Program-made: the position numbers and the translations under genes | NCBI RefSeq assembly: GCF_001586255.1 | Contig: NZ_CP014544.1 | Span: 2,511,501 to 2,575,500 of the forward strand | DNA: 64,000 nucleotides | Origin: Zhongshania aliphaticivorans | Lineage (GTDB): Bacteria; Pseudomonadota; Gammaproteobacteria; Pseudomonadales; Spongiibacteraceae | Reading direction: 5' to 3' | The notes under the pieces: model-generated | What the model was told of the DNA's origin: nothing | The model's input: only the letters and a program-made list of their open reading frames with translations | Databases searched by the model: none | Shown here: positions 1 through 64,000 of the stretch, piece after piece | Layout: each line of letters starts with the position of its first letter | How positions within the stretch are numbered: the first letter of the stretch is position 1

Positions 1-421
1 CGGGCAATTGCTTTGACCTGGCAATAAATTCGGTGCCGACGGAGTCGGCATCATCGAGCATGGATTCAAAGTTGAAGCCTAGCCAACCGTCCCTGTATTC
101 CTCACTCTCGGGCCACTGATCGAGGTTGCCCGCAATTTTATTGAGATGCTCATCGCCAACAAAATAAAAAAACCGAATCAAGCGGTCGGGGCCACTGTGT
201 ATTTTTACAAAGTTTTCAACCGCCTGTTCACCACCTTCTTGATAAGCCTGGCTTAAAGAGCCGAGTTCCTCGGTAACCGAGTGATGTACTTCGGCAAAAA
301 AGTCGTAGGCAATAAAGGCGTAGATAAGCGCCAAAACCATAAAAACGGCCAGGCTCAGCCACGCAACATAGCTGACCAAAAACCGGAAGGTAAAGCTGGT
401 AAATATTTTACTGAGAATCAT
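1..421 (-). CDS. sensor histidine kinase, N-terminal part (cut by window edge)
   Basis: Reading the minus strand from the ATG at 421 gives about 140 codons without a stop, running off the left edge. The visible part has a short cytoplasmic start (M-I-L-S-K-I-F), one long hydrophobic membrane helix at about residues 12-37 and the beginning of an acidic periplasmic sensor region. The kinase core lies outside the window. Its start overlaps the end of the response-regulator gene by 14 bp, the usual arrangement of a cognate two-component pair. The kinase assignment rests on this position and topology, not on visible catalytic motifs. The input signal cannot be told. Confidence 0.75.
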   Translation of the reverse strand, partial: MILSKIFTSFTFRFLVSYVAWLSLAVFMVLALIYAFIAYDFFAEVHHSVTEELGSLSQAYQEGGEQAVENFVKIHSGPDRLIRFFYFVGDEHLNKIAGNLDQWPESEEYRDGWLGFNFESMLDDADSVGTEFIARSKQLP

Positions 422-1085
422 CCAACATATATCCAGCACCGCGCACGGTATTCAACAGAGGCTTGTCAAAACCCTTATCAATTTTCTGACGCAGGCGGCT
501 GATATGAACATCAATGACATTGGTTTGGGGGTCAAAATGGTAGTCCCACACATTTTCTAGCAGCATAGTGCGCGTCACAACTTGACCAGCATGACGCATT
601 AAATACTCGAGTAATTTGTATTCCCGAGGCTGCAAATTAAAGGCTTGCCCAGCCCGGGAGACCTTATGCGCCAACAAATCCATCTCTAAGTCGGCAACTT
701 TAAGCCGCGTTACCGCCGACCCAGCTTCCTGCCTGCGCAGCATAACTTCAATGCGCGCCAATAATTCAGCGAAGGCAAAAGGCTTGACCAAATAGTCGTC
801 TCCGCCTGCTTTTAGGCCTTTAACTCGGTCGTCAACCTCACCGAGGGCGCTTAAGATTAACGCTGGGGTGCTGTCATTGGCAGCGCGCAAGGTTTGAATA
901 ATCGTTAGGCCATCAACATAGGGCAGCATTCGGTCGACAATCAGCGCGTCATACTGCTCGGTGGTCGCCTGAACTAGGCCGGTTTTACCATCCGCAGCAT
1001 GCTCAACCTGATAGCCGCTCTCGCGCAGGCCCTTCACTATGTACTCAGCCACACTGGCGTCATCTTCTATCAATAAAACCCGCAT
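408..1085 (-). CDS. OmpR/PhoB-family response regulator
   Basis: The 225-residue protein has an N-terminal receiver domain (about 1-115) with the acidic pair E7-D8-D9, the phospho-acceptor D51 in I-V-D-R-M-L-P and the conserved K101 in L-V-K-P-F. A winged-helix OmpR-type DNA-binding domain follows (about 125-222), with the typical R-E-Y-K-L-L-E-Y-L-M and V-R-G-A-G-Y-M segments. It acts in the cytoplasm as the transcriptional output of the adjacent kinase, which it precedes and overlaps in one operon. The pair resembles QseB/TctD-type systems, but neither regulon nor stimulus can be read from the sequence. Confidence 0.95.
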   Translation of the reverse strand: MRVLLIEDDASVAEYIVKGLRESGYQVEHAADGKTGLVQATTEQYDALIVDRMLPYVDGLTIIQTLRAANDSTPALILSALGEVDDRVKGLKAGGDDYLVKPFAFAELLARIEVMLRRQEAGSAVTRLKVADLEMDLLAHKVSRAGQAFNLQPREYKLLEYLMRHAGQVVTRTMLLENVWDYHFDPQTNVIDVHISRLRQKIDKGFDKPLLNTVRGAGYMLDDSQ

Positions 1086-1270
1086 CTAGCTTACTTCCCT
1101 TCCGATTTTATTATTTATCTGTACCCATTAAGCCTCGCCCCTAGGCTAGCACCTAAGACTATTGCGACAAGACCCCAGCTAGCAAGGTAGATCTACTTAT
1201 TCACCCACAGTATGCGGGCGAGTAAGCTTTATTCCAACAGTTACAAAACTGGCAATGGAGACTAACAGCA

Positions 1271-1759
1271 ATGAATAATATAAAAAATGGCTGCCAGACG
1301 ATTAAATACCGCTTCACCCTATGCAAGCAGCTTGCCCTGATTACACTTGCCGTTAGTTCTGGCAACTGCCTATCTCAGCACTGGGGCGTGCCGACGCCAA
1401 ATGATATAACACTTCCCCACGATCAGAAACTCGGATACCAACCTACCCTCCGCTTTTGCGTTGAACGCGACAAAGATACCGGCAATTTCCAGGCATTTAA
1501 TGCCAATCAAGCGCGATTTAATCAAGTCTGGATGGACCAAGACAATGCCAAGCAGGGCAGCGATGCCATTCATACCCTCGTTAAAATGGGCTTTAAGCGT
1601 TTATACAAATCATTTCATGAGCGCAGCAGAGGCGCCAAACGATTCCTACCAAACGAAGAAGGCAGTATTGCCGCACCTAGCTTCAGCCAGTACAAAACTG
1701 ATTATATTGTGCACCTGCGCAGTGACTCCGTAACCCTCGGCGTTGCCATGGCCTTTTAG
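1271..1759 (+). CDS. small exported protein of unknown function
   Basis: This 162-residue ORF has a basic N-terminus followed by a hydrophobic stretch (about 20-35, L-A-L-I-T-L-A-V-S-S), consistent with a signal peptide, and a mature part rich in charged residues without a recognisable domain. A GGAG sequence lies about ten bases before the ATG, which supports the start. It is divergent from the two-component pair, so it could be a target of that regulator; this is only inference from position. The C-terminus ends in a short hydrophobic run (V-T-L-G-V-A-M-A-F), which might be a final beta strand of an outer-membrane or periplasmic protein. No family is recognised. Confidence 0.55.
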   Translation: MNNIKNGCQTIKYRFTLCKQLALITLAVSSGNCLSQHWGVPTPNDITLPHDQKLGYQPTLRFCVERDKDTGNFQAFNANQARFNQVWMDQDNAKQGSDAIHTLVKMGFKRLYKSFHERSRGAKRFLPNEEGSIAAPSFSQYKTDYIVHLRSDSVTLGVAMAF

Positions 1760-1779
1760 CAGGCAAGCCAAGCTTGCTC

Positions 1780-1788
1780 TGCTACAAT
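1780..1788 (+). promoter_or_regulatory. extended -10 promoter candidate for the RDD gene
   Basis: TGC-TACAAT is an extended -10 element (TGn plus five of six consensus bases) 30 bases before the chosen ATG at 1818. No good -35 hexamer is seen at the matching distance, as is common for extended -10 promoters. It supports the shorter RDD start, since the longer ORF would begin upstream of this promoter. Confidence 0.45.
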
Positions 1789-1817
1789 ACGGCGGTTTCT
1801 CACTTGGACTGCCCAGA

Positions 1818-2321
1818 ATGACTGCCGAACTTCCCCCTCCAGGCGTATTTCGCCGCCTCGCCGCCATTGTGTATGACTGCTTTCTACTGTTTGCGGTGCT
1901 ATTTGTCGCGACCTTAATCCCAGCTTTGTTATTTAGCCCCGACATAATGGCAAATGACGCCGCCAACGATAGCGTGGTGCACGAACTTAACTCCCCTCTT
2001 GGAGGCGGCCTATATCGCGCTTATCTCTTGAGCTTTATTATTGTGTTCTATGGCTGGTTTTGGCGAAAGAATGGCCAAACACTCGGCATGCAAGCTTGGC
2101 GAATTAAATTAGAAAGCATTGATGGCGGCCGACCCAGCTGGGGGCAATGCCTAATTCGACTTTGTGTTGCCGTACCCGCACTGGGCCTAGCGGGACTCGG
2201 ATACTGGTGGATTTGGCTAGATCGCGACAGCTTAGCCTGGCACGACCGCGCATCTAAAACCCGTCTACGCTCACTCCCCAAAGCAGGGAAAAATAAACCG
2301 GTGGCTAAGCCCGCCGAGTAA
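1818..2321 (+). CDS. RDD-family inner-membrane protein
   Basis: The protein begins M-T-A-E-L-P-P-P-G-V-F-R-R-L-A-A and contains the R-R-L...D pattern at the start of the first helix that gives the RDD family its name. A second helix (around residues 65-85) and a third (near 115-135) follow; W-G-Q-C-L-I-R and D-R-D-S-L-A-W-H-D are typical of the family. An in-frame start 75 bases upstream exists, but family members begin like this one and the promoter candidate lies between the two starts. The gene is convergent with lptG and their stop-proximal ends overlap by 17 bp. Some RDD proteins are linked to ion transport; the role here is unknown. Confidence 0.85.
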   Translation: MTAELPPPGVFRRLAAIVYDCFLLFAVLFVATLIPALLFSPDIMANDAANDSVVHELNSPLGGGLYRAYLLSFIIVFYGWFWRKNGQTLGMQAWRIKLESIDGGRPSWGQCLIRLCVAVPALGLAGLGYWWIWLDRDSLAWHDRASKTRLRSLPKAGKNKPVAKPAE

Positions 2322-3366
2322 GCATATACGTACCCGCCAAAAAGCACACAGCAATTGGCAGCAAACTGGCGTAAATGGGGTCGAAGCCGTACACCATACT
2401 GGACGGCCCCAGAATATCTTGCGCGGTGCGAAATACAATGCCGACCATTACCCCAACAAAGACCCGAAAGCCCATCGTAACATTACGCAGGGGACCAAAA
2501 ATAAAGGATATAGCGACCAATACCATGCCCATGATTGTTAGCGGCTGAAGTAACTTATTCCAAAACGCCAACTCATAGTCACCGGCATTCAAACCCTGCT
2601 TTTTCAAGTAGCTCGCATAGCGCCACAAGCCACTAATTGATAAATCTTGAGGATCTAGAACCAAAATATTCAGCAATTCCGGCGACAAGCCGGAGTCCCA
2701 TTCCAATTGACTGAAATGCTGTTGCTGCGCGCCCTTATCACTGAACTTAACGACCTTGGCGTCTTCTAGTGTCCAGTGACCATCAATGAAATAGGCTCGT
2801 TCAGCAAAGGTGTTTTGCTCAAGACGGCGGTCGTCGTCAAAACTAAAAATACTCACACCAAACAACACGCCATTGGGCTGCACCGCGTTAAAGTGCATAA
2901 ATTGCTGCCCCTCACGATGCCACATGCCGTGCCGAGAATGCATGCTCGCTGTTTTTTGCAGCGCTACCGCGCGCTGACTTTCAGCGATTTGCTGAGACGC
3001 TGGCGCCACGAACTCCGCCACACACAAGCCCAATAATGTCAGCAAAATAGTCGGTTTAAGCACCGCCGATACCAACTGCCAGGTAGACACCCCAGCTGAT
3101 CGCATAACGATCAACTCGCTGCTGCTGGCCAAGGCACCCAAACCAGACAGGCAACCAACGAGTGCGGCAAACGGCAGGTAATCATAAAAGCTGCCCGGCG
3201 AGATCATGGCTACGTATTTCAATACCGAGATAAAGGTGTAATCTCCGCGAATCTCCTTTAGCCCGTCGACCAGCTCAGACAAAAGATCAAGACCGACGAT
3301 CACCAGCAATACCAGTATAATAGCCCCAGCTACCGTGCGCCCAATATAACGGTTGAGTTTACGCAC
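2305..3366 (-). CDS. lptG: LPS export ABC transporter permease LptG
   Basis: The 353-residue protein starts M-R-K-L-N-R-Y-I-G-R-T, has membrane helices near 12-32, 60-80 and 100-120, a large periplasmic beta-jellyroll region (about 130-265) and three C-terminal helices. This is the LptF/LptG permease fold. With LptF and the LptB ATPase it extracts lipopolysaccharide from the inner membrane and passes it to LptC/LptA. It lies downstream of lptF with an 8 bp overlap, so translation is probably coupled. Length and order (lptF first, then lptG) are as in other gammaproteobacteria. Confidence 0.95.
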   Translation of the reverse strand: MRKLNRYIGRTVAGAIILVLLVIVGLDLLSELVDGLKEIRGDYTFISVLKYVAMISPGSFYDYLPFAALVGCLSGLGALASSSELIVMRSAGVSTWQLVSAVLKPTILLTLLGLCVAEFVAPASQQIAESQRAVALQKTASMHSRHGMWHREGQQFMHFNAVQPNGVLFGVSIFSFDDDRRLEQNTFAERAYFIDGHWTLEDAKVVKFSDKGAQQQHFSQLEWDSGLSPELLNILVLDPQDLSISGLWRYASYLKKQGLNAGDYELAFWNKLLQPLTIMGMVLVAISFIFGPLRNVTMGFRVFVGVMVGIVFRTAQDILGPSSMVYGFDPIYASLLPIAVCFLAGTYMLTRRA

Positions 3367-4471
3367 GCCGACGCCTCCAGCTCAGCACCCAGTGACGGTG
3401 CATACTATCCCGGTAAAGTAGTAACAAACCCAAGACCAAAAATACGCTGTGCACTGCCCACATGCCGGGAAAAACCGGCCACTGGCCCTTAGCAATGGCG
3501 TCCCGCACCGCGTTGAGACAAACCAAATACACCATATAAATCATAAAAGCAGGAAACATTTTGCCAAAACGACCGCGGCGATGATCGGTTTTACTTAAGG
3601 ACACCGCGATCAACGCGGCAATAGGCACCAGCAAGCCCAGTGAAACCCGCCATTGAATTGCCGCAATATCTTCTAAGGCCGAAGAACCCCAGAGTACTGA
3701 GGTGTCCTTGCCGTCTAACTCTTGGCGATAGGTCTTTTCTTCCGGGTCACGTATTAGCTGATCGAGACGACTAAAGCTGGTCACCTGATAGTCCATATCG
3801 CCAGACTGGCCAACATAGCGAACGCCGCTATCTAACACCAAATAGCGTTGGGCAGTAGAGTCGTCGACTTGGAAGCGGCCCTGCGCTGCCGTGACCAGCG
3901 ACACCAGCGGCCTGCCGCCTGCCTGCACCGGTTCTGGCTGCGCAATAAACACACCGGACATGGTCTGATTGTCGCGATTCGCCTTTTCGATGTAGGTCAC
4001 CCTACCCGTTGCCTTGTCGAGTCGAAAGCGCCCTTCTACCGCCGCCTTAACGCCAATTTCAGACTGGCTATCTGCCAGTAAATCGACATAGGCCTGAATA
4101 CCAGAGGGTGTCAAAATCAAACTAATATAAGCAACGATACCGGCGGTAAATGCAGCGGGAATCATGGTGTAAATCAAAAGGCGGCGACGGCTCATGCCGC
4201 AAGCGCTCATTACGGTCATTTCGCTGTCGACGTATAAACGACCGTAAGAGAGTAAAATACCGATAAACAGACCTAAGGGGAGTACCACTTCTAAAAAATT
4301 CGGTAAACGGTAGAGCATGACTAATAAAAGCACATCGGGAGCGAAGTCACCTGAGGCCACTTGACCGAGGTACTTCACAAAACGTCCGCTCATAATAATA
4401 ACCAGCAAGGTCAGCGTCACGGCAAACACCGTCTTCAGCATTTCGCTGGCAAGGTATCTAAATAATATCAA
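3359..4471 (-). CDS. lptF: LPS export ABC transporter permease LptF
   Basis: This 370-residue membrane protein has the permease fold of LptF: three N-terminal helices, a periplasmic jellyroll of about 150 residues and three C-terminal helices. The segment S-A-C-G-M-S-R-R-R-L after the second helix is the conserved cytoplasmic coupling region that contacts LptB. It is the first gene of the lptFG unit and is divergent from pepA across a 213-base intergenic region, the arrangement seen in Pseudomonas and E. coli. The partner genes lptB/lptC are not in the window. Confidence 0.95.
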   Translation of the reverse strand: MILFRYLASEMLKTVFAVTLTLLVIIMSGRFVKYLGQVASGDFAPDVLLLVMLYRLPNFLEVVLPLGLFIGILLSYGRLYVDSEMTVMSACGMSRRRLLIYTMIPAAFTAGIVAYISLILTPSGIQAYVDLLADSQSEIGVKAAVEGRFRLDKATGRVTYIEKANRDNQTMSGVFIAQPEPVQAGGRPLVSLVTAAQGRFQVDDSTAQRYLVLDSGVRYVGQSGDMDYQVTSFSRLDQLIRDPEEKTYRQELDGKDTSVLWGSSALEDIAAIQWRVSLGLLVPIAALIAVSLSKTDHRRGRFGKMFPAFMIYMVYLVCLNAVRDAIAKGQWPVFPGMWAVHSVFLVLGLLLLYRDSMHRHWVLSWRRRRA

Positions 4472-4609
4472 ACAGCCATCTCTCCACCACCGTTCACCGT
4501 CAGTTTACCGCCAATCGCACAAAGCCTGCCCTGTCTTTGTCGCTAAGTATTTCACGCGCAGATGATACCCTTTACACTAAGCCCAGAACACTGCCTTTAC
4601 ACTGTACGG

Positions 4610-4637
4610 TTGCCAATACCCATAACCGGCCCATAAT
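4610..4637 (+). promoter_or_regulatory. sigma-70 promoter candidate for pepA
   Basis: TTGCCA (4610-4615) and CATAAT (4632-4637) each match five of six consensus bases and are separated by 16 bases. The predicted transcript start would give a leader of about 40 bases before the pepA ATG at 4685. The lptF promoter should lie on the other strand in the same intergenic region. Confidence 0.5.
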
Positions 4638-4684
4638 AATGGCATGCATTTTCAACAATCTGCCCACAGTCTGCGAGAGTATCC

Positions 4685-6163
4685 ATGCAAATTAGCCTTA
4701 AGCCTTGTAAAGATCTTACCACCGTCAACACCGATTGCCTGATCCTTGTCACCGATGCAGCACTTAACTCAGAGCTGGCGCAGGCGGTGGACGCAGCCAG
4801 CGGCGGCGTGATCAGTCACATGCTAAAACGCGGCGACTTCAAGGCAAAGCTTGCAGAAACCCTGTATTTGCCAAATATCACCGGCCTTAAAGCACGGCGC
4901 TTATTAGTTGTCGGCAAAGGCGATAGCGAACTCAGTGACAGTGATTTCGACAAGATCATTCAAGCGACGTTTAGCGCCCCGGCGGCAGCGGATTGTAAAG
5001 ATAGCTGCTACTTACTCGACAATATCAGCGTTACCGATCGTAAACCTGGCTGGCAGTATCAGCGCATAGCCCAGTTATTAGTCAGCTCAAGCTACCGCTA
5101 CACCGCAACCGTCAGCAAGCCAAAACCGGCGCTATCAATTCGCCGCGTGACGCTGCAGGGCGCAAACACCGCGCCCAACCGCCAAGCCATTCAAGTTGGC
5201 ACTAGCATTGGCAAGGGCATTAATACGGCCTGCGAACTCGGCGACCTGCCCGGCAATATCTGTACTCCAGAATACATTGCCAGCGAAGCCCGCAGTCTCG
5301 GCAATAAATTTGAGTCGGTTACCGTAAGCGTACTCGACGAAAAGAAAATGAAGCAACTCGGCATGGGCGCCCTCCTGTCGGTCAGCGCTGGTAGCGACCA
5401 AGCCGCCCGCTTGATTATCATTGAGTACAAGGGCGGCAAAAAAAGTGCGCAACCTCATGTCCTAGTCGGCAAAGGCGTGACCTTTGATACCGGCGGCATC
5501 AGCTTGAAGCCCGGCGCCAAAATGGATGAAATGAAATACGATATGTGCGGCGCCGCAAGTGTCGTCGGCACCATGGCAGCCATCGCCAGTATGGACTTAA
5601 AGCTCAACGTGATCGGCGTTGTTGCCGCGGCCGAAAATATGCCCAGTGGCGGCGCGACCAAACCCGGTGACGTCGTCACCAGTATGTCGGGGCAAACCAT
5701 TGAAATACTCAATACTGACGCCGAAGGTCGCTTAGTCCTGTGCGACGCATTAACCTATGTTGAGCGTTTCAAGCCCGCCTCGGTTATTGATATCGCTACC
5801 TTGACCGGCGCCTGTGTCGTCGCCTTGGGCAAACACGCCGCAGGCTTGTACAGCAACCAAGACAGCTTCGCCCAAGAACTACTAGAACAAGGGCGACTCG
5901 CCCAAGATCGCGCTTGGCACATGCCTCTCTGGGATGATTATCAAAACCAGCTCGACAGTAACTTTGCCGACATGGCCAATATTGGCGGCCCCGAAGCGGG
6001 TAGTGTCACCGCCGCGTGCTTTCTGTCGCGCTTCACCAAGGCTTACCGCTGGGCTCACCTCGACATCGCCGGTGCTGCGTGGCTTGGCGGCGCAAATAAA
6101 GGCGCAACAGGCCGCCCAGTGAGCTTGCTGTGTCACTATTTAATGAGCAAAGTCGGCAGCTAA
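4685..6163 (+). CDS. pepA: leucyl aminopeptidase (M17 family)
   Basis: The 492-residue length is typical for cytosol aminopeptidase PepA. The C-terminal catalytic half carries the metal/bicarbonate-binding motifs: [11 protein letters not shown] near residues 260-270 and the family signature N-T-D-A-E-G-R-L at about 343-350. The N-terminal macrodomain-like half is more divergent. PepA is a hexameric dinuclear-metal enzyme that removes N-terminal residues from peptides; in some bacteria it also binds DNA as a regulator. It heads the pepA-holC-valS cluster and is followed by holC after only three bases. Confidence 0.97.
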
Positions 6164-6166
6164 GCC

Positions 6167-6589
6167 ATGACCAAGGTCGACTTCTACATTCTTAACCAAG
6201 GAACCGCTACAGCGGCAATGCTCTATGCCTGCCGCTTAGCGGAAAAAGCCTATCGAAGTGGTCACGAGGTGTATATACACTGCGAAGACAGCGCCGCCGC
6301 CGACACCCTCAACCAGCAATTATGGGGGTTTCGCGACGAGAGCTTTATTCCCCACAGCTGCCACCCCGGCGACAATAATCCAGTGTTAGTGGGCTGCGGT
6401 GATTATGCGGGGGATCACTGCGATGTATTGATTAATACCGCGCAGGAAACACCGACATTTTTCAGCCGCTTTCAGCGCCTCGCTGAGATTGTTAGCAAGG
6501 ACGAGGCAAGCTTGCAGGCATCGCGACAGCGCTATAGCTTTTACAAAAATCGTGGCTACCCGCTAAATTCTCACACTATTAACGGCTAA
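6167..6589 (+). CDS. holC: DNA polymerase III chi subunit
   Basis: The 140-residue protein starts M-T-K-V-D-F-Y-I-L and has the chi-type fold pattern (A-C-R-L-A-E-K-A-Y, then V-Y-I-H-C-E-D and D-V-L-I-N). Chi links the clamp loader to single-stranded DNA-binding protein through its interaction with psi and the SSB tail. The gene sits between pepA and valS, its conserved position in gammaproteobacteria. Three bases separate it from the pepA stop, which suggests coupled translation. Confidence 0.93.
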   Translation: MTKVDFYILNQGTATAAMLYACRLAEKAYRSGHEVYIHCEDSAAADTLNQQLWGFRDESFIPHSCHPGDNNPVLVGCGDYAGDHCDVLINTAQETPTFFSRFQRLAEIVSKDEASLQASRQRYSFYKNRGYPLNSHTING

Positions 6590-6600
6590 CAAAGATCACT

Positions 6601-6978
6601 ATGGCAAAGGATAAAGCGCCCCTACTCGGGGAATTAGAGGCATTGCAAGCAGTGCTACTCGATACGGCAGGCATTGATCCCGCCACTATTCCTCTGTTAG
6701 ACGACATCATCGAAAGTGCACCACCTCAGCCGCGCGACACACGATCAGAGGAAGTCCGCTTTAGCGATGCCGGAATAGAATACACGACATCCCCATCAAG
6801 CAAGCTCATGGACGTGACTCACCAGCAAAGTGACGACGACTTTGCGCGCGAACTGTTTATCCAAGACCTGATCGACTCAATGATGCCGGGAATCGAGTCC
6901 GAACTGCGCAAGCGTCTACTCAATCTCGATCAGGAGATTCTTGAGCGCTGGTATCGCCAAGCCCACCCTAATCGGTAA
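6601..6978 (+). CDS. conserved small acidic protein of the holC-valS locus
   Basis: A 125-residue acidic, soluble protein with the predicted helical segment L-L-G-E-L-E-A-L-Q-A-V-L near the start, a proline-rich middle and a C-terminal helix (about 85-120). A gene in this slot, between holC and valS, is also present in pseudomonads, which supports it as real. It has no signal peptide or membrane segment. Eleven bases separate it from holC, so it is in the same operon. Function is unknown; a role near the replication clamp loader is only suggested by position. Confidence 0.8.
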   Translation: MAKDKAPLLGELEALQAVLLDTAGIDPATIPLLDDIIESAPPQPRDTRSEEVRFSDAGIEYTTSPSSKLMDVTHQQSDDDFARELFIQDLIDSMMPGIESELRKRLLNLDQEILERWYRQAHPNR

Positions 6979-7134
6979 TTCCGGTCGACAATCCCGACCA
7001 CAGCTTTGGCCAGAAGGCTTAAAACTCAGTATACTTGCTCCCTTTTTAATCACCGCACTCAGTTATTCGGCCATGTCGGTTTTAGCGTGGCAGACGCGGC
7101 ATCATTTATCGCTACAACAGACAATAGAGACACA

Positions 7135-10002
7135 ATGGACAAGACATTTCAGCCCGCCGACATCGAAACCAAGTGGTACCAAAACTGGGAAGCAAGCGGC
7201 TATTTTTCGCCCCAGGGTAAAGGCGACGCCTACAGCATCATGATTCCGCCGCCGAATGTCACCGGCAGTCTGCACATGGGCCACGCCTTCCAAGACTCCA
7301 TCATGGACGCCCTCACCCGCTACCACCGTATGCAGGGTAAAAACACGCTTTGGCAAGTGGGTACCGACCACGCCGGTATCGCCACCCAAATGCTGGTTGA
7401 GCGTAAACTCGCCGCCGAAACCGGTCAAACTCGCCACGATCTTGGCCGCGACGCCTTTTTAGACAAGGTTTGGGAGTGGAAAGAAGAGTCTGGCGGCACC
7501 ATCACTCGCCAGCTGCGCCGTCTTGGCGCTTCGGTAGACTGGAATCACGAACGCTTCACCATGGACGATGGCTTTTACAAAGCCGTACAAGAAGTCTTTG
7601 TTCGCCTCTACGACGACAAACTGATTTATCGCGGCAAACGTCTCGTTAACTGGGACCCCAAACTGCACACGGCCATCTCTGACCTTGAAGTCGAAAACAC
7701 CGACGAAAAAGGCTTTATGTGGCACTTCCGCTACCCGCTTGCCGACGGCGCCACCACTAGCGATGGCAAAAATTATTTAGTAGTTGCCACCACTCGCCCG
7801 GAAACCATGCTTGGCGACACCGCCGTTGCGGTGAATCCAAAAGATGAGCGCTACGCCTCACTGATCGGCAAATTTATCACCCTGCCCTTAGTTGGCCGTC
7901 AAATTCCGATTATTGCCGACGACTATGTAGATCGTGAATTTGGCACTGGCTGCGTAAAAATCACTCCCGCCCACGATTTTAACGACTACGCCGTTGGTCA
8001 GCGCCACAAGCTGCCAATGATTAATATTCTCGACCAAGACGCCGCGGTGCGCGCTGAGGCCGAAATATTCAATAGCGATAGCTCAGAGAATACCGAGCTC
8101 GATAAAACCCTGCCCGCCAGCTACGCCGGTTTAGACCGCTACGCGGCGCGCAAAATAATTGTTGCCGATTTAGACAGCGCAGGTCTGCTTGAAAAAGTCG
8201 ACGACCACGCCCTTAAAGTACCCCGTGGCGACCGCTCAGGGCTGGTCATTGAACCCATGCTCACCGACCAGTGGTTTGTTGCTACCGCCGCCCTCGCTAA
8301 GCCAGCAATTGAAGCGGTTGAAGATGGCCGCATCGAATTTGTGCCCAAGCAATACGAGAATATGTATTTCAGCTGGATGCGCGACATTCAAGACTGGTGT
8401 ATCTCGCGGCAGTTGTGGTGGGGCCACCGCATTCCCGCGTGGTACGACAGCGAAGGCAATATTTATGTTGCCCGCAACGAAGCTGAGGCCAGAGCAAAAT
8501 ATCAGCTGGCCGACAGCCTTGAACTCAAGCAAGATGATGACGTGCTGGACACCTGGTTCAGCTCCGCACTGTGGACCTTCGGCACCCTCGGCTGGCCTGA
8601 GCAGACCGAACGCCTGAAAACCTTCCACCCCACCGATGTCTTGGTTACCGGCTTCGACATTATTTTCTTCTGGGTGGCGCGCATGATCATGATGACCATG
8701 CACTTCAATAAAGACGAAAACGGCGAGGCCCAAGTGCCCTTCAAAACCGTTTACGTTACCGGCCTAATCCGCGACGAGCAGGGCCAGAAAATGTCCAAGT
8801 CTAAGGGCAACGTCTTAGACCCGCTAGATATGATCGACGGCATTGAACTCGACGCGCTACTCGACAAGCGCTGCGGCAATATGATGCAACCTCAACTCGC
8901 CGAGAAAATTGCCAAGGCCACCCGCAACACCTTCCCCGAAGGTATCGGCGCCCACGGCACCGACGCCCTGCGTTTCACCCTGTTCTCGCTGGCATCAACC
9001 GGCCGCGACATAAACTGGGATATGAAACGCCTTGAAGGCTACCGCAACTTCTGCAATAAAATTTGGAATGCCGCCCGCTACGTGTTGATGAACACCGAGG
9101 AGCAGGACTGCGGCATTAATGGCGAAGCTGTTGAACTGAGCTTGGCAGATCGCTGGATCATATCCCGCCTACAGCAAACCGAGCAGACCGTTGCCGACGC
9201 CATGAGCGCCTACCGCCTTGACCACGCCTCCCAAGCGATTTACGAATTCATTTGGAACGAGTATTGCGATTGGTATCTTGAACTGTCTAAACCGGTACTG
9301 TGGGACGACAACGCCAGCGTAGAAGCTAAACGCGGCACCCGCCGCACCTTGATTCGGGTTTTAGAAGCCACACTGCGTATGGCTCACCCCTTTATGCCCT
9401 TTATTACCGAGGAAATTTGGCAGCGAGTTGCCCCCATTGCAGGCATTGCGCTGAAGACTGGCGGCGACACTATTATGCTGCAGGCATACCCTATCGCTGC
9501 ACTGGACAAGGTCGACAAAGACGCGATAGCTGACGCCGAGTGGCTAAAAAGTGTCATTTTAGCCATCCGTAATATTCGTGGCGAAATGAACGTACCACCG
9601 GGCAAAACCCTCAGCTTGCTGCTTAAAAACGGCAGCGACGAAGATTTGCGCCGTCTCAATGGCAATCGCCAAGCGCTGAGCAAGCTCGCCAAGCTAGACG
9701 ACATTCAGTGGCTAGCAGCCAGCGACGAAGCGCCCATGTCGGCAACGCAATTAGTTGGCAGCATGGAAGTATTGGTGCCGATGTCCGGCTTAATCGATAA
9801 AGTGGCTGAAATTGCCCGCCTTGAAAAAGAGATTCAAAAGCTCGACAAAGACATCCAGCGCATTCAAGGCAAACTCGGTAACGCTGGCTTCTTAGACAAA
9901 GCGCCTGCCGATGTTGTCGCCAAGGAACAGGAAAAACTCGCCGCCCAACAAGCCGCGCAACAAACCCTGTCGGAGCAAATAAAAAGCATCCAAGCGCTCT
10001 AA
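7135..10002 (+). CDS. valS: valyl-tRNA synthetase
   Basis: Class I aminoacyl-tRNA synthetase charging tRNA-Val. From the ATG at 7135 ([11 protein letters not shown]) the protein has 955 residues, the normal length. The HIGH-type motif appears as H-M-G-H at residues 47-50 and the KMSKS loop at about 552-556. A C-terminal coiled coil rich in Lys, Glu and Gln (about 890-955) matches the ValS tail. The frame is open for 43 more codons upstream, but that segment has no counterpart in the family, and a GAGA sequence precedes the chosen start. It is the last gene of the pepA cluster. Confidence 0.97.
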
Positions 10003-10289
10003 AAAGGGCTCGCTAACCCTGCTATAAACACCGCAGCCGTAGACAATTACGCTGAAGTGGCTATAGTAGGGTTTAACACTGGCCCGATACCCCGCCGTAT
10101 AGTGATGCTTGCACGTATTTGCCAAGCGCTGCACGTTCCAGCGCACCCACTCCCCCGCAGTACCTGCAACGCCCCTGTTTTCCCTCAGCATTCAGCACAA
10201 TTTCAGCTCGCCACGGGCCGCAAAGGCATTAGCCACCGAATTTCTTATTATTTTATTCCCTGCAATGAACATATCTGCGAGGTACAACG

Positions 10290-10499
10290 ATGAGTGAACG
10301 CGTTTCAGGCACGGTTAAGTGGTTTAATAACGCAAAGGGCTTTGGCTTTATTAGCCACCATGAAGGGGGCGATGTTTTTGTGCACTTTAGATCGATTCGC
10401 GGCGAAGGCTATCGCACATTAGATGAAGGTCAAGCCGTGGAGTTTAATTTAATCAGTGGGCCCAAAGGCTTGCAGGCCGAAGATGTCATCAAGATCTGA
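10290..10499 (+). CDS. cold-shock-domain protein (CspA family)
   Basis: A single 69-residue cold-shock domain with RNP1 (K-G-F-G-F-I) and RNP2 (V-F-V-H-F), which bind single-stranded RNA or DNA. A GAGG sequence lies at the right distance before the ATG. The 287-base region between valS and this gene contains no other gene and could hold a long 5' untranslated leader, as in other csp genes; no clear structure was identified. The loop F-R-S-I-R-G after RNP2 is shared with the membrane-anchored CSD protein at 13443, on the other side of the sensor kinase gene. Confidence 0.95.
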
Positions 10500-10508
10500 G
10501 CGATAGCC

Positions 10509-13142
10509 TTAGGCGCCACTGATAAACGAATTTAAGCCTCGCTGCTCGCGCTCAAGTGCACGCAGCAAGGCGGAGGGCAATAGCGGGTCGGTATAGACAC
10601 GATCTACACTTAAAGCCGCCTTGTCTCTCGGTCGCTCGCTTAGCGCGAGCATTTTTAAATTATGGCTAACACAGTAATCCCGTACGCTCTGATTATTCGC
10701 AAGCGCCAACACGACTCCCGGCAAAGCGAGTCCATCTACTTTTGCGCTTAACTCAGCAAGCGACTCAAACCAGTGCACCTCATACCCATTTACCGTTAGC
10801 ATCACATCCACAGCATTGCGTAGTAGCACATCAGGAATACAAGCAAGTACCGCAACTCGGCGAGGCTCCTCAACAACTCCTTGCGCTTCTGGCACCCCAA
10901 CGACAAGCTCCACCGCGAAGCAGGTGTCCCCCCCTGGCGCACTGCTCAGTGCTATTTGACCACACATTAGCTTCACTATTCTTGCAGAAATAGCCAAGCC
11001 CAAGCCGGTACCACCAAAGCGACGAGCCCGACTTGTCTCCATTTGCACAAATGGTTCAAAGAGCTGGCTGCGCTGTTCACTGGAAATACCGATGCCATTA
11101 TCAATAACCTTAATTTCCAAGCGTCGCTGCCCTTGTGCTAAACCAGACTGATCCTCTGCCAAACCTAAACGCAGCTGGATAATACCGTGAGGCGCCGTGT
11201 ACACAGAAAACTTAATCGCATTATCAATTAGGTTGCACAGCACTTTACGTAAGTAGGCGGCATCTGCAATAACAATCGCCGGCAAATCAGGCTCAATATG
11301 AAGTATAAATCGCTGTTTATTTTTTGCGACTTGCAAGCCCACACTGTCGACAAGCCCTTCAACAAACTCAACCAATTGCAGCTCTGCTGGGCTAATTTCT
11401 GCACTTTCCGACTCGAGCGCCACATAATCAAGAATATGATCGAGGGTCGATAGCAAACTTTGCGACGAGCGGCGAACAGTATCCACCATCATTTTTTGTT
11501 CACGATCCAAAGTGGTCTTCGCCAACAAATCCGTCATGCCAATCACGCCGTTCATGGGCGTTCGGATCTCGTGGCCCATAACTGCTAAAAACGCCGCTTT
11601 GGCACTGTTCGCCGCCTCCGCGCTGACCAAGGCATTTTCTAATTGCTGGGTACGCAGCCGGACACGGTCTTCCAAATTGCGGTTTAAGCGCAACACTTCC
11701 CGCTCGACCTCTTTGAACGAGGTCACATCAGAGTGTACCCCCACCATTCGTAGTACTTTTCCGTTACCGTCACGCTGTGCACAAGCCCGACTCACCACAT
11801 CACGGACGCTGCCATCACGACAGCGCAATCGATGCTCAGCCCTAAACAAAATGTCCTTGCCGCGCAAAAACGCCTCTAGTTGCCGCTTAACACGAGGACG
11901 ATCTTCAGGAAATACGCAGTCTTCAAATACCACTAAGCCATTTAACGGATGGCCACCTAAAATCCCCATCATCTCTAGCCAAGACGCACTAAATAAGACC
12001 TCATTCGTGCTCAGATCCCAGTCCCACAAGCCGTCTCTAGACGCAGTCATGGCCATATCAAAACGGCGCTGCACTCGTTGGTAGCGCTGATACAGAGCTC
12101 GCTGCTCTCGTACATCGCGAAAGCTGACGACCAAGACGTCTCCGTCAGCGGTTTCAAAATCGCCAAAAAACAATTCCACTGGCAGCTCTTTGCCATCGGC
12201 ACTAAGGAGCAAGAGCTCTCGGCCCTTAACCGTTCCGCATTTTGTTTCAAGGTGATTTTGGCTATATAGCTGATACTGTTGCTGAAACCGCTTAGGTAAA
12301 ATTTGCTCTATAGCCGCTTGCTGATACCACTCCGGCGAATGTCCCAAAAATGTTGACACGGCCTTACTCGCGCCAATAATTTCACCCGTGCGGGTCGTTA
12401 GTAGCACTAATCCGGGCAAACTACTGATTAAGCGATTAAAATACTCCCGAGTATTCAACAGCTGCTGATGTTCTTTAGCAAAATGCCTCGACGTTACAAT
12501 ACCGCCAAACAATGGAATAAATCCTAACAAAATCAAAAAGATAACAAGATAGGACTGGGTCTGATTTAAATGCCGCGATCCCAAAGCCTGAGCGGCTAAA
12601 TCGCTCACCCACTTTTTTTGTTGTGCCCGCAAATTTTGTAAATCACGGATTAATGTTTGAGTATCCACCTGCGGATTAAGGGGAACCAAATTTGGCTGAA
12701 CCCCAGCGCCAGCGTTACGACTATAGCCATCTAATTCAAAGCTGGTATACACGCCAAGCAATCGCCAGAGATCCACTCTGGTGTCTTTTGGAAAGCCCAG
12801 CATACCCTCACTTAATAGCAGCTCACGGGCGGAGATTAAGCGCGCGCGGACACTGTCAGATACAAACAAATCACCCGCGTTTAAAGCATCCATGAACTCT
12901 TTAATAACGAGCCCTCGGTTCGTCAGCGCGTCCAAGGCAAACAAAGAATCTTCTTGTATTTGAATTTGCGCAACAACCGCTGTTGCATTGTCGACCTTCG
13001 CCGTCGCGTCGATAAACCGAATAGTTTCAGTCGCCGTAATCAGTACCATCAATGTAAATAGTACAACAATAGACAAATTTAGGATGACGCGATTCCGTTT
13101 TTCGCCATTCAATCTTTCCTTAGATTTCACCCAGTCACGCAC
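10509..13142 (-). CDS. PAS-containing membrane sensor histidine kinase with degenerate C-terminal receiver
   Basis: This 877-residue protein has a membrane helix at about 19-38, a periplasmic or extracytoplasmic helical region up to a second helix at about 196-216, a first PAS domain (about 230-350) and a second PAS/PAC domain (about 355-478, ending G-V-H-S-D-V-T). A coiled coil, the HisKA domain with H524 in G-H-E-I-R-T-P and the ATPase domain (N-box near 640, D-N-G-I-G 681-685, G-T-G-L-G-L 711-716) follow. The last 117 residues look like a receiver fold but lack the acidic phosphorylation site. The gene is convergent with the csp gene (9-base gap). No response regulator is adjacent. Confidence 0.9.
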   Translation of the reverse strand: MRDWVKSKERLNGEKRNRVILNLSIVVLFTLMVLITATETIRFIDATAKVDNATAVVAQIQIQEDSLFALDALTNRGLVIKEFMDALNAGDLFVSDSVRARLISARELLLSEGMLGFPKDTRVDLWRLLGVYTSFELDGYSRNAGAGVQPNLVPLNPQVDTQTLIRDLQNLRAQQKKWVSDLAAQALGSRHLNQTQSYLVIFLILLGFIPLFGGIVTSRHFAKEHQQLLNTREYFNRLISSLPGLVLLTTRTGEIIGASKAVSTFLGHSPEWYQQAAIEQILPKRFQQQYQLYSQNHLETKCGTVKGRELLLLSADGKELPVELFFGDFETADGDVLVVSFRDVREQRALYQRYQRVQRRFDMAMTASRDGLWDWDLSTNEVLFSASWLEMMGILGGHPLNGLVVFEDCVFPEDRPRVKRQLEAFLRGKDILFRAEHRLRCRDGSVRDVVSRACAQRDGNGKVLRMVGVHSDVTSFKEVEREVLRLNRNLEDRVRLRTQQLENALVSAEAANSAKAAFLAVMGHEIRTPMNGVIGMTDLLAKTTLDREQKMMVDTVRRSSQSLLSTLDHILDYVALESESAEISPAELQLVEFVEGLVDSVGLQVAKNKQRFILHIEPDLPAIVIADAAYLRKVLCNLIDNAIKFSVYTAPHGIIQLRLGLAEDQSGLAQGQRRLEIKVIDNGIGISSEQRSQLFEPFVQMETSRARRFGGTGLGLAISARIVKLMCGQIALSSAPGGDTCFAVELVVGVPEAQGVVEEPRRVAVLACIPDVLLRNAVDVMLTVNGYEVHWFESLAELSAKVDGLALPGVVLALANNQSVRDYCVSHNLKMLALSERPRDKAALSVDRVYTDPLLPSALLRALEREQRGLNSFISGA

Positions 13143-13358
13143 AAAATTACCTCAGCTTTAATTAAGCTATCAAGAATGCCCGTAAGCCGTAGCAGCCACT
13201 ATGCGTAATTTCCACTAAATCCCGGTCTATCCAATTGAAAAGGCCTACAATCAGCTTAGTCTAAACGTACTGAATCCGCCCCCGTTATGCGCCAACATCC
13301 CGTTAAATGTAAGCCTGAATGACCTCAGGCCGAGTACCGCGACGTAAAGCCTCAGAAA

Positions 13359-13367
13359 TGCTATGAT
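13359..13367 (+). promoter_or_regulatory. extended -10 candidate in the 300-base region before the membrane CSD gene
   Basis: TGC-TATGAT is an extended -10 element (five of six bases), giving a leader of about 70 bases before the ATG at 13443. The rest of the 13143-13442 region between the divergent kinase and CSD genes holds no ORF. It contains a weak inverted repeat GCCTGA / TCAGGC near 13313-13330, whose meaning is unclear. Confidence 0.4.
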
Positions 13368-13442
13368 TCGCGCCGGGTTTATACACGAACAACCCACTAA
13401 CAGCACTTTGCACCATTTCATTTCAGCTATATTTGGATCTAT

Positions 13443-13835
13443 ATGTTACTGATAATTAGAATTATTTTACTTTCCACCCTGAGTTTCTCCAGCCTTTGGG
13501 CACTTCAACTCATCGGATTAGACGCTTTACAAATCGCACCGGCAGCCATTATTTGTATTGCCATTGCACTCGCCATGATGCTATCGCCCTGCTTGCCCAA
13601 TTTAGCGGACAAGTTTAAAAGTCAGCGTGAACGCGGTACGGTTAAGTGGTTTAACGTTAGCAAAGGCTACGGTTTTATTACCCGTGATGCTGGCGGTGAT
13701 GTTTTCGTACACTTTCGTTCGATTCGCGGTCAGGGACGCGGTCGCCGTAGCTTAAACGAAGGACAATTAGTTGAGTTCGTCTTAAGCGAAGGCGAAAAAG
13801 GCCCTCAGGCAGAAGAAGTTTCAGTCTTAAAATAA
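13443..13835 (+). CDS. membrane-anchored cold-shock-domain protein
   Basis: The 130-residue protein has two hydrophobic helices (about 2-22 and 31-48), a short basic linker and a complete cold-shock domain (about 63-130) with RNP1 K-G-Y-G-F-I and RNP2 V-F-V-H-F. The most likely topology puts both termini in the cytoplasm, so the RNA-binding domain would be tethered to the inner membrane. Its domain resembles the soluble csp gene at 10290 (shared F-R-S-I-R-G). No clear Shine-Dalgarno sequence precedes the ATG. Known membrane CSD proteins more often carry the CSD at the N-terminus followed by a DUF1294 helix region, so this order is less usual. Confidence 0.88.
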
Positions 13836-13847
13836 ACAGTGCCCGCG

Positions 13848-13884
13848 ACCTTGGGGCCTGCGCCCCAAGGTTCCCCCGTTTTTT
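13848..13884 (+). terminator. rho-independent terminator after the membrane CSD gene
   Basis: A perfect 10 bp stem (ACCTTGGGGC / GCCCCAAGGT) with a 4-base loop is followed seven bases later by a run of six T. It lies between the convergent CSD gene and slyX and would terminate the plus-strand transcript. Confidence 0.75.
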
Positions 13885-13908
13885 CCACACTGACTTAGTA
13901 ACGAACCC

Positions 13909-14130
13909 TCAATAATGGGGTGGCCTATCCATATCAACCGATTGACCCGTACCATCTGATACCGTGCTTTGCTGACGAATCTGCTCACTAAGCTGGGTAA
14001 TTGCATTGCGCATATTTTGCAATTCGCGATCTTGCGCCACTACCCGCTCATTTAGGGCAGCAAGTAAATCCTCTTGAAAGGCAAATTGACTTTGCAGCTC
14101 AATTAATTGGGCAGAAACATCGCCGACCAT
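13909..14130 (-). CDS. slyX: SlyX family protein
   Basis: A 73-residue protein consisting largely of a predicted coiled coil (L-Q-S-Q-F-A-F-Q-E-D-L-L-A-A-L-N) and ending in the conserved D-R-P-P-H-Y tail that marks SlyX. The cellular role of SlyX remains unclear. It is divergent from the SUI1-family gene, sharing the short intergenic region that contains a 7-2-7 palindrome. Confidence 0.92.
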   Translation of the reverse strand: MVGDVSAQLIELQSQFAFQEDLLAALNERVVAQDRELQNMRNAITQLSEQIRQQSTVSDGTGQSVDMDRPPHY

Positions 14131-14164
14131 TATTCACACTCCGCTGATAGATTTAACGAGAAAC

Positions 14165-14194
14165 ACGCCAAAATTGGCGTACTGCCATTATAAT
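14165..14194 (+). promoter_or_regulatory. -10 element with adjoining palindromic operator candidate
   Basis: A consensus TATAAT lies at 14189-14194. Just upstream is a perfect inverted repeat ACGCCAA-AA-TTGGCGT (14165-14180), placed where it would overlap the -35 region of the SUI1 gene and the promoter region of divergent slyX. No good -35 hexamer is visible, which fits an activated or repressed promoter. The binding protein is unknown. Confidence 0.45.
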
Positions 14195-14221
14195 CAGCGC
14201 AGCGTGAAAAAGGAGAAAATC

Positions 14222-14569
14222 GTGCCTAGACTAGTTTATTCCACCGACCAAGGCCGCCTGTGCCCAGAATGCCAGCAAGCCACTGGCAACTGCCAATGTA
14301 AAAGCAACAGCACAAGCATACCGGAAGGCGACGGTATCGCCCGGATTCGCCGCGAAACCAAGGGCCGCAAAGGCAAAGGGGTCAGCATTGTTAATGGCTT
14401 ACTGTTAGATGACACCGCGCTAAAAAATCTGGCCAAGGAATTGCGACAAAAACTCAGCACTGGCGGTGCCATTAAAGACGGCGAAATGGAGTTTCAAGGT
14501 GACCATCGTCATGCCCTAAAAACGCTGCTAGAAGCGAAGGGCTTCCAGGTAAAACTCGCCGGAGGCTAA
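14222..14569 (+). CDS. yciH: SUI1/eIF1-family translation factor (YciH-like)
   Basis: From the GTG at 14222 the protein has 115 residues. It has the N-terminal C-P-E-C...C-Q-C cluster seen in YciH, then the SUI1 fold with R-R-E-T-K-G-R-K-G-K-G-V and the C-terminal Q-G-D-H-R-H-A-L...L-E-A-K-G-F. The GTG is chosen because an AAGGAG sequence lies seven bases upstream; the longer reading starting at 14174 lacks one. Family members affect translation initiation fidelity; the physiological role in bacteria is not well settled. Confidence 0.93.
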   Translation: MPRLVYSTDQGRLCPECQQATGNCQCKSNSTSIPEGDGIARIRRETKGRKGKGVSIVNGLLLDDTALKNLAKELRQKLSTGGAIKDGEMEFQGDHRHALKTLLEAKGFQVKLAGG

Positions 14570-14592
14570 AGCCGCCCCTGGAAATAGAAGCC

Positions 14593-15969
14593 CTAAATTT
14601 GAATAGCCAATTTACGAATTTTTTCAATTAAGGTCGTCCGTCGCAACCCCAAATGCTGGGCGGCCTTACTGACGACTCCGTCATGTATAGCCAAAGCTTG
14701 TTCAATCCACGCGCGCTCCAATGTACTCATCTGCGCCTTCATATCAAAGCCCTCAGCGGGCAAAGACACCCTAAATTCATGTTGTTCAGTGGCGTCACGA
14801 CCTAGGGCATTTGGTATTGGAGTAGATTCACGCCAATGCTCTTCGCCATAACGGTAATTCTCGGGCAAGTCGCCGAGCCCCACGACCTTATCCGGGTACA
14901 TGATGACTAATCTTTCCAATAAATTCGCAAGTTCCCGAATATTACCCGACCAATGATGCGCACATAATGACGCCATCGCAGAGCCAGCCAAACGCAACTC
15001 ACCTAAGCCTTCCGCACGAAGCTGCTGACATAGCACGCGAACCAAATGCGGCACATCCTCCGCCCTCTCCGCCAGCGGTGGTACCCGCAACGGAAATACA
15101 TTCAGGCGATAATAAAGATCTTCACGAAACTCGCCAGCGGCAATCATTGCCTCTAAGTCTCGGTGTGTAGCTGCGACGATCCGCACATCCGCAAGCCGAG
15201 TTTTATCTGAACCGACACGCTGAAACTGGCGTTCCTGAATAACTCGTAAAATTTTAACCTGCATATCCAGCGGCATATCGCCGATTTCATCGAGGAATAA
15301 CGTTCCCCCTTCTGCTAGTTCAAAACGTCCTGCACGACTGGAAATAGCCCCGGTAAACGCTCCGCGCTCATGGCCAAACAACTCACTCTCTAATAACTCT
15401 CGCGGAATAGCGCCACAATTAATGGGGACAAACGGGGCATCCCGCCGACGCGATTGCTTGTGTAAGCTTCGCGCAACCAGCTCTTTTCCCGCACCAGACG
15501 GCCCGGTAATGAGAACAGTTACGGCCTTATCGGCAACCTGACGCGTCAGGCGACGCAGCTCACTTATGGCGGGACTGACACCCACGACCTCCTCGCTCAA
15601 CGCCATATCACTGAGCAATTCCTTGGGTACGGATAAGCGTGCCCGCACTTGGTAAAGCACTTCTAATACGTCTAGATAATAGCAATGATCCTTCAATACT
15701 AAATCCGACGCGGCGTCGAGATCCGGCGTCGCTGATTGCTCAGCAACAACTGAAATAAGCTGTAAATGACTCGCCGCTCCCTGTAACAACCAGGCATTTT
15801 GCTCTGCACTTAACGGCCCGCAAAACACCGCATCCCAGTCGCCGGGGCTAGCTGAACGCCAGTCACTACTGACATGTGACTCCCCAAGGGCGGCTAGGAG
15901 TGTGAGCAGCCGACACTCCAACTCTTGCGGCGCGACAACCAATAGTCTTAATTCTGAGTGCATTAACAA
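14593..15969 (-). CDS. fleQ: sigma-54-dependent regulator, FleQ-like
   Basis: The 458-residue protein has an N-terminal FleQ-type pseudo-receiver (about 5-110), an AAA+ sigma-54 activation domain with Walker A G-P-S-G-A-G-K (156-162) and the sigma-54 contact loop G-A-F-T-G-A (203-208), and a Fis-type helix-turn-helix at the C-terminus (A-Q-H-L-G-L-R-R-T-T-L-I-E-K). FleQ is the flagellar/exopolysaccharide master regulator of pseudomonads and responds to cyclic di-GMP. The arginine-containing L-F-R-S motif before the AAA+ domain reads L-S-E-E here (124-127). No flagellar genes lie nearby. Two FleQ-box-like sites precede the gene. A different enhancer-binding protein of the same subfamily is possible. 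Confidence 0.82.
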   Translation of the reverse strand: MLMHSELRLLVVAPQELECRLLTLLAALGESHVSSDWRSASPGDWDAVFCGPLSAEQNAWLLQGAASHLQLISVVAEQSATPDLDAASDLVLKDHCYYLDVLEVLYQVRARLSVPKELLSDMALSEEVVGVSPAISELRRLTRQVADKAVTVLITGPSGAGKELVARSLHKQSRRRDAPFVPINCGAIPRELLESELFGHERGAFTGAISSRAGRFELAEGGTLFLDEIGDMPLDMQVKILRVIQERQFQRVGSDKTRLADVRIVAATHRDLEAMIAAGEFREDLYYRLNVFPLRVPPLAERAEDVPHLVRVLCQQLRAEGLGELRLAGSAMASLCAHHWSGNIRELANLLERLVIMYPDKVVGLGDLPENYRYGEEHWRESTPIPNALGRDATEQHEFRVSLPAEGFDMKAQMSTLERAWIEQALAIHDGVVSKAAQHLGLRRTTLIEKIRKLAIQI

Positions 15970-15981
15970 TGCCCGGTAAAT

Positions 15982-15995
15982 GTCATTTTTTTGAC
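15982..15995. promoter_or_regulatory. FleQ-box-like palindrome upstream of fleQ
   Basis: GTCA-TTTTTT-TGAC has the same 14-base spacing as the published FleQ consensus (GTCA-N6-TGAC half sites). It begins 13 bases before the fleQ start codon, where binding could repress its own transcription. Confidence 0.5.
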
Positions 15996-16030
15996 TATAC
16001 TAATAAACCCACTAACGGTCACTCTAATTT

Positions 16031-16044
16031 GTCAAAAAATCGAC
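16031..16044. promoter_or_regulatory. second FleQ-box-like site
   Basis: GTCA-AAAAAT-CGAC matches the same 14-base arrangement with one mismatch in the second half site. It lies 49 bases from the first site, in the region shared by divergent fleQ and the xanthine phosphoribosyltransferase gene. Paired FleQ sites are known at regulated promoters of pseudomonads. Confidence 0.35.
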
Positions 16045-16138
16045 ACCTCACTATTATCTCACTCCAGCGAGCTCTTGCGGTAAGCCCCACCATCCGGCAC
16101 AATCTGCCACCTTTGCCGACAGCACAAAGGTCTCAGTC

Positions 16139-16603
16139 ATGCCGGACTCCAATATCCCCGTCTACTACCTAAGTTGGGATGAACTTCACCGCGACACCCT
16201 AAACCTTGCCCGCAAGCTAACCGACCGACCGTGGAAAGGCATTGTCAGTATTGCTCGTGGCGGCTTAGTGCCAGGCGCCATTTTGGCAAGGGAATTAAAT
16301 TTGCGCGTGGTCGACACTCTTTGTATTGCCAGCTACGACCATGACCAACAGGGCAAGATTAATATTCTAAAGACCGTTGAAGGTGATGGTGACGGCTACT
16401 TATTAGTCGATGACCTAGTTGATACTGGCGGCACCGCAAAAATTGCCAAAGAACTCCTGCCTAAAGCCTGCTTTGTCACCATATATGCCAAACCCCAAGC
16501 AAAAGCGCTGACGGAACACTATGTGAGAGAGTTTACCCAAGAGACCTGGATTCATTTCCCCTGGGACAGCCAGCCGAGCTATAGCGAACCACTAGTAAAA
16601 TAA
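16139..16603 (+). CDS. gpt: xanthine phosphoribosyltransferase
   Basis: The 154-residue protein has the type I phosphoribosyltransferase fold, with the PRPP-binding motif L-L-V-D-D-L-V-D-T-G-G-T near residues 82-97 and the S-I-A-R-G-G-L-V-P-G loop near 37-46. It converts xanthine or guanine and PRPP to the nucleotide in purine salvage. Length and the C-terminal W-I-H-F-P-W match Gpt. It is divergent from fleQ and followed by the tRNA-Arg gene. Confidence 0.93.
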   Translation: MPDSNIPVYYLSWDELHRDTLNLARKLTDRPWKGIVSIARGGLVPGAILARELNLRVVDTLCIASYDHDQQGKINILKTVEGDGDGYLLVDDLVDTGGTAKIAKELLPKACFVTIYAKPQAKALTEHYVREFTQETWIHFPWDSQPSYSEPLVK

Positions 16604-16611
16604 GGCTTTTT

Positions 16612-16640
16612 TTGATTCACAGCGCCAATCACTATAGAAT
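16612..16640 (+). promoter_or_regulatory. promoter of the tRNA-Arg gene
   Basis: TTGATT (16612-16617), a 17-base spacer and TAGAAT (16635-16640) form a good sigma-70 promoter about 38 bases before the mature tRNA. A GC-rich stretch (CTGCCGCGCG) follows the -10 element, as expected of stringently controlled tRNA promoters. Confidence 0.6.
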
Positions 16641-16678
16641 CTGCCGCGCGATGGTAAACCACACCAATCGCACTTGAT

Positions 16679-16755
16679 GTCCCCGTGGCACAGCTGGATA
16701 GCGCGGCCCCCTCCTAAGGGGCAGGTCACAGGTTCAAATCCTGTCGGGGACACCA
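16679..16755 (+). tRNA. tRNA-Arg (anticodon CCT)
   Basis: The 77-base sequence folds as a full cloverleaf: acceptor GTCCCCG / CGGGGAC, D arm, anticodon stem GCCCC / GGGGC with loop CTCCTAA (anticodon CCT, 16713-16715), the T loop GTTCAAATC and an encoded 3' CCA (16753-16755). It reads the AGG arginine codon. It is a single tRNA between gpt and the sensor kinase operon; no integrated element is seen behind it. Confidence 0.96.
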
Positions 16756-16769
16756 TTTCACACCAGCAG

Positions 16770-18359
16770 TTATTCTAGCAATTTCTTAGGGAAGGTGATT
16801 TCAACTGCGCAGCCTTTTCCAAGTTCGCTTCTTACCTTGACACTGCCTTTCAATTGCTGGGTAACCAAGTTATAGACAATATGCATCCCGAGACCGCTTC
16901 CACCTGAGCCTCGGCGAGTGGTGAAAAAGGGTTCAAATATTTTCTTAACAACGTCTGGTGGCATGCCTTTGCCGTCGTCACTGTACTGAATACGAATTTG
17001 CTCTGGCTGCTCCTCTACGGCAATCCGTAAATGCCCTTTCTCCCCTTCGTCAAAGCCATGCTGCACTGAATTCATGACGAGGTTGGTAATAATCTGTGAC
17101 ATCGCCCCCGGCACGGAGTTAATCGCTAAATTGGGGTCGCACTCAATCTCTACCACAAGATCAGTGCTGCGCAGCTTTGGCTTGAGGCTCAGCATGGTCT
17201 CATCAATATAGCGCTTTAGCTCAAACATCCGATATTCGCTGCTAGTCTGATCTACCGCGACTTGTTTGAAGCTGTGAATGAGGTCTGCGGCGCGCTGCAA
17301 ATTGCCCAGTATGACCTCAGTAGCCTGCATGCATGTTGCGAAATACCGCTTAAGTGCCGAGTTTGTTAATTCACCGGTTTCATAAAGATCAGTCGTTGCC
17401 TTAGTGTCTTCTCTGAGCGTACTGGCAGCGGTCACGCCGACCCCAACCGGGGTATTTATCTCATGGGCGACCCCGGCAACCAAGCCACCAAGCGATGCCA
17501 TTTTTTCATTATTCACCAGCTGTTCTTGCGTTTCTTTTAAGCGTTTAAGCGCCTGCTCTAGCTCCGCATTCGCTTTATCCGCTTGCTCGATACGGATTTC
17601 AAGCTCATCTCTGGTCGTTTCCAAAGTAAGATCACGACTCTCGATTTGGGCCAACATATTGTTAAAGCCCAAGATCAACTCACCGATTTCATCATTCCCG
17701 GTCGGCAGGGCGCGCAGCGAATAATCACCCGCCACTGACACTTCCTTCGTTGTCTGCAGCAACGCTAATATTGGATTTGAAATTAAGCGTTGTAAAAACA
17801 GAGATAAAATAGAAGCAATTGCGATGCTCGCCAGCACCATTAAGCCCACCACCAAACTATCTAGTCGTGTCGATTCCCAGAGATCGCTCAAGCCCCGCTC
17901 AATATACAAACTTCCGATACGTTCACTACCTAACATCACTGGGCTAACCACCACCAAATGATTATGAGTATAAAAATTATGTTCCGGCGGTACCTCCAAG
18001 CACTGCAATGAACTTCCGACATCTCGGTTATAGCGTGCAAACAAATGCTCCCCCGTCGCATCGGATTTGTATACGCAAGCTTGTAAAACATCATGTTTAG
18101 CACGCAAAGAAGACAAAATTTCGTTCGCGGCGGGGGCATCATTAAAGCTGAGCGCGGCAGTTGTATTCAAGGTAAAAACTTCGGCAACAGCAGACAAGTT
18201 ATTGTTCAGCGTGTCGCGAACATTGAACCAGTTATAAACAAGAAAAACGGAAGCAGTAATAAAAAGACAAACGGATGTTGTCCCGACAATGGCTGCCAAT
18301 AATTTCGATCTAATCGGGACATCAGCACTCCGAGTCATAAAGCCTAACTGCGCAGTCAT
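16770..18359 (-). CDS. CHASE8-like sensor histidine kinase of the TonB receptor-YfiR operon
   Basis: The 529-residue protein has a membrane helix at about 20-42, a periplasmic region of about 125 residues, a second helix (about 167-190), a HAMP domain (about 190-240), a coiled coil and a kinase core with H299 in G-V-A-H-E-I-N-T-P, an N-box (N-L-V-M-N-S-V-Q-H) and D-D-G-K-G-M-P. The periplasmic start (L-N-T-T-A-A-L-S-F-N-D...A-N-E-I-L) resembles the CHASE8 sensor of the diguanylate cyclase YfiN, the target of YfiR. Its ATG overlaps the yfiR-like stop by one base. There is no response regulator beside it. Confidence 0.9.
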   Translation of the reverse strand: MTAQLGFMTRSADVPIRSKLLAAIVGTTSVCLFITASVFLVYNWFNVRDTLNNNLSAVAEVFTLNTTAALSFNDAPAANEILSSLRAKHDVLQACVYKSDATGEHLFARYNRDVGSSLQCLEVPPEHNFYTHNHLVVVSPVMLGSERIGSLYIERGLSDLWESTRLDSLVVGLMVLASIAIASILSLFLQRLISNPILALLQTTKEVSVAGDYSLRALPTGNDEIGELILGFNNMLAQIESRDLTLETTRDELEIRIEQADKANAELEQALKRLKETQEQLVNNEKMASLGGLVAGVAHEINTPVGVGVTAASTLREDTKATTDLYETGELTNSALKRYFATCMQATEVILGNLQRAADLIHSFKQVAVDQTSSEYRMFELKRYIDETMLSLKPKLRSTDLVVEIECDPNLAINSVPGAMSQIITNLVMNSVQHGFDEGEKGHLRIAVEEQPEQIRIQYSDDGKGMPPDVVKKIFEPFFTTRRGSGGSGLGMHIVYNLVTQQLKGSVKVRSELGKGCAVEITFPKKLLE

Positions 18360-18931
18360 TAATTAACATTTCGAGCCAGCCCCAGTAATTTAGAACTCAT
18401 TTTTATACTTGAACGATTAGCCGCAGTCTGATTGATATCAAAACGAATCTTGCCATCAATAATAACAAACTGAATCATACCGCCCATTTCAATAAAGCCG
18501 CTGTCGTCACTCACGGTCAGAACCGCCGTATCGGCAAGCGCACCTACCCAATCGTTCAAGCGCGCGGCATCCATGAAGCCAAGGAAAACTAGCTGGCAAT
18601 TCTGCGCCTCTCCGGGATGCCGAATGCTACTAAATTTGATCGGCATACCATTGTTTTCCTTATTACCAATGGTCTCCACCAGTTTGGCGTGTAACTGCGG
18701 GCTACCGGCAACGCACATTACAAAATCCGCACGCTGCCTCGCAACGGGCCACTCAATAAATTTTGTAAAATTATATAAAAATGCGGATTTCACTCGGTAC
18801 TCTAATTCCGATGTATCGGCATACGCATGAATTGCGCTGCAAAAGAAAGCCAAGGCCACAGCAAGGAATAATCGCACGTGCAACCTCGCTCTAAGCAACA
18901 ACTTCACAAAGTCCCCACTTAGAAATGCCAT
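18359..18931 (-). CDS. YfiR-family periplasmic regulator (DUF4154)
   Basis: The 190-residue protein has a signal peptide (hydrophobic stretch about 18-36 ending near A-Y-A-D) and the YfiR signature Y-R-V-K-S-A-F-L-Y-N-F-T-K-F-I-E-W-P just after it. The C-terminal part has the family pattern G-G-M-I-Q-F-V-I...I-R-F-D-I-N. In Pseudomonas, YfiR is a periplasmic inhibitor of the cyclase YfiN. Here the operon has no cyclase but a histidine kinase with a similar sensor, so the kinase is the likely partner. The gene overlaps the TonB receptor gene by 13 bp upstream and the kinase by one base downstream. Confidence 0.9.
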   Translation of the reverse strand: MAFLSGDFVKLLLRARLHVRLFLAVALAFFCSAIHAYADTSELEYRVKSAFLYNFTKFIEWPVARQRADFVMCVAGSPQLHAKLVETIGNKENNGMPIKFSSIRHPGEAQNCQLVFLGFMDAARLNDWVGALADTAVLTVSDDSGFIEMGGMIQFVIIDGKIRFDINQTAANRSSIKMSSKLLGLARNVN

Positions 18932-20883
18932 GTGAACTGCCCATGGACACTGCGACCAATTTCATTGCCACCGCTAAATTCTGCGTGTTGCGGATCTAGT
19001 AGGTTAGTGCCTATTAGCGACAACTCAACACGGGGACTTAGCCGCCAAATGCTGGTGACATCAAACGCGGAGTAGGCCTTAACATCTACATCATCAAGCG
19101 CATCGACCCATCTAGCCCGAGCTTGCACAGACCAACTGTCTGCTATATCCCAGTCCAGCCTAAGATTGACTTGATTGTTTGGATCATTTTCGTTGTTTTG
19201 CGCAATATTAAGATCACGACTTCCGAACTTCGCCGCCACGTCCATATCTTGATAGACGTAACTCGCTAAGATCTTTACCGCTGGCAGCGGCTCCCACCGA
19301 ACAGTGAGTTCAAGCCCTTGGGTTCGCCCAGCACCATCATTGACAAAGCGGACCGGAACAGATTGCGGGTTAAAAAAGTCATCAGTAAACGAACGTAGCT
19401 TGTCGTACTCGTTATAGAAAACAGCGACATCAGCAGAAACTTCAGAATTAAGCAGGGTGCGGTAACCCAACTCGTATGCAATCACCTCTTCAGAGGTAAA
19501 GTTTTCATCACCGACTAAAACACCGCCAAAGATATCGATCGTATGATCTAAGCGGTTTGGAATCCGAACTGCACGGGACACTGCACCCCAGGCCGTATTA
19601 TGCTCATTTACAATATAACTAAAGCGCGCACTGGGCTGAAATTCATCACCGGTATAATCATTGTTCTCGTACTTCGCGCCTAAGGTTAGGTGTAATTTAT
19701 TTTCGATTAATTCAATTTGATCTTGCGCAAAGACGTCGACGGTCTCATCTTTTCGCGCACTAGGTACAAACTTAAGGACCGCGGGATTAAGACTGCCAAT
19801 ATTATCGTCTGTTGTATGATAGCCCCCGCCAATCACAAAATTCTGACGGGTCCCAACCGTGAAGCGATGTTTTATTTCGACATCATAAATATTGCGGTCT
19901 TCTGTAAAGGTCTGAGTATCGTCACGGCTACTCTGATCGTAAACAAACTGTACTTCGGTATCGGTGGTGTCGTCGTAACGCCGTTTCCACCTTGCGATCA
20001 CATTGTAGCCACTCGTAGATTCAGCTTTATTGCTCAGCGGGTTATCAATACGCCCCTTATACAAATCACCCTGCAAGGTCAGCTTATCGCTTTCGCTCAG
20101 CTGAAGATCAGTCCGAAAGCCAAGTTGATCATGATTTCGGGCATCATTTGCATCGCCCGCACCCGCGCTTTCTTGAGGGGCGTAGTGCGTGGTTTTGGCA
20201 TACACCCGATAATGACCAAGCGCACCCGCTTTACCACCGTAGCGCCAAGCCGCAAAACCATCGAACTCACCGCCGCCACCCGCTTGCTGAAAGCCGCCTT
20301 GGGTATTTGCCGCGGACTTGGTAACGATGTTCACCACGCCATTTACCGCGTTTGCCCCCCACAGCGCGGCACCCGGCCCACGAATCACTTCAATGCGCTC
20401 AATATCGTCCATTAAGGTGTCCTGCGCGTCCCAAAAAACACCCGAATACAACGGGGTATACAGACTGCGACCATCCATGAGCACTTCTAATTTATCAGCA
20501 ACGGTCGAATTAAAGCCCCGCGCGGTTATTGCATAAGAGTGAGAATCTAAACGTGCCACCTGCAAGCCTGGAATTAGGCGCAAGGCTTCTGGAATGCTTT
20601 TAACACCCGAGCGAATAATAGTGCTGCCGTCCAAAACAAATACCGCTGCGGGTGACTGCTGCAGTGGTTCACTACGCTTAGACACCGAGACCACATCGAT
20701 ATTCATTAAAGATTCAAGACTAAGACTGGCCAAATCATCAATGCGGGCAAGCAACAGCGGCTGAGTATTGGCCCCATACACACTCGGCGCAACAAGCATA
20801 AATAGAATAGAAGCGGGTAATACGCCACGGCAGGAAGTATGCTTAAAATGTGTATTCACCGCCTGCATTGTCATTTTCGGCAT
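18919..20883 (-). CDS. TonB-dependent outer-membrane receptor
   Basis: The 654-residue protein has an N-terminal signal sequence (hydrophobic core about 22-36), a plug domain (about 60-190, with S-P-A-A-V-F-V-L-D and the conserved E-R-I-E-V-I-R-G-P-G-A-A-L-W-G-A-N-A-V-N-G-V-V-N motif, shown here split by meaning: plug end) and a 22-strand-type barrel ending in a C-terminal aromatic residue (W-H-F). The V-S-V-S-K-R segment near residue 64 may be the TonB box region. It heads the three-gene operon with the YfiR-like protein and the kinase. The ligand is unknown; size and plug resemble vitamin B12/iron-complex receptors. Confidence 0.93.
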   Translation of the reverse strand: MPKMTMQAVNTHFKHTSCRGVLPASILFMLVAPSVYGANTQPLLLARIDDLASLSLESLMNIDVVSVSKRSEPLQQSPAAVFVLDGSTIIRSGVKSIPEALRLIPGLQVARLDSHSYAITARGFNSTVADKLEVLMDGRSLYTPLYSGVFWDAQDTLMDDIERIEVIRGPGAALWGANAVNGVVNIVTKSAANTQGGFQQAGGGGEFDGFAAWRYGGKAGALGHYRVYAKTTHYAPQESAGAGDANDARNHDQLGFRTDLQLSESDKLTLQGDLYKGRIDNPLSNKAESTSGYNVIARWKRRYDDTTDTEVQFVYDQSSRDDTQTFTEDRNIYDVEIKHRFTVGTRQNFVIGGGYHTTDDNIGSLNPAVLKFVPSARKDETVDVFAQDQIELIENKLHLTLGAKYENNDYTGDEFQPSARFSYIVNEHNTAWGAVSRAVRIPNRLDHTIDIFGGVLVGDENFTSEEVIAYELGYRTLLNSEVSADVAVFYNEYDKLRSFTDDFFNPQSVPVRFVNDGAGRTQGLELTVRWEPLPAVKILASYVYQDMDVAAKFGSRDLNIAQNNENDPNNQVNLRLDWDIADSWSVQARARWVDALDDVDVKAYSAFDVTSIWRLSPRVELSLIGTNLLDPQHAEFSGGNEIGRSVHGQFTWHF

Positions 20884-20949
20884 ATATTACACTCTTTTTT
20901 TTAACGGACCAATTGGCCCTAATTCTTATTCATGCCCTGCTTAGCCAAG

Positions 20950-20972
20950 GTTCACGGGCCCAATGTTCACGG
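20950..20972. promoter_or_regulatory. direct repeat GTTCACGG x2
   Basis: GTTCACGG occurs at 20950-20957 and again at 20965-20972, a 15-base period, in the region between the TonB receptor operon and the divergent AraC gene. AraC-family proteins often bind direct repeats of about this spacing. The core GTTCA recurs in the palindrome at 21059. Confidence 0.4.
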
Positions 20973-21058
20973 TAATACACAAACATTCTACCGACTATAG
21001 TATATTTTACTTATATAGACCTTATATCCTTATCCCACTACGAGGGGCCTGTTATGAT

Positions 21059-21077
21059 TGAACACCCAAAGTGTTCA
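21059..21077. promoter_or_regulatory. palindromic operator candidate upstream of the AraC gene
   Basis: A perfect inverted repeat TGAACAC-CCAAA-GTGTTCA (7-5-7) ends 44 bases before the AraC start. Its GTTCA half site matches the direct repeats at 20950 and 20965. It could serve the divergent TonB operon, the AraC gene or both. Confidence 0.5.
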
Positions 21078-21121
21078 TCTCGGGTAAACAATTTCAACAC
21101 GCATGCCGTAAGTAGAAGAAA

Positions 21122-22141
21122 ATGAGTAGCATAACGTCAATGCGCAACATTTCTGTTGCCAATTACTTTCTTCACGCCGTTCTCCACAACGCGGTGGCCA
21201 AAGGTTTAGACCCCAACCAGCTGCTTATGGATGCAGGCATATCCAAAGAATTACTTAAACAACAGAGTGCCCGTATTCCCGCCGTAAAATTAGGCAAACT
21301 GCAAACCATCGTAACTCGCGCAATGAAGGATGAATTTCTAGGATACGGACCCGGCCGCTACACCCTCGGGACATGGAATAATATGTGTTATTCGGTGATC
21401 AATTGCGCAACACTAGGCCACGCTCTAGCGCGCTACTGCCGGTTTTATCAGATGTTCGAGTGGGGCTTACAACCCTATTTTGAAATTAATGATGATGAAG
21501 CTAGATTAATTATTACGCCGAGCGATCAAGAGTATGAGTACCAAAATTACGCGTATGAGCTCGTCATGTTTAATCTGCACCGGTTTAGCAGCTGGATCAC
21601 CCAGCAGCACCTGCCGCTCATTGCCGTAAACCTTCAGTACCCTGCCCCCGAGCATGCCGCAGAGTATCGCCATTTGTTTCTGGGCCAGCCAGTATATTTT
21701 AATCAGCCGCGCACCGAGATGATTTTCCACAGTAGCTTGGCCGACTTACCCACCAAACAAAATGAGCAGTCTTTACACCGATTTTTACGGCATCCCAATC
21801 TTGTTTTTCTTATCCAGCAGTACGATGAAAAAAGTTGGACGGCCCAAGTGCGTGTAATTATCAACAAAAGCCTGATCAATACGCCGGGCATAGAAGACAT
21901 CGCCGCCCAGCTCCATTTACACCCGCAGACCCTACGGCGACGTTTAGCTCAGGAGGGCACCAGCTTTAACGACGTCAAAACCCAGTGCCGCCACGACACC
22001 GCCTTGTACTATCTTGGTAAATCCAAACTGTCTATTGAGCAAATAGCTCAGCGCACTGGCTTCTCAGAAGCCAGTGGTTTCACGCGGGCCTTTAAAACGT
22101 GGACAGGAATGTCACCGCAAAAATACCGGCAACACCTCTAA
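21122..22141 (+). CDS. AraC-family regulator (OruR/ArgR-like N-terminus)
   Basis: The 339-residue protein has an N-terminal arabinose-binding-like domain (about 10-200, with L-D-P-N-Q-L-L-M-D-A-G-I) and a C-terminal AraC DNA-binding domain (about 235-338) with two helix-turn-helix units and the signature T-G-F-S-E-A-S-G-F-T-R-A-F-K. Such regulators often control acyl-CoA or steroid-type catabolism in this group of bacteria. It is divergent from the TonB receptor operon and convergent with the thiolase-like gene (15-base gap). The palindrome in front of it suggests autoregulation. Confidence 0.92.
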   Translation: MSSITSMRNISVANYFLHAVLHNAVAKGLDPNQLLMDAGISKELLKQQSARIPAVKLGKLQTIVTRAMKDEFLGYGPGRYTLGTWNNMCYSVINCATLGHALARYCRFYQMFEWGLQPYFEINDDEARLIITPSDQEYEYQNYAYELVMFNLHRFSSWITQQHLPLIAVNLQYPAPEHAAEYRHLFLGQPVYFNQPRTEMIFHSSLADLPTKQNEQSLHRFLRHPNLVFLIQQYDEKSWTAQVRVIINKSLINTPGIEDIAAQLHLHPQTLRRRLAQEGTSFNDVKTQCRHDTALYYLGKSKLSIEQIAQRTGFSEASGFTRAFKTWTGMSPQKYRQHL

Positions 22142-22156
22142 GCCCCGGATAAGTAA

Positions 22157-23686
22157 TTAGCCCAGATTAAAGCTCACAATATTCTTATTTGCTTTGTGAT
22201 GCACTTGCACCTTACGACCAATCAACTCGCTCTCCCCCGCCATTATTGCCAAGCTAGACTCGTCCTCAGTGTTGGCTAAAAAACGTCTGCCATCACCCAA
22301 ACGGCCAACCACCATACCGAGCGTTGCCACACCACGGTTATACACCAACGTATAGGTTTCAATACTGCCGACACCGTCTGCTTGCTCAACGAGTTCTGCG
22401 CGCGGCAAGGCATTGAACTTGGCCTGTAAATCAGGGTCGGCATTGTGGCAAGGCTTGCTTGGCACTTGCGCCGAGTAAATTCCCACCGATTGCTTAGATA
22501 AGAAACCACCATTGGCAGTGATCAAGCCGTAGTCTTGCGGTTTGCTGCGCAAGGCATCAGTTAGACTGGCGATGGCGTGGGTGCTATAGCTGTTTCCCGC
22601 GCCGCCAAAGAAAGGCAAACCACCGGTTACTGTAAGCGGTTTATCCGTCGTCCAATCCAGCCCCATAGCCTCGCAGGCGGCGAGTACTGCAATAGGAAAA
22701 CAGCTATAGATGTCCATAATATCGATCTCTTCAATCGACTTACCTACGCTTGCTAACACTGCATTTAGACTCAAACGCATGGTTTCAGAAACGGCCAAAT
22801 CTGGTCGCTCCGACACCCAGCGATCATCGACGTCAGCATAACTGTGTAAATACACCCATTGCGATTCAGGAATACCCAGCTCAATAGCTTTATCAACCGA
22901 ACACATTAACAAAGCCGCCCCTTGATTCACCGCGTCTTGCGCCACCATCCACTTGGTATAAGGCCTCGCCACCCAGTAATTTTCGGCCGAGACCTCATTT
23001 AGAAAGGTCTCGCTGCGAACAGTGGGGAACTGCGAATAGGGATTACTTGCCGCCACCTCAGAAAATTTAGAGAATAAGCGTGAAGCCAGCTGGCGATGTG
23101 CAGGCTCAGACAAACCATGCCGAGCGCGCCAAGCATTTTCAAACAAAGGGTAAACTTGGGTTGGGAAGGTGATGCCGTGATTCACCTCGTGGTCGGTAAA
23201 CAGTAAATGACAGCCACGATCGTCAAGCTGACCATCCACCTGCTCGCTCCAATCAAGCGGCAGGCCCGCCTTCAATGCTTGCTTCATAATACCGGTGGCT
23301 TCAGCACCCGCGATTAGGCCCAGAGACATCTCGCCCGCTGCGATTTTCTCCGCAAACTCGTTCACAAAGCGCTGGGGTGAATGCCCGCCCTCACGGCCGT
23401 AAATCGCAGTGCGGGGATTGGCACCAATACGTTTCGCCAATGAACGAGGAATATTATTGCTCATACCAAACGGCCCGGCCCCGCCAGGTATTGAATCGAT
23501 AAAACCGCGGATAAAGGCAATGGTATCAATGTGGGCCGCGAGCGGTTCTGTCGCCTGAGCCGACGCCAGCGCTACTTTTACCGCTTCAGCGGCAATGTCT
23601 ACTGGGGCCAGTGCATTATCAGGCGTAAGCGTATCACGAAACACATATTGACCGGATGCAACCAGAATCGGTGTTGTATTTGCCAC
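22157..23686 (-). CDS. thiolase-like protein (SCP-x/TtlA type), nucleophilic Cys not evident
   Basis: This 509-residue protein has the thiolase fold: V-D-I-A-A-E-A-V-K-V-A-L at the first helix, D-I-Y-S-C-F-P-I near residue 315 and the G-G-L-P-F-F-G-G-A-G-N-S-Y-S-T-H loop with the conserved His near 365. The position of the acylated cysteine (about residue 100) reads G-R-E-G-G-H-S-P, without Cys. A C-terminal extension (about 420-509) resembles the OB-like domain of type 1 thiolase-like proteins. It is the last gene of the catabolic operon. It may act as a non-canonical thiolase, aldol lyase or CoA-binding partner. Confidence 0.8.
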   Translation of the reverse strand: MANTTPILVASGQYVFRDTLTPDNALAPVDIAAEAVKVALASAQATEPLAAHIDTIAFIRGFIDSIPGGAGPFGMSNNIPRSLAKRIGANPRTAIYGREGGHSPQRFVNEFAEKIAAGEMSLGLIAGAEATGIMKQALKAGLPLDWSEQVDGQLDDRGCHLLFTDHEVNHGITFPTQVYPLFENAWRARHGLSEPAHRQLASRLFSKFSEVAASNPYSQFPTVRSETFLNEVSAENYWVARPYTKWMVAQDAVNQGAALLMCSVDKAIELGIPESQWVYLHSYADVDDRWVSERPDLAVSETMRLSLNAVLASVGKSIEEIDIMDIYSCFPIAVLAACEAMGLDWTTDKPLTVTGGLPFFGGAGNSYSTHAIASLTDALRSKPQDYGLITANGGFLSKQSVGIYSAQVPSKPCHNADPDLQAKFNALPRAELVEQADGVGSIETYTLVYNRGVATLGMVVGRLGDGRRFLANTEDESSLAIMAGESELIGRKVQVHHKANKNIVSFNLG

Positions 23687-23790
23687 TGAGTTAATCCTCT
23701 ATCACTATTATTAAGCGATGAAGTGTAGCGCGCTATGGCCTATTTTGTATTGACGTTTACGCACCCATTTCATGGTAATAAAGCCAAGCT

Positions 23791-24570
23791 TTAAAGCGAC
23801 TGCACCAAATGCCCACCGTCCACGGGCAAAGCCACGCCGTTCAGAAAAGAACCCGCATCACTCGCAAGTAATAATAAAGGCATACTGAGTTCTTCCATTT
23901 GACCAAGGCGCCGCGGCTGCATTCGGCTCACGTACTGACGACCTTTTTCTGAGCGAAAAAAGTCAGCATTAATCTCCGTTTCAAAATAGCCCGGGCACAA
24001 GGCATTAACGCGAATATTATTACGCCATAATTCCTGCGCAGCACTTTTGGTAAGCTGAACCACCCCCGCCTTAGCGGTCGCGTACAAACTATTATTCGCA
24101 CTTGGCTGCAGACCCAATATCGAGGAAATATTGATAATACTGCCACTGACTCCCGCCTGTATCATCCGCACTGAGGCCTCGCGAGACACCCGCCAAACAG
24201 CGCGCAAATTGGTGTCAACGACAAAGTCCCACTGCTCCTCGGTGCTGTCCACAAAGCGACTTGGATCGGCAACGCCAGCGTTATTCACTAGGATTGCAAC
24301 GGCGCCCAAGGTCGCCTCGGCCTGATCGAACGCCGCGACAACTGACGCCTTGTCATTGACGTCCATTGCCACCGCTAGCGCCTTACCGCCTTGCGCTGAA
24401 ATATCTGCCACCAGCGCCTCTAACTTTTCTACGCGCCTAGCGGCGACGACCACCGCCGCCCCAGCCTGCGCCAATACTTTGGCAAAATGAGCGCCTAAGC
24501 CGCTAGACGCACCGGTGACCAAAGCCACCCGGCCAGATAAATCAATACTCTTCGCTATTGCTTCATTCAT
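23791..24570 (-). CDS. short-chain dehydrogenase/reductase
   Basis: Classical SDR of 259 residues with the nucleotide-binding T-G-A-S-S-G-L-G motif near 19-26, N-N-A-G near 96, and the catalytic Ser, Tyr and Lys in S-S-I-L-G and Y-A-T-A-K. It oxidises or reduces a hydroxy/keto group, probably on an acyl-CoA intermediate given its neighbours. It lies 24 bases downstream of the APH-type kinase gene. The substrate cannot be read from sequence, though its place fits a 3-hydroxyacyl-CoA dehydrogenase step. Confidence 0.92.
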   Translation of the reverse strand: MNEAIAKSIDLSGRVALVTGASSGLGAHFAKVLAQAGAAVVVAARRVEKLEALVADISAQGGKALAVAMDVNDKASVVAAFDQAEATLGAVAILVNNAGVADPSRFVDSTEEQWDFVVDTNLRAVWRVSREASVRMIQAGVSGSIINISSILGLQPSANNSLYATAKAGVVQLTKSAAQELWRNNIRVNALCPGYFETEINADFFRSEKGRQYVSRMQPRRLGQMEELSMPLLLLASDAGSFLNGVALPVDGGHLVQSL

Positions 24571-24594
24571 TTTAAATAACCTAATTAACCCTTA

Positions 24595-25623
24595 TTACTC
24601 GCCCTTTTCGATCAGCGCCATGCCTAGTTCAGCAAGAGGTGCCGCCAATGCGCCATAAGCCATAGCCTTCTCGCTCGAGGCATTGCCATCCAGCGCACGC
24701 TTGTACACACCCTGCAAAATCGCGCTGAGACGGAAAAACGCAAAGGCCAGGTAAAACACCCAGTGATCAATTCCTTCAATACCGCGCCGCTCACAATATC
24801 GACGTACGTATTCTTGTTCAGACGGTATACCCAACGCCTCGCGGTCGACACTGCCAAGCCCCGGGATGGCGGCATCACCGGGAATACGCAGCTGCATACA
24901 CTGGTAAGCGAGGTCCGCGTACGGGTGCCCCAAGGTCGACAACTCCCAATCCAACAAGGCCAAAACCTTAGGCTCTTTATTATCGAACATCATATTGTCG
25001 AGCCGGAAATCACCGTGGTTAATACACACCAAACCGTCGTCTGGCGGCAGATTGGCATTTAACCACTCGATCATCGCTTCCATAGCCGGCACCGTTGCGG
25101 TTTCGCTGGCGCGGTATTGGCTAGTCCAACGGCTGAGCTGGCGCTCAAAGTAATTGCCGGGACGGCCGTAATCACTCAAGCCAATAGCGTCAACATCCAC
25201 ATTGTGCAAATCGGCTAAAACCTGATTCATGGCGTCGTAAATAGCACCGCGCTCTGCGGGGCTTTGCTCCGGTAACGCCGCGTCCCAAAGAATTCGACCA
25301 TCAATATAATCCATAACGTAAAACATTGAGCCAATAATGCTGTCGTCCTCACACAGCACCCGCATTTTAGGCACCGGCACATTGGTTTGGGCCAGCGCCT
25401 TCATTACGCGATACTCACGGTCTACCGCGTGGGCAGATTTCAGCAACTCACCCGGTGGCTTGCGCCGCAGCACATATTTGCCACTGGCAGCCGCTATCAG
25501 GTAGGTCGGATTAGACTGCCCACCGGAAAATTTATCGGCGGTCAGCGGCCCCTTAAAGCCCGCTATATTTTTTTCAAGATAGGCGCCTAAAACCGCAGTA
25601 TCTAAATCAAAGGTAGTTGCCAT
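24595..25623 (-). CDS. APH-fold phosphotransferase (ACAD10/11 kinase-domain type)
   Basis: The 342-residue protein has the aminoglycoside-phosphotransferase kinase fold: Y-V-L-R-R-K-P-P-G near residue 50, the catalytic loop N-H-G-D-F-R-L-D-N near 204-212 and the metal-binding L-L-D-W-E-L-S-T-L-G-H-P. In this subfamily the protein is linked with acyl-CoA dehydrogenases rather than drug resistance. In animal ACAD10/11 the same kinase domain is fused to a dehydrogenase and phosphorylates 4-hydroxyacyl-CoA; LvaA in Pseudomonas levulinate catabolism does the same. Here the dehydrogenase gene is immediately upstream, 9 bases away. The substrate is inferred. Confidence 0.9.
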   Translation of the reverse strand: MATTFDLDTAVLGAYLEKNIAGFKGPLTADKFSGGQSNPTYLIAAASGKYVLRRKPPGELLKSAHAVDREYRVMKALAQTNVPVPKMRVLCEDDSIIGSMFYVMDYIDGRILWDAALPEQSPAERGAIYDAMNQVLADLHNVDVDAIGLSDYGRPGNYFERQLSRWTSQYRASETATVPAMEAMIEWLNANLPPDDGLVCINHGDFRLDNMMFDNKEPKVLALLDWELSTLGHPYADLAYQCMQLRIPGDAAIPGLGSVDREALGIPSEQEYVRRYCERRGIEGIDHWVFYLAFAFFRLSAILQGVYKRALDGNASSEKAMAYGALAAPLAELGMALIEKGE

Positions 25624-25632
25624 GCATCCTCC

Positions 25633-26856
25633 TTAAACAGCGTAGCGATCAATAATTTGTTTGCCCAAGGCCATTTGATGCACTTGATCTGGGCCGTCAG
25701 CCTGGCGACACCAACGCGCGTAATTAAACGCCTCAGCCATAAAGTAATCTTCCGTTAAGCCACCAGCACCGTGCAACTGCATGCAGCGGTCAATCACATT
25801 TTGCACCAGCAGAGGCACGGTTGTTTTGGTGGCCGCAATCATATCGGTGGTTTGCATTGGCCCCTGTTCGTCGATCTGTTTACAGGTTTTTAAAACCAAC
25901 AAACGTGCCATTTCAATTTCGGAAAAGCTCTTGGAAATTTCCTCGCGCACCGATTGATGTTTGCTCAGCGGCTTGCCAAAGGTAGTACGCGACACGGCGC
26001 GCTGACACGCCAGCTCCAGAGAGCGCTGCGCCGCGCCAATCAACCGCATGCAGTGGTGCATACGGCCAGGTGCCAAACGTCCTTGTGCGATTTCAAAGCC
26101 TCGACCTTCACCCAGCAGAATATTTTCCAGCGGCACCCGCACATTTTCAAATACAATTTCTGCATGACCAATTGGCGCATCGTCGTAACCCAATGTGCTC
26201 AGCGGGCGAATAATTGACAATCCCGGTGTACCCTTGGGCACCAATACCTGACTCTGCTGCTTATGACGGTTAGCATTATCTGGATCAGACTTGCCCATCA
26301 CGATAAAAATGGCAGTGCGCTCATTCATTGCGCCAGTAATAAACCACTTACGACCGTTAAGCACCCACTCATCGCCATCTTTAACGATGCTGAGTTCAAT
26401 ATTGGTGGCATCACTGGACGCAACCTGAGGCTCAGTCATTGCGTAGGAAGAGCGAATATCGCCATTAAGCAAGGGCGTTAACCACTGTTCGCGCTGGGCG
26501 TCAGTGGCGTACTTCATAAACACTTCCATATTGCCGGTGTCTGGTGCATTGCAGTTAAACACTTCTGGCGACCAAATAACCCGCCCCATTACCTCGGCGA
26601 GCGGGGCGTAGTCAGTAAAGCTTAAACCACCGTGCTCGCAGTACTCCGGGAATTCCTCTGGGCAAAATAGATTCCACAAACCTGCCGCCTTGGCTTTCAG
26701 TTTGAGCTCATCCATTAAAGGTAAAATACCAAAGCGATTCTCTGCGCTGTGCAATTGCTCGGCATAGGCTTTTTCATTGGGATAAATATGCTCGTCCATA
26801 AAATCATTTAATTTTGCCAATAACTGCTGGCCCTTTTGACTCTGGCTTAAATCCAT
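25633..26856 (-). CDS. acyl-CoA dehydrogenase (ACAD11-like)
   Basis: The 407-residue flavoprotein has the acyl-CoA dehydrogenase domains: N-terminal helical (about 1-130), middle beta domain with Y-A-M-T-E-P and W-F-I-T-G (about 135-240) and C-terminal helical domain with R-T-T-F-G-K-P-L and Q-L-H-G-A-G-G-L. The ending R-Q-A-D-G-P-D-Q-V-H is typical of the ACAD10/11 branch. With the adjacent kinase it would form a two-protein version of the fused animal enzymes, removing the 4-phospho group to give an enoyl-CoA. The electron acceptor should be ETF. Specificity is inferred from branch and context. Confidence 0.92.
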   Translation of the reverse strand: MDLSQSQKGQQLLAKLNDFMDEHIYPNEKAYAEQLHSAENRFGILPLMDELKLKAKAAGLWNLFCPEEFPEYCEHGGLSFTDYAPLAEVMGRVIWSPEVFNCNAPDTGNMEVFMKYATDAQREQWLTPLLNGDIRSSYAMTEPQVASSDATNIELSIVKDGDEWVLNGRKWFITGAMNERTAIFIVMGKSDPDNANRHKQQSQVLVPKGTPGLSIIRPLSTLGYDDAPIGHAEIVFENVRVPLENILLGEGRGFEIAQGRLAPGRMHHCMRLIGAAQRSLELACQRAVSRTTFGKPLSKHQSVREEISKSFSEIEMARLLVLKTCKQIDEQGPMQTTDMIAATKTTVPLLVQNVIDRCMQLHGAGGLTEDYFMAEAFNYARWCRQADGPDQVHQMALGKQIIDRYAV

Positions 26857-26891
26857 TGTGCTGTCCTCTTGAGGTATCGTATTAAGAAAAA

Positions 26892-27569
26892 TTAGGTATA
26901 GGTAATTAGGTGTTGGTGGCTTGCCGCCGCCAAGTGCGGCACGGCATTAAAAGTATTTAAATGAAACTGCTCACCTTTACTAAAATAGCGAGTTATCCCA
27001 GAGTTTTTTGCCTGCAAATTCAAATTCACCATTGTTTCGACATCGAGCTTGAGCGCCTCACGCAGCATCGCGCTAATTGGTCCACCGGACGTCACCACCA
27101 GGACCCGGCCCTGGGTTTCGGCTAGACGAGTCAGGGTGGAACGCGCCCGATGCTCGAACGCTGCCCAGGTTTCAAGAACATCGCTGAGTTCGCCGCGACT
27201 CCACGCGATCAAAGCAAGCCGCAGGGTGCGGTAAAAACTACGTGGCTCGCTGCGATCTATTTCTTGACCAATATTCGCCAAATAAGCGTCTACCAAACTG
27301 TGAAAGTCGTATTCATTCAGCTCAGGTATAGCCAGCGCCTCAGGCATGGCGATGGCTGGCATAGACTGGGCAAAAACATCGCGTATACCCGCCAAGGTTT
27401 CGCGGTGCCTGCGCATCGTGCCGGTAAACACCACATCAAAACCCCGCTCCGCCGCGCTAAAGTACTCGCCTAATAGACGCGCCTGCTCCCAGCCAATATC
27501 CGTAAGACGATCGTAGTCGTCACTGGCAAAGGCAGCCTGACCATGTCGAACCATCACTATCTCTGCCAT
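26892..27569 (-). CDS. histidine phosphatase superfamily protein
   Basis: A 225-residue phosphoglycerate-mutase-like phosphatase with the R-H-G catalytic motif at residues 8-10 (V-R-H-G-Q-A) and a C-terminal V-T-S-G-G-P-I-S, where the usual second His is replaced by Gly or lies elsewhere. It is the first gene of the operon and precedes the acyl-CoA dehydrogenase by 35 bases. A phosphatase next to an acyl-CoA kinase might recycle a phosphorylated by-product; this is speculation. It could equally be an unrelated phosphatase that is co-transcribed. Confidence 0.85.
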   Translation of the reverse strand: MAEIVMVRHGQAAFASDDYDRLTDIGWEQARLLGEYFSAAERGFDVVFTGTMRRHRETLAGIRDVFAQSMPAIAMPEALAIPELNEYDFHSLVDAYLANIGQEIDRSEPRSFYRTLRLALIAWSRGELSDVLETWAAFEHRARSTLTRLAETQGRVLVVTSGGPISAMLREALKLDVETMVNLNLQAKNSGITRYFSKGEQFHLNTFNAVPHLAAASHQHLITYT

Positions 27570-27631
27570 TGTCCAGCCCCATATTTCAGAAGCCTAAATC
27601 ATACCCACACACCAATCATTATTGAAATTGA

Positions 27632-27653
27632 TTATTGTTATACACCATAATAA
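27632..27653. promoter_or_regulatory. LysR-type operator candidate
   Basis: TTATT-N12-AATAA is an AT-rich dyad in the 110-base region between the histidine phosphatase operon and the divergent LysR gene. LysR-type regulators bind interrupted dyads of the T-N11-A class at exactly such positions. The match is short and AT rich, so it is only a candidate. Confidence 0.35.
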
Positions 27654-27679
27654 GCAGAATTAATAAGCAGGCGCGCATA

Positions 27680-28573
27680 ATGAGCAACCTCAAGATCGAC
27701 CTAAATCTATTTGTGGTCTTTGAAGCGATTTACTCCCAGCAAAGCCTCACCCGGGCCGCCGGTGTTTTACACGTGACTCAACCGGCGGTAAGCAGTTCAC
27801 TAGCAAAGCTGCGCGCCATCTTCGATGACCCCCTTTTTGTGCGCAGCCCCAGCGGCATGAACCCCACCCCCTTGGCACGGCAATTAATTAGTACGGTGCG
27901 GGAGTCCTTAAAAAGTCTCGACAACTGCGTAGTCGCTCGTATTGGTTTTGACCCCGCCACCAGTAAACGGACCTTCCGGCTCCATGCAACCGAAAACGCC
28001 GAGCTTATCTTATTGCCAGAATTGCTAAAAAAGCTTGCGATACTCGCGCCAGGAACCAATCTCGAAGTGGTTTTTATGGATCGGCGAGAAGTCCCTTTTG
28101 AATTAGCCAGTGGCAATATCGACCTTGCGATAGATGCCCCCCTGCTCAGCCACCCGGAGTTAATCAGTCAGCCCATTTTTGCCGACGACTATGCCTGCGT
28201 CATGCGCAAGGCACACCCGTTAAGCAAGAGCACCCTCAATTTAGAAGCCTTTATCAACAGCCGCCATGTTCATGTATCCAGCCGATTAAGCGGCTCTGGC
28301 CATATTGATCTGGCCTTGCGGTCAATTGGCCAGCAAAGACGTATTGCCCTGCGCTTGCAACACTACGCCGCGCTACCCGCGCTACTGAACCAGTCTGATT
28401 TTATCGCGGCAATTCCCAGTAGCATCGCCACGTACTGGCAGCTTCCCAGCCGGGCACTTCCCTTTGACTCGCCGAAATTAGAGCTACGTTTATTTCGCCA
28501 TAAAAGCGTTAGTCACGACCCAGCCCTACTCTGGCTAGGCGAGCTGCTGACCCAAGTTCAAAACACGCTGTAA
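27680..28573 (+). CDS. LysR-family transcriptional regulator
   Basis: Starting at the ATG at 27680 the protein has 297 residues, with the N-terminal winged helix (L-N-L-F-V-V-F-E-A-I-Y...L-T-R-A-A-G-V-L-H-V-T-Q-P-A-V-S) and a type-2 periplasmic-binding-like effector domain (about 90-295). An in-frame start 45 bases upstream is possible but would add residues not found in the family. It is divergent from the phosphatase/dehydrogenase/kinase operon and is the natural candidate for its regulator, with an acyl-CoA or acid intermediate as the effector. That link is inferred from position. Confidence 0.93.
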   Translation: MSNLKIDLNLFVVFEAIYSQQSLTRAAGVLHVTQPAVSSSLAKLRAIFDDPLFVRSPSGMNPTPLARQLISTVRESLKSLDNCVVARIGFDPATSKRTFRLHATENAELILLPELLKKLAILAPGTNLEVVFMDRREVPFELASGNIDLAIDAPLLSHPELISQPIFADDYACVMRKAHPLSKSTLNLEAFINSRHVHVSSRLSGSGHIDLALRSIGQQRRIALRLQHYAALPALLNQSDFIAAIPSSIATYWQLPSRALPFDSPKLELRLFRHKSVSHDPALLWLGELLTQVQNTL

Positions 28574-28626
28574 GCTAATTACGTTTACTACTAGAAATTT
28601 GCGTCTATGGAATACGCCAACTGCAT

Positions 28627-29643
28627 TCATTGCATTGCTTGCTGACTCATCCGGTAGCGCCCCGGCGCTAAACCAAACCAGCGTTTAAACGCCTTTTGAA
28701 ACGCGCTCTGATCGCTAAAACCCAGCTCTGCAGAGATATCTAACAAGCCCATTTTACTGTCGTCAATTAAGGCCTTTGAACGCTGTTTGCGGGCGTCATC
28801 GACCAAGCCCTTGAAGTTGGTTTCAGTATTATTCAGACGGCGCTGCAAAGTTCTTGACGCCAAACCAAGCTCGGCAGCCACATCTTCTAGCTTAGGTACG
28901 CCCTCGGGTAATTGGCGCACAATGCATTCCAAAACCTCTTTTACAATACGGTCTTCCAGTTGCAAATTGGCTAATTCTGCCCGTGCCGCTTGTACCAAAG
29001 AGCGATAGATGGCCGGGTGAGGAAAACGGCTCGGCAAGTCTAAAAAGTGATTATCAAAAACGACACAATTCGCGCCACTATTGTAATGAACCGGCGCGTC
29101 GATAATCGCTTCGATTTCCGTGCTGTCGGCCGGGCCGCAATGATTAAAATGAATTTCGCGCTTACTGCACCAGCGATCAAGCATCGGTTTATTAACCCGA
29201 TACCAGCTGCTAAAAAAGAATTCGACCAGCTGCCGAGATACCTGTTGCCGTGGCGGCACCACCCAGCTCAAACACGCTAAGTCCTCACCGAAGACCGAAT
29301 ACTCAACGTCGCCATGGTCAATTAACAATCTTGAAAAATCCACTACGGCATGCACTGCTTCACGAGAACTTGGCGCACTCATACCAAGATAGCTGACCAT
29401 ACCCCAGGCCTGCTTTGAGCTATGTGCGCCCGCATGGGCGCCCAAATAGGGATCGTTCAGCAGCTGGCTGCCCGCATCCAACATCATTTCAAAGAGCCGC
29501 AAAGGGAATCGGCCGTACTCGGTAAGGTGCGCCTCAGGCTTTAAACCCATAATTCCCTGCAATTGGCTTGGACGAACGCCTTGGGTACTCAGGTAAGCAA
29601 CTAAACTGTCTAAATATTCGACGCATACCGTAGGTAATCGCAA
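28627..29643 (-). CDS. AraC-family regulator
   Basis: The 338-residue protein has the arabinose-binding N-terminal domain of the OruR/ArgR group and a C-terminal AraC domain with L-G-F-S-D-Q-S-A-F-Q-K-A-F-K-R-W near 310-325. It is convergent with the LysR gene. It is a second AraC regulator of the same type as the one at 21122, so the catabolic operon is bracketed by three regulators. The inducer is unknown. Confidence 0.92.
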   Translation of the reverse strand: MRLPTVCVEYLDSLVAYLSTQGVRPSQLQGIMGLKPEAHLTEYGRFPLRLFEMMLDAGSQLLNDPYLGAHAGAHSSKQAWGMVSYLGMSAPSSREAVHAVVDFSRLLIDHGDVEYSVFGEDLACLSWVVPPRQQVSRQLVEFFFSSWYRVNKPMLDRWCSKREIHFNHCGPADSTEIEAIIDAPVHYNSGANCVVFDNHFLDLPSRFPHPAIYRSLVQAARAELANLQLEDRIVKEVLECIVRQLPEGVPKLEDVAAELGLASRTLQRRLNNTETNFKGLVDDARKQRSKALIDDSKMGLLDISAELGFSDQSAFQKAFKRWFGLAPGRYRMSQQAMQ

Positions 29644-30065
29644 AACTGTACCCTCATTATTTATATAATTTTAGAGTGAGCAGATAACGAGCAGTTAATT
29701 CCAGGCCGCGCTGGCCAATACCAACATTCAAACGCGGCCAAGGTAAGATTAACACCATTAATGGCCAAACCTGATTATCATTATTCTCCAGCGCAAGCAT
29801 CCCGGCACGGAATCGTTTCGATTTGCGCTAAAACCAAACAGACTTGTTCCGGTATCCGGCAAAAACCGTAGCATACTTGGCGAGGCGCCAAGCCCGCACC
29901 TGAACAACCTGCTCAGCTTAGCGCCCCAGCCGCTAACGAAAACCAGTAACAAAGAGCATAATCGTAAAATATTAGCAGCCACCCTAGTGACGGCCATCTG
30001 CCGCCATGCTAGTGTGCCCTGCTCCCAGCGGGCTATAGGCTATTTTGCAAAAGGAACTCACCGCC
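29644..30065. other. gene-free region between the AraC gene and the leader ORF
   Basis: About 420 bases without a supported gene. The 29758-29997 minus-strand reading frame lacks a plausible ribosome-binding site and family likeness. The AraC promoter should lie near the AT-rich stretch at 29655-29680, and the leader ORF/secDF promoter near the TATAGG at 30034-30039; neither has a clear -35 element. Confidence 0.5.
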
Positions 30066-30485
30066 TTGCCTCATATGAATGCCACGACCATCACCCAATC
30101 AACGGCGAATTCCACGCGCAATTTGTTTGCTGTGGCGAGCCATAAAGCACTAATAAGCTGCGTTGCCGCGCTGCTTAGCCTACTTTTCGTACTGACTGAA
30201 AACGCCAACGCCCCGTCATCTTATTTCTCTATTAGCAACGGCGATAATCCGAGTAATGAATTTGTTCTGACACCCCAGGGCTTCAGTTTTGCAGAACCAC
30301 GCCGCCTGATTATCGACGGTGGCGCCCAACCGGACACCGACAAAGCGGCTGTATTCCTTGAACCATCCGCTTTTTCAACCCAGCATTTAAACACTGGCCC
30401 ACTAGATTGCAGAACCACCTTCGATCAACGTCGGCGCCATTTTTGCGAGATCTTAAATCCTCGCGCACCTCCCTCCCGCTTATAA
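30066..30485 (+). CDS. putative secretion-monitor arrest peptide (RAPP type) controlling secDF
   Basis: A 139-residue ORF from the TTG at 30066 (AAGGAA lies ten bases upstream; an ATG at 30075 and a TTG at 30045 are alternatives). It has a polar N-terminus, a hydrophobic signal-peptide-like stretch (about 30-47) ending in an A-N-A cleavage-like site, a low-complexity middle and a basic C-terminus ending N-P-R-A-P-P-S-R-L. R-A-P-P / R-A-P-G is the arrest motif of the SecDF/YidC-linked peptides ApdA, ApcA and ApdP. Like VemP of Vibrio, this gene lies immediately before secDF. Export pulling on the chain would relieve the stall. The arrest has not been shown here; it is inferred. Confidence 0.75.
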   Translation: MPHMNATTITQSTANSTRNLFAVASHKALISCVAALLSLLFVLTENANAPSSYFSISNGDNPSNEFVLTPQGFSFAEPRRLIIDGGAQPDTDKAAVFLEPSAFSTQHLNTGPLDCRTTFDQRRRHFCEILNPRAPPSRL

Positions 30486-30606
30486 GCTCAGTTTCACCGC
30501 GTCGATCTACGCCGTTATGGGTATTTAGGCGCTTTTCGAACATAAGCAATTCAATATGATTGTTCGGTGACCACCGCCTGCGGTGGCGCCTGACCGCGAG
30601 AGATTT
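30455..30606 (+). promoter_or_regulatory. predicted mRNA stem masking the secDF ribosome-binding site
   Basis: AAATC-CTCGCG (30455-30465), inside the codons leading into R-A-P-P (30462-30473), is complementary to CGCGAG-A-GATTT (30595-30606), which ends just before the secDF ATG at 30607 and contains its GAGAG-like Shine-Dalgarno. The pairing is 11 bp with one bulged A. A small hairpin CCACCGC-CT-GCGGTGG (30571-30586) lies in the loop. A ribosome stalled at R-A-P-P would cover the left arm and free the right arm, switching secDF translation on. Confidence 0.65.
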
Positions 30607-33135
30607 ATGCGATATATTAAATTCAAAATTTTTAGTTATATAGCCATTGTCCTGATCGCTATTATTACTGCCTTACCAAGTCTACTACCCAGTACGTGGA
30701 TCGCCGACACACCTAACTGGTATCAGCAGCACAAAGTCACCCTCGGCTTAGACCTCCGTGGCGGATCCCACCTTTTACTGCACATTGACGATAAAAAATT
30801 GCTCGCCGAAACCAGACTGCAATTTGTCGACATGGTCAGTAGCCAGCTGCGAACCAATGGGATTCCGGCTGCACCGGCAAAGATCTCCGCCGACACCATG
30901 ACGATAAAACTGCGCAATACCGCGCAATTAGACGCGGCCCAACAACTAGCCGCAGATCTGCAAAAAGGCCAAAACCCGCGGCAATTCAAAGTGAGTGTTG
31001 TCGGCGATGCCCTGAATTTTGAAATGAGCAAAGCATACCGGACACAGCTTTTAGCGGACGCAGTACAGCGCAGTCTCGAGGTGCTAAAACGACGGATTAA
31101 CGAAACTGGCGTAGTCGAGCCCTTAATTACCAGCCAAGGCAACACCGGCATTTTAGTGCAGCTGCCCGGCGTAAAAGACCCCAGCCGAATTAAAGACTTA
31201 ATTGGCCGTACGGCGCAAATGAGTTTTCATTTAGTTCATGACGCCAGCCGTGATGGCGACGTCGCCACACTCGTTTTACCCGGCGCCGAGGCGCAAAAGC
31301 AGTACACCCTAAACCGGCAGTCGCTCATAAATGGTGGTGATCTCAGCGATGCCCGGCTGGGCTTCGACCCGAATACCCAAGAGGCTGTCGTTAACTTCCG
31401 TTTAAATCAACATGGCGCGGAAGTATTTGCCGACATTACCAAGGCTAATATCGGTCGTGCCTTTGCCATCGTACTCGACAATGTGGTTGTTACCGCCCCG
31501 GTTATTCGCAGTATCATCAGCGGTGGCGCAGGGCAAATTAGCGGCAACTTTACAAGCCGTGAGGCTAGTGATCTCTCGCTACTGTTGCGCGCGGGGTCTC
31601 TACCGGCGTCCTTAAGCATTGTTGAGGAGCGCACAGTAGGTCCAGACCTAGGCAGTGATGCCATTGCCATGGGCGTCAGCACCGGTCTCATAGGCGCAGC
31701 CTTGGTTCTTGGTTTTATGATGGCAGCCTACGGCCGCTGGGGTCTTATCGCCAACACTGCGCTCATCATCTACGTGGCCTTACTCATTGCCGCCCTGGCG
31801 GCCCTAGATGCAACCTTAACCCTACCCGGCATCGCTGGCTTAATTCTCAGCCTCGGCATGGCGGTAGATGCCAACATCCTCATCAATGAGCGAATTAAGG
31901 AAGAATGCCGCGTCAACGTCAGCGGTCGCTTTGCTGTACAGCGCGGCTTCGAGCGAGCTTTTAGTACCATTCTCGATTCCAATATCACCACGCTAATCGC
32001 CGTTGGCTTACTCTTCTTGTTCGGCAGTGGCCCAGTACGGGGGTTTGCTGTAACCATGGCGGTCGGCTTAATACTATCCATGTTTACCTCTATCGCCGTC
32101 ACCCGATTAATCATTGATTGGCGCGTTAATACACTCGGCAGAAAGCCCCTCGTCATAAAGGGCCTAGCCCTGCTAAACGGCTTTGGTAAACACCAAACTA
32201 TCCCATTTCTTAAAGCCAGTCGCGTCGGCATTATTATGTCGGCAGTGTTATCAGTGGCATCGATTGCCCTGATGTTTCAGCCTGGGCTTCACACCGGTAT
32301 CGATTTCAATGGCGGCACCGTGCTAGAAGTGCGCAGCCCCGCAAATACCAATATAGAAACCTTGCGGCAAAGCCTTGCCACCCTAAAACTCGACAATGTG
32401 GCGATCCAAGAATTTGGCGAACAAGGTAGCTTCCTCGTCCGCCTGCCCAGCCAGCCGCAGACCGAAAATGCAGAGGCGCGGATAAACGCAATAAAATCAG
32501 CGATCTCAAGTGTTGCTGAAGACGTGGCGTTTCCTCGTTTGGAAATGGTTGGCCCAAGTGTAAGCAGCGAATTTATTGCCACCAGTATGATTGCGGTATT
32601 ATTAGCCTGTAGTGGCATGTTTATTTATTTATGGAGTCGCTATGAGCGTTATTTTGCTATCGGCGCCATGGCAACCTTAGCATTGGATATTACGAAGACC
32701 TTGGGTTTTTTTGCCCTCACCGGCGTCGAGTTCAACCTGACTGCAATTGCCGCGCTACTCGCTCTTATCGGCTATTCGGTAAACGACAAAGTGGTGGTAT
32801 TTGACCGCATACGTGAAAACCTGCGCGCGAATCCGGACAAGCCCCTCGCCGACCTAATTAACGAAAGCCTCACATCAACATTAAACCGAACCGTATTTAC
32901 CTCGGCCACGACTTTTTTAGCCATTCTGCCGATGGGCATTGCAGGCGGCAGTGCTGTTGCCAGCTTTGCCTTACCAATGCTATTTGGCATTGTTATCGGC
33001 ACCAGCTCGTCGATTTTAATCGCTGCGCCCATCGTTCTCATCCTTGGCGAGCAGGCAATGGAGAAACTGAAATTACACGCGGGCGCGTCCCTGGCCCACG
33101 ACTCAAATCTGTTTTTACGTGAAGATCGACCGTAA
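30607..33135 (+). CDS. secDF: fused protein translocase subunit SecDF
   Basis: The 842-residue protein joins SecD (about 1-520) and SecF (about 540-842). SecD shows G-L-D-L-R-G-G-S-H after the first helix and the conserved membrane Asp in G-M-A-V-D-A-N-I-L-I; SecF shows G-I-D-F-N-G-G-T and Y-S-V-N-D-K-V-V-V-F-D. These carry the proton-coupled step that pulls exported proteins through SecYEG. It is shorter than E. coli SecD plus SecF (938 residues), mainly in the SecD periplasmic domain. The ATG at 30607 is preferred over the GTG at 30583, which lies in a hairpin. It is not next to yajC/tgt, so it is probably a second, regulated copy. Confidence 0.93.
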   Translation: MRYIKFKIFSYIAIVLIAIITALPSLLPSTWIADTPNWYQQHKVTLGLDLRGGSHLLLHIDDKKLLAETRLQFVDMVSSQLRTNGIPAAPAKISADTMTIKLRNTAQLDAAQQLAADLQKGQNPRQFKVSVVGDALNFEMSKAYRTQLLADAVQRSLEVLKRRINETGVVEPLITSQGNTGILVQLPGVKDPSRIKDLIGRTAQMSFHLVHDASRDGDVATLVLPGAEAQKQYTLNRQSLINGGDLSDARLGFDPNTQEAVVNFRLNQHGAEVFADITKANIGRAFAIVLDNVVVTAPVIRSIISGGAGQISGNFTSREASDLSLLLRAGSLPASLSIVEERTVGPDLGSDAIAMGVSTGLIGAALVLGFMMAAYGRWGLIANTALIIYVALLIAALAALDATLTLPGIAGLILSLGMAVDANILINERIKEECRVNVSGRFAVQRGFERAFSTILDSNITTLIAVGLLFLFGSGPVRGFAVTMAVGLILSMFTSIAVTRLIIDWRVNTLGRKPLVIKGLALLNGFGKHQTIPFLKASRVGIIMSAVLSVASIALMFQPGLHTGIDFNGGTVLEVRSPANTNIETLRQSLATLKLDNVAIQEFGEQGSFLVRLPSQPQTENAEARINAIKSAISSVAEDVAFPRLEMVGPSVSSEFIATSMIAVLLACSGMFIYLWSRYERYFAIGAMATLALDITKTLGFFALTGVEFNLTAIAALLALIGYSVNDKVVVFDRIRENLRANPDKPLADLINESLTSTLNRTVFTSATTFLAILPMGIAGGSAVASFALPMLFGIVIGTSSSILIAAPIVLILGEQAMEKLKLHAGASLAHDSNLFLREDRP

Positions 33136-33142
33136 ATAACGC

Positions 33143-33186
33143 AAAAAGCGACCTTAGCCATAACAAGCCGGCTAAGGTCGCTTTTT
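33143..33186. terminator. bidirectional terminator between secDF and fadB
   Basis: A 17 bp perfect stem (33143-33159 pairing with 33170-33186) with a 10-base loop, with A-rich and T-rich outer ends. It would terminate secDF transcription on the plus strand and the fadB-like gene on the minus strand. Confidence 0.85.
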
Positions 33187-33273
33187 CATTCATCGCAGGA
33201 GTCCTAGACGGCCCTTTCGGACACGGACGCGACGTTCAGACTGACCGCCGGTGCGTCCTACCGTGCAGTAAGC

Positions 33274-35421
33274 TTAGGCAAACAGCTCACCTTTTTCTGC
33301 CTTATCGAGCAGCACTTGCGGGGGCTCAAAACGTTCCCCATATTTCGCGGCGAGCTCGGCCAGCCGAGTGGCAAATTTTTTCAAGCCGTAGGTATTAACA
33401 TACTGTAAAACACCACCGGTATAGGGCGGAAAGCCAATTCCCATGATCGAACCAATATTGGCATCGGCCACATTATTCATGACACCTTCTTGGTAGCAAC
33501 GCAGAGATTCAACAATTTGCCTAAACAGTAGGCGATCTTTAATGTCATCATTTGGCAGACTAACGGCTTGGTTATAGTGCCAATTGTAGATTTCTGGCCA
33601 CAGGAACTTCTCCCCGTCAGCCGGATACTCGTAGTAACCGCCACCATGAGCGCGACCGCCACGGCCAAACTCCTTGAGCATTTTGCTGGCCAGACGATAT
33701 GCTGCAGTATCGGCCGCGTAGTTATCGCCATTGCGTTTATCTAATTCGCGGTTGGTGTCGGTGGCCTTAACGGCAAGCTGCTGACTCACTTCATCTTGCA
33801 CCGCTAACGGCCCTACTGGCATACCAATCGCTTTGCCAATGTTTTCGATTACCACCGGATCAACGCCCTCTTCGAACAATAGCGCGCCTTCATCGATGTA
33901 GGTAGCGAACACGCGAGAGGTAAAGAAACCACGCGAGTCATTAACAACAATCGGCGTTTTCTTAATCTGCTGACTGTAATCGAAAGCGCGCGCCAAGGTT
34001 TCATCGGAGGTTTTGTCACCAACAATGATTTCGACCAAGGGCATTCTGTCGACCGGTGAAAAGAAGTGAATACCAATAAAATTCTCGGGGTTCAACGATG
34101 GCTCAGCAAGCAAGGTAATCGGCAATGTTGAGGTATTAGAGCCCCAGACGCCGTCCTCGGCCAACATTGGCTCGAGCTCCTTGGTTATCTTGTGCTTAAG
34201 CTCAACATTTTCAAATACTGCTTCAATGATCAAATCACAGCCGCGCAAGGCATCAGCCTCGGCAGAGGGCGTGATTAAATTCAACGTGGCTAGCTTTTGC
34301 TCTTCGCTCATGCGTCCTTTGGCAACGCGTTTGCTAAGCAATTTATCGGTGTAGGCCTTCCCTTTGTCGGCGGCATCTTGGCTAATATCTTTTAATACCA
34401 CCTCAATACCGGCCATGGCCGAAACATAGGCAATACCCTGTCCCATCATGCCAGCGCCTAAAATGCCGACTTTTTTGACCTTGGACTTAGGTACTGATTT
34501 AGGCCGACTGCCGCCACCATTCACCTGGTTCATCTGCAAAAAGAAGGTCATTAGGTTCTTGGCGCTTGGCTCGGTGAGCAAGCTGATAAACGTGCGTGTT
34601 TCGACTAGCTGAGCGGTGTCGAAATCCATTTTCAGCGTACCAGCAATGACGTCCAAAATTTTGATTGGCGCGGGCACAAGACCTTTGCTCTTCTGGAAGA
34701 TCATCGGGTTTGCACCCTGAATCATTTGCGCAATCGCCGGCTTGCGCATATCGCCACCCGGTATCTTAAAACCTTTTACATCCCAAGGGTTTTGCGCCGT
34801 CGGATTCGCTTTAATCCAGACTTTGGCCTTGGCCATCATGTCGTCAACGTCGCTCGCCAGTTCGTCGACAAAGCCATTCGCTAGGGCTTTCTGCGCGTTA
34901 AAGCGCGTTCCTTCTAGCAGCGGCATAATCGCCCGCTCAACACCAAACTTACTCACTAAACGGACGACACCGCCACCGCCAGGCAGCAGACCTAAACTCA
35001 CCTCAGGCAAGCCGACCTGCACCGCTTTGCTATCTAAGGCCACGCGATAATGGCAGGCTAAACAGATCTCGTAACCACCGCCGAGTGCCGCGCCATTTAT
35101 TGCCGCGACCACTGGCTTGCCCAGTTTTTCTATACGACGCAGCTGATCCTTAATCTTTAAGTTGGTCTCAAACATGGCCACTTCATCGTCGCCCGGCTGG
35201 ATGGTCAACATGCTTTTAATATCGCCACCCGCAAAAAACGTGCTTTTTGCCGAGGCAATAATAACGCCGGCAATGCTATCGCGCTCGGCCTCTAGGCGAT
35301 CTACTGTCTCAGCCATTAAGGTAAAGTATTCATCATTCATCGCATTTACCGGACCGTTCATATCCATGGTTACGGTAACGATATTGTCGCTGTCTTTTTG
35401 GTAATTAAATGTGCCTGTCAT
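33274..35421 (-). CDS. bifunctional enoyl-CoA hydratase / 3-hydroxyacyl-CoA dehydrogenase (FadB/FadJ type)
   Basis: This 715-residue protein has an N-terminal crotonase domain (about 1-190) with G-A-A-L-G-G-G-Y-E and G-L-P-E-V-S-L-G holding the two catalytic glutamates, then a 3-hydroxyacyl-CoA dehydrogenase domain starting V-G-I-L-G-A-G-M-M-G near 318 and the C-terminal helical domain repeated after it. It catalyses two central steps of beta-oxidation. It follows the fadA-like thiolase gene with about 108 bases between them. The order thiolase then multifunctional protein is reversed from classical fadBA, so a dedicated catabolic role is possible. Confidence 0.95.
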   Translation of the reverse strand: MTGTFNYQKDSDNIVTVTMDMNGPVNAMNDEYFTLMAETVDRLEAERDSIAGVIIASAKSTFFAGGDIKSMLTIQPGDDEVAMFETNLKIKDQLRRIEKLGKPVVAAINGAALGGGYEICLACHYRVALDSKAVQVGLPEVSLGLLPGGGGVVRLVSKFGVERAIMPLLEGTRFNAQKALANGFVDELASDVDDMMAKAKVWIKANPTAQNPWDVKGFKIPGGDMRKPAIAQMIQGANPMIFQKSKGLVPAPIKILDVIAGTLKMDFDTAQLVETRTFISLLTEPSAKNLMTFFLQMNQVNGGGSRPKSVPKSKVKKVGILGAGMMGQGIAYVSAMAGIEVVLKDISQDAADKGKAYTDKLLSKRVAKGRMSEEQKLATLNLITPSAEADALRGCDLIIEAVFENVELKHKITKELEPMLAEDGVWGSNTSTLPITLLAEPSLNPENFIGIHFFSPVDRMPLVEIIVGDKTSDETLARAFDYSQQIKKTPIVVNDSRGFFTSRVFATYIDEGALLFEEGVDPVVIENIGKAIGMPVGPLAVQDEVSQQLAVKATDTNRELDKRNGDNYAADTAAYRLASKMLKEFGRGGRAHGGGYYEYPADGEKFLWPEIYNWHYNQAVSLPNDDIKDRLLFRQIVESLRCYQEGVMNNVADANIGSIMGIGFPPYTGGVLQYVNTYGLKKFATRLAELAAKYGERFEPPQVLLDKAEKGELFA

Positions 35422-35529
35422 TGTTATTTCATCCTGTCTAATTTTGCTGAACGCGCAGTGGCAAATACAAAACCCTGCCCCAAGGCCCTATTGTTTGCGG
35501 ACCTTCGCTCCACTAATTTCGCGATCCGA

Positions 35530-36738
35530 TTAAAGCCGTTCAATAATGGTTGCGATACCCATGCCACCACCGACACAGAGGGTAATAAGGCCAAAGCGCT
35601 TGTCGCGACGCTCCAACTCATCAAGAACTGTACCTACTAACATACCGCCCGTTGCACCCAGCGGATGGCCCATGGCGATGGCCCCACCGTTTACATTGAT
35701 CTTATCCCAGGGAATATTGGTGTCCTGCTGGAAGCGCATAGCAACCGATGCAAAAGCTTCGTTAATTTCGACTAGATCGATGTCTTCGATCTTCATGCCC
35801 GCCTTTTGCAAAACTTTCCAGGTAGCGGGTGCCGGACCGGTTAACATAATAGTGGGCTCGGTGCCGGTTACTGCCGTTGCAACTACGCGGCCCCGGGCCT
35901 TAAGGCCCATTTTTTCGCCTGCGGCTGCGCTACCGATCAACACGGCTGAGGCACCGTCAACAATGCCTGACGAATTACCCGCGTGGTGAACGTGATTTAT
36001 TTTGGCAACTTGGGGGTACTTGCTAATAGCAATATCGTCAAAGCCGATGCTACCCATCATTTCAAAGGACGGACGCAAACCGGCTAAACTTTCAACTGTT
36101 GTTCCCGGCTTAATGAAGTCGTCACGCTGCAAAATCGTCATGCCGTTGACGTCTTTAACCGGCATTACCGAACGATCAAAGAAGCCGGCTTCCCGCGCGG
36201 CGGCAGCCTTGGCCTGAGAACCTACCGCGAACTCATCGAGCATAGTGCGACTAAAGCCAGCGAGGGTAGCAATTAAATCCGCGCCAATGCCCTGAGGTAC
36301 AAAGGCGGTATCGGTGGCTATTTGCGGATCCTCCGCCCACGCGCCACCGCTGCTGCCCATCGCCACCCGCGACATACATTCAATACCACCGGCGACGACC
36401 AAGTCTTCCCAACCAGAGGCAATTTTCATTGCAGCCAAATTCACGGCCTCAAGACCCGAAGCGCAAAAACGGTCTAGCTGCACACCAGCCACAGACTCCG
36501 CCCAGCCCGCTTTTAAAACGGCAGTTTTTGCAATACAAGCACCTTGCTCGCCCACTGGCGTAACGCAGCCCATAACCACATCATCAACCAGTTGCGTATC
36601 AATGTCGTGGCGGTCGCGCAGTCCGTTCAGCAAACCAGCCAATAAATCTACCGGCTTTACTTGGCTTAACGGCGAACCCATTTTTCCCTTCGCTCTTGGC
36701 GTACGAACGGCATCGTAAATGTAAGCTGTGTTACTCAT
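35530..36738 (-). CDS. acetyl-CoA acetyltransferase / 3-ketoacyl-CoA thiolase
   Basis: The 402-residue thiolase has the nucleophilic Cys in D-R-F-C-A-S-G-L-E near residue 91, the catalytic His in [13 protein letters not shown] near 356 and the second Cys in L-C-V-G-G-G-M-G near 386. It cleaves 3-ketoacyl-CoA to acetyl-CoA and a shortened acyl-CoA. It is upstream of, and likely co-transcribed with, the fadB-like gene. Contrast it with the thiolase-like gene at 22157, which lacks the active-site Cys. Confidence 0.95.
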
Positions 36739-37090
36739 TTTAGCGTCCCAGTTTATTTTGTTGGTGTTTGCGTGGTGTACGTTGATGCAAGATTGCCCCG
36801 CATCGGAGCGAATCTCAATGATAAGGGATGACAGGCGATAGACATTTTATTACAAATTGAATGAATTAAGCGGCGCAGGCAAATCTCCTGCCACGCCCAG
36901 CTAAAGCGCGGCAACCGTGGAGTAGGCGGTGACGGCTTTCCTCTAAAACAAAAAAGCCAAGGGTGTTATTGTCTTTAGCCGCCACTATTACCAGTGGCGC
37001 CGTCAATTTTCAGGTCTAATGCTGGGCATAGGCCCCGTTGCGATTTACAGTAGACAACAATAAAAGTAATACCGCTAGACGGAGAAGAGC
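36739..37090. other. divergent promoter region between fadA-like and acyl-CoA ligase genes
   Basis: A 352-base region without a gene, holding the promoters of two divergent units. A candidate for the ligase is TTGCGA (37037-37042) with a TAAAAG about 17 bases further on; it is weak. No clear FadR- or PsrA-type palindrome was seen. Confidence 0.4.
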
Positions 37091-38653
37091 ATGCTGATAC
37101 ACCAATTTTTCGACTACCACACTCAAAGAAACCCGACTCAGGATTGCCTAATATTCCAGGGCGAAGTCTTTAGCTACACTCAGATTGCAGAAGAGTCACA
37201 CCGCATCGCCAATGGCTTACAGAAACACGGCATTGTGAGTAATGACCGAGTTGCGATTCTCTGCGAAAATTGCCCCGCTGTATTATCTATTGTCATTGCA
37301 TGCAGCCGCGTTGCCGCCGTTGCCGTACCCCTAAACTACCGTTTGGCAGCGCCGGAGGTCGCCTACGTTCTGAATGACGCCGAGGCGAAGATCTTATTCG
37401 CACCCGACATGGCGTTAATTGACTTACTCGGCAAATTACGGCCACTGGCCGACGCAAGCCTGCCCATTATCGCCGCGAGTAGCGAGGGTGCCGAAAACTG
37501 GCAACACTGGCTTAGTCAATGCGTGAGTACGCCAGTCAAAAGCGACGATATCCGCGCCGATGCCGGAATACTGCAGCTCTACACCAGCGGCACGACCGGT
37601 AAACCCAAAGGTGTGGTCACCAGCCAGCGCAATATTTTTGCCCTGTACACGTCGGCCGCCACCTCACTAGCAAACAAGGCAGGACCGGGAAGCCGCGACT
37701 TAGTTTGCGCACCGAATTTTCATATTGGCGGCATCGGCACCCTGCTATTACCCATTCTCGCCGGAGCCAGCGTAGTATTGCACGGGAGCTTTAACCCAAT
37801 GGCCGTGGTAGATGATTTAGAAAAGCATAAAATCGACAATATGTTTGTTGTGCCCGCCATGATCATGGCCATACTCGACTACGTACCCAATATCGAGCAA
37901 CGCGATTTTAGCGCTTTACGCCAATTGCTTTACGGCGCCTCGCCAATAAGCACAGGGCTGCTAGAGCGAGCATTAAACATATTTAAATGCGATTTTTATC
38001 AATGTTATGGCATGACTGAGACCACCGGCACCATTGTGTCTTTATCGCCTGAAGATCACCGCCGCGCCCTGCTCGACCAACCAGAGTTACTGCAGTCCTG
38101 TGGCCGCCCCCAAGCCGGCGTTGAAGTTAAAGTGATCGACAGCAACGGCAACACCCTCGCTTGCGGCGAAACAGGAGAGCTATTAATTCGTTCAGAAGCC
38201 AATATGCTTGGCTACTACAACCGCGACGCCGCCACCGCCGAAACACTCCAAGAGGGCTGGATACACACCGGTGACTCAGCAATTATCGACGAGCAAGGTT
38301 ACATTTTCCTGCGTGACCGCATTAAAGATATGATCGTCAGCGGCGCTGAAAACATCTACCCAATTGAAATTGAAAACGTCCTAAGTCAGCATCCCGCCGT
38401 GGGCGATGTTGCAGTGGTCGGCATACCATGCCCAAAATTCGGCGAAGCGCCGCTGGCCTGTGTGGTGCTAAAGCCGGGGCAAAGTTTAACTGAAGAGGAC
38501 ATGGTGACATTTTGCCGCGAGCAGCTGGCCGGTTACAAAATACCTCGGCAACTCAAAATATTTGATGTGCTGCCCCGCAATCCCTCAGGAAAATTATTGA
38601 AAAAAGATTTACGCGCACCATTTTGGCAGGGAAATGAACGGGGAATAAACTAA
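37091..38653 (+). CDS. acyl-CoA synthetase (AMP-binding ligase)
   Basis: The 520-residue adenylate-forming ligase has the P-loop Y-T-S-G-T-T-G-K-P-K-G at about 164-174, Y-G-M-T-E-T near 308 and the C-terminal hinge G-D-S-A...L-R-D-R-I-K-D-M-I-V-S-G-A-E-N-I-Y. It activates a carboxylic acid to its CoA ester with ATP, the entry step for beta-oxidation. A GGAGAAGAG sequence precedes the ATG. It is divergent from the fadA/fadB-like genes, so the three likely share a pathway. Chain-length or aromatic preference cannot be judged. Confidence 0.93.
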   Translation: MLIHQFFDYHTQRNPTQDCLIFQGEVFSYTQIAEESHRIANGLQKHGIVSNDRVAILCENCPAVLSIVIACSRVAAVAVPLNYRLAAPEVAYVLNDAEAKILFAPDMALIDLLGKLRPLADASLPIIAASSEGAENWQHWLSQCVSTPVKSDDIRADAGILQLYTSGTTGKPKGVVTSQRNIFALYTSAATSLANKAGPGSRDLVCAPNFHIGGIGTLLLPILAGASVVLHGSFNPMAVVDDLEKHKIDNMFVVPAMIMAILDYVPNIEQRDFSALRQLLYGASPISTGLLERALNIFKCDFYQCYGMTETTGTIVSLSPEDHRRALLDQPELLQSCGRPQAGVEVKVIDSNGNTLACGETGELLIRSEANMLGYYNRDAATAETLQEGWIHTGDSAIIDEQGYIFLRDRIKDMIVSGAENIYPIEIENVLSQHPAVGDVAVVGIPCPKFGEAPLACVVLKPGQSLTEEDMVTFCREQLAGYKIPRQLKIFDVLPRNPSGKLLKKDLRAPFWQGNERGIN

Positions 38654-38668
38654 AAACAAAACTAGCGA

Positions 38669-38699
38669 GGCCACACCCCCATAACAGGGCCGTGTGGCC
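38669..38699. terminator. hairpin between convergent ligase and esterase genes
   Basis: An 8 bp perfect stem (GGCCACAC / GTGTGGCC) with a 15-base loop that can pair further (CCC/GGG). It has A/T-rich flanks but no true T run, so it may act as a weak bidirectional terminator. Confidence 0.4.
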
Positions 38700-38766
38700 A
38701 TATAATTATTAAGATACGCGCAGCAAGCCCATCTACGCGAGCGGCTTATTGTTTGCGGCTCGCACC

Positions 38767-39687
38767 TTAAACTTCAATCGGCGGCTCGGCCTGTCGACCA
38801 AACAGCGCTGCTAGCCAAGCACAAATCTCCATCATGCCCTCTTTGTGGCGACGGGTCGGCCCCTGCAAACCAATAAAGCCGTGACTGGCACCGTGATAAA
38901 GACTCTGAGTCACCGCAACGCCCTGTTCTTCTAGCCGACACGCATAGGCAATGCCTTCGTCTCGCAGCGGATCGCGCTCAGCGGTAATCACTAGTGCCGG
39001 TGGTAACATACTTAGGTCGTCAGCCGTTAAAGGCGTAGCCAAGGGGTGACGGTGCTCGCCAGCCTTAAGCGCTGAGCTGTTGGCTAAATAGCTATCCCAA
39101 AACCACATCATTATCGGCCGCGTCAGCACGGGGCCTTTTGCGTTTTCAATATAGGAGTCGGTACCCGGCTCATAGTGATCGGTAACGGGGTAAATCAACA
39201 CCTGACCTTTGACGAGCCCCGGTAGCTGATCACGCGCTTGGATAGCGGTTACCGCAGCGAGATTCCCCCCCGCACTATCACCGGCAAGAACAATGGAGTC
39301 GGCGCGACCACCATACAGCCCAATGTGTTCAGCAACCCAAGTCAGTGCCGTCAGACAATCTTCTGGCGCCGCGGGAAACGGGTATTCCGGCGCCCGCCGA
39401 TAATCGACGGCCACCACAATAGTGTCGCTGCGGTCACATAGATCTCGACACATTGGATCATATGTCGCTAAATCGCCAATTACCCAACCACCACCATGAA
39501 AATACACCACCACCGGAAACGGCCCATCACCCGGCGGCAAATAAAGCCGCAGCGGGATTCTGCGCTGTTCCTGTTCGGCAACAAGGTCAAGACTGGTGAT
39601 ATGCTTTGCAACCTTACCAAGCCAAGCGAGTCGCGCCGAGCCCTTTATATAACTGCGAAATACTGCTGTTTTTATTGTGTTTTTCAT
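38767..39687 (-). CDS. alpha/beta hydrolase, hormone-sensitive-lipase family
   Basis: The 306-residue esterase has the oxyanion motif Y-F-H-G-G-G-W-V-I near residues 63-71 and the nucleophile in G-D-S-A-G-G near 141-146; Asp (E-R-D-P-L-R-D-E-G) and His (S-H-G-F-I) complete the triad. It hydrolyses carboxylic esters, usually of short or medium chain. There is no signal peptide. It is convergent with the acyl-CoA ligase. The substrate is unknown. Confidence 0.93.
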   Translation of the reverse strand: MKNTIKTAVFRSYIKGSARLAWLGKVAKHITSLDLVAEQEQRRIPLRLYLPPGDGPFPVVVYFHGGGWVIGDLATYDPMCRDLCDRSDTIVVAVDYRRAPEYPFPAAPEDCLTALTWVAEHIGLYGGRADSIVLAGDSAGGNLAAVTAIQARDQLPGLVKGQVLIYPVTDHYEPGTDSYIENAKGPVLTRPIMMWFWDSYLANSSALKAGEHRHPLATPLTADDLSMLPPALVITAERDPLRDEGIAYACRLEEQGVAVTQSLYHGASHGFIGLQGPTRRHKEGMMEICAWLAALFGRQAEPPIEV

Positions 39688-39757
39688 CAGCCCACCATGG
39701 CGCGTCTAGGTTAATTCTAAATAATACGTTGTTATAAATGGTCTTAGCGCGGACGCA

Positions 39758-40219
39758 TTAAGGCGCGCCCGCACTTAGGTCACGGCCATTTCCGCCCTCG
39801 CGCAGATACAGCTTGCTACACACCCAGCCACTTGGCGTGTAAAAGCCCCATCTACGAATTTTGGGGCCGGTAATAAAGAGCGTTAAACTGTCGGGTGACT
39901 GCAATAATAAGCGGTGTGGCGCGCGCCCCAAACGGGCGGTCAAGGTGCCCGTGGGTAAGACGCGTTCGCCGTGGGGCATCTCTTCTAAAATTTCACCACG
40001 CAGTACCATTGAATAATTAAACAACCACGGATGGTCGTGGAGATTAATATCAGGATCGTTACCGGTGACATGGTGGAGATATACATTAAACAGCCGATTG
40101 CGCGGCACTACGTGCCAGCGCCGCAGATAATCAGTGCCGATTACCTTGGTGGGCGGTCTTTGCGTAATTTGCTCTGCTTTAGCCTGTAGCCGAGTAAGTA
40201 AAAAAGCCGGTACGCGCAT
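39758..40219 (-). CDS. conserved cupin-like protein
   Basis: A 153-residue protein with a cupin-like signature: N-L-H-D-H-P-W (near 57-63) followed by G-E-I-L-E-E, which supplies two His and an acidic metal ligand, and a later H-R-L-L-L (near 101). A metal-dependent dioxygenase, isomerase or binding role is possible. It sits 71 bases upstream of the esterase gene in the same direction. No named family is assigned. Confidence 0.7.
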   Translation of the reverse strand: MRVPAFLLTRLQAKAEQITQRPPTKVIGTDYLRRWHVVPRNRLFNVYLHHVTGNDPDINLHDHPWLFNYSMVLRGEILEEMPHGERVLPTGTLTARLGRAPHRLLLQSPDSLTLFITGPKIRRWGFYTPSGWVCSKLYLREGGNGRDLSAGAP

Positions 40220-40347
40220 AAACCCCTGTCTCTAGTTTGAAAACTGCCCGCATAGTATCACCACAAGCGCCTTGCTGAAAAACCACCGCTGGACCATAGA
40301 GACAAATACACCGCAGACCGAATTTTGGAACAATCCAGTGAGACCAG

Positions 40348-40683
40348 CTATACAGCCATCATTGCATCAAAATGAGGGACAACTTCGCTTATTTGGATCT
40401 GCGGGACTTGATCGGTGTAATTTGGCAAATCCGCCATTATTTTACCTACATGGGGCGAGAAACCCGCCTGAAACTCATCAATGGACGCACAGTACAGATG
40501 GCCCATGGCAATATACAGTGGTGGGATTCCGGCATCCTCACCGACTAAGCCCCGATCGATGGTATAGGACAAGCAGTAATCCCCCATCAACTCTTTAACC
40601 ATTGGAAAATGCTGATCGCGGTAATAGGCATGATCAAACCGGGCTCCCGGAGAATTGGGGTACATCACACTGACTTTAATCAT
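40348..40683 (-). CDS. EthD-family protein
   Basis: The 111-residue protein starts M-I-K-V-S-V-M-Y-P, with H-A-Y-Y-R-D-Q-H-F-P-M-V near the start and the family pattern of a dimeric ferredoxin-like barrel. EthD proteins occur beside catabolic monooxygenase systems, but their own function is unclear. It is a separate gene upstream of the cupin-like gene, with about 128 bases between them. Confidence 0.85.
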   Translation of the reverse strand: MIKVSVMYPNSPGARFDHAYYRDQHFPMVKELMGDYCLSYTIDRGLVGEDAGIPPLYIAMGHLYCASIDEFQAGFSPHVGKIMADLPNYTDQVPQIQISEVVPHFDAMMAV

Positions 40684-40886
40684 TTACTCACTCCTTGTTA
40701 GTATTCGTCCAAGGCTAAGCTCAACTGCGGCACAACCGCCGGGCAGACTAATAAACCACTTGGCATTACCCGCTGTTTTTAGCAGCAAGCGGGGGCTTTC
40801 AGCAAGTGCTTTTAATAAGTTTTTCCAAGCTCTGGCGGCAATAATCCCTTAGAATGGACGTATCCTCAACACTCAAGAGGCCTGGC

Positions 40887-41429
40887 ATGGCATCCTTACA
40901 AGAACAGCTACTCAAAGCGGGTATGGTCGACGAGAAAAAGGTCAAGAAACTTAAGCAAGAAAAGCGCAAACAAGCCAAGCAGCCCAAAGGCACCGTTGTC
41001 GTTAACGAAAGCAAAGAGGCCGCACAACGGGCGCTAGCAGAAAAGGCTGAACGCGACCGCGAACTTAATCGCTTACGTCAGGCCGAAGTCGAGAAAAAGG
41101 CCATTCAAGCGCAAATCATTCAGCTGATCAGTCTAAATCGCATCGACCGCAAAAAAGGTGAGATTGCCTATCAGTTCACTGACGGCAAAAAGATTAAAAA
41201 GGTGTTTGTCGACAGCTTGCTGCAGACCCAATTGGTTAAAGGCATTATTGCCCTCGTTAAATTCAAAGACGGCTATGAACTGGTGCCCGCCACGATTGCG
41301 GACAAAATCGCCCAGCGCGACCCGTCGGTTATCTTGGTACACAATACCAAATCAGCCAGTACTGTTGCGGCCGTCGAGGAAGATGACCCCTATGCGGCTT
41401 ATCAAATTCCAGACGATTTAATGTGGTAA
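40887..41429 (+). CDS. yaiL: DUF2058 family protein (YaiL-like)
   Basis: From the ATG at 40887 the protein has 180 residues. It has a highly basic N-terminal part (K-K-V-K-K-L-K-Q-E-K-R-K-Q-A-K), a coiled-coil middle and a conserved C-terminal domain (G-E-I-A-Y-Q-F-T-D-G-K-K...Y-E-L-V-P). An AGAGG sequence 8 bases upstream supports the start over the one at 40854. Found in many gammaproteobacteria; the basic start suggests nucleic-acid or ribosome contact, but function is unproven. Confidence 0.92.
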   Translation: MASLQEQLLKAGMVDEKKVKKLKQEKRKQAKQPKGTVVVNESKEAAQRALAEKAERDRELNRLRQAEVEKKAIQAQIIQLISLNRIDRKKGEIAYQFTDGKKIKKVFVDSLLQTQLVKGIIALVKFKDGYELVPATIADKIAQRDPSVILVHNTKSASTVAAVEEDDPYAAYQIPDDLMW

Positions 41430-41572
41430 GGAAAAATCATTACGCCCGACACCTAGGCAGGCATCCATAAGCTGTGCAGCCACTAGGCAATTGTTCCCGT
41501 TTTCCGCGTTAACAAAAACGCAACCGCCACTGCCCGTGGTGTATTTCAGAGGTCGACATCCAAAACACTGAC

Positions 41573-43720
41573 ATGAACACAGCTAATCACGCCGATATCA
41601 GCCCCAGTATAAGTAGCGCGCTGCAGGTCCTGCAAAGTGTTTACGGTTATGAGTCTTTTCGCAATCAACAGGCCGATATTGTCGACCACGTGATTCAAGG
41701 TGGCGACGCCTTGGTGCTGATGCCCACCGGTGGTGGTAAGTCTCTGTGTTTCCAAGTGCCCGCGCTGGTGCGCGAAGGCACCGCCATTGTCATTTCGCCC
41801 TTAATCGCCCTGATGCAAGATCAGGTTATGGCGCTGCGCCAAAATGGTATCAAAGCGGCCTTTTTGAACTCTAGCCTCAACGGTATGGAAGTGAATGAGG
41901 TCGAAAATCAGCTGATGAACGGCGAGCTAGAGCTACTCTATATAGCCCCAGAACGACTGATGATGCCCCGCATGTTACAGCTCCTGGACAATGCACCGCT
42001 ATCCCTGTTCGCTATTGACGAAGCCCACTGCGTATCCCAGTGGGGCCATGATTTCCGCCCCGAATACATCAAGCTGACCATACTCCACGAGCGTTTTCCC
42101 AATACACCACGTGTTGCGCTAACGGCCACCGCCGACGGCCCTACCCAGCGCGAAATCATCGAGCGCTTGTCACTGCACAATGCCCGCGTCTTTAACGACG
42201 GCTTCGACCGCCCCAATATTCGCTACCGCATTACTGAAAATCAGGGCACCGCGCGGGAGAATTTACTGCGTTTCATACTCAATGAACACGAAGGCGAAGC
42301 GGGAATCGTCTACTGCCTGTCGCGTAAAAAAGTCGACGAAATCGCACTTTGGCTCAGTGGTAAAGGCATGACCGCCCTGCCCTACCACGCTGGCATGAGC
42401 AATGAGCAGCGCCAACAACATCAGGAGCGCTTTCTCCGCGAAGACGGCGTGATTATCGTTGCCACCATTGCCTTCGGCATGGGCATAGACAAACCCGATG
42501 TCCGCTTTGTTGCCCATCTCAATCTGCCCAAAAGTATAGAGGCCTATTACCAGGAAACCGGCCGCGCCGGTCGTGACGGTCAGCCCGCCGATGCGTGGAT
42601 GGCCTACGGCCTCCAAGACGTGATTACCCTACGCCAAATGCAGGGCAATTCCGGCGCCGAAGAAAGCCGCAAACGACTTGAGCAACACAAACTCGACGCC
42701 ATGCTTGGCCTCTGTGAACTTACCACCTGCCGTCGCCAAGCGCTGCTGCGCTATTTTGACGACGACTACGACCACGCCTGTGGCAACTGCGATAACTGCC
42801 TCACGCCCCCCGAAACCTGGGACGCAACCGTTGCCGCCCAAAAAGCCCTGTCCTGTGTTTATCGCACCGGTCAGCGCTTCGGGGTCAGCTACTTAGTCGA
42901 CGTGTTATTAGGTAAAGAAAACGAACGTATCAGCCAGTTTGGCCACGATAAAATTTCGACCTTCGGCATCGGCGGCGAACTCAATAACACCGAGTGGCGC
43001 ACGCTGTACCGGCAAATTATTGCCCGAGGCTTATTACGAGTGGACGTTGAGGGGCACGGCAGCGTTCAGCTCACCGATACCGCAAGACCAATTCTGAAAG
43101 GCGAAAGCCAATTAACCCTGCGTAAAATGGTTAAAATCAGCAAGAGCGAACGTCGCAAAGCCAAGGCTTACACCGGCACGGGAAATGCGGTGCTATGGGA
43201 AGCCCTGCGCGAACACCGCAAGATACTAGCCAGCGAGCAAGAGATTCCAGCTTATATGATTTTTCATGACGCCACCCTTGCCGAAATGGCCGAGCGCCAA
43301 CCCCAGACCCTCGACCAGTTGAGCCGCGTGTCCGGGGTTGGCGAGAGTAAGCTCGCCAAGTACGGCGCGGGCTTTCTTCAGGTCATTCTCGCCAACTTGA
43401 ATGCGCCAACCGCCGAGGACATCAACGACACCGCCGCCACTAGCATCGCCATGCTCAAGCGCGGCAAAGACCCAGAGACGATTGCCGGAGAACGCAGCCT
43501 CGCCCTCACCACTATTTATGGTCACCTCTGCCAAGGTATTGCCAGCGGTGAACTCAATATCGGCGATGTGGTCACATTAAGCGATGCACAGCTCAAAGAA
43601 ATCCAATTTGCCTTTGAACACAGTGAAGACGGCAAAATAAAGCCGGTCTATGAACTATTGGACGGCGAGTACGACTACAACATACTTAAATGCGTTAAGG
43701 CCACCCTACACGCGCTATGA
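41573..43720 (+). CDS. recQ: ATP-dependent DNA helicase RecQ
   Basis: The 715-residue helicase has Walker A P-T-G-G-G-K-S near residues 51-57, DEAH at about 149-152 with the following [10 protein letters not shown], the zinc-binding domain with C-R-R-Q...C-G-N-C-D-N-C near 385-405, a winged-helix RQC domain and a C-terminal HRDC domain (about 535-610). A further C-terminal helix-turn-helix-like segment (about 620-715) lengthens it beyond E. coli RecQ (609). It unwinds DNA in recombination repair. It is a plus-strand gene 143 bases after the DUF2058 gene. Confidence 0.96.
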
Positions 43721-43841
43721 GTAATTGCCCGCAGATTTTAATCAGAATTGGGATAGTCCACAGCGACAAATACAGGCAAAACCTTATAAAGTCTGCTTAA
43801 CTTACTCTAAATTCAGCTATTACAGCGCTTAAGGATACGTA

Positions 43842-44795
43842 GTGAAATCGCCAGATCTGCCCCAAAATGAAAAATCACGGCTGGCCGCCCTCAGTGCCCT
43901 TAATATTCTGGATACGCCACCAGAAGACCGCTTTGATCGCCTCACTCAAATGACCAAGCAAATTCTCAATGTGCCCGTAGCTGTTATCAGCTTAGTAGAT
44001 GAAAATCGCCAGTGGTTTAAATCATGTATTGGCTTAGACGCCAGCGAAACCCCTCGCGACATCTCTTTCTGTGGTCACGCAATTAATGGTGACGACCTTT
44101 TTATTATTCCCGACGCGAGTCAAGACGAGCGCTTTGCCGATAATCCTTTAGTAGAAAACGACCCCAAAATCCGCTTTTACGCAGGCTGCCCTCTCAAAGC
44201 ATTGGACGGCAGCAAACTCGGCACGCTGTGTATTATCGACCAACAACCTCGACACCTGAGTGCGGAGCAACAGCACACCCTCAAGAATTTTGGCGCCATC
44301 GTCGAACGAGAGCTATATGCGATTCACTATGCGACCCGCGACATACTCACCAATATAAACAACCGCGACGGCTTTATTTTACTCGGCCAGCAGCAAATTC
44401 GCGTCGCAGAGCGCCAAAAAACGCCCATGACAGCAATATTCTTGGAGTTGCGGACGTCATTTTTTGACAATGATTTAAATATCAACATGGACAATGTCAT
44501 TCGCCTATTTAGCGATAATGTTACGGCAACACTACGCGACGCTGATATATTTGCTCGTCTCAACGAGCGTCGCTTTGTGGTCTTACTGAACAACGCCAGC
44601 GCCACTCAAGCACCAGAGTTTATCGAGCGCCTGAAAAAAATATGCCAGCAAGCTTACAGCAACGGTGATAAGGCGGCGCCGTTCACGGCGGTGAATGTGG
44701 AGGTAAACACCTTCACCCACGTCGCGGTTGAAACCCTAATCGCGGAAGGTGAACAATTATTAAACGATAAGATTAAACAGCGGGGCCTAAAATAA
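43842..44795 (+). CDS. GAF-domain protein with degenerate GGDEF domain
   Basis: The 317-residue protein starts with a GTG, has a GAF domain (about 10-160, with W-F-K-S-C-I-G-L and D-I-S-F-C-G-H) and then a GGDEF fold (about 165-310) that begins D-I-L-T-N-I-N-N-R-D-G-F. The active-site loop reads N-E-R-R-F (241-245) instead of G-G-D-E-F, so diguanylate cyclase activity is unlikely. It may be a sensor that acts by protein contact. It follows recQ at 121 bases and is convergent with the YebC-like gene. Confidence 0.88.
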   Translation: MKSPDLPQNEKSRLAALSALNILDTPPEDRFDRLTQMTKQILNVPVAVISLVDENRQWFKSCIGLDASETPRDISFCGHAINGDDLFIIPDASQDERFADNPLVENDPKIRFYAGCPLKALDGSKLGTLCIIDQQPRHLSAEQQHTLKNFGAIVERELYAIHYATRDILTNINNRDGFILLGQQQIRVAERQKTPMTAIFLELRTSFFDNDLNINMDNVIRLFSDNVTATLRDADIFARLNERRFVVLLNNASATQAPEFIERLKKICQQAYSNGDKAAPFTAVNVEVNTFTHVAVETLIAEGEQLLNDKIKQRGLK

Positions 44796-44826
44796 CGGCC
44801 CCAGAAGCCCTGTCTAGCACCAGGGC
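44782..44826. terminator. two tandem hairpins between convergent genes
   Basis: GGGGCC-N9-GGCCCC (44782-44802) and GCCCTG-N8-CAGGGC (44807-44826) lie between the convergent GAF and YebC-like genes. Neither has a clear T run, so termination is possible but unproven. Confidence 0.3.
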
Positions 44827-44859
44827 GATTTGATATAGCACAGACCGACGAGCGCGGCC

Positions 44860-45573
44860 TTACAACGCCACATTGTGAAAAACGTTTTGCACATCATCCA
44901 AGTCGTTTAGCATGTCCATAAACTTCTCAAACATCGGCATGTCTTCATCGTCGATGGTTGTGGTGTTTTGCGGCAAAAATTGGATTTCGGCCACGTCAAA
45001 GTCGCTTACACCAAATTCAATCAGTGCTTGCTGAGCTTTGAAGTAATCAGTATTAGGTGCAAATACCGAGATTTTGCCGTCTTCATTCTCAATATCGCTA
45101 ACATCCACGTCCGCTTCCATTAGCGCTTCCAGCACACCCTCTTCATCGTCGCCAGAAAACACAAAGATTGCCGAGTGGTCGAACATATGACTAACACTGC
45201 CTTGCGTGCCAATTTTGCTCTTAGTCTTAGTGAAACACAGCCGTACATCGCCAAAAGTACGGTTGGCGTTATCTGTTAAACAGTCGATAATCACCATGCA
45301 ATTACCTGGACCATAGCCCTCGTAGCGCGACAGTGCAAAATCTTCGCCGCCGCCACCTTTCGCTTTATCGATGGCCTTTTCAATAACATGGGTGGGTACT
45401 TGATCTTTTTTTGCGCGCTCAATCATCCCGCGCAGAGCCAGATTACCTGCGGGGTCTAGCCCCCCAGCCTTGGCACACACATAAATCTCGCGTCCGTACT
45501 TACTATAGACTTTGGCCTTGGCATCCGAGGTCTTGGCCATGGAATCTTTGCGGTTTTGGTAGGCTCTGCCCAT
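44860..45573 (-). CDS. YebC/PmpR family protein, YeeN-type
   Basis: From the ATG at 45573 the protein has 237 residues and begins [11 protein letters not shown], as in the YeeN branch of the YebC family, not the M-A-G-H-S-K-W of YebC proper. The [10 protein letters not shown] and Y-E-G-Y-G-P-G motifs are typical. Family members relieve ribosome stalling at proline-rich or difficult stretches and had been annotated as transcription regulators. A longer reading from 45672 is rejected because it lacks family likeness. A YebC paralogue in the same window as efp/earP is notable. Confidence 0.9.
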
Positions 45574-45655
45574 TGCGCTGCTCCGCTTTATTAACAAAGA
45601 GGCTGATTTTACAGACCGGGGTTTAGATAGGGAATCTTTTCGTGGAATTAAAGCC

Positions 45656-46075
45656 CTACATATGCGCCGCATAGGCGACGGTAAATGCCCCTTCTTGGAA
45701 TGCCTTTAAGCCAGTATCGGCAAAAGGTATCACCAGGGGGTTAGCCGCCAGCGTCGCCTTAATCTCGCTAGGCGTCAGTAAGCGCACCTCGAGATTGGGC
45801 ATCAGCTGCAAAGCTGCCTCTAATTTAAAACTTATGGCACCACCGGCAAACTTACCTTTGGGCATCCGCCCTCTAATTGCCACCGAATCCACCTTATAGT
45901 CGCCCATGAGCTGAGCGAAGGCATGTTGAAACTGCAATAGATCGTGACGCGTGTGGTCTTTCGGTAAGCTCAGCTTGCGCACCCGACACTCAGGCAAATT
46001 AAATTGCTGCTTATCATAGTTCAGTAAACAGACAACGGCGTCATTACCGGTCAATTCAACACCACAAATTTTCAT
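45656..46075 (-). CDS. DUF3010 family protein
   Basis: A 139-residue protein beginning [12 protein letters not shown], with an RNase-H-like pattern (E-L-T-G...[15 protein letters not shown]). It matches the DUF3010 family found in gammaproteobacteria. It lies 82 bases upstream of the YebC-like gene in the same direction. No function is known. Confidence 0.88.
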
Positions 46076-46281
46076 TAATATTCCTTGGTTCAGCGGCTTT
46101 GCGCACGCTTTTTGAGGCAGATATGTTAGCTTGAGTCAGCACTTTGCATATAGCAAAGGCGCTTTTTAGCAGAGCAAGCGCAGCCAACGCAAATCAATGT
46201 TTGCGAGAATATCATTAAATACCGACGAGCACTGACAAATACCAATTAAAGATACGCGCAGGCCGAATTGAAGAGAGGGTC

Positions 46282-46569
46282 TTAAGCGCTTAGCCCAGAA
46301 ACAATAAGCTGAATGATTGGTATCAGCATTAGAATAGCAACGGGGTGCCAGGACTGGAGTATACGACTAGGCGGCGAGATTTTTTCGCGGCCCGCACTTT
46401 CTAAATAGCGACTAAACATCATATCGAAATATACCTCCGACGAAGTAAGCACCTTACTCACCGAGAAAACTGTATAGTACGCCCACGACAATTCATGAAC
46501 ATATTGGCATTCTGCCCCCTTATCGTCTTGCTCGGTATAGTGGATAGTAGCTTTTGCGGGCTGAGTCAC
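46282..46569 (-). CDS. hypothetical small tail-anchored protein
   Basis: A 95-residue ORF with a GTG start and no clear ribosome-binding site. The N-terminal 70 residues are polar and the C-terminus holds one predicted membrane helix (about 75-92, A-I-L-M-L-I-P-I-I-Q-L-I-V). No family is recognised. The isolated position makes it a weak call. Confidence 0.35.
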   Translation of the reverse strand: MTQPAKATIHYTEQDDKGAECQYVHELSWAYYTVFSVSKVLTSSEVYFDMMFSRYLESAGREKISPPSRILQSWHPVAILMLIPIIQLIVSGLSA

Positions 46570-46699
46570 AGGATTTAAAGTAAAACTAAGTTTGTTCGTT
46601 ATATAACTGCTATCAAATGCCTAGTTTGCCCCCAAGGCCCGTGAACATGCATGGCAATATTCAGCCTAGAAATAACTGCCGCAAGCTATGAACAGCGAA

Positions 46700-46705
46700 T
46701 ATAAT
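46700..46705 (+). promoter_or_regulatory. -10 element candidate for glsA
   Basis: A perfect TATAAT lies about 90 bases before the glutaminase ATG. No matching -35 hexamer is visible at 16-18 bases, so an activator may be needed. Confidence 0.4.
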
Positions 46706-46795
46706 ACCCCTAGCAACTTTTGTGGGTGGCGCGCTCTGCAGGTGTTCACCTCCATCTAAGACTTACTCTGATTCCGGGCACAACAACACCAAGCC

Positions 46796-47716
46796 ATGCA
46801 AGATATTCTCGACGACATCTGCGTTACCATGAAAGATCGCAGCGAACGCGGTAAGGTGGCAAATTATATCCCCCAACTCGCCTGCGTAAATCCGGAGCAA
46901 TTTGGCATTAGCGTAGCCCTAGCTGACGGACAGGTATTCAGCGCGGGTGACTCCGCCACCTTATTTTCCATCCAGAGCATTTCCAAGCTTTTCACCCTCA
47001 CTATTGCCTTGGGCAAGCTCGGCGATGCTGTGTGGTCAAGAGTCGGCAGAGAGCCCTCCGGCGACCCGTTTAACTCCATAGTTCAGCTCGAGCATGAAAG
47101 TGGTAAACCCCGCAATCCTTTCATCAACGCCGGCGCTATCGCGATTGTTGACGCCATTATGATGGGACATCAACCCAAAGAGACCCTCGCGGAAATACTG
47201 CAATTTGTGCGCTTTATCGCCAATGACAATAGTATTGGCATCGACGAGAAAGTAGCCCAGTCTGAACTTTTGACCGGCGACCGCAATGCGTCATTGGCAC
47301 ACTTTATGGCCTCGTTTGGTCGTTTTAAAAACCCTGTTGATTGTGTTTTGGGCACCTACTTCCATCATTGTTCCATCAGCATGAGTTGCCAGCAGCTGGC
47401 GCAAGCAGGCTTGTTCTTGGTGTCTGACGGTATTAATTCAAGCACTGGCGTCAGAGTTGTCTCTGCCCAACGGGCGCGGCGCATTAACTCGCTGATGATG
47501 ATGTGCGGGCATTACGACGGTTCTGGGGAATTTGCCTACCGAGTTGGTCTACCCGGAAAAAGTGGCGTCGGCGGCGGTATTCTCGCCATCGCGCCAGGTA
47601 AAGCCTCTATTGCGGTGTGGTCACCAGGCCTGGACAGTATCGGCAATAGCAAACTCGGCACTGAAGCACTCGAGATGCTCGTGCAAGCCACTGGCTGGTC
47701 GGTATTCGGCAATTAG
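46796..47716 (+). CDS. glsA: glutaminase
   Basis: The 306-residue protein has the beta-lactamase-like glutaminase fold with the catalytic S61-x-x-K64 pair in Q-S-I-S-K-L. The later G-K-S-G-V-G-G-G-I and N-P-F-I-N-A-G-A-I motifs are typical. It hydrolyses glutamine to glutamate and ammonia in the cytoplasm. It is followed by a strong bidirectional terminator and then convergent efp. Confidence 0.96.
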
Positions 47717-47720
47717 CAGG

Positions 47721-47756
47721 CATAAAAAAACCGGCACTCAAGCCGGTTTTTTTATG
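47721..47756. terminator. bidirectional terminator between glsA and efp
   Basis: A 15 bp perfect stem (CATAAAAAAACCGGC / GCCGGTTTTTTTATG) around a 6-base loop, with A and T runs inside the arms. It serves both convergent genes. Confidence 0.85.
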
Positions 47757-47765
47757 CTTTCAGAC

Positions 47766-48338
47766 TTAAACAGGCGCTTTAGCGCGACACTTATACTCAC
47801 CGTTGCGAGTATCAATCTCGATCCAGTCGTCAATTTCACAGAAATCGGCTACTTTAACCACCGTGCCATTGCTCAATTGCGCAGGCTTCATCACCTTGCC
47901 AGAAGTATCGCCACGGGCGGAACCTTCGGTATAAACTATTTGACGAACAATAGTGGTCGGCAAGTCAACTGAGATCACTTTACCTTCAAAGAATACCGCT
48001 TCACATTCGTCAGTCATGCCATCGACGATATACGGTAAAACGCTTTCAATATCCTCAGCACTCAATTCATACTGGTTGAAGTCTTCGTCCATGAACACAT
48101 AGACGCCATCGGCAACATAGGAGTAGCTCACGGTAATTCTGTCTAGAATAACCGGCTCGACCTTGTCTTCTGACTTAAATACCGTCTCAGTAGAAGAACC
48201 GCTCAACAAGTTTTTGAGCTTCATTTTAACGATGGCGCTATTGCGACCAGACTTAGTGAACTCGGCTTTTTGAACTAGCCAGGGCTGGCCCTCGATCAGC
48301 ATCACGCTATTGGGCTTCATTTCTTGTGCGGTTTTCAT
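47766..48338 (-). CDS. efp: elongation factor P, arginine-rhamnosylated type
   Basis: The 190-residue EF-P has the three-domain fold and the loop K-S-G-R-N with R32 at its tip, the residue that is rhamnosylated in Pseudomonas. The start M-K-T-A-Q-E and [11 protein letters not shown] are typical of the EarP-dependent group rather than the lysyl-modified one. EF-P relieves stalls at consecutive prolines. The gene lies 50 bases downstream of earP, so the modifying enzyme and its substrate are made together. Confidence 0.96.
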
Positions 48339-48388
48339 ACTTGCATCCGAAAAAGGATTAATGGGATGCCATCAATTGCGGCTGCGTA

Positions 48389-49522
48389 TCATAACCAGTT
48401 TTGCTGAAATTGCACTAGCGAATCTGCAAGATTTTCTACTGCCATCTGGCGACCACACCAACGCTCTGCATGGCCCGCCAGCAGTGGCGATGCGCCAATC
48501 AGACTAAAGCAGCTCGCGGGGCAGTTTTGACTCTGATTCCAGGCCAACCAACAAGCCTTCATGGCCAAGCGCAAGTCAGGGGACAAACCCTCGCAATAGC
48601 GCTGTAAAAAGGCATCCAACTTAATTAAATGGGCGCCTTCTTCCTGCGGATAAATATGCCAAATAAACGGCCGCCCAGCCCATTGCGCCCGAACAAAAGA
48701 GTCCTCGCCGCGCACAATATTAAAGTCACAAGCCCATAGTAGTCGATCGTAATCGTCCTGACTCAGGAAAGGGAGCACCTGAATACTCAAGGCGCCGCGC
48801 CGATATAGGCGGCCGAGGTGAATTCTCGCTACGCCCAAGTAATTTGCCAGATCACCAAGAATTCGACCTTCGGGAACAAGAATATGAGAAGACCTTTCGG
48901 CATTCGCCAAGCTCGCCAGCCACGTCGATAAGCCGGTATTCTCATAGGAAAACAGTGATATTAATTGACTAGCTGCCGACCACTGAACGCCAAGATCCTG
49001 TAAAAAGCTAGCCTTGTGCACCTCGCACGATTGAAAGTCCTTGCGCCGCTGGATAAGACTCGATTCCCGCAGCAGCCCCCCAGTTTTCGAGGTAAATCCT
49101 GGAAAGAAGAAATACTTCGCTAAGGTATTCGCCTGCAAAGACGGCAGGCCATGGCAGCCCTCAACCCACTCCTCCGCACTTAAATATTCTAAATTCAACC
49201 ACAGCGGCGGTCGCTCACGCGCCGTCATGGCAGCAATATAATGCGTTGGCAACTCGCAGCCAAACGCCTCAATGACCACATCAGCCGCCTCAACACCTGA
49301 ACAATCTTCAGACCACCAGTGAATCGCAACGCCGCAATGATGTTGAACACGAAGATTGGGGTCAGCCGCTGGGTAAATTCGGCAAAAGGCCACGACATCA
49401 TCCAGCCATAGCCGCACGTCGAGGCCGTGGTCGGCAGCCAATTGACGCGCCAAACGCCAGCTCACGCCAATGTCACCGTAATTATCGATAACTCTACAGA
49501 AAAGATCCCAGCGATTGGGCAT
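48389..49522 (-). CDS. earP: EF-P arginine rhamnosyltransferase EarP
   Basis: A 377-residue GT-B glycosyltransferase (formerly DUF2331). The start has D13 and D17 in V-I-D-N-Y-G-D-I-G, the residues needed for activity in characterised EarP, and the C-terminal R-G-E-D-S-F-V-R-A-Q-W motif supplies the conserved Glu. It transfers rhamnose from dTDP-rhamnose to Arg32 of EF-P. Directly upstream of efp on the same strand. Confidence 0.95.
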   Translation of the reverse strand: MPNRWDLFCRVIDNYGDIGVSWRLARQLAADHGLDVRLWLDDVVAFCRIYPAADPNLRVQHHCGVAIHWWSEDCSGVEAADVVIEAFGCELPTHYIAAMTARERPPLWLNLEYLSAEEWVEGCHGLPSLQANTLAKYFFFPGFTSKTGGLLRESSLIQRRKDFQSCEVHKASFLQDLGVQWSAASQLISLFSYENTGLSTWLASLANAERSSHILVPEGRILGDLANYLGVARIHLGRLYRRGALSIQVLPFLSQDDYDRLLWACDFNIVRGEDSFVRAQWAGRPFIWHIYPQEEGAHLIKLDAFLQRYCEGLSPDLRLAMKACWLAWNQSQNCPASCFSLIGASPLLAGHAERWCGRQMAVENLADSLVQFQQNWL

Positions 49523-49605
49523 AACAACCTGCGACAGTAAAATGAAACGCTCCGGTAGGGGCCCATCCGCCTATTATGCCTAAGGCAAGGCGACAGGCAA
49601 TATAA

Positions 49606-50307
49606 TTAACGCTGTTTGGCAAACCACTGACGAAGCGCGAGATAATCCTTTAACAAAGCCTCGGCCTCATAGTATTTACTGCCATCCCGCGTTGAAATAG
49701 GTGCCAAGGAAGCGCGCAAGCGCGCTTGCTCATCCAACAAATATAAGCGAAAGCCGTGTGCTATTTCGGGGCCACTTAACTTGGCCGCCACGTTCACGCT
49801 CGCCAGCTCAGCTTCGTCCATGCGGTAACTCTGCAAACCCATGCTTCGCTCAAAAATCGCGGCTTGCGCTGGATCATCAGCCCTCAAACCGATAAAGCGA
49901 GCATCGAACCACGGCACATAATTAGCGAGCTTTTCAATACTATCGTGCTCTGGATCGATACTGTAAAACTGGACTTGTAGGTCTTTAAATTGCTTTTCCT
50001 TATCGAGTAATTTCTGAAAACCCGCGAGGCTCGACAACATCGTTGGGCAGATGTCTGGGCACTGAGTGTAGCCATAGCTAATTAATTGCCAGCGCCCCAA
50101 AAAATCCGCTTTATGGACAAGCTCACCGCGATGATTGCGCAATTCAAAGCTTGGCAGCTCTAGTGGCGCCGCTAGAACCGCACCATTGACGTCAGGGGCT
50201 TGCTGAAACTGCGTTCGCAAGATGGAATTTGCCATAAAGGCACTGCTTATGAGTACCGCCGCCAGCAAGCTGGGAATCAAATATCGCGGGAGTGGGCCGC
50301 GACTCAT
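49606..50307 (-). CDS. SCO1/SenC copper chaperone of the oxidase operon
   Basis: The 233-residue protein has an N-terminal anchor helix (about 8-28) and a thioredoxin-like domain with the copper motif C-P-D-I-C-P and the later His in A-H-G-F-R-L-Y. SCO proteins deliver copper to the Cu-A site of subunit II. It overlaps the subunit IV gene by four bases and is the last gene of the operon. Confidence 0.93.
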   Translation of the reverse strand: MSRGPLPRYLIPSLLAAVLISSAFMANSILRTQFQQAPDVNGAVLAAPLELPSFELRNHRGELVHKADFLGRWQLISYGYTQCPDICPTMLSSLAGFQKLLDKEKQFKDLQVQFYSIDPEHDSIEKLANYVPWFDARFIGLRADDPAQAAIFERSMGLQSYRMDEAELASVNVAAKLSGPEIAHGFRLYLLDEQARLRASLAPISTRDGSKYYEAEALLKDYLALRQWFAKQR

Positions 50308-50648
50308 GTCCCCCCCGACATAAAGGTAAGACGACTTAAAAAGGTGTAATCAGCCTCTACCGCCATAAAACCAATAAACACCACTATCGCAATAACCGGC
50401 AGGCCCAGGGCCAATTTTAAGGTACTGGGCTCCCAGGCAAAGTGCATGAACACGGTGATGATTAGGCCTGCTTTAAGAAACATAAACACCAGTATTAAGG
50501 TCCAGCGCAAATACCCAACAAAATGAAAATAATCGACGGCGTACGACATTGAGCTGAGCACAAACAGCAGTATCCACACTTTAAAATATAAACCTATAGG
50601 GTGTTGCTGCCCCTCGCCATGACTCGCTGTTTCAGGCTGACCACTCAT
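50304..50648 (-). CDS. cytochrome c oxidase subunit IV
   Basis: From the ATG at 50648 (AAGGAG lies just upstream) the protein has 114 residues with three membrane helices (about 22-42, 48-68, 80-100), the pattern of the small subunit IV (COX4_pro/CtaF type). The longer reading from 50708 would overlap the subunit III gene and lacks a ribosome-binding site. It stabilises the oxidase complex. Confidence 0.88.
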   Translation of the reverse strand: MSGQPETASHGEGQQHPIGLYFKVWILLFVLSSMSYAVDYFHFVGYLRWTLILVFMFLKAGLIITVFMHFAWEPSTLKLALGLPVIAIVVFIGFMAVEADYTFLSRLTFMSGGT

Positions 50649-50658
50649 ATTGAGCTCC

Positions 50659-51336
50659 TTACCACAAATAGAAAAAGGCAAAAATAAAGACCCAAACCAG
50701 ATCGACAAAATGCCAATACAGGCCGGTTATTTCAACGATTTGAAAACCCCGCTCATCGTAGTGGCCTCGCAACACCTTAAAAGCAACTACGGTAAGATAA
50801 ATCACGCCAATACTTACGTGCACACCGTGGAAACCGGTAATCATAAAGAACGCGGAGCCAAACTGAGCGGCCCCCATAGGGTTAGACCAAGGCCTAACGC
50901 CTTCATCTAATATCAGTTTGCTCCACTCAAACGCCTGCATCCCGACAAAGCTGGCGCCGAGAATTGCTGTGGCAATCATCAATTTAAACGTGGCGGCTTT
51001 ATTGCGCTGGTAGGCGCAGTTAACCGCCATTGCCATGGTGCCGCTACTGGTAATCAGAATAAACGTCATAATCGCAATGAGCAGCAAAGGGATGTCCGCG
51101 CCACCAACGTGTAAGGCAAACACCTCACTCGTCAGGGGCCAACTGTCCGTTGCTGACATCCGTACGTTCATATAGCCAATAAGGAAAATGCTAAAGATAA
51201 AGGTATCACTGAGTAGGAATATCCACATCATCAGCTTGCCCCAGGAAAGCTTAAACACCTCCCTGTCGGCGCCCCAGTCATTGACTAGATTCTGCCAATA
51301 ACTACTCTTTGCATTCACTGCGGGAATACTCGCCAT
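50659..51336 (-). CDS. ctaE: cytochrome c oxidase subunit III
   Basis: From the ATG at 51336 it has 225 residues and about six predicted helices, with F-S-I-F-L-I-G-Y, the E in A-F-E-W-S-K and G-F-H-G-V-H-V-S-I-G, the standard subunit III core motifs, and the C-terminal W-H-F-V-D-L-V-W. The ATG at 51375 is possible but overlaps the gene before it. It is the second of two subunit III-like genes in the operon. Confidence 0.92.
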   Translation of the reverse strand: MASIPAVNAKSSYWQNLVNDWGADREVFKLSWGKLMMWIFLLSDTFIFSIFLIGYMNVRMSATDSWPLTSEVFALHVGGADIPLLLIAIMTFILITSSGTMAMAVNCAYQRNKAATFKLMIATAILGASFVGMQAFEWSKLILDEGVRPWSNPMGAAQFGSAFFMITGFHGVHVSIGVIYLTVVAFKVLRGHYDERGFQIVEITGLYWHFVDLVWVFIFAFFYLW

Positions 51337-51340
51337 GATC

Positions 51341-52021
51341 TCATCCCAGGCCGCAGGCTGCGGCAATAAGTGCATAGGTTTCAGGAGTGCGGGTCAGTAT
51401 GAAAAACAATACAAACCATAGGCCCAACAAGTAATGCCAATACACCGCGCAGGCTTCTATCGCCGCGTGGCGATTCTGTAAATCGCCCTCCTCTCGCAAG
51501 CTATTCACCACCCGTCCCAGTGCCACCAAACCACCAACAAGGTGTAAAACGTGTAAGCCAGTTAAGATATAAAAATAACTATTCGCCGGATTGCCTGCAA
51601 CGCTGTAGCCCATCCCGGCCAAAAACTGCCATACCGATATTTGTAAAATAATAAAAAGTATTGCCAGTACCGCGCCTGTCGCTAGCAGCACCAGTAGGCG
51701 AAAATGGTGATTGCGGCGCAGTGCATAAACGGCTCCTTGCATTGCAACACTGGCCAACACTAATACACCGGAGTTAATCCACAACCGCATAGAATTGGTA
51801 AAAGGTTGCCAGGGCTCGCCAGCTAGCGCTAAAAAGTCGTCGTATTGAGATCGACTGATAAAGGTAACGAAAAACAGCAGGAAAAATACGCTAATAATCA
51901 CTAGCATAAACCGCAGTGATATTTTAACCGCGGGGGTATAAGCGGTACGACCCCATTCAGCGCTCGTACCCTGCGCCTCGGGGATCCATGGTTTTTCTGA
52001 CAGAATTCCAAACCAGCCCAT
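51341..52021 (-). CDS. second subunit III-like oxidase protein
   Basis: A 226-residue protein with about five helices. It carries the subunit III features H-V-L-H-L-V-G-G and Y-W-H-Y-L-L-G-L-W near its end but is much more divergent than the next gene. Its start overlaps the subunit I stop by one base. Two subunit III proteins in one oxidase operon are found in some alphaproteobacterial and gammaproteobacterial aa3 oxidases. It may be an assembly factor or a structural addition. Confidence 0.85.
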   Translation of the reverse strand: MGWFGILSEKPWIPEAQGTSAEWGRTAYTPAVKISLRFMLVIISVFFLLFFVTFISRSQYDDFLALAGEPWQPFTNSMRLWINSGVLVLASVAMQGAVYALRRNHHFRLLVLLATGAVLAILFIILQISVWQFLAGMGYSVAGNPANSYFYILTGLHVLHLVGGLVALGRVVNSLREEGDLQNRHAAIEACAVYWHYLLGLWFVLFFILTRTPETYALIAAACGLG

Positions 52022-53787
52022 TACTCACCCTCCCCAACCCGGCGACCACCGGCTTCGTACTCCACATTTTCTTCGGCGACATGCTGGGGGATGAAATCTT
52101 GCTTGGCGCCCGGCACGCTGTAATCGTAGGCCCAGCGATGCACAGTTGGTAATGCGTCGCCCCAGTTGCCGTGCGCTGGCGGCACATCGGGAGTATGCCA
52201 CTCTAGGGACGCAACCCCCCAAGGGTTGCGCACCGAGCGTGGACCTGAGCGCAGAGTCCAGATTACATTCACGACAAACACCAGCTGGAATAGAGCAACA
52301 ATAATCGCGGCAATGGTAATGTCTTCATTTAAGACGTGGGCCGACTCCGGAATAAACGAGGTATCACCCAGTGCGTAGTAGCGCCGCGGTACACCGAGAA
52401 AGCCCAAGTAATGCATCGGTAAATAAATCGCATAAGTACCAAGAAAAGTACCCCAAAAATGCACTTTGCCAAGACCGGTGTGCAATTGCTTTCCGCTAAC
52501 CAGTGGAAACCAATGATAGAGCGCCGCAAACAGGACCATTATCGGCGACACCCCCATCACCATATGGAAATGGGCAACCACAAAGAAGGTGTCAGATAAG
52601 GGCAAATCCACCACCACGTTACCCAAAAACAAACCGCTTAAGCCGCCATGAGTAAAGGTGAAAATAAAACCGATGGCAAACAGCATCGGTACGGTGAGAT
52701 GGATATTACCCCGCCACAAGGTAAGCACCCAGTTATACACTTTGATCGCCGTAGGCACGGCAATAATTAAAGTGGTGGTAGCAAAGAAAAAGCCGAAATA
52801 CGGATTCATGCCACTAACATACATATGGTGGGCCCATACAATAAAACTAAGCCCGCCGATAATAACAATTGCCCACACCATCATGCGGTAGCCAAAGATA
52901 TTCTTGCGAGCATGAACACTCAAAACGTCGCTGACCATACCAAAGGCTGGCAGCGCCACGATGTACACTTCAGGGTGACCAAAGAACCAAAACAAATGCT
53001 GAAACAGAATGGGACTGCCGCCCTCGTGATTTAAGGGCTCACCCAAGGACACTATCGCTGGCATAAAAAAGCTAGTGCCTAATAGGGCGTCAAACAACAT
53101 CATGATGGCGCTAACCAATAGCGCCGGAAACGCCAGCAAACCGAGGATGGTCGCGGTGAGGATACCCCAAATAGTCAAGGGCATACGCATTAAGGTCATG
53201 CCCCGTGTACGGGCTTGAAAAATTGTGGTGACGTAATTCAGACCACCCATGGTAAAAGCAATAATAAAGATCGTCAGCGACAATAGCATTAGCACAATAC
53301 CGCTGCCCGCTCCCGGAGTACCAGCTAATATCGACTGCGGCGGATACAAAGTCCAACCTGCGCCGGTCGGGCCCCCAGTCACAAAAAAGCTACTCAGCAA
53401 GACAATAACCGACGCGAGATAAAACCAGTAACTGAGCATATTCAAATACGGAAACACCATGTCTCTGGTACCGACCATCAGCGGAATTAAGTAATTGCCA
53501 AAGCCGCCTAACAACAGCGCAGTAAGCAGATAAATCACCATTATCATGCCGTGCATGGTCACAAACTGCAGATAGGCATCCGGACTAATAAAATTAAATT
53601 CACCGGGAAAACCCAATTGCAGGCGCATGAGCACCGACAATAACAAGGCTATTAAACCTACAAATATCGCCGTTACCGAATATTGAATGGCGATGACTTT
53701 GTGGTCTTGGCTCCAAATATATTTACCAATAAAGGTTTTAGGATGGTGTAAATGAGCGGTTTGATCAGCGATGGCAATATGTGTCAT
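52021..53787 (-). CDS. ctaD: cytochrome c oxidase subunit I
   Basis: The 588-residue protein has twelve predicted helices. H-P-E-V-Y-I with the preceding W-F-F-G gives the Cu-B His and the proton-channel Glu of A1-type oxidases, and the later H-H-M-Y-V, T-H-G-G-L-S and F-H-M-V-M-G motifs supply the haem and Cu-B ligands. It houses the haem a, a3-CuB centre that reduces oxygen and pumps protons. It overlaps subunit II by four bases upstream and subunit III-like by one base downstream. Confidence 0.97.
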   Translation of the reverse strand: MTHIAIADQTAHLHHPKTFIGKYIWSQDHKVIAIQYSVTAIFVGLIALLLSVLMRLQLGFPGEFNFISPDAYLQFVTMHGMIMVIYLLTALLLGGFGNYLIPLMVGTRDMVFPYLNMLSYWFYLASVIVLLSSFFVTGGPTGAGWTLYPPQSILAGTPGAGSGIVLMLLSLTIFIIAFTMGGLNYVTTIFQARTRGMTLMRMPLTIWGILTATILGLLAFPALLVSAIMMLFDALLGTSFFMPAIVSLGEPLNHEGGSPILFQHLFWFFGHPEVYIVALPAFGMVSDVLSVHARKNIFGYRMMVWAIVIIGGLSFIVWAHHMYVSGMNPYFGFFFATTTLIIAVPTAIKVYNWVLTLWRGNIHLTVPMLFAIGFIFTFTHGGLSGLFLGNVVVDLPLSDTFFVVAHFHMVMGVSPIMVLFAALYHWFPLVSGKQLHTGLGKVHFWGTFLGTYAIYLPMHYLGFLGVPRRYYALGDTSFIPESAHVLNEDITIAAIIVALFQLVFVVNVIWTLRSGPRSVRNPWGVASLEWHTPDVPPAHGNWGDALPTVHRWAYDYSVPGAKQDFIPQHVAEENVEYEAGGRRVGEGE

Positions 53788-55202
53788 GGTTGTTGCACCC
53801 CCTCTGCAATTGTTGCCCGTGCAAGCTGTTCTTGATGGCTACCCGACACTGGCAAGGTCGCGATATACGCCAGTAAATCTTGCAGACGTTCAGGGCTTTG
53901 AATCGTGCTGGTCATTAAGCGCATTTGGGAACCGTACTGATCTTTGGGGTGCTTGCCCCGCCAGCCGGTGCTGAAATATTTTAGCTGCGTGTATAAATAC
54001 CAATCGGCCTGCCCTGCCAGTTGCGGCGCTTGCAATGCCGCAGTGCCCTGGCCATTAGCGCCATGACAAACGACACAAGGCTGGTAAACCTGGGCGCCGC
54101 GTGCAGGGTCACCACCCAAGGTAGCGGGCGCAGCCACCACGGGCAGGCTTTCAATATAGGCGAGCAGATTGTGTAGATCTTCAGCCTTAGTCACCGACTT
54201 CGCCATAGCGGCCATTTGTTGGCCGCTGCTGTCTGCAGGGTGAGCCCCGCGAATGCCCTCGCGGTAATAGCGCAGCTGGCGGTCCATATACCACGCCGCC
54301 AAGCCACTTAAATTAGGTGCCTGCATTGCGGCCAAACCACCGCCGTTCACGCCGTGACAGGCGGCACACGTAGAATACAGCTGTTTGCCCGCCACTAGGT
54401 CTGGCGCTGGGCTACGCTGAGTTTGGGCAAAGGTCGGCTGGCGGTTCAACCACGCTAAATAGGCGTCTTCTTCCTCAATAATCACTTGGGCGCGCATGGT
54501 AAAGTGCGCGACGCCGCAGAGCTCTTCACAAAGAATATCAAAGGTGCCAACCCGGCTAGGTTCAAACCATTGATAGGTCACGGTGCCTGGCACCAAATCC
54601 ATTTTTACTCGAAATTGCGGCACCGCAAAATTGTGTAACACATCATTTGAGCGCAAAAGCATCTTCACCGGTTTGCCCACTGGCAGATGCAATTGATGGC
54701 TGTTTACGATGAGATCGTCTTGACCTTTGGGATCTTCAGGATCAATACCATAGGGGTTTGTCGCAGTAACAAAGCGTGCATCGGCACCGCCAAGCTCACC
54801 GTCCGCGCCGGGGAACCGAAAGGTCCACTGCCACTGCTGACCAATTGCCTCAACATTCGTCGCCTCGCTCGGCACATTCACAACCTTAGCCCAGGCAATT
54901 AAACCGGGGGTGAGCATGGCGATAACGCCGATGGCGGTGAGACCGGTAAGCCATAATTCAAGTTTTTTACTTTCCGGTTCATAATGCGCCTGATGCTTAC
55001 CGGTATGTTTATAGCGCCACACTACCCACGCTAAAAAGCAGTTAACGGCAATGAAAACCAGGCCGGTAATCCAGAAGGAGATTTCGATAGTGGTGTCGAT
55101 AGCACCCCAGTTAGACGCAATGGGCGTCAGCCACCAAGGGCTGTAGAGATGGAACAGAACCGTGATAATCACCAGTCCTAAAATAATTAGTGCTATTACC
55201 AT
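53784..55202 (-). CDS. ctaC: cytochrome c oxidase subunit II with two cytochrome c domains
   Basis: From the ATG at 55202 (AAGGGA upstream) it has 472 residues: an N-terminal membrane helix pair (about 3-25 and 45-65), a periplasmic cupredoxin domain with the Cu-A motif C-E-E-L-C-G-V-A-H-F-T-M, and two c-type haem domains, each with C-x-x-C-H (C-A-A-C-H and C-V-V-C-H) and a later Met. Standard caa3 oxidases have one fused cytochrome c; two domains in tandem resemble a fused cytochrome c4. It heads the operon. Confidence 0.94.
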   Translation of the reverse strand: MVIALIILGLVIITVLFHLYSPWWLTPIASNWGAIDTTIEISFWITGLVFIAVNCFLAWVVWRYKHTGKHQAHYEPESKKLELWLTGLTAIGVIAMLTPGLIAWAKVVNVPSEATNVEAIGQQWQWTFRFPGADGELGGADARFVTATNPYGIDPEDPKGQDDLIVNSHQLHLPVGKPVKMLLRSNDVLHNFAVPQFRVKMDLVPGTVTYQWFEPSRVGTFDILCEELCGVAHFTMRAQVIIEEEDAYLAWLNRQPTFAQTQRSPAPDLVAGKQLYSTCAACHGVNGGGLAAMQAPNLSGLAAWYMDRQLRYYREGIRGAHPADSSGQQMAAMAKSVTKAEDLHNLLAYIESLPVVAAPATLGGDPARGAQVYQPCVVCHGANGQGTAALQAPQLAGQADWYLYTQLKYFSTGWRGKHPKDQYGSQMRLMTSTIQSPERLQDLLAYIATLPVSGSHQEQLARATIAEGVQQP

Positions 55203-56000
55203 GACGCATCCCTTATCGAGTTCATCAGGTATCAGTAAAACCTGGCATTGCGCCAGACTGCGTTTACCGCATCCCATTTCACCAAAGCAACAGTCTTTAC
55301 GATGACTGCTTATTCTTTTTTGCGAATCCGCTGCTTCGATAAAACGACAGGTTTACATACCGTAAACTACCGAGATTAGCGCCATAGACTAGCCCCCAGC
55401 CCTGCCCTACAACTAATTGTTCAGCAACGATTTATCACTCTGTAAGCATAGCGGCATATAGTGCAATTACCACTTAAATGCCGTCACATTATTTTTAGCT
55501 ATTTATTGGTTTTTTCAACAACCATCGCACTGCTTCTTCGCAAGCGAAGTTCACAACTAAACTAAAGCAATTTTCGGCATTTTAAAATTATCAATACACA
55601 AATAATTTCATTACATCGAGTTAGCAATCAATAATGACGCGCCATAAACAAGACAATATATTATTAATTTATTATTTAAAAACAATCAGTTATCGAAATT
55701 TTTGCAACTTTAAAACCACACCACTATACCGAATAAAAATGAGATTAAATTACTAAAAAAATTATTCTAAGCTTAAAACGGTATAAGCATCACTAGCCCC
55801 TTAATTATTCCCCAAGACAAAAGAGCATCAAGCCTCCGCCAAAATTACGCCTCCCGCTCCCACAAGCAGGCACTAGCAGCCCATTTTTCGTACCCTGCGC
55901 CCTATTCCAGATTTAAATAACGCCACTCGTGATTCCATTACGCCAATAATTCTGCATAAAATAGACCTAAACAAAGCAATTGGAATCAAAAGGAATCCCA
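55203..56000. other. long AT-rich gene-free region between ctaC and the Lrp gene
   Basis: About 800 bases without a supported gene, and more AT-rich than the flanking genes, particularly 55600-55790. It holds the promoters of divergent ctaC and the Lrp gene, the palindrome at 55351-55367 and a CTTCGC-AA-GCGAAG dyad at 55536-55549. A small RNA or a decayed gene is possible but is not visible. Confidence 0.5.
55351..55367. promoter_or_regulatory. perfect palindrome upstream of the oxidase operon
   Basis: GTTTAC-ATACC-GTAAAC is a 6-5-6 inverted repeat about 150 bases before the ctaC start. It does not match an FNR/ANR box. It could bind a regulator of the oxidase operon or of the divergent Lrp gene. 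Confidence 0.45.
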
Positions 56001-56477
56001 ATGAGTGCCAATTTAAGCCGCCAAGACGTTAATATTCTTAGTATTTTGCAATCTGATGCCAGCAAAACCTCAAGTGAGGTTGCGGATATTGTTGGCATGT
56101 CGCAGTCGCCCTGCTGGCGACGTATTAATCGAATTGAACAAGACGGCCTCATTCTCAAGAAAGTCGCAGTTCTCAATCGGCAAACACTCGGTATGGATTT
56201 GGTGGTGTTTGCCACTGTCAATTTAACAACCTCTGGCCGCCAAAATCTGGTGGAATTTGAATCGTCAGTTCGCAATTTTGACGAGGTCGTCGAGTGCTAC
56301 ACCATGACGGGGATCTGGGACTATATGTTAAAAATAATTGTGAAGGACATCCGCAATTACGAAAGTTTTGTTCGTGACCGCCTATTAGCCCTGCCAATGA
56401 TTCGCGAACTGCACTCTCATATCGCCGTAACCGAAATTAAAAACACCACCGAGTTACCACTAAAAACTCAACTTTAG
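56001..56477 (+). CDS. Lrp/AsnC-family transcriptional regulator
   Basis: From the ATG at 56001 (AAGGAA upstream) the protein has 158 residues, with an N-terminal helix-turn-helix (S-S-E-V-A-D-I-V-G-M-S-Q-S-P-C-W-R-R) and the C-terminal RAM effector domain (V-V-E-C-Y-T-M-T-G-I-W-D-Y). It resembles the feast/famine regulators that respond to amino acids. It stands alone beside the AT-rich region, which would suit autoregulation. Confidence 0.95.
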   Translation: MSANLSRQDVNILSILQSDASKTSSEVADIVGMSQSPCWRRINRIEQDGLILKKVAVLNRQTLGMDLVVFATVNLTTSGRQNLVEFESSVRNFDEVVECYTMTGIWDYMLKIIVKDIRNYESFVRDRLLALPMIRELHSHIAVTEIKNTTELPLKTQL

Positions 56478-56565
56478 TCGGGAATAGTTTTGTACGAACA
56501 AGGCAAGATTGCCAGCGCTATGCTAGCTTGTAAGGACGCATTTCTAGAATAAGCGAGTAAGGCTA

Positions 56566-57303
56566 TTGACCTGGAAGCAATTTAAAACACTGGTATTCAG
56601 CGGCATATTATCCATATATTGCAGCCAAACGTGGTCTGCAGAAGCACACAATAGCCAATCGGGCTTTTTAGATTTTAATGTTTATCCGTATCTTTCTGAT
56701 GTCGACAACGACAGTGTTTTCACCTTAAATATTGCCGCGACACTCCCCAAGCGTTTTTCCTATTTCAGCTTGCTTAATATAGGCAATCAGCCTGCCGACA
56801 AGGAGCTAGGGGACACCAGCAACTACTACACCGAACAAAATATTCGCTGGCAAATTCACGACTCATCGCCACTGGATTTAACTGTGCAGTACAATATGCG
56901 CAGCGGCGAAGACAATGATCGACTGCGATTTGGCATACGCTGGCGCATAAATGACAGCCCCGCGCTGCAATCCTTTTTCGCCAAAATCAACCTTAGCTAC
57001 GCTGTTAATTTACACGCTATTCAAATCGACGACAGCGATGCAAGGGTTTGGCAACTGGAGCATTCATTTGCGCTGCGCTTCCCCTGCCTCAGCGACCGGC
57101 TTTATTTAGCAGGATTTATCGACCACACTTTCAATGAAGACCTAGCCAGGCAGATACCGTCAAACCCGGTCGTTGCCGAAGCACAGCTTGGCTATCGCCT
57201 GATAGAAAATTTATATATCGTCAGCGAATATCGGCTCAATGAGTATCGGCGCAGCGATGTAAACAACCTCGCGATTGGCGTGGAATACAAAATAAAGTGG
57301 TGA
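56566..57303 (+). CDS. exported beta-rich protein, outer-membrane-like
   Basis: A 245-residue protein with a TTG start (AAGG nearby), a signal peptide (S-G-I-L-S-I-Y-C-S-Q-T-W-S-A near 12-25) and a mature part of alternating amphipathic strands (about 10-12) with aromatic ends, finishing in the barrel-like V-E-Y-K-I-K-W. This suggests a small outer-membrane beta-barrel. It follows the Lrp gene by 88 bases. No family is recognised. Confidence 0.65.
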   Translation: MTWKQFKTLVFSGILSIYCSQTWSAEAHNSQSGFLDFNVYPYLSDVDNDSVFTLNIAATLPKRFSYFSLLNIGNQPADKELGDTSNYYTEQNIRWQIHDSSPLDLTVQYNMRSGEDNDRLRFGIRWRINDSPALQSFFAKINLSYAVNLHAIQIDDSDARVWQLEHSFALRFPCLSDRLYLAGFIDHTFNEDLARQIPSNPVVAEAQLGYRLIENLYIVSEYRLNEYRRSDVNNLAIGVEYKIKW

Positions 57304-57319
57304 TTTCGCAGGCAGGAGC

Positions 57320-58075
57320 TTAACGCAAAAAGGCTTGGCCACCGTCAATAGGCAAGGTATGGCCGGTGATGTAACTCGCATCGGGACCACACAAAAACAC
57401 CACCACGCGGCCAACGTCTTCCTCGCAATCGCCCACGCGACCAAGGGGAACCGTACTAAGAAAGTCTTCTACGTCATCACCACCGCCTTCAACCCAGCGA
57501 CTCATTGCGGGTGACATCGCCAGGGGCATAATGCAGTTAACCCTGACATTGTCTTCGCCCCATTCACAGGCCGCAGCTCGACTCAATGCTCGAATGGCCT
57601 CTTTTGCTGCCGCGTAGGCGCCAAACCCGGCGGAGTCGGAACGCATTGCCGCGGAGCTGGCGAGATTAACAATACTGCCATCACCGCGTAAAAAGGGATA
57701 ACAGGCTTTCATAAAGCGAAAGGTGGCAAGCGGGCCAGAATCCATGCCCTCTTGGTATTCGTCATCATTTATCTCGAGGAGACGACCAAGGGGAACAATT
57801 TGAGCATTGTTGACCAGAATATCGATACTGCCAAATTCATCGACAACTTCCATTATGGCGGCGTCGATATCCTCGGCCTCGGTAACGTCACAAACAAAGG
57901 CTTGGGCCTCACCACCACGGTGGTGAATTTCAGCACAGGTGGCTTCCAACTTGGCTAATGTGCGCCCCAGCACCGCAACCACAGCGCCCTCGGCGGCGAG
58001 CGCAAGTGCAATACCAGCGCCGACTCCCTGACCACCGCCGGTGACTACCGCAACTTTATTCTCCAAAATAGCCAT
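57320..58075 (-). CDS. short-chain dehydrogenase/reductase
   Basis: From the ATG at 58075 (a GAGG lies nine bases before) it has 251 residues; an ATG fifteen bases upstream (58090) is an alternative. It has the T-G-G-G-Q-G-V-G nucleotide-binding motif, N-N-A-Q in place of N-N-A-G, and the Ser, Tyr (Y-A-A-A-K) and Lys of the active site. It lies downstream of the LuxR-type regulator and the meta-cleavage genes on the same strand. The substrate is unknown, possibly a hydroxy or keto intermediate of ring degradation. Confidence 0.88.
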   Translation of the reverse strand: MAILENKVAVVTGGGQGVGAGIALALAAEGAVVAVLGRTLAKLEATCAEIHHRGGEAQAFVCDVTEAEDIDAAIMEVVDEFGSIDILVNNAQIVPLGRLLEINDDEYQEGMDSGPLATFRFMKACYPFLRGDGSIVNLASSAAMRSDSAGFGAYAAAKEAIRALSRAAACEWGEDNVRVNCIMPLAMSPAMSRWVEGGGDDVEDFLSTVPLGRVGDCEEDVGRVVVFLCGPDASYITGHTLPIDGGQAFLR

Positions 58076-58124
58076 ATCGCCCATCCTCACTTGCCATGAA
58101 TAAGCAAACCATCACTTTCGTTAA

Positions 58125-59246
58125 CTAGTCGGCCAGCTGTGCCACACTTTTAAGAATTAGGCGCACTAATAACGTTTGGCGACTGACACCGGTTTTTGAA
58201 AAAATCGATCGCAAGTGTGTGCGAGCCGTATTGCGACTCATACCCAGCGCCGCTGAGGCCTCATCAAGGGAAAGGCCGTCAGCTAATAACAGCGATAACT
58301 GCGCTTCGGTAGGGGTAAAGCCGAAGAGCTGAATGATTACCGCCACCGGCGCTTCAGCGCCGTATTCCGGGTCGCTAATAAATATCGCCACGGTGGGTAC
58401 TGACTTCCCCTCCGACCACTCGGTCATCGGTACCGGCCGCGCAATCACGCCAAGGTCAGAAAAATCGCCGTCTCGACAAACTCGCATCGCTTCCACCACC
58501 GTGGGCTCATCCCCGACCTTATGACTGAGGATACGGTCTATGAGACGCTGGAGCTTCTTGGTTGTCGCTTGGTCTCCTAAGATTAAACGCCCATCTTCAA
58601 CCCGTACATCGGGTTCGCGAATAATCAAATGTTCGGCCATGCGATTGCAACTAAGCACCCGACCATTCTCATCTAGAATAATAGTCGCCAGCGACAAACT
58701 TTCCACTGCGCCGGCATAAAGTGCGCGTTCTGACTCAATTTTATTTAAGCGTACATGCAGGCGCAGTGCCCGCTCCAAATGAGGTAAGAGGGTATAAATT
58801 AAATCGCGATCGGCCTTGTTAAAACTTGGCGACTGCTCACCCCGCGCGACCCGTAAGCCGGCGTCCATTTCGCCAGGCACATGGATATCAACACCGAGGG
58901 AGTCGTAAAGCCCTGCCGGCTTCATACACAGATTATAAAGTTCGCTCTCTAGCCAGTTCTCACCGGGCACGAGTTCCATTAAACTTTTCACTTCGCCGGG
59001 CCGCAACGACTGAAACGGATCCATAGCGAAAAGACGCTCTTGATAGCGAGCAATACCTTCCAAATTGCCTCCCACCACCCTCAGCACCCCCAAACCCTTC
59101 TCCGAGGGTGGATTCAGCACCAAAGTCACCGATACGGCGCCCATCAGCTTACACAACACTGACAGAAAATCCTGCCACGGCTCCTCCTCGAGCGGCCCCT
59201 GATAGATTGTGGCAATAATTTCATCAAATGCGGGATCAATAAGCAT
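58125..59246 (-). CDS. LuxR-family transcriptional regulator with PAS-like N-terminus
   Basis: The 373-residue protein has a PAS/GAF-like region (about 5-300; the segment S-L-A-T-I-I-L-D-E-N-G-R-V-L-S-C-N is a PAS-type core) and a C-terminal LuxR helix-turn-helix (F-T-P-T-E-A-Q-L-S-L-L-L-A-D-G-L-S-L...N-T-A-R-T-H-L-R-S-I-F-S-K). Regulators of this architecture, such as TeiR of Comamonas, control steroid degradation. It lies beside the meta-cleavage genes, so a role as their regulator is plausible but not shown. Confidence 0.9.
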   Translation of the reverse strand: MLIDPAFDEIIATIYQGPLEEEPWQDFLSVLCKLMGAVSVTLVLNPPSEKGLGVLRVVGGNLEGIARYQERLFAMDPFQSLRPGEVKSLMELVPGENWLESELYNLCMKPAGLYDSLGVDIHVPGEMDAGLRVARGEQSPSFNKADRDLIYTLLPHLERALRLHVRLNKIESERALYAGAVESLSLATIILDENGRVLSCNRMAEHLIIREPDVRVEDGRLILGDQATTKKLQRLIDRILSHKVGDEPTVVEAMRVCRDGDFSDLGVIARPVPMTEWSEGKSVPTVAIFISDPEYGAEAPVAVIIQLFGFTPTEAQLSLLLADGLSLDEASAALGMSRNTARTHLRSIFSKTGVSRQTLLVRLILKSVAQLAD

Positions 59247-59327
59247 AACGGAATGAACGACCCTTCTTATATGTTTGGGCCGCTAGTATAACCGAGAACA
59301 ATGAACAGGAAAGTGCTAGCGCGCCGA

Positions 59328-59357
59328 CTCCTCGACACTTCGCTGTTTGTCGAGGAG
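59328..59357. other. 10 bp hairpin downstream of the aldolase gene
   Basis: CTCCTCGACA / TGTCGAGGAG with a 10-base loop lies in the 140-base gap between the aldolase and LuxR genes. No T run follows on either strand, so it may be a processing or attenuation structure, or a regulator site, rather than a terminator. Confidence 0.4.
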
Positions 59358-59386
59358 CATAAGCTGTGCGGCGAGCGTTTAGAGAC

Positions 59387-60415
59387 TTAAATTAAACCGC
59401 GCGCCTTCGCCATATCCAGCGCCAAATCCTCAATCATATCCTCCTGCCCGCCGACCGTGCGGCGCTTGCCAAGCTCAACCAGAATATCACGGGATGACAC
59501 CCCGTATTTTTCAGCCGCGCGCTTGGCAAACAGCAAGAACGAGGAGTAAACACCAGCATAACCTAAGGTCAGCGAATCTCGGTCAATTCTTATTGGACTA
59601 TCCATGATGGGGGTAACCAAATCCTCGGCAACATCCATAATTTTATAGAGATCAATACCGTGATTTACCCCCATACGGTCCATAACGGCCACCAAGACCT
59701 CCAGCGGTGTATTCCCTGCACCGGCCCCCAAGCCTGCCACCGAGCCGTCGATGCGGTTCGCACCCGCCTCGACCGCTACCAGCGAGTTCATCACCCCTAA
59801 ACTGAGATTGTGATGAGCGTGAAACCCAAGCTCAGTCTCGGGCTTAAGCTCCCGACGCAATAGCGCAATGCGCTCCTTAACCTGGTCTGGCAATAAATAA
59901 CCTGCAGAATCCGTGCAATAAATACAATTAGCACCAAATGACTCCATGAGCTTAGCCTGCTCGACAATTTGCTCGGCCTCGATCATATGGGTCATCATTA
60001 AGAAGCCGACGGTATCGAGGCCCATCTGGGCCGCCATGCCAATATGCTGCTCTGAAACATCGGCTTCGGTGCAGTGGGTGGCAACCCGAATGGTTGTTAC
60101 GCCCAAATCTGCGGCCATCTTCAAGTGATCAACCGTGCCAATACCCGGCAGCAATAAGGCCGAAATTTTCGCGTTTTTTACAACGCCAATCACGGCTTTG
60201 AGGTATTCTTCGTCGCTGTGAGCGGGGAAGCCATAATTCACTGAAGCGCCGCCCAAGCCGTCGCCGTGGGTCACTTCAATTAGCGGCATACCCGCCTCAT
60301 CTAAGCCCCGAGCAATGCTCTTCATTTCGTCCAAGGAGATTTGGTGCTGTTTGGCGTGCATGCCATCGCGCAGGCACATATCGTGTAAAACGACTTTTTT
60401 ACCGCGTAAATCCAT
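59387..60415 (-). CDS. 4-hydroxy-2-oxovalerate aldolase
   Basis: The 342-residue aldolase of the HMGL-like TIM-barrel family has the L-R-D-G motif at residues 15-18 and the metal-binding H-A-H-H-N (near 198-202). It splits 4-hydroxy-2-oxoacids into pyruvate and an aldehyde and forms a channelling complex with the acetaldehyde dehydrogenase, whose gene ends 12 bases upstream. Family members include BphI, TesG and HsaF. It is the last gene of the lower meta-cleavage set. Confidence 0.95.
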
Positions 60416-60427
60416 TATCGTATCCCC

Positions 60428-61342
60428 TTAAGCAGCCGTCGGCTTTAATGTTAAACGGCCAGCCAATATTTCTTCGGCAAACATTTCAGCGGTGCGCAAA
60501 CCCGCTGCAGTCATAATGTCGAGATTACCCGCGTATTTAGGCAAAAAGTCGCCAAGCCCCTCAACTTCCATAAAAATGGAGACCCGATTGCCTTCGAACA
60601 CTGGGCCATTTTTAAGGCGGTAACCGGGTACGTATTTTTGCACTTCAGCAACCATGGCATGTACTGAGGCCGTTATTGCGGCCTGATCGGGCGTATCAAC
60701 TGTTAGGCAATGGATAGTGTCACGCATCATCAATGGCGGCTCAGCAGGGTTGATGACAATAATCGCCTTACCTTTGGTCGCGCCGCCCACTTGCTCAACC
60801 GCGCCAGCCGTTGTGCGGGTAAATTCATCAATATTTTTGCGAGTGCCTGGCCCAACAGAACGCGAACTCACCGTGGCGACAATCTCGCCATAGCTCACTT
60901 TTTGTACCCGTGACACCGCCGCTACCATTGGTATGGTTGCCTGGCCGCCGCACGTCACCATATTGACGTTCATGCAGCCCTCGGCAAGCGCGTCATTCAA
61001 ATTAACCGGCGGCACGCAGTAGGGACCAATGGCCGCGGGCGTCAAATCAATCATGAGAGCGCCCTGTTCATTTACCTTGCGCGAATTCTCCGCGTGAACA
61101 TAGGCTGACGTTGCATCAAAGCAAATCTGCACACCATCTGCGCGCATCGTTGGCACCATACCGTCAACACCCGCAGAGGTGACCTTTAAGCCCATGTCAG
61201 CGGCCCGCGTTAAACCCGGTGAATCTGGATCAACACCCACCATCCACACCGGCTCGATAAATTCAGAGCGAAGTGCTTTCATCAATAAATCAGTGCCAAT
61301 ATTGCCCGGACCGATTATTGCTGCCTTAATTTTTTCAGCCAT
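60428..61342 (-). CDS. acetaldehyde dehydrogenase (acylating)
   Basis: A 304-residue protein with the NAD-binding G-P-G-N-I-G-T-D motif near 11-18 and the catalytic Cys131 in V-T-C-G-G-Q-A-T. It turns acetaldehyde (or propionaldehyde) to the acyl-CoA, taking it straight from the aldolase partner. Relatives are BphJ, TesF and HsaG. It follows the hydratase gene by 44 bases. Confidence 0.95.
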
Positions 61343-61386
61343 TATTGTTAACTCTCATAGTAAATTCAGGTGCCGTTGATATGTAA

Positions 61387-62175
61387 TTACACAAACTGCA
61401 CAGCGGCGCGACCAATTCCGTGTAACTCCATGGTCATTTTGTCGCCAGCTTGAACGGGCTCAAGTGGCACGAGTGAACCCGACAAAATAACCTCGCCGGC
61501 TTTAAAGGGAATCCCAAAGCGGCCCAAGGTATTCGCTAGCCAGGCCACTGCCGTGAGTGGGTTGCCCTGCACTGCACTACCCAGACCTTCACTGAGCAAC
61601 TCGCCATTTTTCCACACGGTAATTTTTAAATTGGGTAAATCCAAACCCTTCGGGTCTGCGCTGCTATCGCCAAGCACATAAACACCGCAAGAAGCATTGT
61701 CAGCAACCGTGTCTTGGATTTGAATTTTCCAATCGCTAATACGCGAATCGACAATTTCAAAACACGGCATAATACATTCGGTAGCGGCCAAAACATCGGC
61801 CTCGGTGACGCCGGGGCCCTGTAGGTCGGCTTTGAGCTTAAAACCAATTTCGGCTTCTGCGCGAGGCTGAATCATATTACCGGCAACCGGCACATCGGCG
61901 CCGTTGGCGTACGCCATCGCATCAGTTAAAAAGCCAAAATCAGGTTGATGAACACCGAGCATGTCCTGTACTACTTTGCTGGTCACCCCGATTTTTTTAC
62001 CAACCACCACTTCGCCGTCATCTTCTAGACGACGCTTTAGCATCTGCAGAGAAATATAATAGGCATCATCAAGCGTAATACCTGGCGCTTGCTCAGTGAG
62101 CGGTGAGATAGGCTGAAAGCTGCGCATTGCGGTATACAAGGCATTACCCAGCGCTTCAATTTCTTGTTTGTGCAT
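61387..62175 (-). CDS. 2-keto-4-pentenoate hydratase
   Basis: The 262-residue protein of the FAH-related hydratase family begins M-H-K-Q-E-I-E-A-L-G-N and has the G-K-K-I-G-V-T-S-K loop and the acidic metal site (E-A-E-I-G-F-K...E-I-V-D-S-R). It hydrates 2-hydroxypenta-2,4-dienoate to 4-hydroxy-2-oxovalerate, the substrate of the aldolase. One base separates it from the hydrolase gene, so they are translationally linked. Relatives: BphH, TesE, HsaE. Confidence 0.94.
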   Translation of the reverse strand: MHKQEIEALGNALYTAMRSFQPISPLTEQAPGITLDDAYYISLQMLKRRLEDDGEVVVGKKIGVTSKVVQDMLGVHQPDFGFLTDAMAYANGADVPVAGNMIQPRAEAEIGFKLKADLQGPGVTEADVLAATECIMPCFEIVDSRISDWKIQIQDTVADNASCGVYVLGDSSADPKGLDLPNLKITVWKNGELLSEGLGSAVQGNPLTAVAWLANTLGRFGIPFKAGEVILSGSLVPLEPVQAGDKMTMELHGIGRAAVQFV

Positions 62176-62176
62176 A

Positions 62177-63010
62177 TTAATTATTTCTCAAAAAATCGGC
62201 GGTATTGCGATTAAACATGTCCCGGTGTTCCACCATGACCCAGTGGCCACACTCAGAAACTAGGGTTAAACGAATATGGCGACAATTTTTGGCGAGGGTT
62301 TGTATGCCGGTTTCCGGCATCATTTGTTCATTCACGCCCCAAAATGCCAAAACTGGACATTCGATTTCTTGGAGGCGAGACGCCATATTGGGCACCACCA
62401 TCGAGGTGATAACTTGGCTATTTTGTTGTTGAAATATGCCCCAGCGCTCATTAATAAGCTGTTGGTCAACGATGCTATCGTCGTACACCAAGCCCCGGCG
62501 AATAAAGTCCTCTAAGCGCTCTGGCGCCATCGGCCCAGAGGTGAAGACCTCCTTCATCACCTGCATACCGGGCATATGAAAATAATCTGCCTGTTCCTCA
62601 ATACCACCCGGCGCCATCAGTACCAATTTATCCACACAGGCGGGGTTGTCTAAGGTGTATTTAATGGCAATGGCACCGCCTAAAGAGTTGCCAATGAGAA
62701 CACAGCGTTCAACATCAAGCTGGGCGAGTAATTGCTGAATGCATTCAACAAAAAAATCCAAGTGATATTGCACATCGTCGGGCTTATCGGAATAACCATA
62801 GCCAATAAGATCCGGCACGATGACGCGAAAGCCTTGGTCAACTAAATAAGGGTAGTTGTACTTGAAATTACTGTGCCCGCTTGCGCCGCTGCCGCTGCCG
62901 TGTAGAAATACCACAATAGGCCCAGCGCCTTGATCCAAGTAGTGAATACGCTGGCCATTCGCTAGCGTGGCATACTGACCCTCTGGTAAACCCGCGATCT
63001 GTAATGCCAT
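62177..63010 (-). CDS. alpha/beta hydrolase, meta-cleavage-product hydrolase type
   Basis: From the ATG at 63010 (GGGGAGA upstream) it has 277 residues. The nucleophile S109 lies in G-N-S-L-G-G and the His in E-C-G-H-W (H256). The catalytic acid position in W-G-V-N-E-Q reads Glu228 where most meta-cleavage hydrolases have Asp. The place immediately before the hydratase, aldehyde dehydrogenase and aldolase supports the C-C bond hydrolase role (BphD, TesD, HsaD). It differs enough that a related ester hydrolase cannot be excluded. Confidence 0.88.
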   Translation of the reverse strand: MALQIAGLPEGQYATLANGQRIHYLDQGAGPIVVFLHGSGSGASGHSNFKYNYPYLVDQGFRVIVPDLIGYGYSDKPDDVQYHLDFFVECIQQLLAQLDVERCVLIGNSLGGAIAIKYTLDNPACVDKLVLMAPGGIEEQADYFHMPGMQVMKEVFTSGPMAPERLEDFIRRGLVYDDSIVDQQLINERWGIFQQQNSQVITSMVVPNMASRLQEIECPVLAFWGVNEQMMPETGIQTLAKNCRHIRLTLVSECGHWVMVEHRDMFNRNTADFLRNN

Positions 63011-63149
63011 TTTGATGTTCTCCCCGCTTATAGGAGACCATGCCAAACCACGCTGGGCCAACACCGTCTCACCGCTATTTTAGAGGAGGGATTTTACCGA
63101 ATTGCCCCGCGCTCCCTAATACCCCATATGGACGACAGTTCGCCGCACG

Positions 63150-64000
63150 CTATTGAATAACAACGTCGCCAAACTCGGTAACTCCGCCAAAAATGGCGCG
63201 TGGCGACGGCGGCTGCCGACCATCAATATCGACGACGCCGTAGTGCTCGCCAAGCTCTGCGGCCATACACACTTTGCCGCTGTATTGCATACGCTGAGGA
63301 TCTTGAGAGAGCGCAGCGATAACCCGACCGCTGTATTCTGGCGATTCGGCTATCGCCAACATGTGGCCATATAATTCAGGCTGGGCATCAATAGCGGCCA
63401 TTGTTCTCTCTGTTTTTAAAATTCCCATCCACAAGGCAACTACCGCCACATCGTAGGCTTTAAAATCCACCGCCATATCGTGGGCCATTTTATCGACGGC
63501 GGCCTTGCCCGCGCCATACGCAGGACCATGCAAATAACTGCGGCCACCGGGTGACGAGGTATTAATGATCAGCCCCCTTGTGCTTTTCAAGAGCAGTGGC
63601 GCCGCAAAATAGCTCGCCACATAAGTCGAACGCAGGCCAACATCTAAAAGCGCCTGTAATGCTAAAGGCTTCTCCCAAAAAGGCCCGGCGATGGTTAAAC
63701 CGTCGGGAACACACAGTGCATTGTTAACTAAGAGATCGAGACGACCCTGTTCGGCGGCTATTTGTGCAAAAAGTGATTCGACCTGACTGTCGTCTGCATG
63801 GTCGCACACCACCGGAATTCCTCGGCCACCGCGGCGGCTAACTTCCTCGGCAGTCGCAAATACCGTGCCCGGCAGTGACGCCTCGCCTTCCTTAGCACTG
63901 CGCCCAGTAACATATACCGTGGCCCCAGCATCACCCAAAGCGAGCGCGATACCCTTCCCTGCACCACGACTGGCCCCAGTGACCAAAGCTATTAAGGTAT
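63150..64000 (-). CDS. SDR of the DHRS1 type (5' end beyond the window)
   Basis: The reading frame is open to the right edge (T-L-I-A-L-V-T-G-A-S-R-G-A-G-K-G), so the start lies outside. It has the N-terminal Rossmann motif, N-N-A-L-C, the catalytic Ser (S-S-P-G-G), Tyr and Lys (P-A-Y-G-A-G-K) and then V-A-L-W-M-G-I. The sequence is most like DHRS1, a mammalian SDR that reduces steroids and other carbonyls. It precedes the hydrolase by about 140 bases and would act in the same pathway. Confidence 0.85.
   Translation of the reverse strand, partial: TLIALVTGASRGAGKGIALALGDAGATVYVTGRSAKEGEASLPGTVFATAEEVSRRGGRGIPVVCDHADDSQVESLFAQIAAEQGRLDLLVNNALCVPDGLTIAGPFWEKPLALQALLDVGLRSTYVASYFAAPLLLKSTRGLIINTSSPGGRSYLHGPAYGAGKAAVDKMAHDMAVDFKAYDVAVVALWMGILKTERTMAAIDAQPELYGHMLAIAESPEYSGRVIAALSQDPQRMQYSGKVCMAAELGEHYGVVDIDGRQPPSPRAIFGGVTEFGDVVIQ

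Follow-up and report, generated by a model that had tools for sequence, protein, structure and literature searches.

The closest described relatives of the locus analysed here belong to the RQH family of arrest peptides, which has been defined as comprising 11 groups found before secDF and eight before secA, one of the latter being named in Pseudomonadales (PMC10987492). In its group uDF_RQH_Enterobacterales, the peptide of Alteromonas naphthalenivorans is encoded by a small upstream open reading frame (uORF) with an export signal and a RAPP-like end located before secDF2, and its arrest induces secDF2 via a stem-loop over the Shine-Dalgarno (SD) sequence of that gene (PMC10987492). The uORF in the window, that is the whole stretch of 64,000 nucleotides of Zhongshania aliphaticivorans DNA that was analysed, likewise precedes a second secDF. 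The Alteromonas peptide comes from another order and carries RGPP where the window uORF has RAPP, and the opening of the SD-masking stem-loop by the stalled ribosome, which was shown there, is predicted here, as is the stall itself (PMC10987492).

More distant systems share single traits with the window uORF. ApdP of alphaproteobacteria and ApdA of Actinobacteria also end in R-A-P-P at the C-terminus and are encoded by uORFs of secDF (PMC7897499; PMC10951233), but they belong to a different class or phylum, and since Zhongshania is a member of the Gammaproteobacteria, its uORF falls outside ApdP, the alphaproteobacterial uORF of secDF. SecM of E. coli can be likened to the window uORF in its export signal, its R-A-G-P end and the unmasking of an SD sequence by the stalled ribosome (PMC7897499). 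However, SecM controls secA, while the window uORF precedes secDF2 and ends in RAPP, which places it outside the SecM type, and its product resembles neither E. coli SecM (E 0.71) nor any of six likely ApdP-type uORFs from outside the class, for which no match by BLASTP fell below E 0.9. VemP of Vibrio is, like the window uORF, a uORF of a second secDF; its stall is released by translocation together with SecDF, and its cis elements (a short hydrophobic segment at 78-81, Arg-85 and an (Hphi)xP motif) are at a greater distance from the stall than those found here (PMC11470409). The features of the locus are as follows:

30050..30056, + strand: ribosome-binding site of the uORF, AAAGGAA (anti-SD duplex -5.6 kcal/mol for TTG 30066)
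30066..30485, + strand: uORF of 139 residues (from the sequence), predicted exported arrest peptide ending N-P-R-A-P-P-S-R-L
30150..30212, + strand: likely signal-peptide core (30150-30194) and A-N-A cleavage-like site to 30212, by hydropathy only
30312..30350, + strand: codons of the acidic window 38-50 residues before the motif (modest, 3 Asp of 13)
30345..30362, + strand: codons of the short hydrophobic stretch AAVFLE, 34-39 residues before the motif
30454..30465, + strand: 5' arm of the predicted masking helix (minimum-energy fold), Leu-Asn-Pro-Arg codons and first base of the Ala codon
30462..30473, + strand: RAPP codons CGC GCA CCT CCC (from the sequence)
30468..30473, + strand: predicted P site (30468-30470, first Pro codon) and A site (30471-30473), by analogy with toeprints in PMC10987492 and structures in PMC10951233
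30595..30607, + strand: 3' arm of the predicted masking helix (minimum-energy fold), SD region of secDF2 and A of its AUG
30607..33135, + strand: secDF2, fused SecD-SecF, second copy (Pfam SecD_SecF_C, SecDF_P1_head, SecD_1st)

The uORF starts at TTG 30066 and stops at 30485; its frame is already open from TTG 30045, and the best ribosome-binding site belongs to TTG 30066. In Z. antarctica a TTG stands at the matching place, with a ribosome-binding site duplex of -6.0 and a product of 138 residues compared to 139 here, and no in-frame ATG is among the start candidates listed for it. The product in the window ends in E-I-L-N-P-R-A-P-P-S-R-L. VemP, unlike this RAPP end, reportedly arrests at Asn-156 and without RAPP. 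When set against the criteria for monitoring substrates of the RQH kind given in PMC10987492, which ask for a small ORF of unknown function upstream of secA, secDF or yidC that encodes a secretion signal or transmembrane segment at its N-terminus, separated by more than 30 residues from a RAPP-like C-terminal motif found in at least three uORFs of one order, the uORF is a frame without a Pfam family at E<=1, 121 nt before the ATG 30607 of secDF2. Its hydrophobic core, recognised by hydropathy only (Kyte-Doolittle 2.96 over 12 residues) and followed by A-N-A, ends 89 residues before the motif, and RAPP-like ends occur at 30 of 31 loci from the family and order (RAPP itself at 23). A stall at the third residue of the motif, as the family has it, is predicted here at the first Pro codon. 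The initial annotation of this DNA had the extent of the uORF, its nine final residues, the position of the first Pro codon and the 121-base distance to secDF exactly right, and the signal-like segment with A-N-A that it described agrees with the hydropathy. A separate secD-secF pair is encoded elsewhere in the same genome.

Conservation was followed by searching for secDF2 with the window SecDF in 21 genomes of the family, 10 of which had a match, and in an even sample of 390 genomes of the order, 29 of which had one. These searches gave the 31 loci just mentioned, including one whose secDF2 contains an in-frame TAG (L052); the motif reads RAPP in 23 of the 30 positive loci, RGPP in 3, HAPP in 2, QAPP in 1 and RDPP in 1, and the sole exception of the order set, L049, has no RAPP-like uORF before its secDF2. 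Four later loci of the class with uninterrupted secDF2, found in a class sample of 369 genomes (L060 and L061) and a phylum sample of 398 genomes (L089 and L091), all carry a RAPP-like uORF, which brings the total to 34 of the 35 secDF2 loci examined in Gammaproteobacteria, although the loci are related and the counts hence not independent. Upstream of the housekeeping-type secD-secF loci from the class search, by comparison, a RAPP-like uORF was found at 0 of the 26 with readable upstream DNA, a count that leaves out L070, whose contig ends 82 nt upstream. Outside Gammaproteobacteria, 6 of 25 fetched loci have one, and these are likely alphaproteobacterial ApdP types. This distribution suggests that in the Gammaproteobacteria sampled a second secDF is almost always accompanied by RAPP-like control.

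Within the genus Zhongshania, where 8 of 18 genomes contain this second SecDF, the last ten residues of the uORF are identical in its two nearest relatives, from Zhongshania aliphaticivorans (93% overall) and Zhongshania sp. (81%). In Z. antarctica, whose SecDF is the one relative found in the genome contigs searched (81%), 6 of the last ten residues are kept, RAPP included, at 48% overall. Peptides of different groups can hardly be aligned, BLASTP reaching E<1e-3 for 1 of 153 group pairs. The spacing from the end of the hydrophobic core to the motif is 80-95 residues in 28 of 30 loci. For the SD-pairing and signal-distance tests 16 groups were used, and for the residue-peak and BLASTP tests 18, with L060 and L061. 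Through the drift of the remainder the arrest motif persists, as do its spacing from the signal, an acidic patch at fixed distance and, next to the arrest codon, a masking partner. Two checks proposed in the initial annotation, conservation of the last ten residues in close relatives and recurrence of the same ORF upstream of secDF in related genomes, both came out in its favour, and its reading as a RAPP-type arrest peptide gains support from this comparison of sequences. What did not hold is the implied novelty of the RAPP type in gammaproteobacteria, given that the Alteromonas secDF2 case with RGPP and the Pseudomonadales secA cases had already been described (PMC10987492). In a literature search limited to main texts, a uDF_RQH_Pseudomonadales group was not named, and no paper was found that contained both Zhongshania and secDF.

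Concerning the variant motifs, RDPP belongs to L047, QAPP to L050, HAPP to L039 and L040, and RGPP to L037, L054 and L058; RDPP is missing from the query motifs given in the passages of PMC10987492 consulted. The secDF2 of L049 has a strong SD sequence (-9.1 kcal/mol). The nine final residues NPRAPPSRL are identical in the window uORF and in that of L045 from another family, and the uORFs of L017 and L045, which come from different families, have these nine C-terminal residues in common and are otherwise dissimilar.

The SD sequence of secDF2 in the window is weak by itself (-3.0 kcal/mol) and is predicted to be sequestered by a helix with the end of the uORF. In the minimum-energy fold the two arms form 12 pairs with one bulge, a duplex of -15.2 kcal/mol by itself, and the core pairing is identical in 12 of 12 further fold ranges, naked-RNA folding being a rough guide only to these structures. 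The nearest relative, Z. antarctica (L018), can form this pairing in an unshifted register, a G-U pair replacing one G-C pair, but does so only when the folded stretch begins at most 20 nt upstream of the P-site codon; with more upstream sequence, other pairings win. Across loci, with SD sites chosen by duplex energy, 27 of 30 have the SD of secDF2 predicted to be paired, at a weight of at least 0.4, with a stretch between -8 and +24 nt from the arrest codon; L018, L038 and L047 lack such predicted pairing. Averaged over the 16 groups, the pairing amounts to 0.67 versus 0.11 in 100 dinucleotide-shuffle sets (highest 0.26), and all four later class loci show it with weights of 0.85-0.99 and 0 of 100 shuffles each. 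Masking a ribosome footprint raises the mean predicted SD exposure by 0.13 with an edge at +14 and by 0.23 with an edge at +21 (shuffle maxima 0.08 and 0.09), without a gain at edge +14 in 5 of the 16 groups. In the window the rise upon removal of the footprint is small, from 0.20 to 0.32 (0.39 at edge +21), and much of the SD site is then taken up by other pairings. At the loci from outside the class (L090, L092-L095 and L098), the SD of secDF mostly lacks predicted pairing near the arrest codon (1 of 6 has it), and their switch may differ from that of the class loci.

From this comparison it appears probable (roughly 0.82) that the uORF is a monitoring substrate of the RAPP-like (RQH) kind, which stalls at R-A-P-P until export frees the peptide and which, while stalled, exposes the ribosome-binding site of secDF2. 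The product would be exported during its synthesis, and we infer that the ribosome stalls at R-A-P-P until the force of export pulls the peptide free. With 30468-30470 in the P site, the stalled ribosome would cover the arm at 30454-30465, on a footprint size that we take to be typical, and thereby unmask the secDF2 ribosome-binding site. If the main SecDF, SecYEG or the proton-motive force failed, secDF2 would then be expected to be translated more. The uORF with its conserved motif, the fused second secDF and their near-universal linkage (34 of 35 loci versus 0 of 26 of the housekeeping type) can be read directly from the DNA, and they favour this mechanism along with the retention of the motif amid drift, the signal distance and the predicted SD pairing. 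By analogy it is further favoured by the Alteromonas relative, for which the same arrangement has been proven in function (PMC10987492). Counted against it are the locus without a uORF (L049), the three loci without predicted SD pairing (L018, L038 and L047), the little or absent exposure gain, the weak SD in the window and the finding that most RAPP-like sequences assayed from E. coli and B. subtilis did not stall (PMC10987492). Overall, comparison gives good support to the uORF as a probable RAPP-like arrest peptide, a new member of an already known kind.

When the peptides of the class are aligned at the motif, further elements emerge. Aspartate and glutamate peak 38-50 residues before the motif, with a mean of 3.5 acids per 13 residues compared to 0.3 at 25-37 and 1.1 at 51-63, and of the five windows compared it is the most acidic in 17 out of 18 groups, a set in which L054/L058 and L052/L059 were split on account of absent BLASTP similarity and L060 and L061 were left out. 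Circular-shift nulls that preserve clusters reached a maximum of 2.08 in 2000 against the observed 3.5. Hydrophobic residues peak 34-36 residues before the motif (z 5.6), and arginine and lysine 4-9 residues before it (z 4.3 and 5.3). The acidic pattern was first noticed in 16 groups, and the four later class loci served as a subsequent test, in which the patch was present in 4 of 4 (3, 4, 3 and 2 acids at 38-50). At the six loci outside the class, 1-2 acids at these positions give no clear excess over the adjoining windows, and E. coli SecM has one acidic residue there and no patch. In the window peptide the patch is modest, with Asp at 49, 43 and 41 before the motif, and further acids follow nearer to it at 34, 19, 13 and 5. 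An acidic patch at fixed distance in RAPP-like peptides seems to be undescribed so far: a literature search on acidic or negatively charged elements, covering passages of PMC7897499, PMC10987492, PMC6028853, PMC6037786 and PMC11470409, found no mention of one for such peptides, with only MifM matching in PMC10987492 and PMC7897499.

As to what the patch might do, stall release mechanisms are still poorly known (PMC11470409). Transmembrane helices start being pulled into the membrane at about 45 residues from the peptidyl-transferase centre (PMC7886326), and the membrane voltage pulls acidic stretches of nascent chains strongly enough to release a SecM stall, which also occurs with basic and uncharged stretches (reviewed in PMC6028853). 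Speculatively, the stalled chain would have its patch close to the mouth of the SecY pore, within reach of a pull by the membrane voltage. Because of these two observations (PMC7886326; PMC6028853) a voltage-assisted release can be envisaged, and we put forward, as a doubtful proposal, that the gammaproteobacterial secDF2 arrest peptides are nascent-chain voltmeters: with the Asp/Glu run in the SecY pore at the stop, the voltage pull would help release, and if it were lost upon failure of the proton-motive force or SecDF, the stall would persist, the codons leading up to the arrest motif (in the window also those that mask the secDF2 start) would stay covered and the spare motor would be made. 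The patch is a specific and easily mutated candidate for voltage-driven release.

A serious rival, which we regard as possible though rather unlikely, is that the uORF encodes an arrest peptide whose patch binds the ribosome exterior near the tunnel exit and strengthens the stall, with no voltage sensing. Its precedent is MifM, in which residues 41-60, about 30-50 residues from the stall, aid arrest via the ribosome exterior, probably through uL23 (PMC6037786), and the patch sits at a matching 38-50 residues from the motif. However, none of the RAPP-like peptides in the sources consulted was shown to need such a contact, uL23 is seemingly not critical for ApdA and ApdP (PMC10951233), and a distinct patch is missing from E. 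coli SecM as well as from the six uORFs found outside the class.

Other explanations dispense with a programmed stall. The leader ORF could act on secDF2 only through ordinary translation across the masking helix, as in translational coupling, since the helix overlaps the end of the uORF and any passing ribosome would therefore open it. Yet this would leave unexplained why RAPP-like ends recur before secDF2 in peptides that cannot be aligned, and why signal and acidic window each lie at a fixed distance, which makes it improbable. It is barely credible that the product is a plain small exported protein that ends in RAPP by chance: the lack of a Pfam match would fit, but [RQH][AGD]PP within the last 20 residues is seldom seen at the ends of ORFs (2 of 939 window ORFs of at least 35 aa, the uORF included, and 4 of 2428 among the other ORFs of the 31 loci) and is nevertheless conserved at this place in the operon.

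Between the uORF and secDF2, within the loop of the predicted masking helix, lies a strong inverted repeat, CCACCG-CCTG-CGGTGG (30571-30586). It has no T-run on its 3' side, and an intrinsic terminator was rejected for this interval, where a terminator scan gave none on the + strand. Seven loci (L051 and L054-L059) encode a shorter form of SecDF2 in which the match to the window SecDF begins only near residue 140. The possibility that these are broken SecDF genes was discarded after reading through their N-termini: the reading frame nevertheless opens with a SecD-like N-terminus, and the proteins look like a shorter form.
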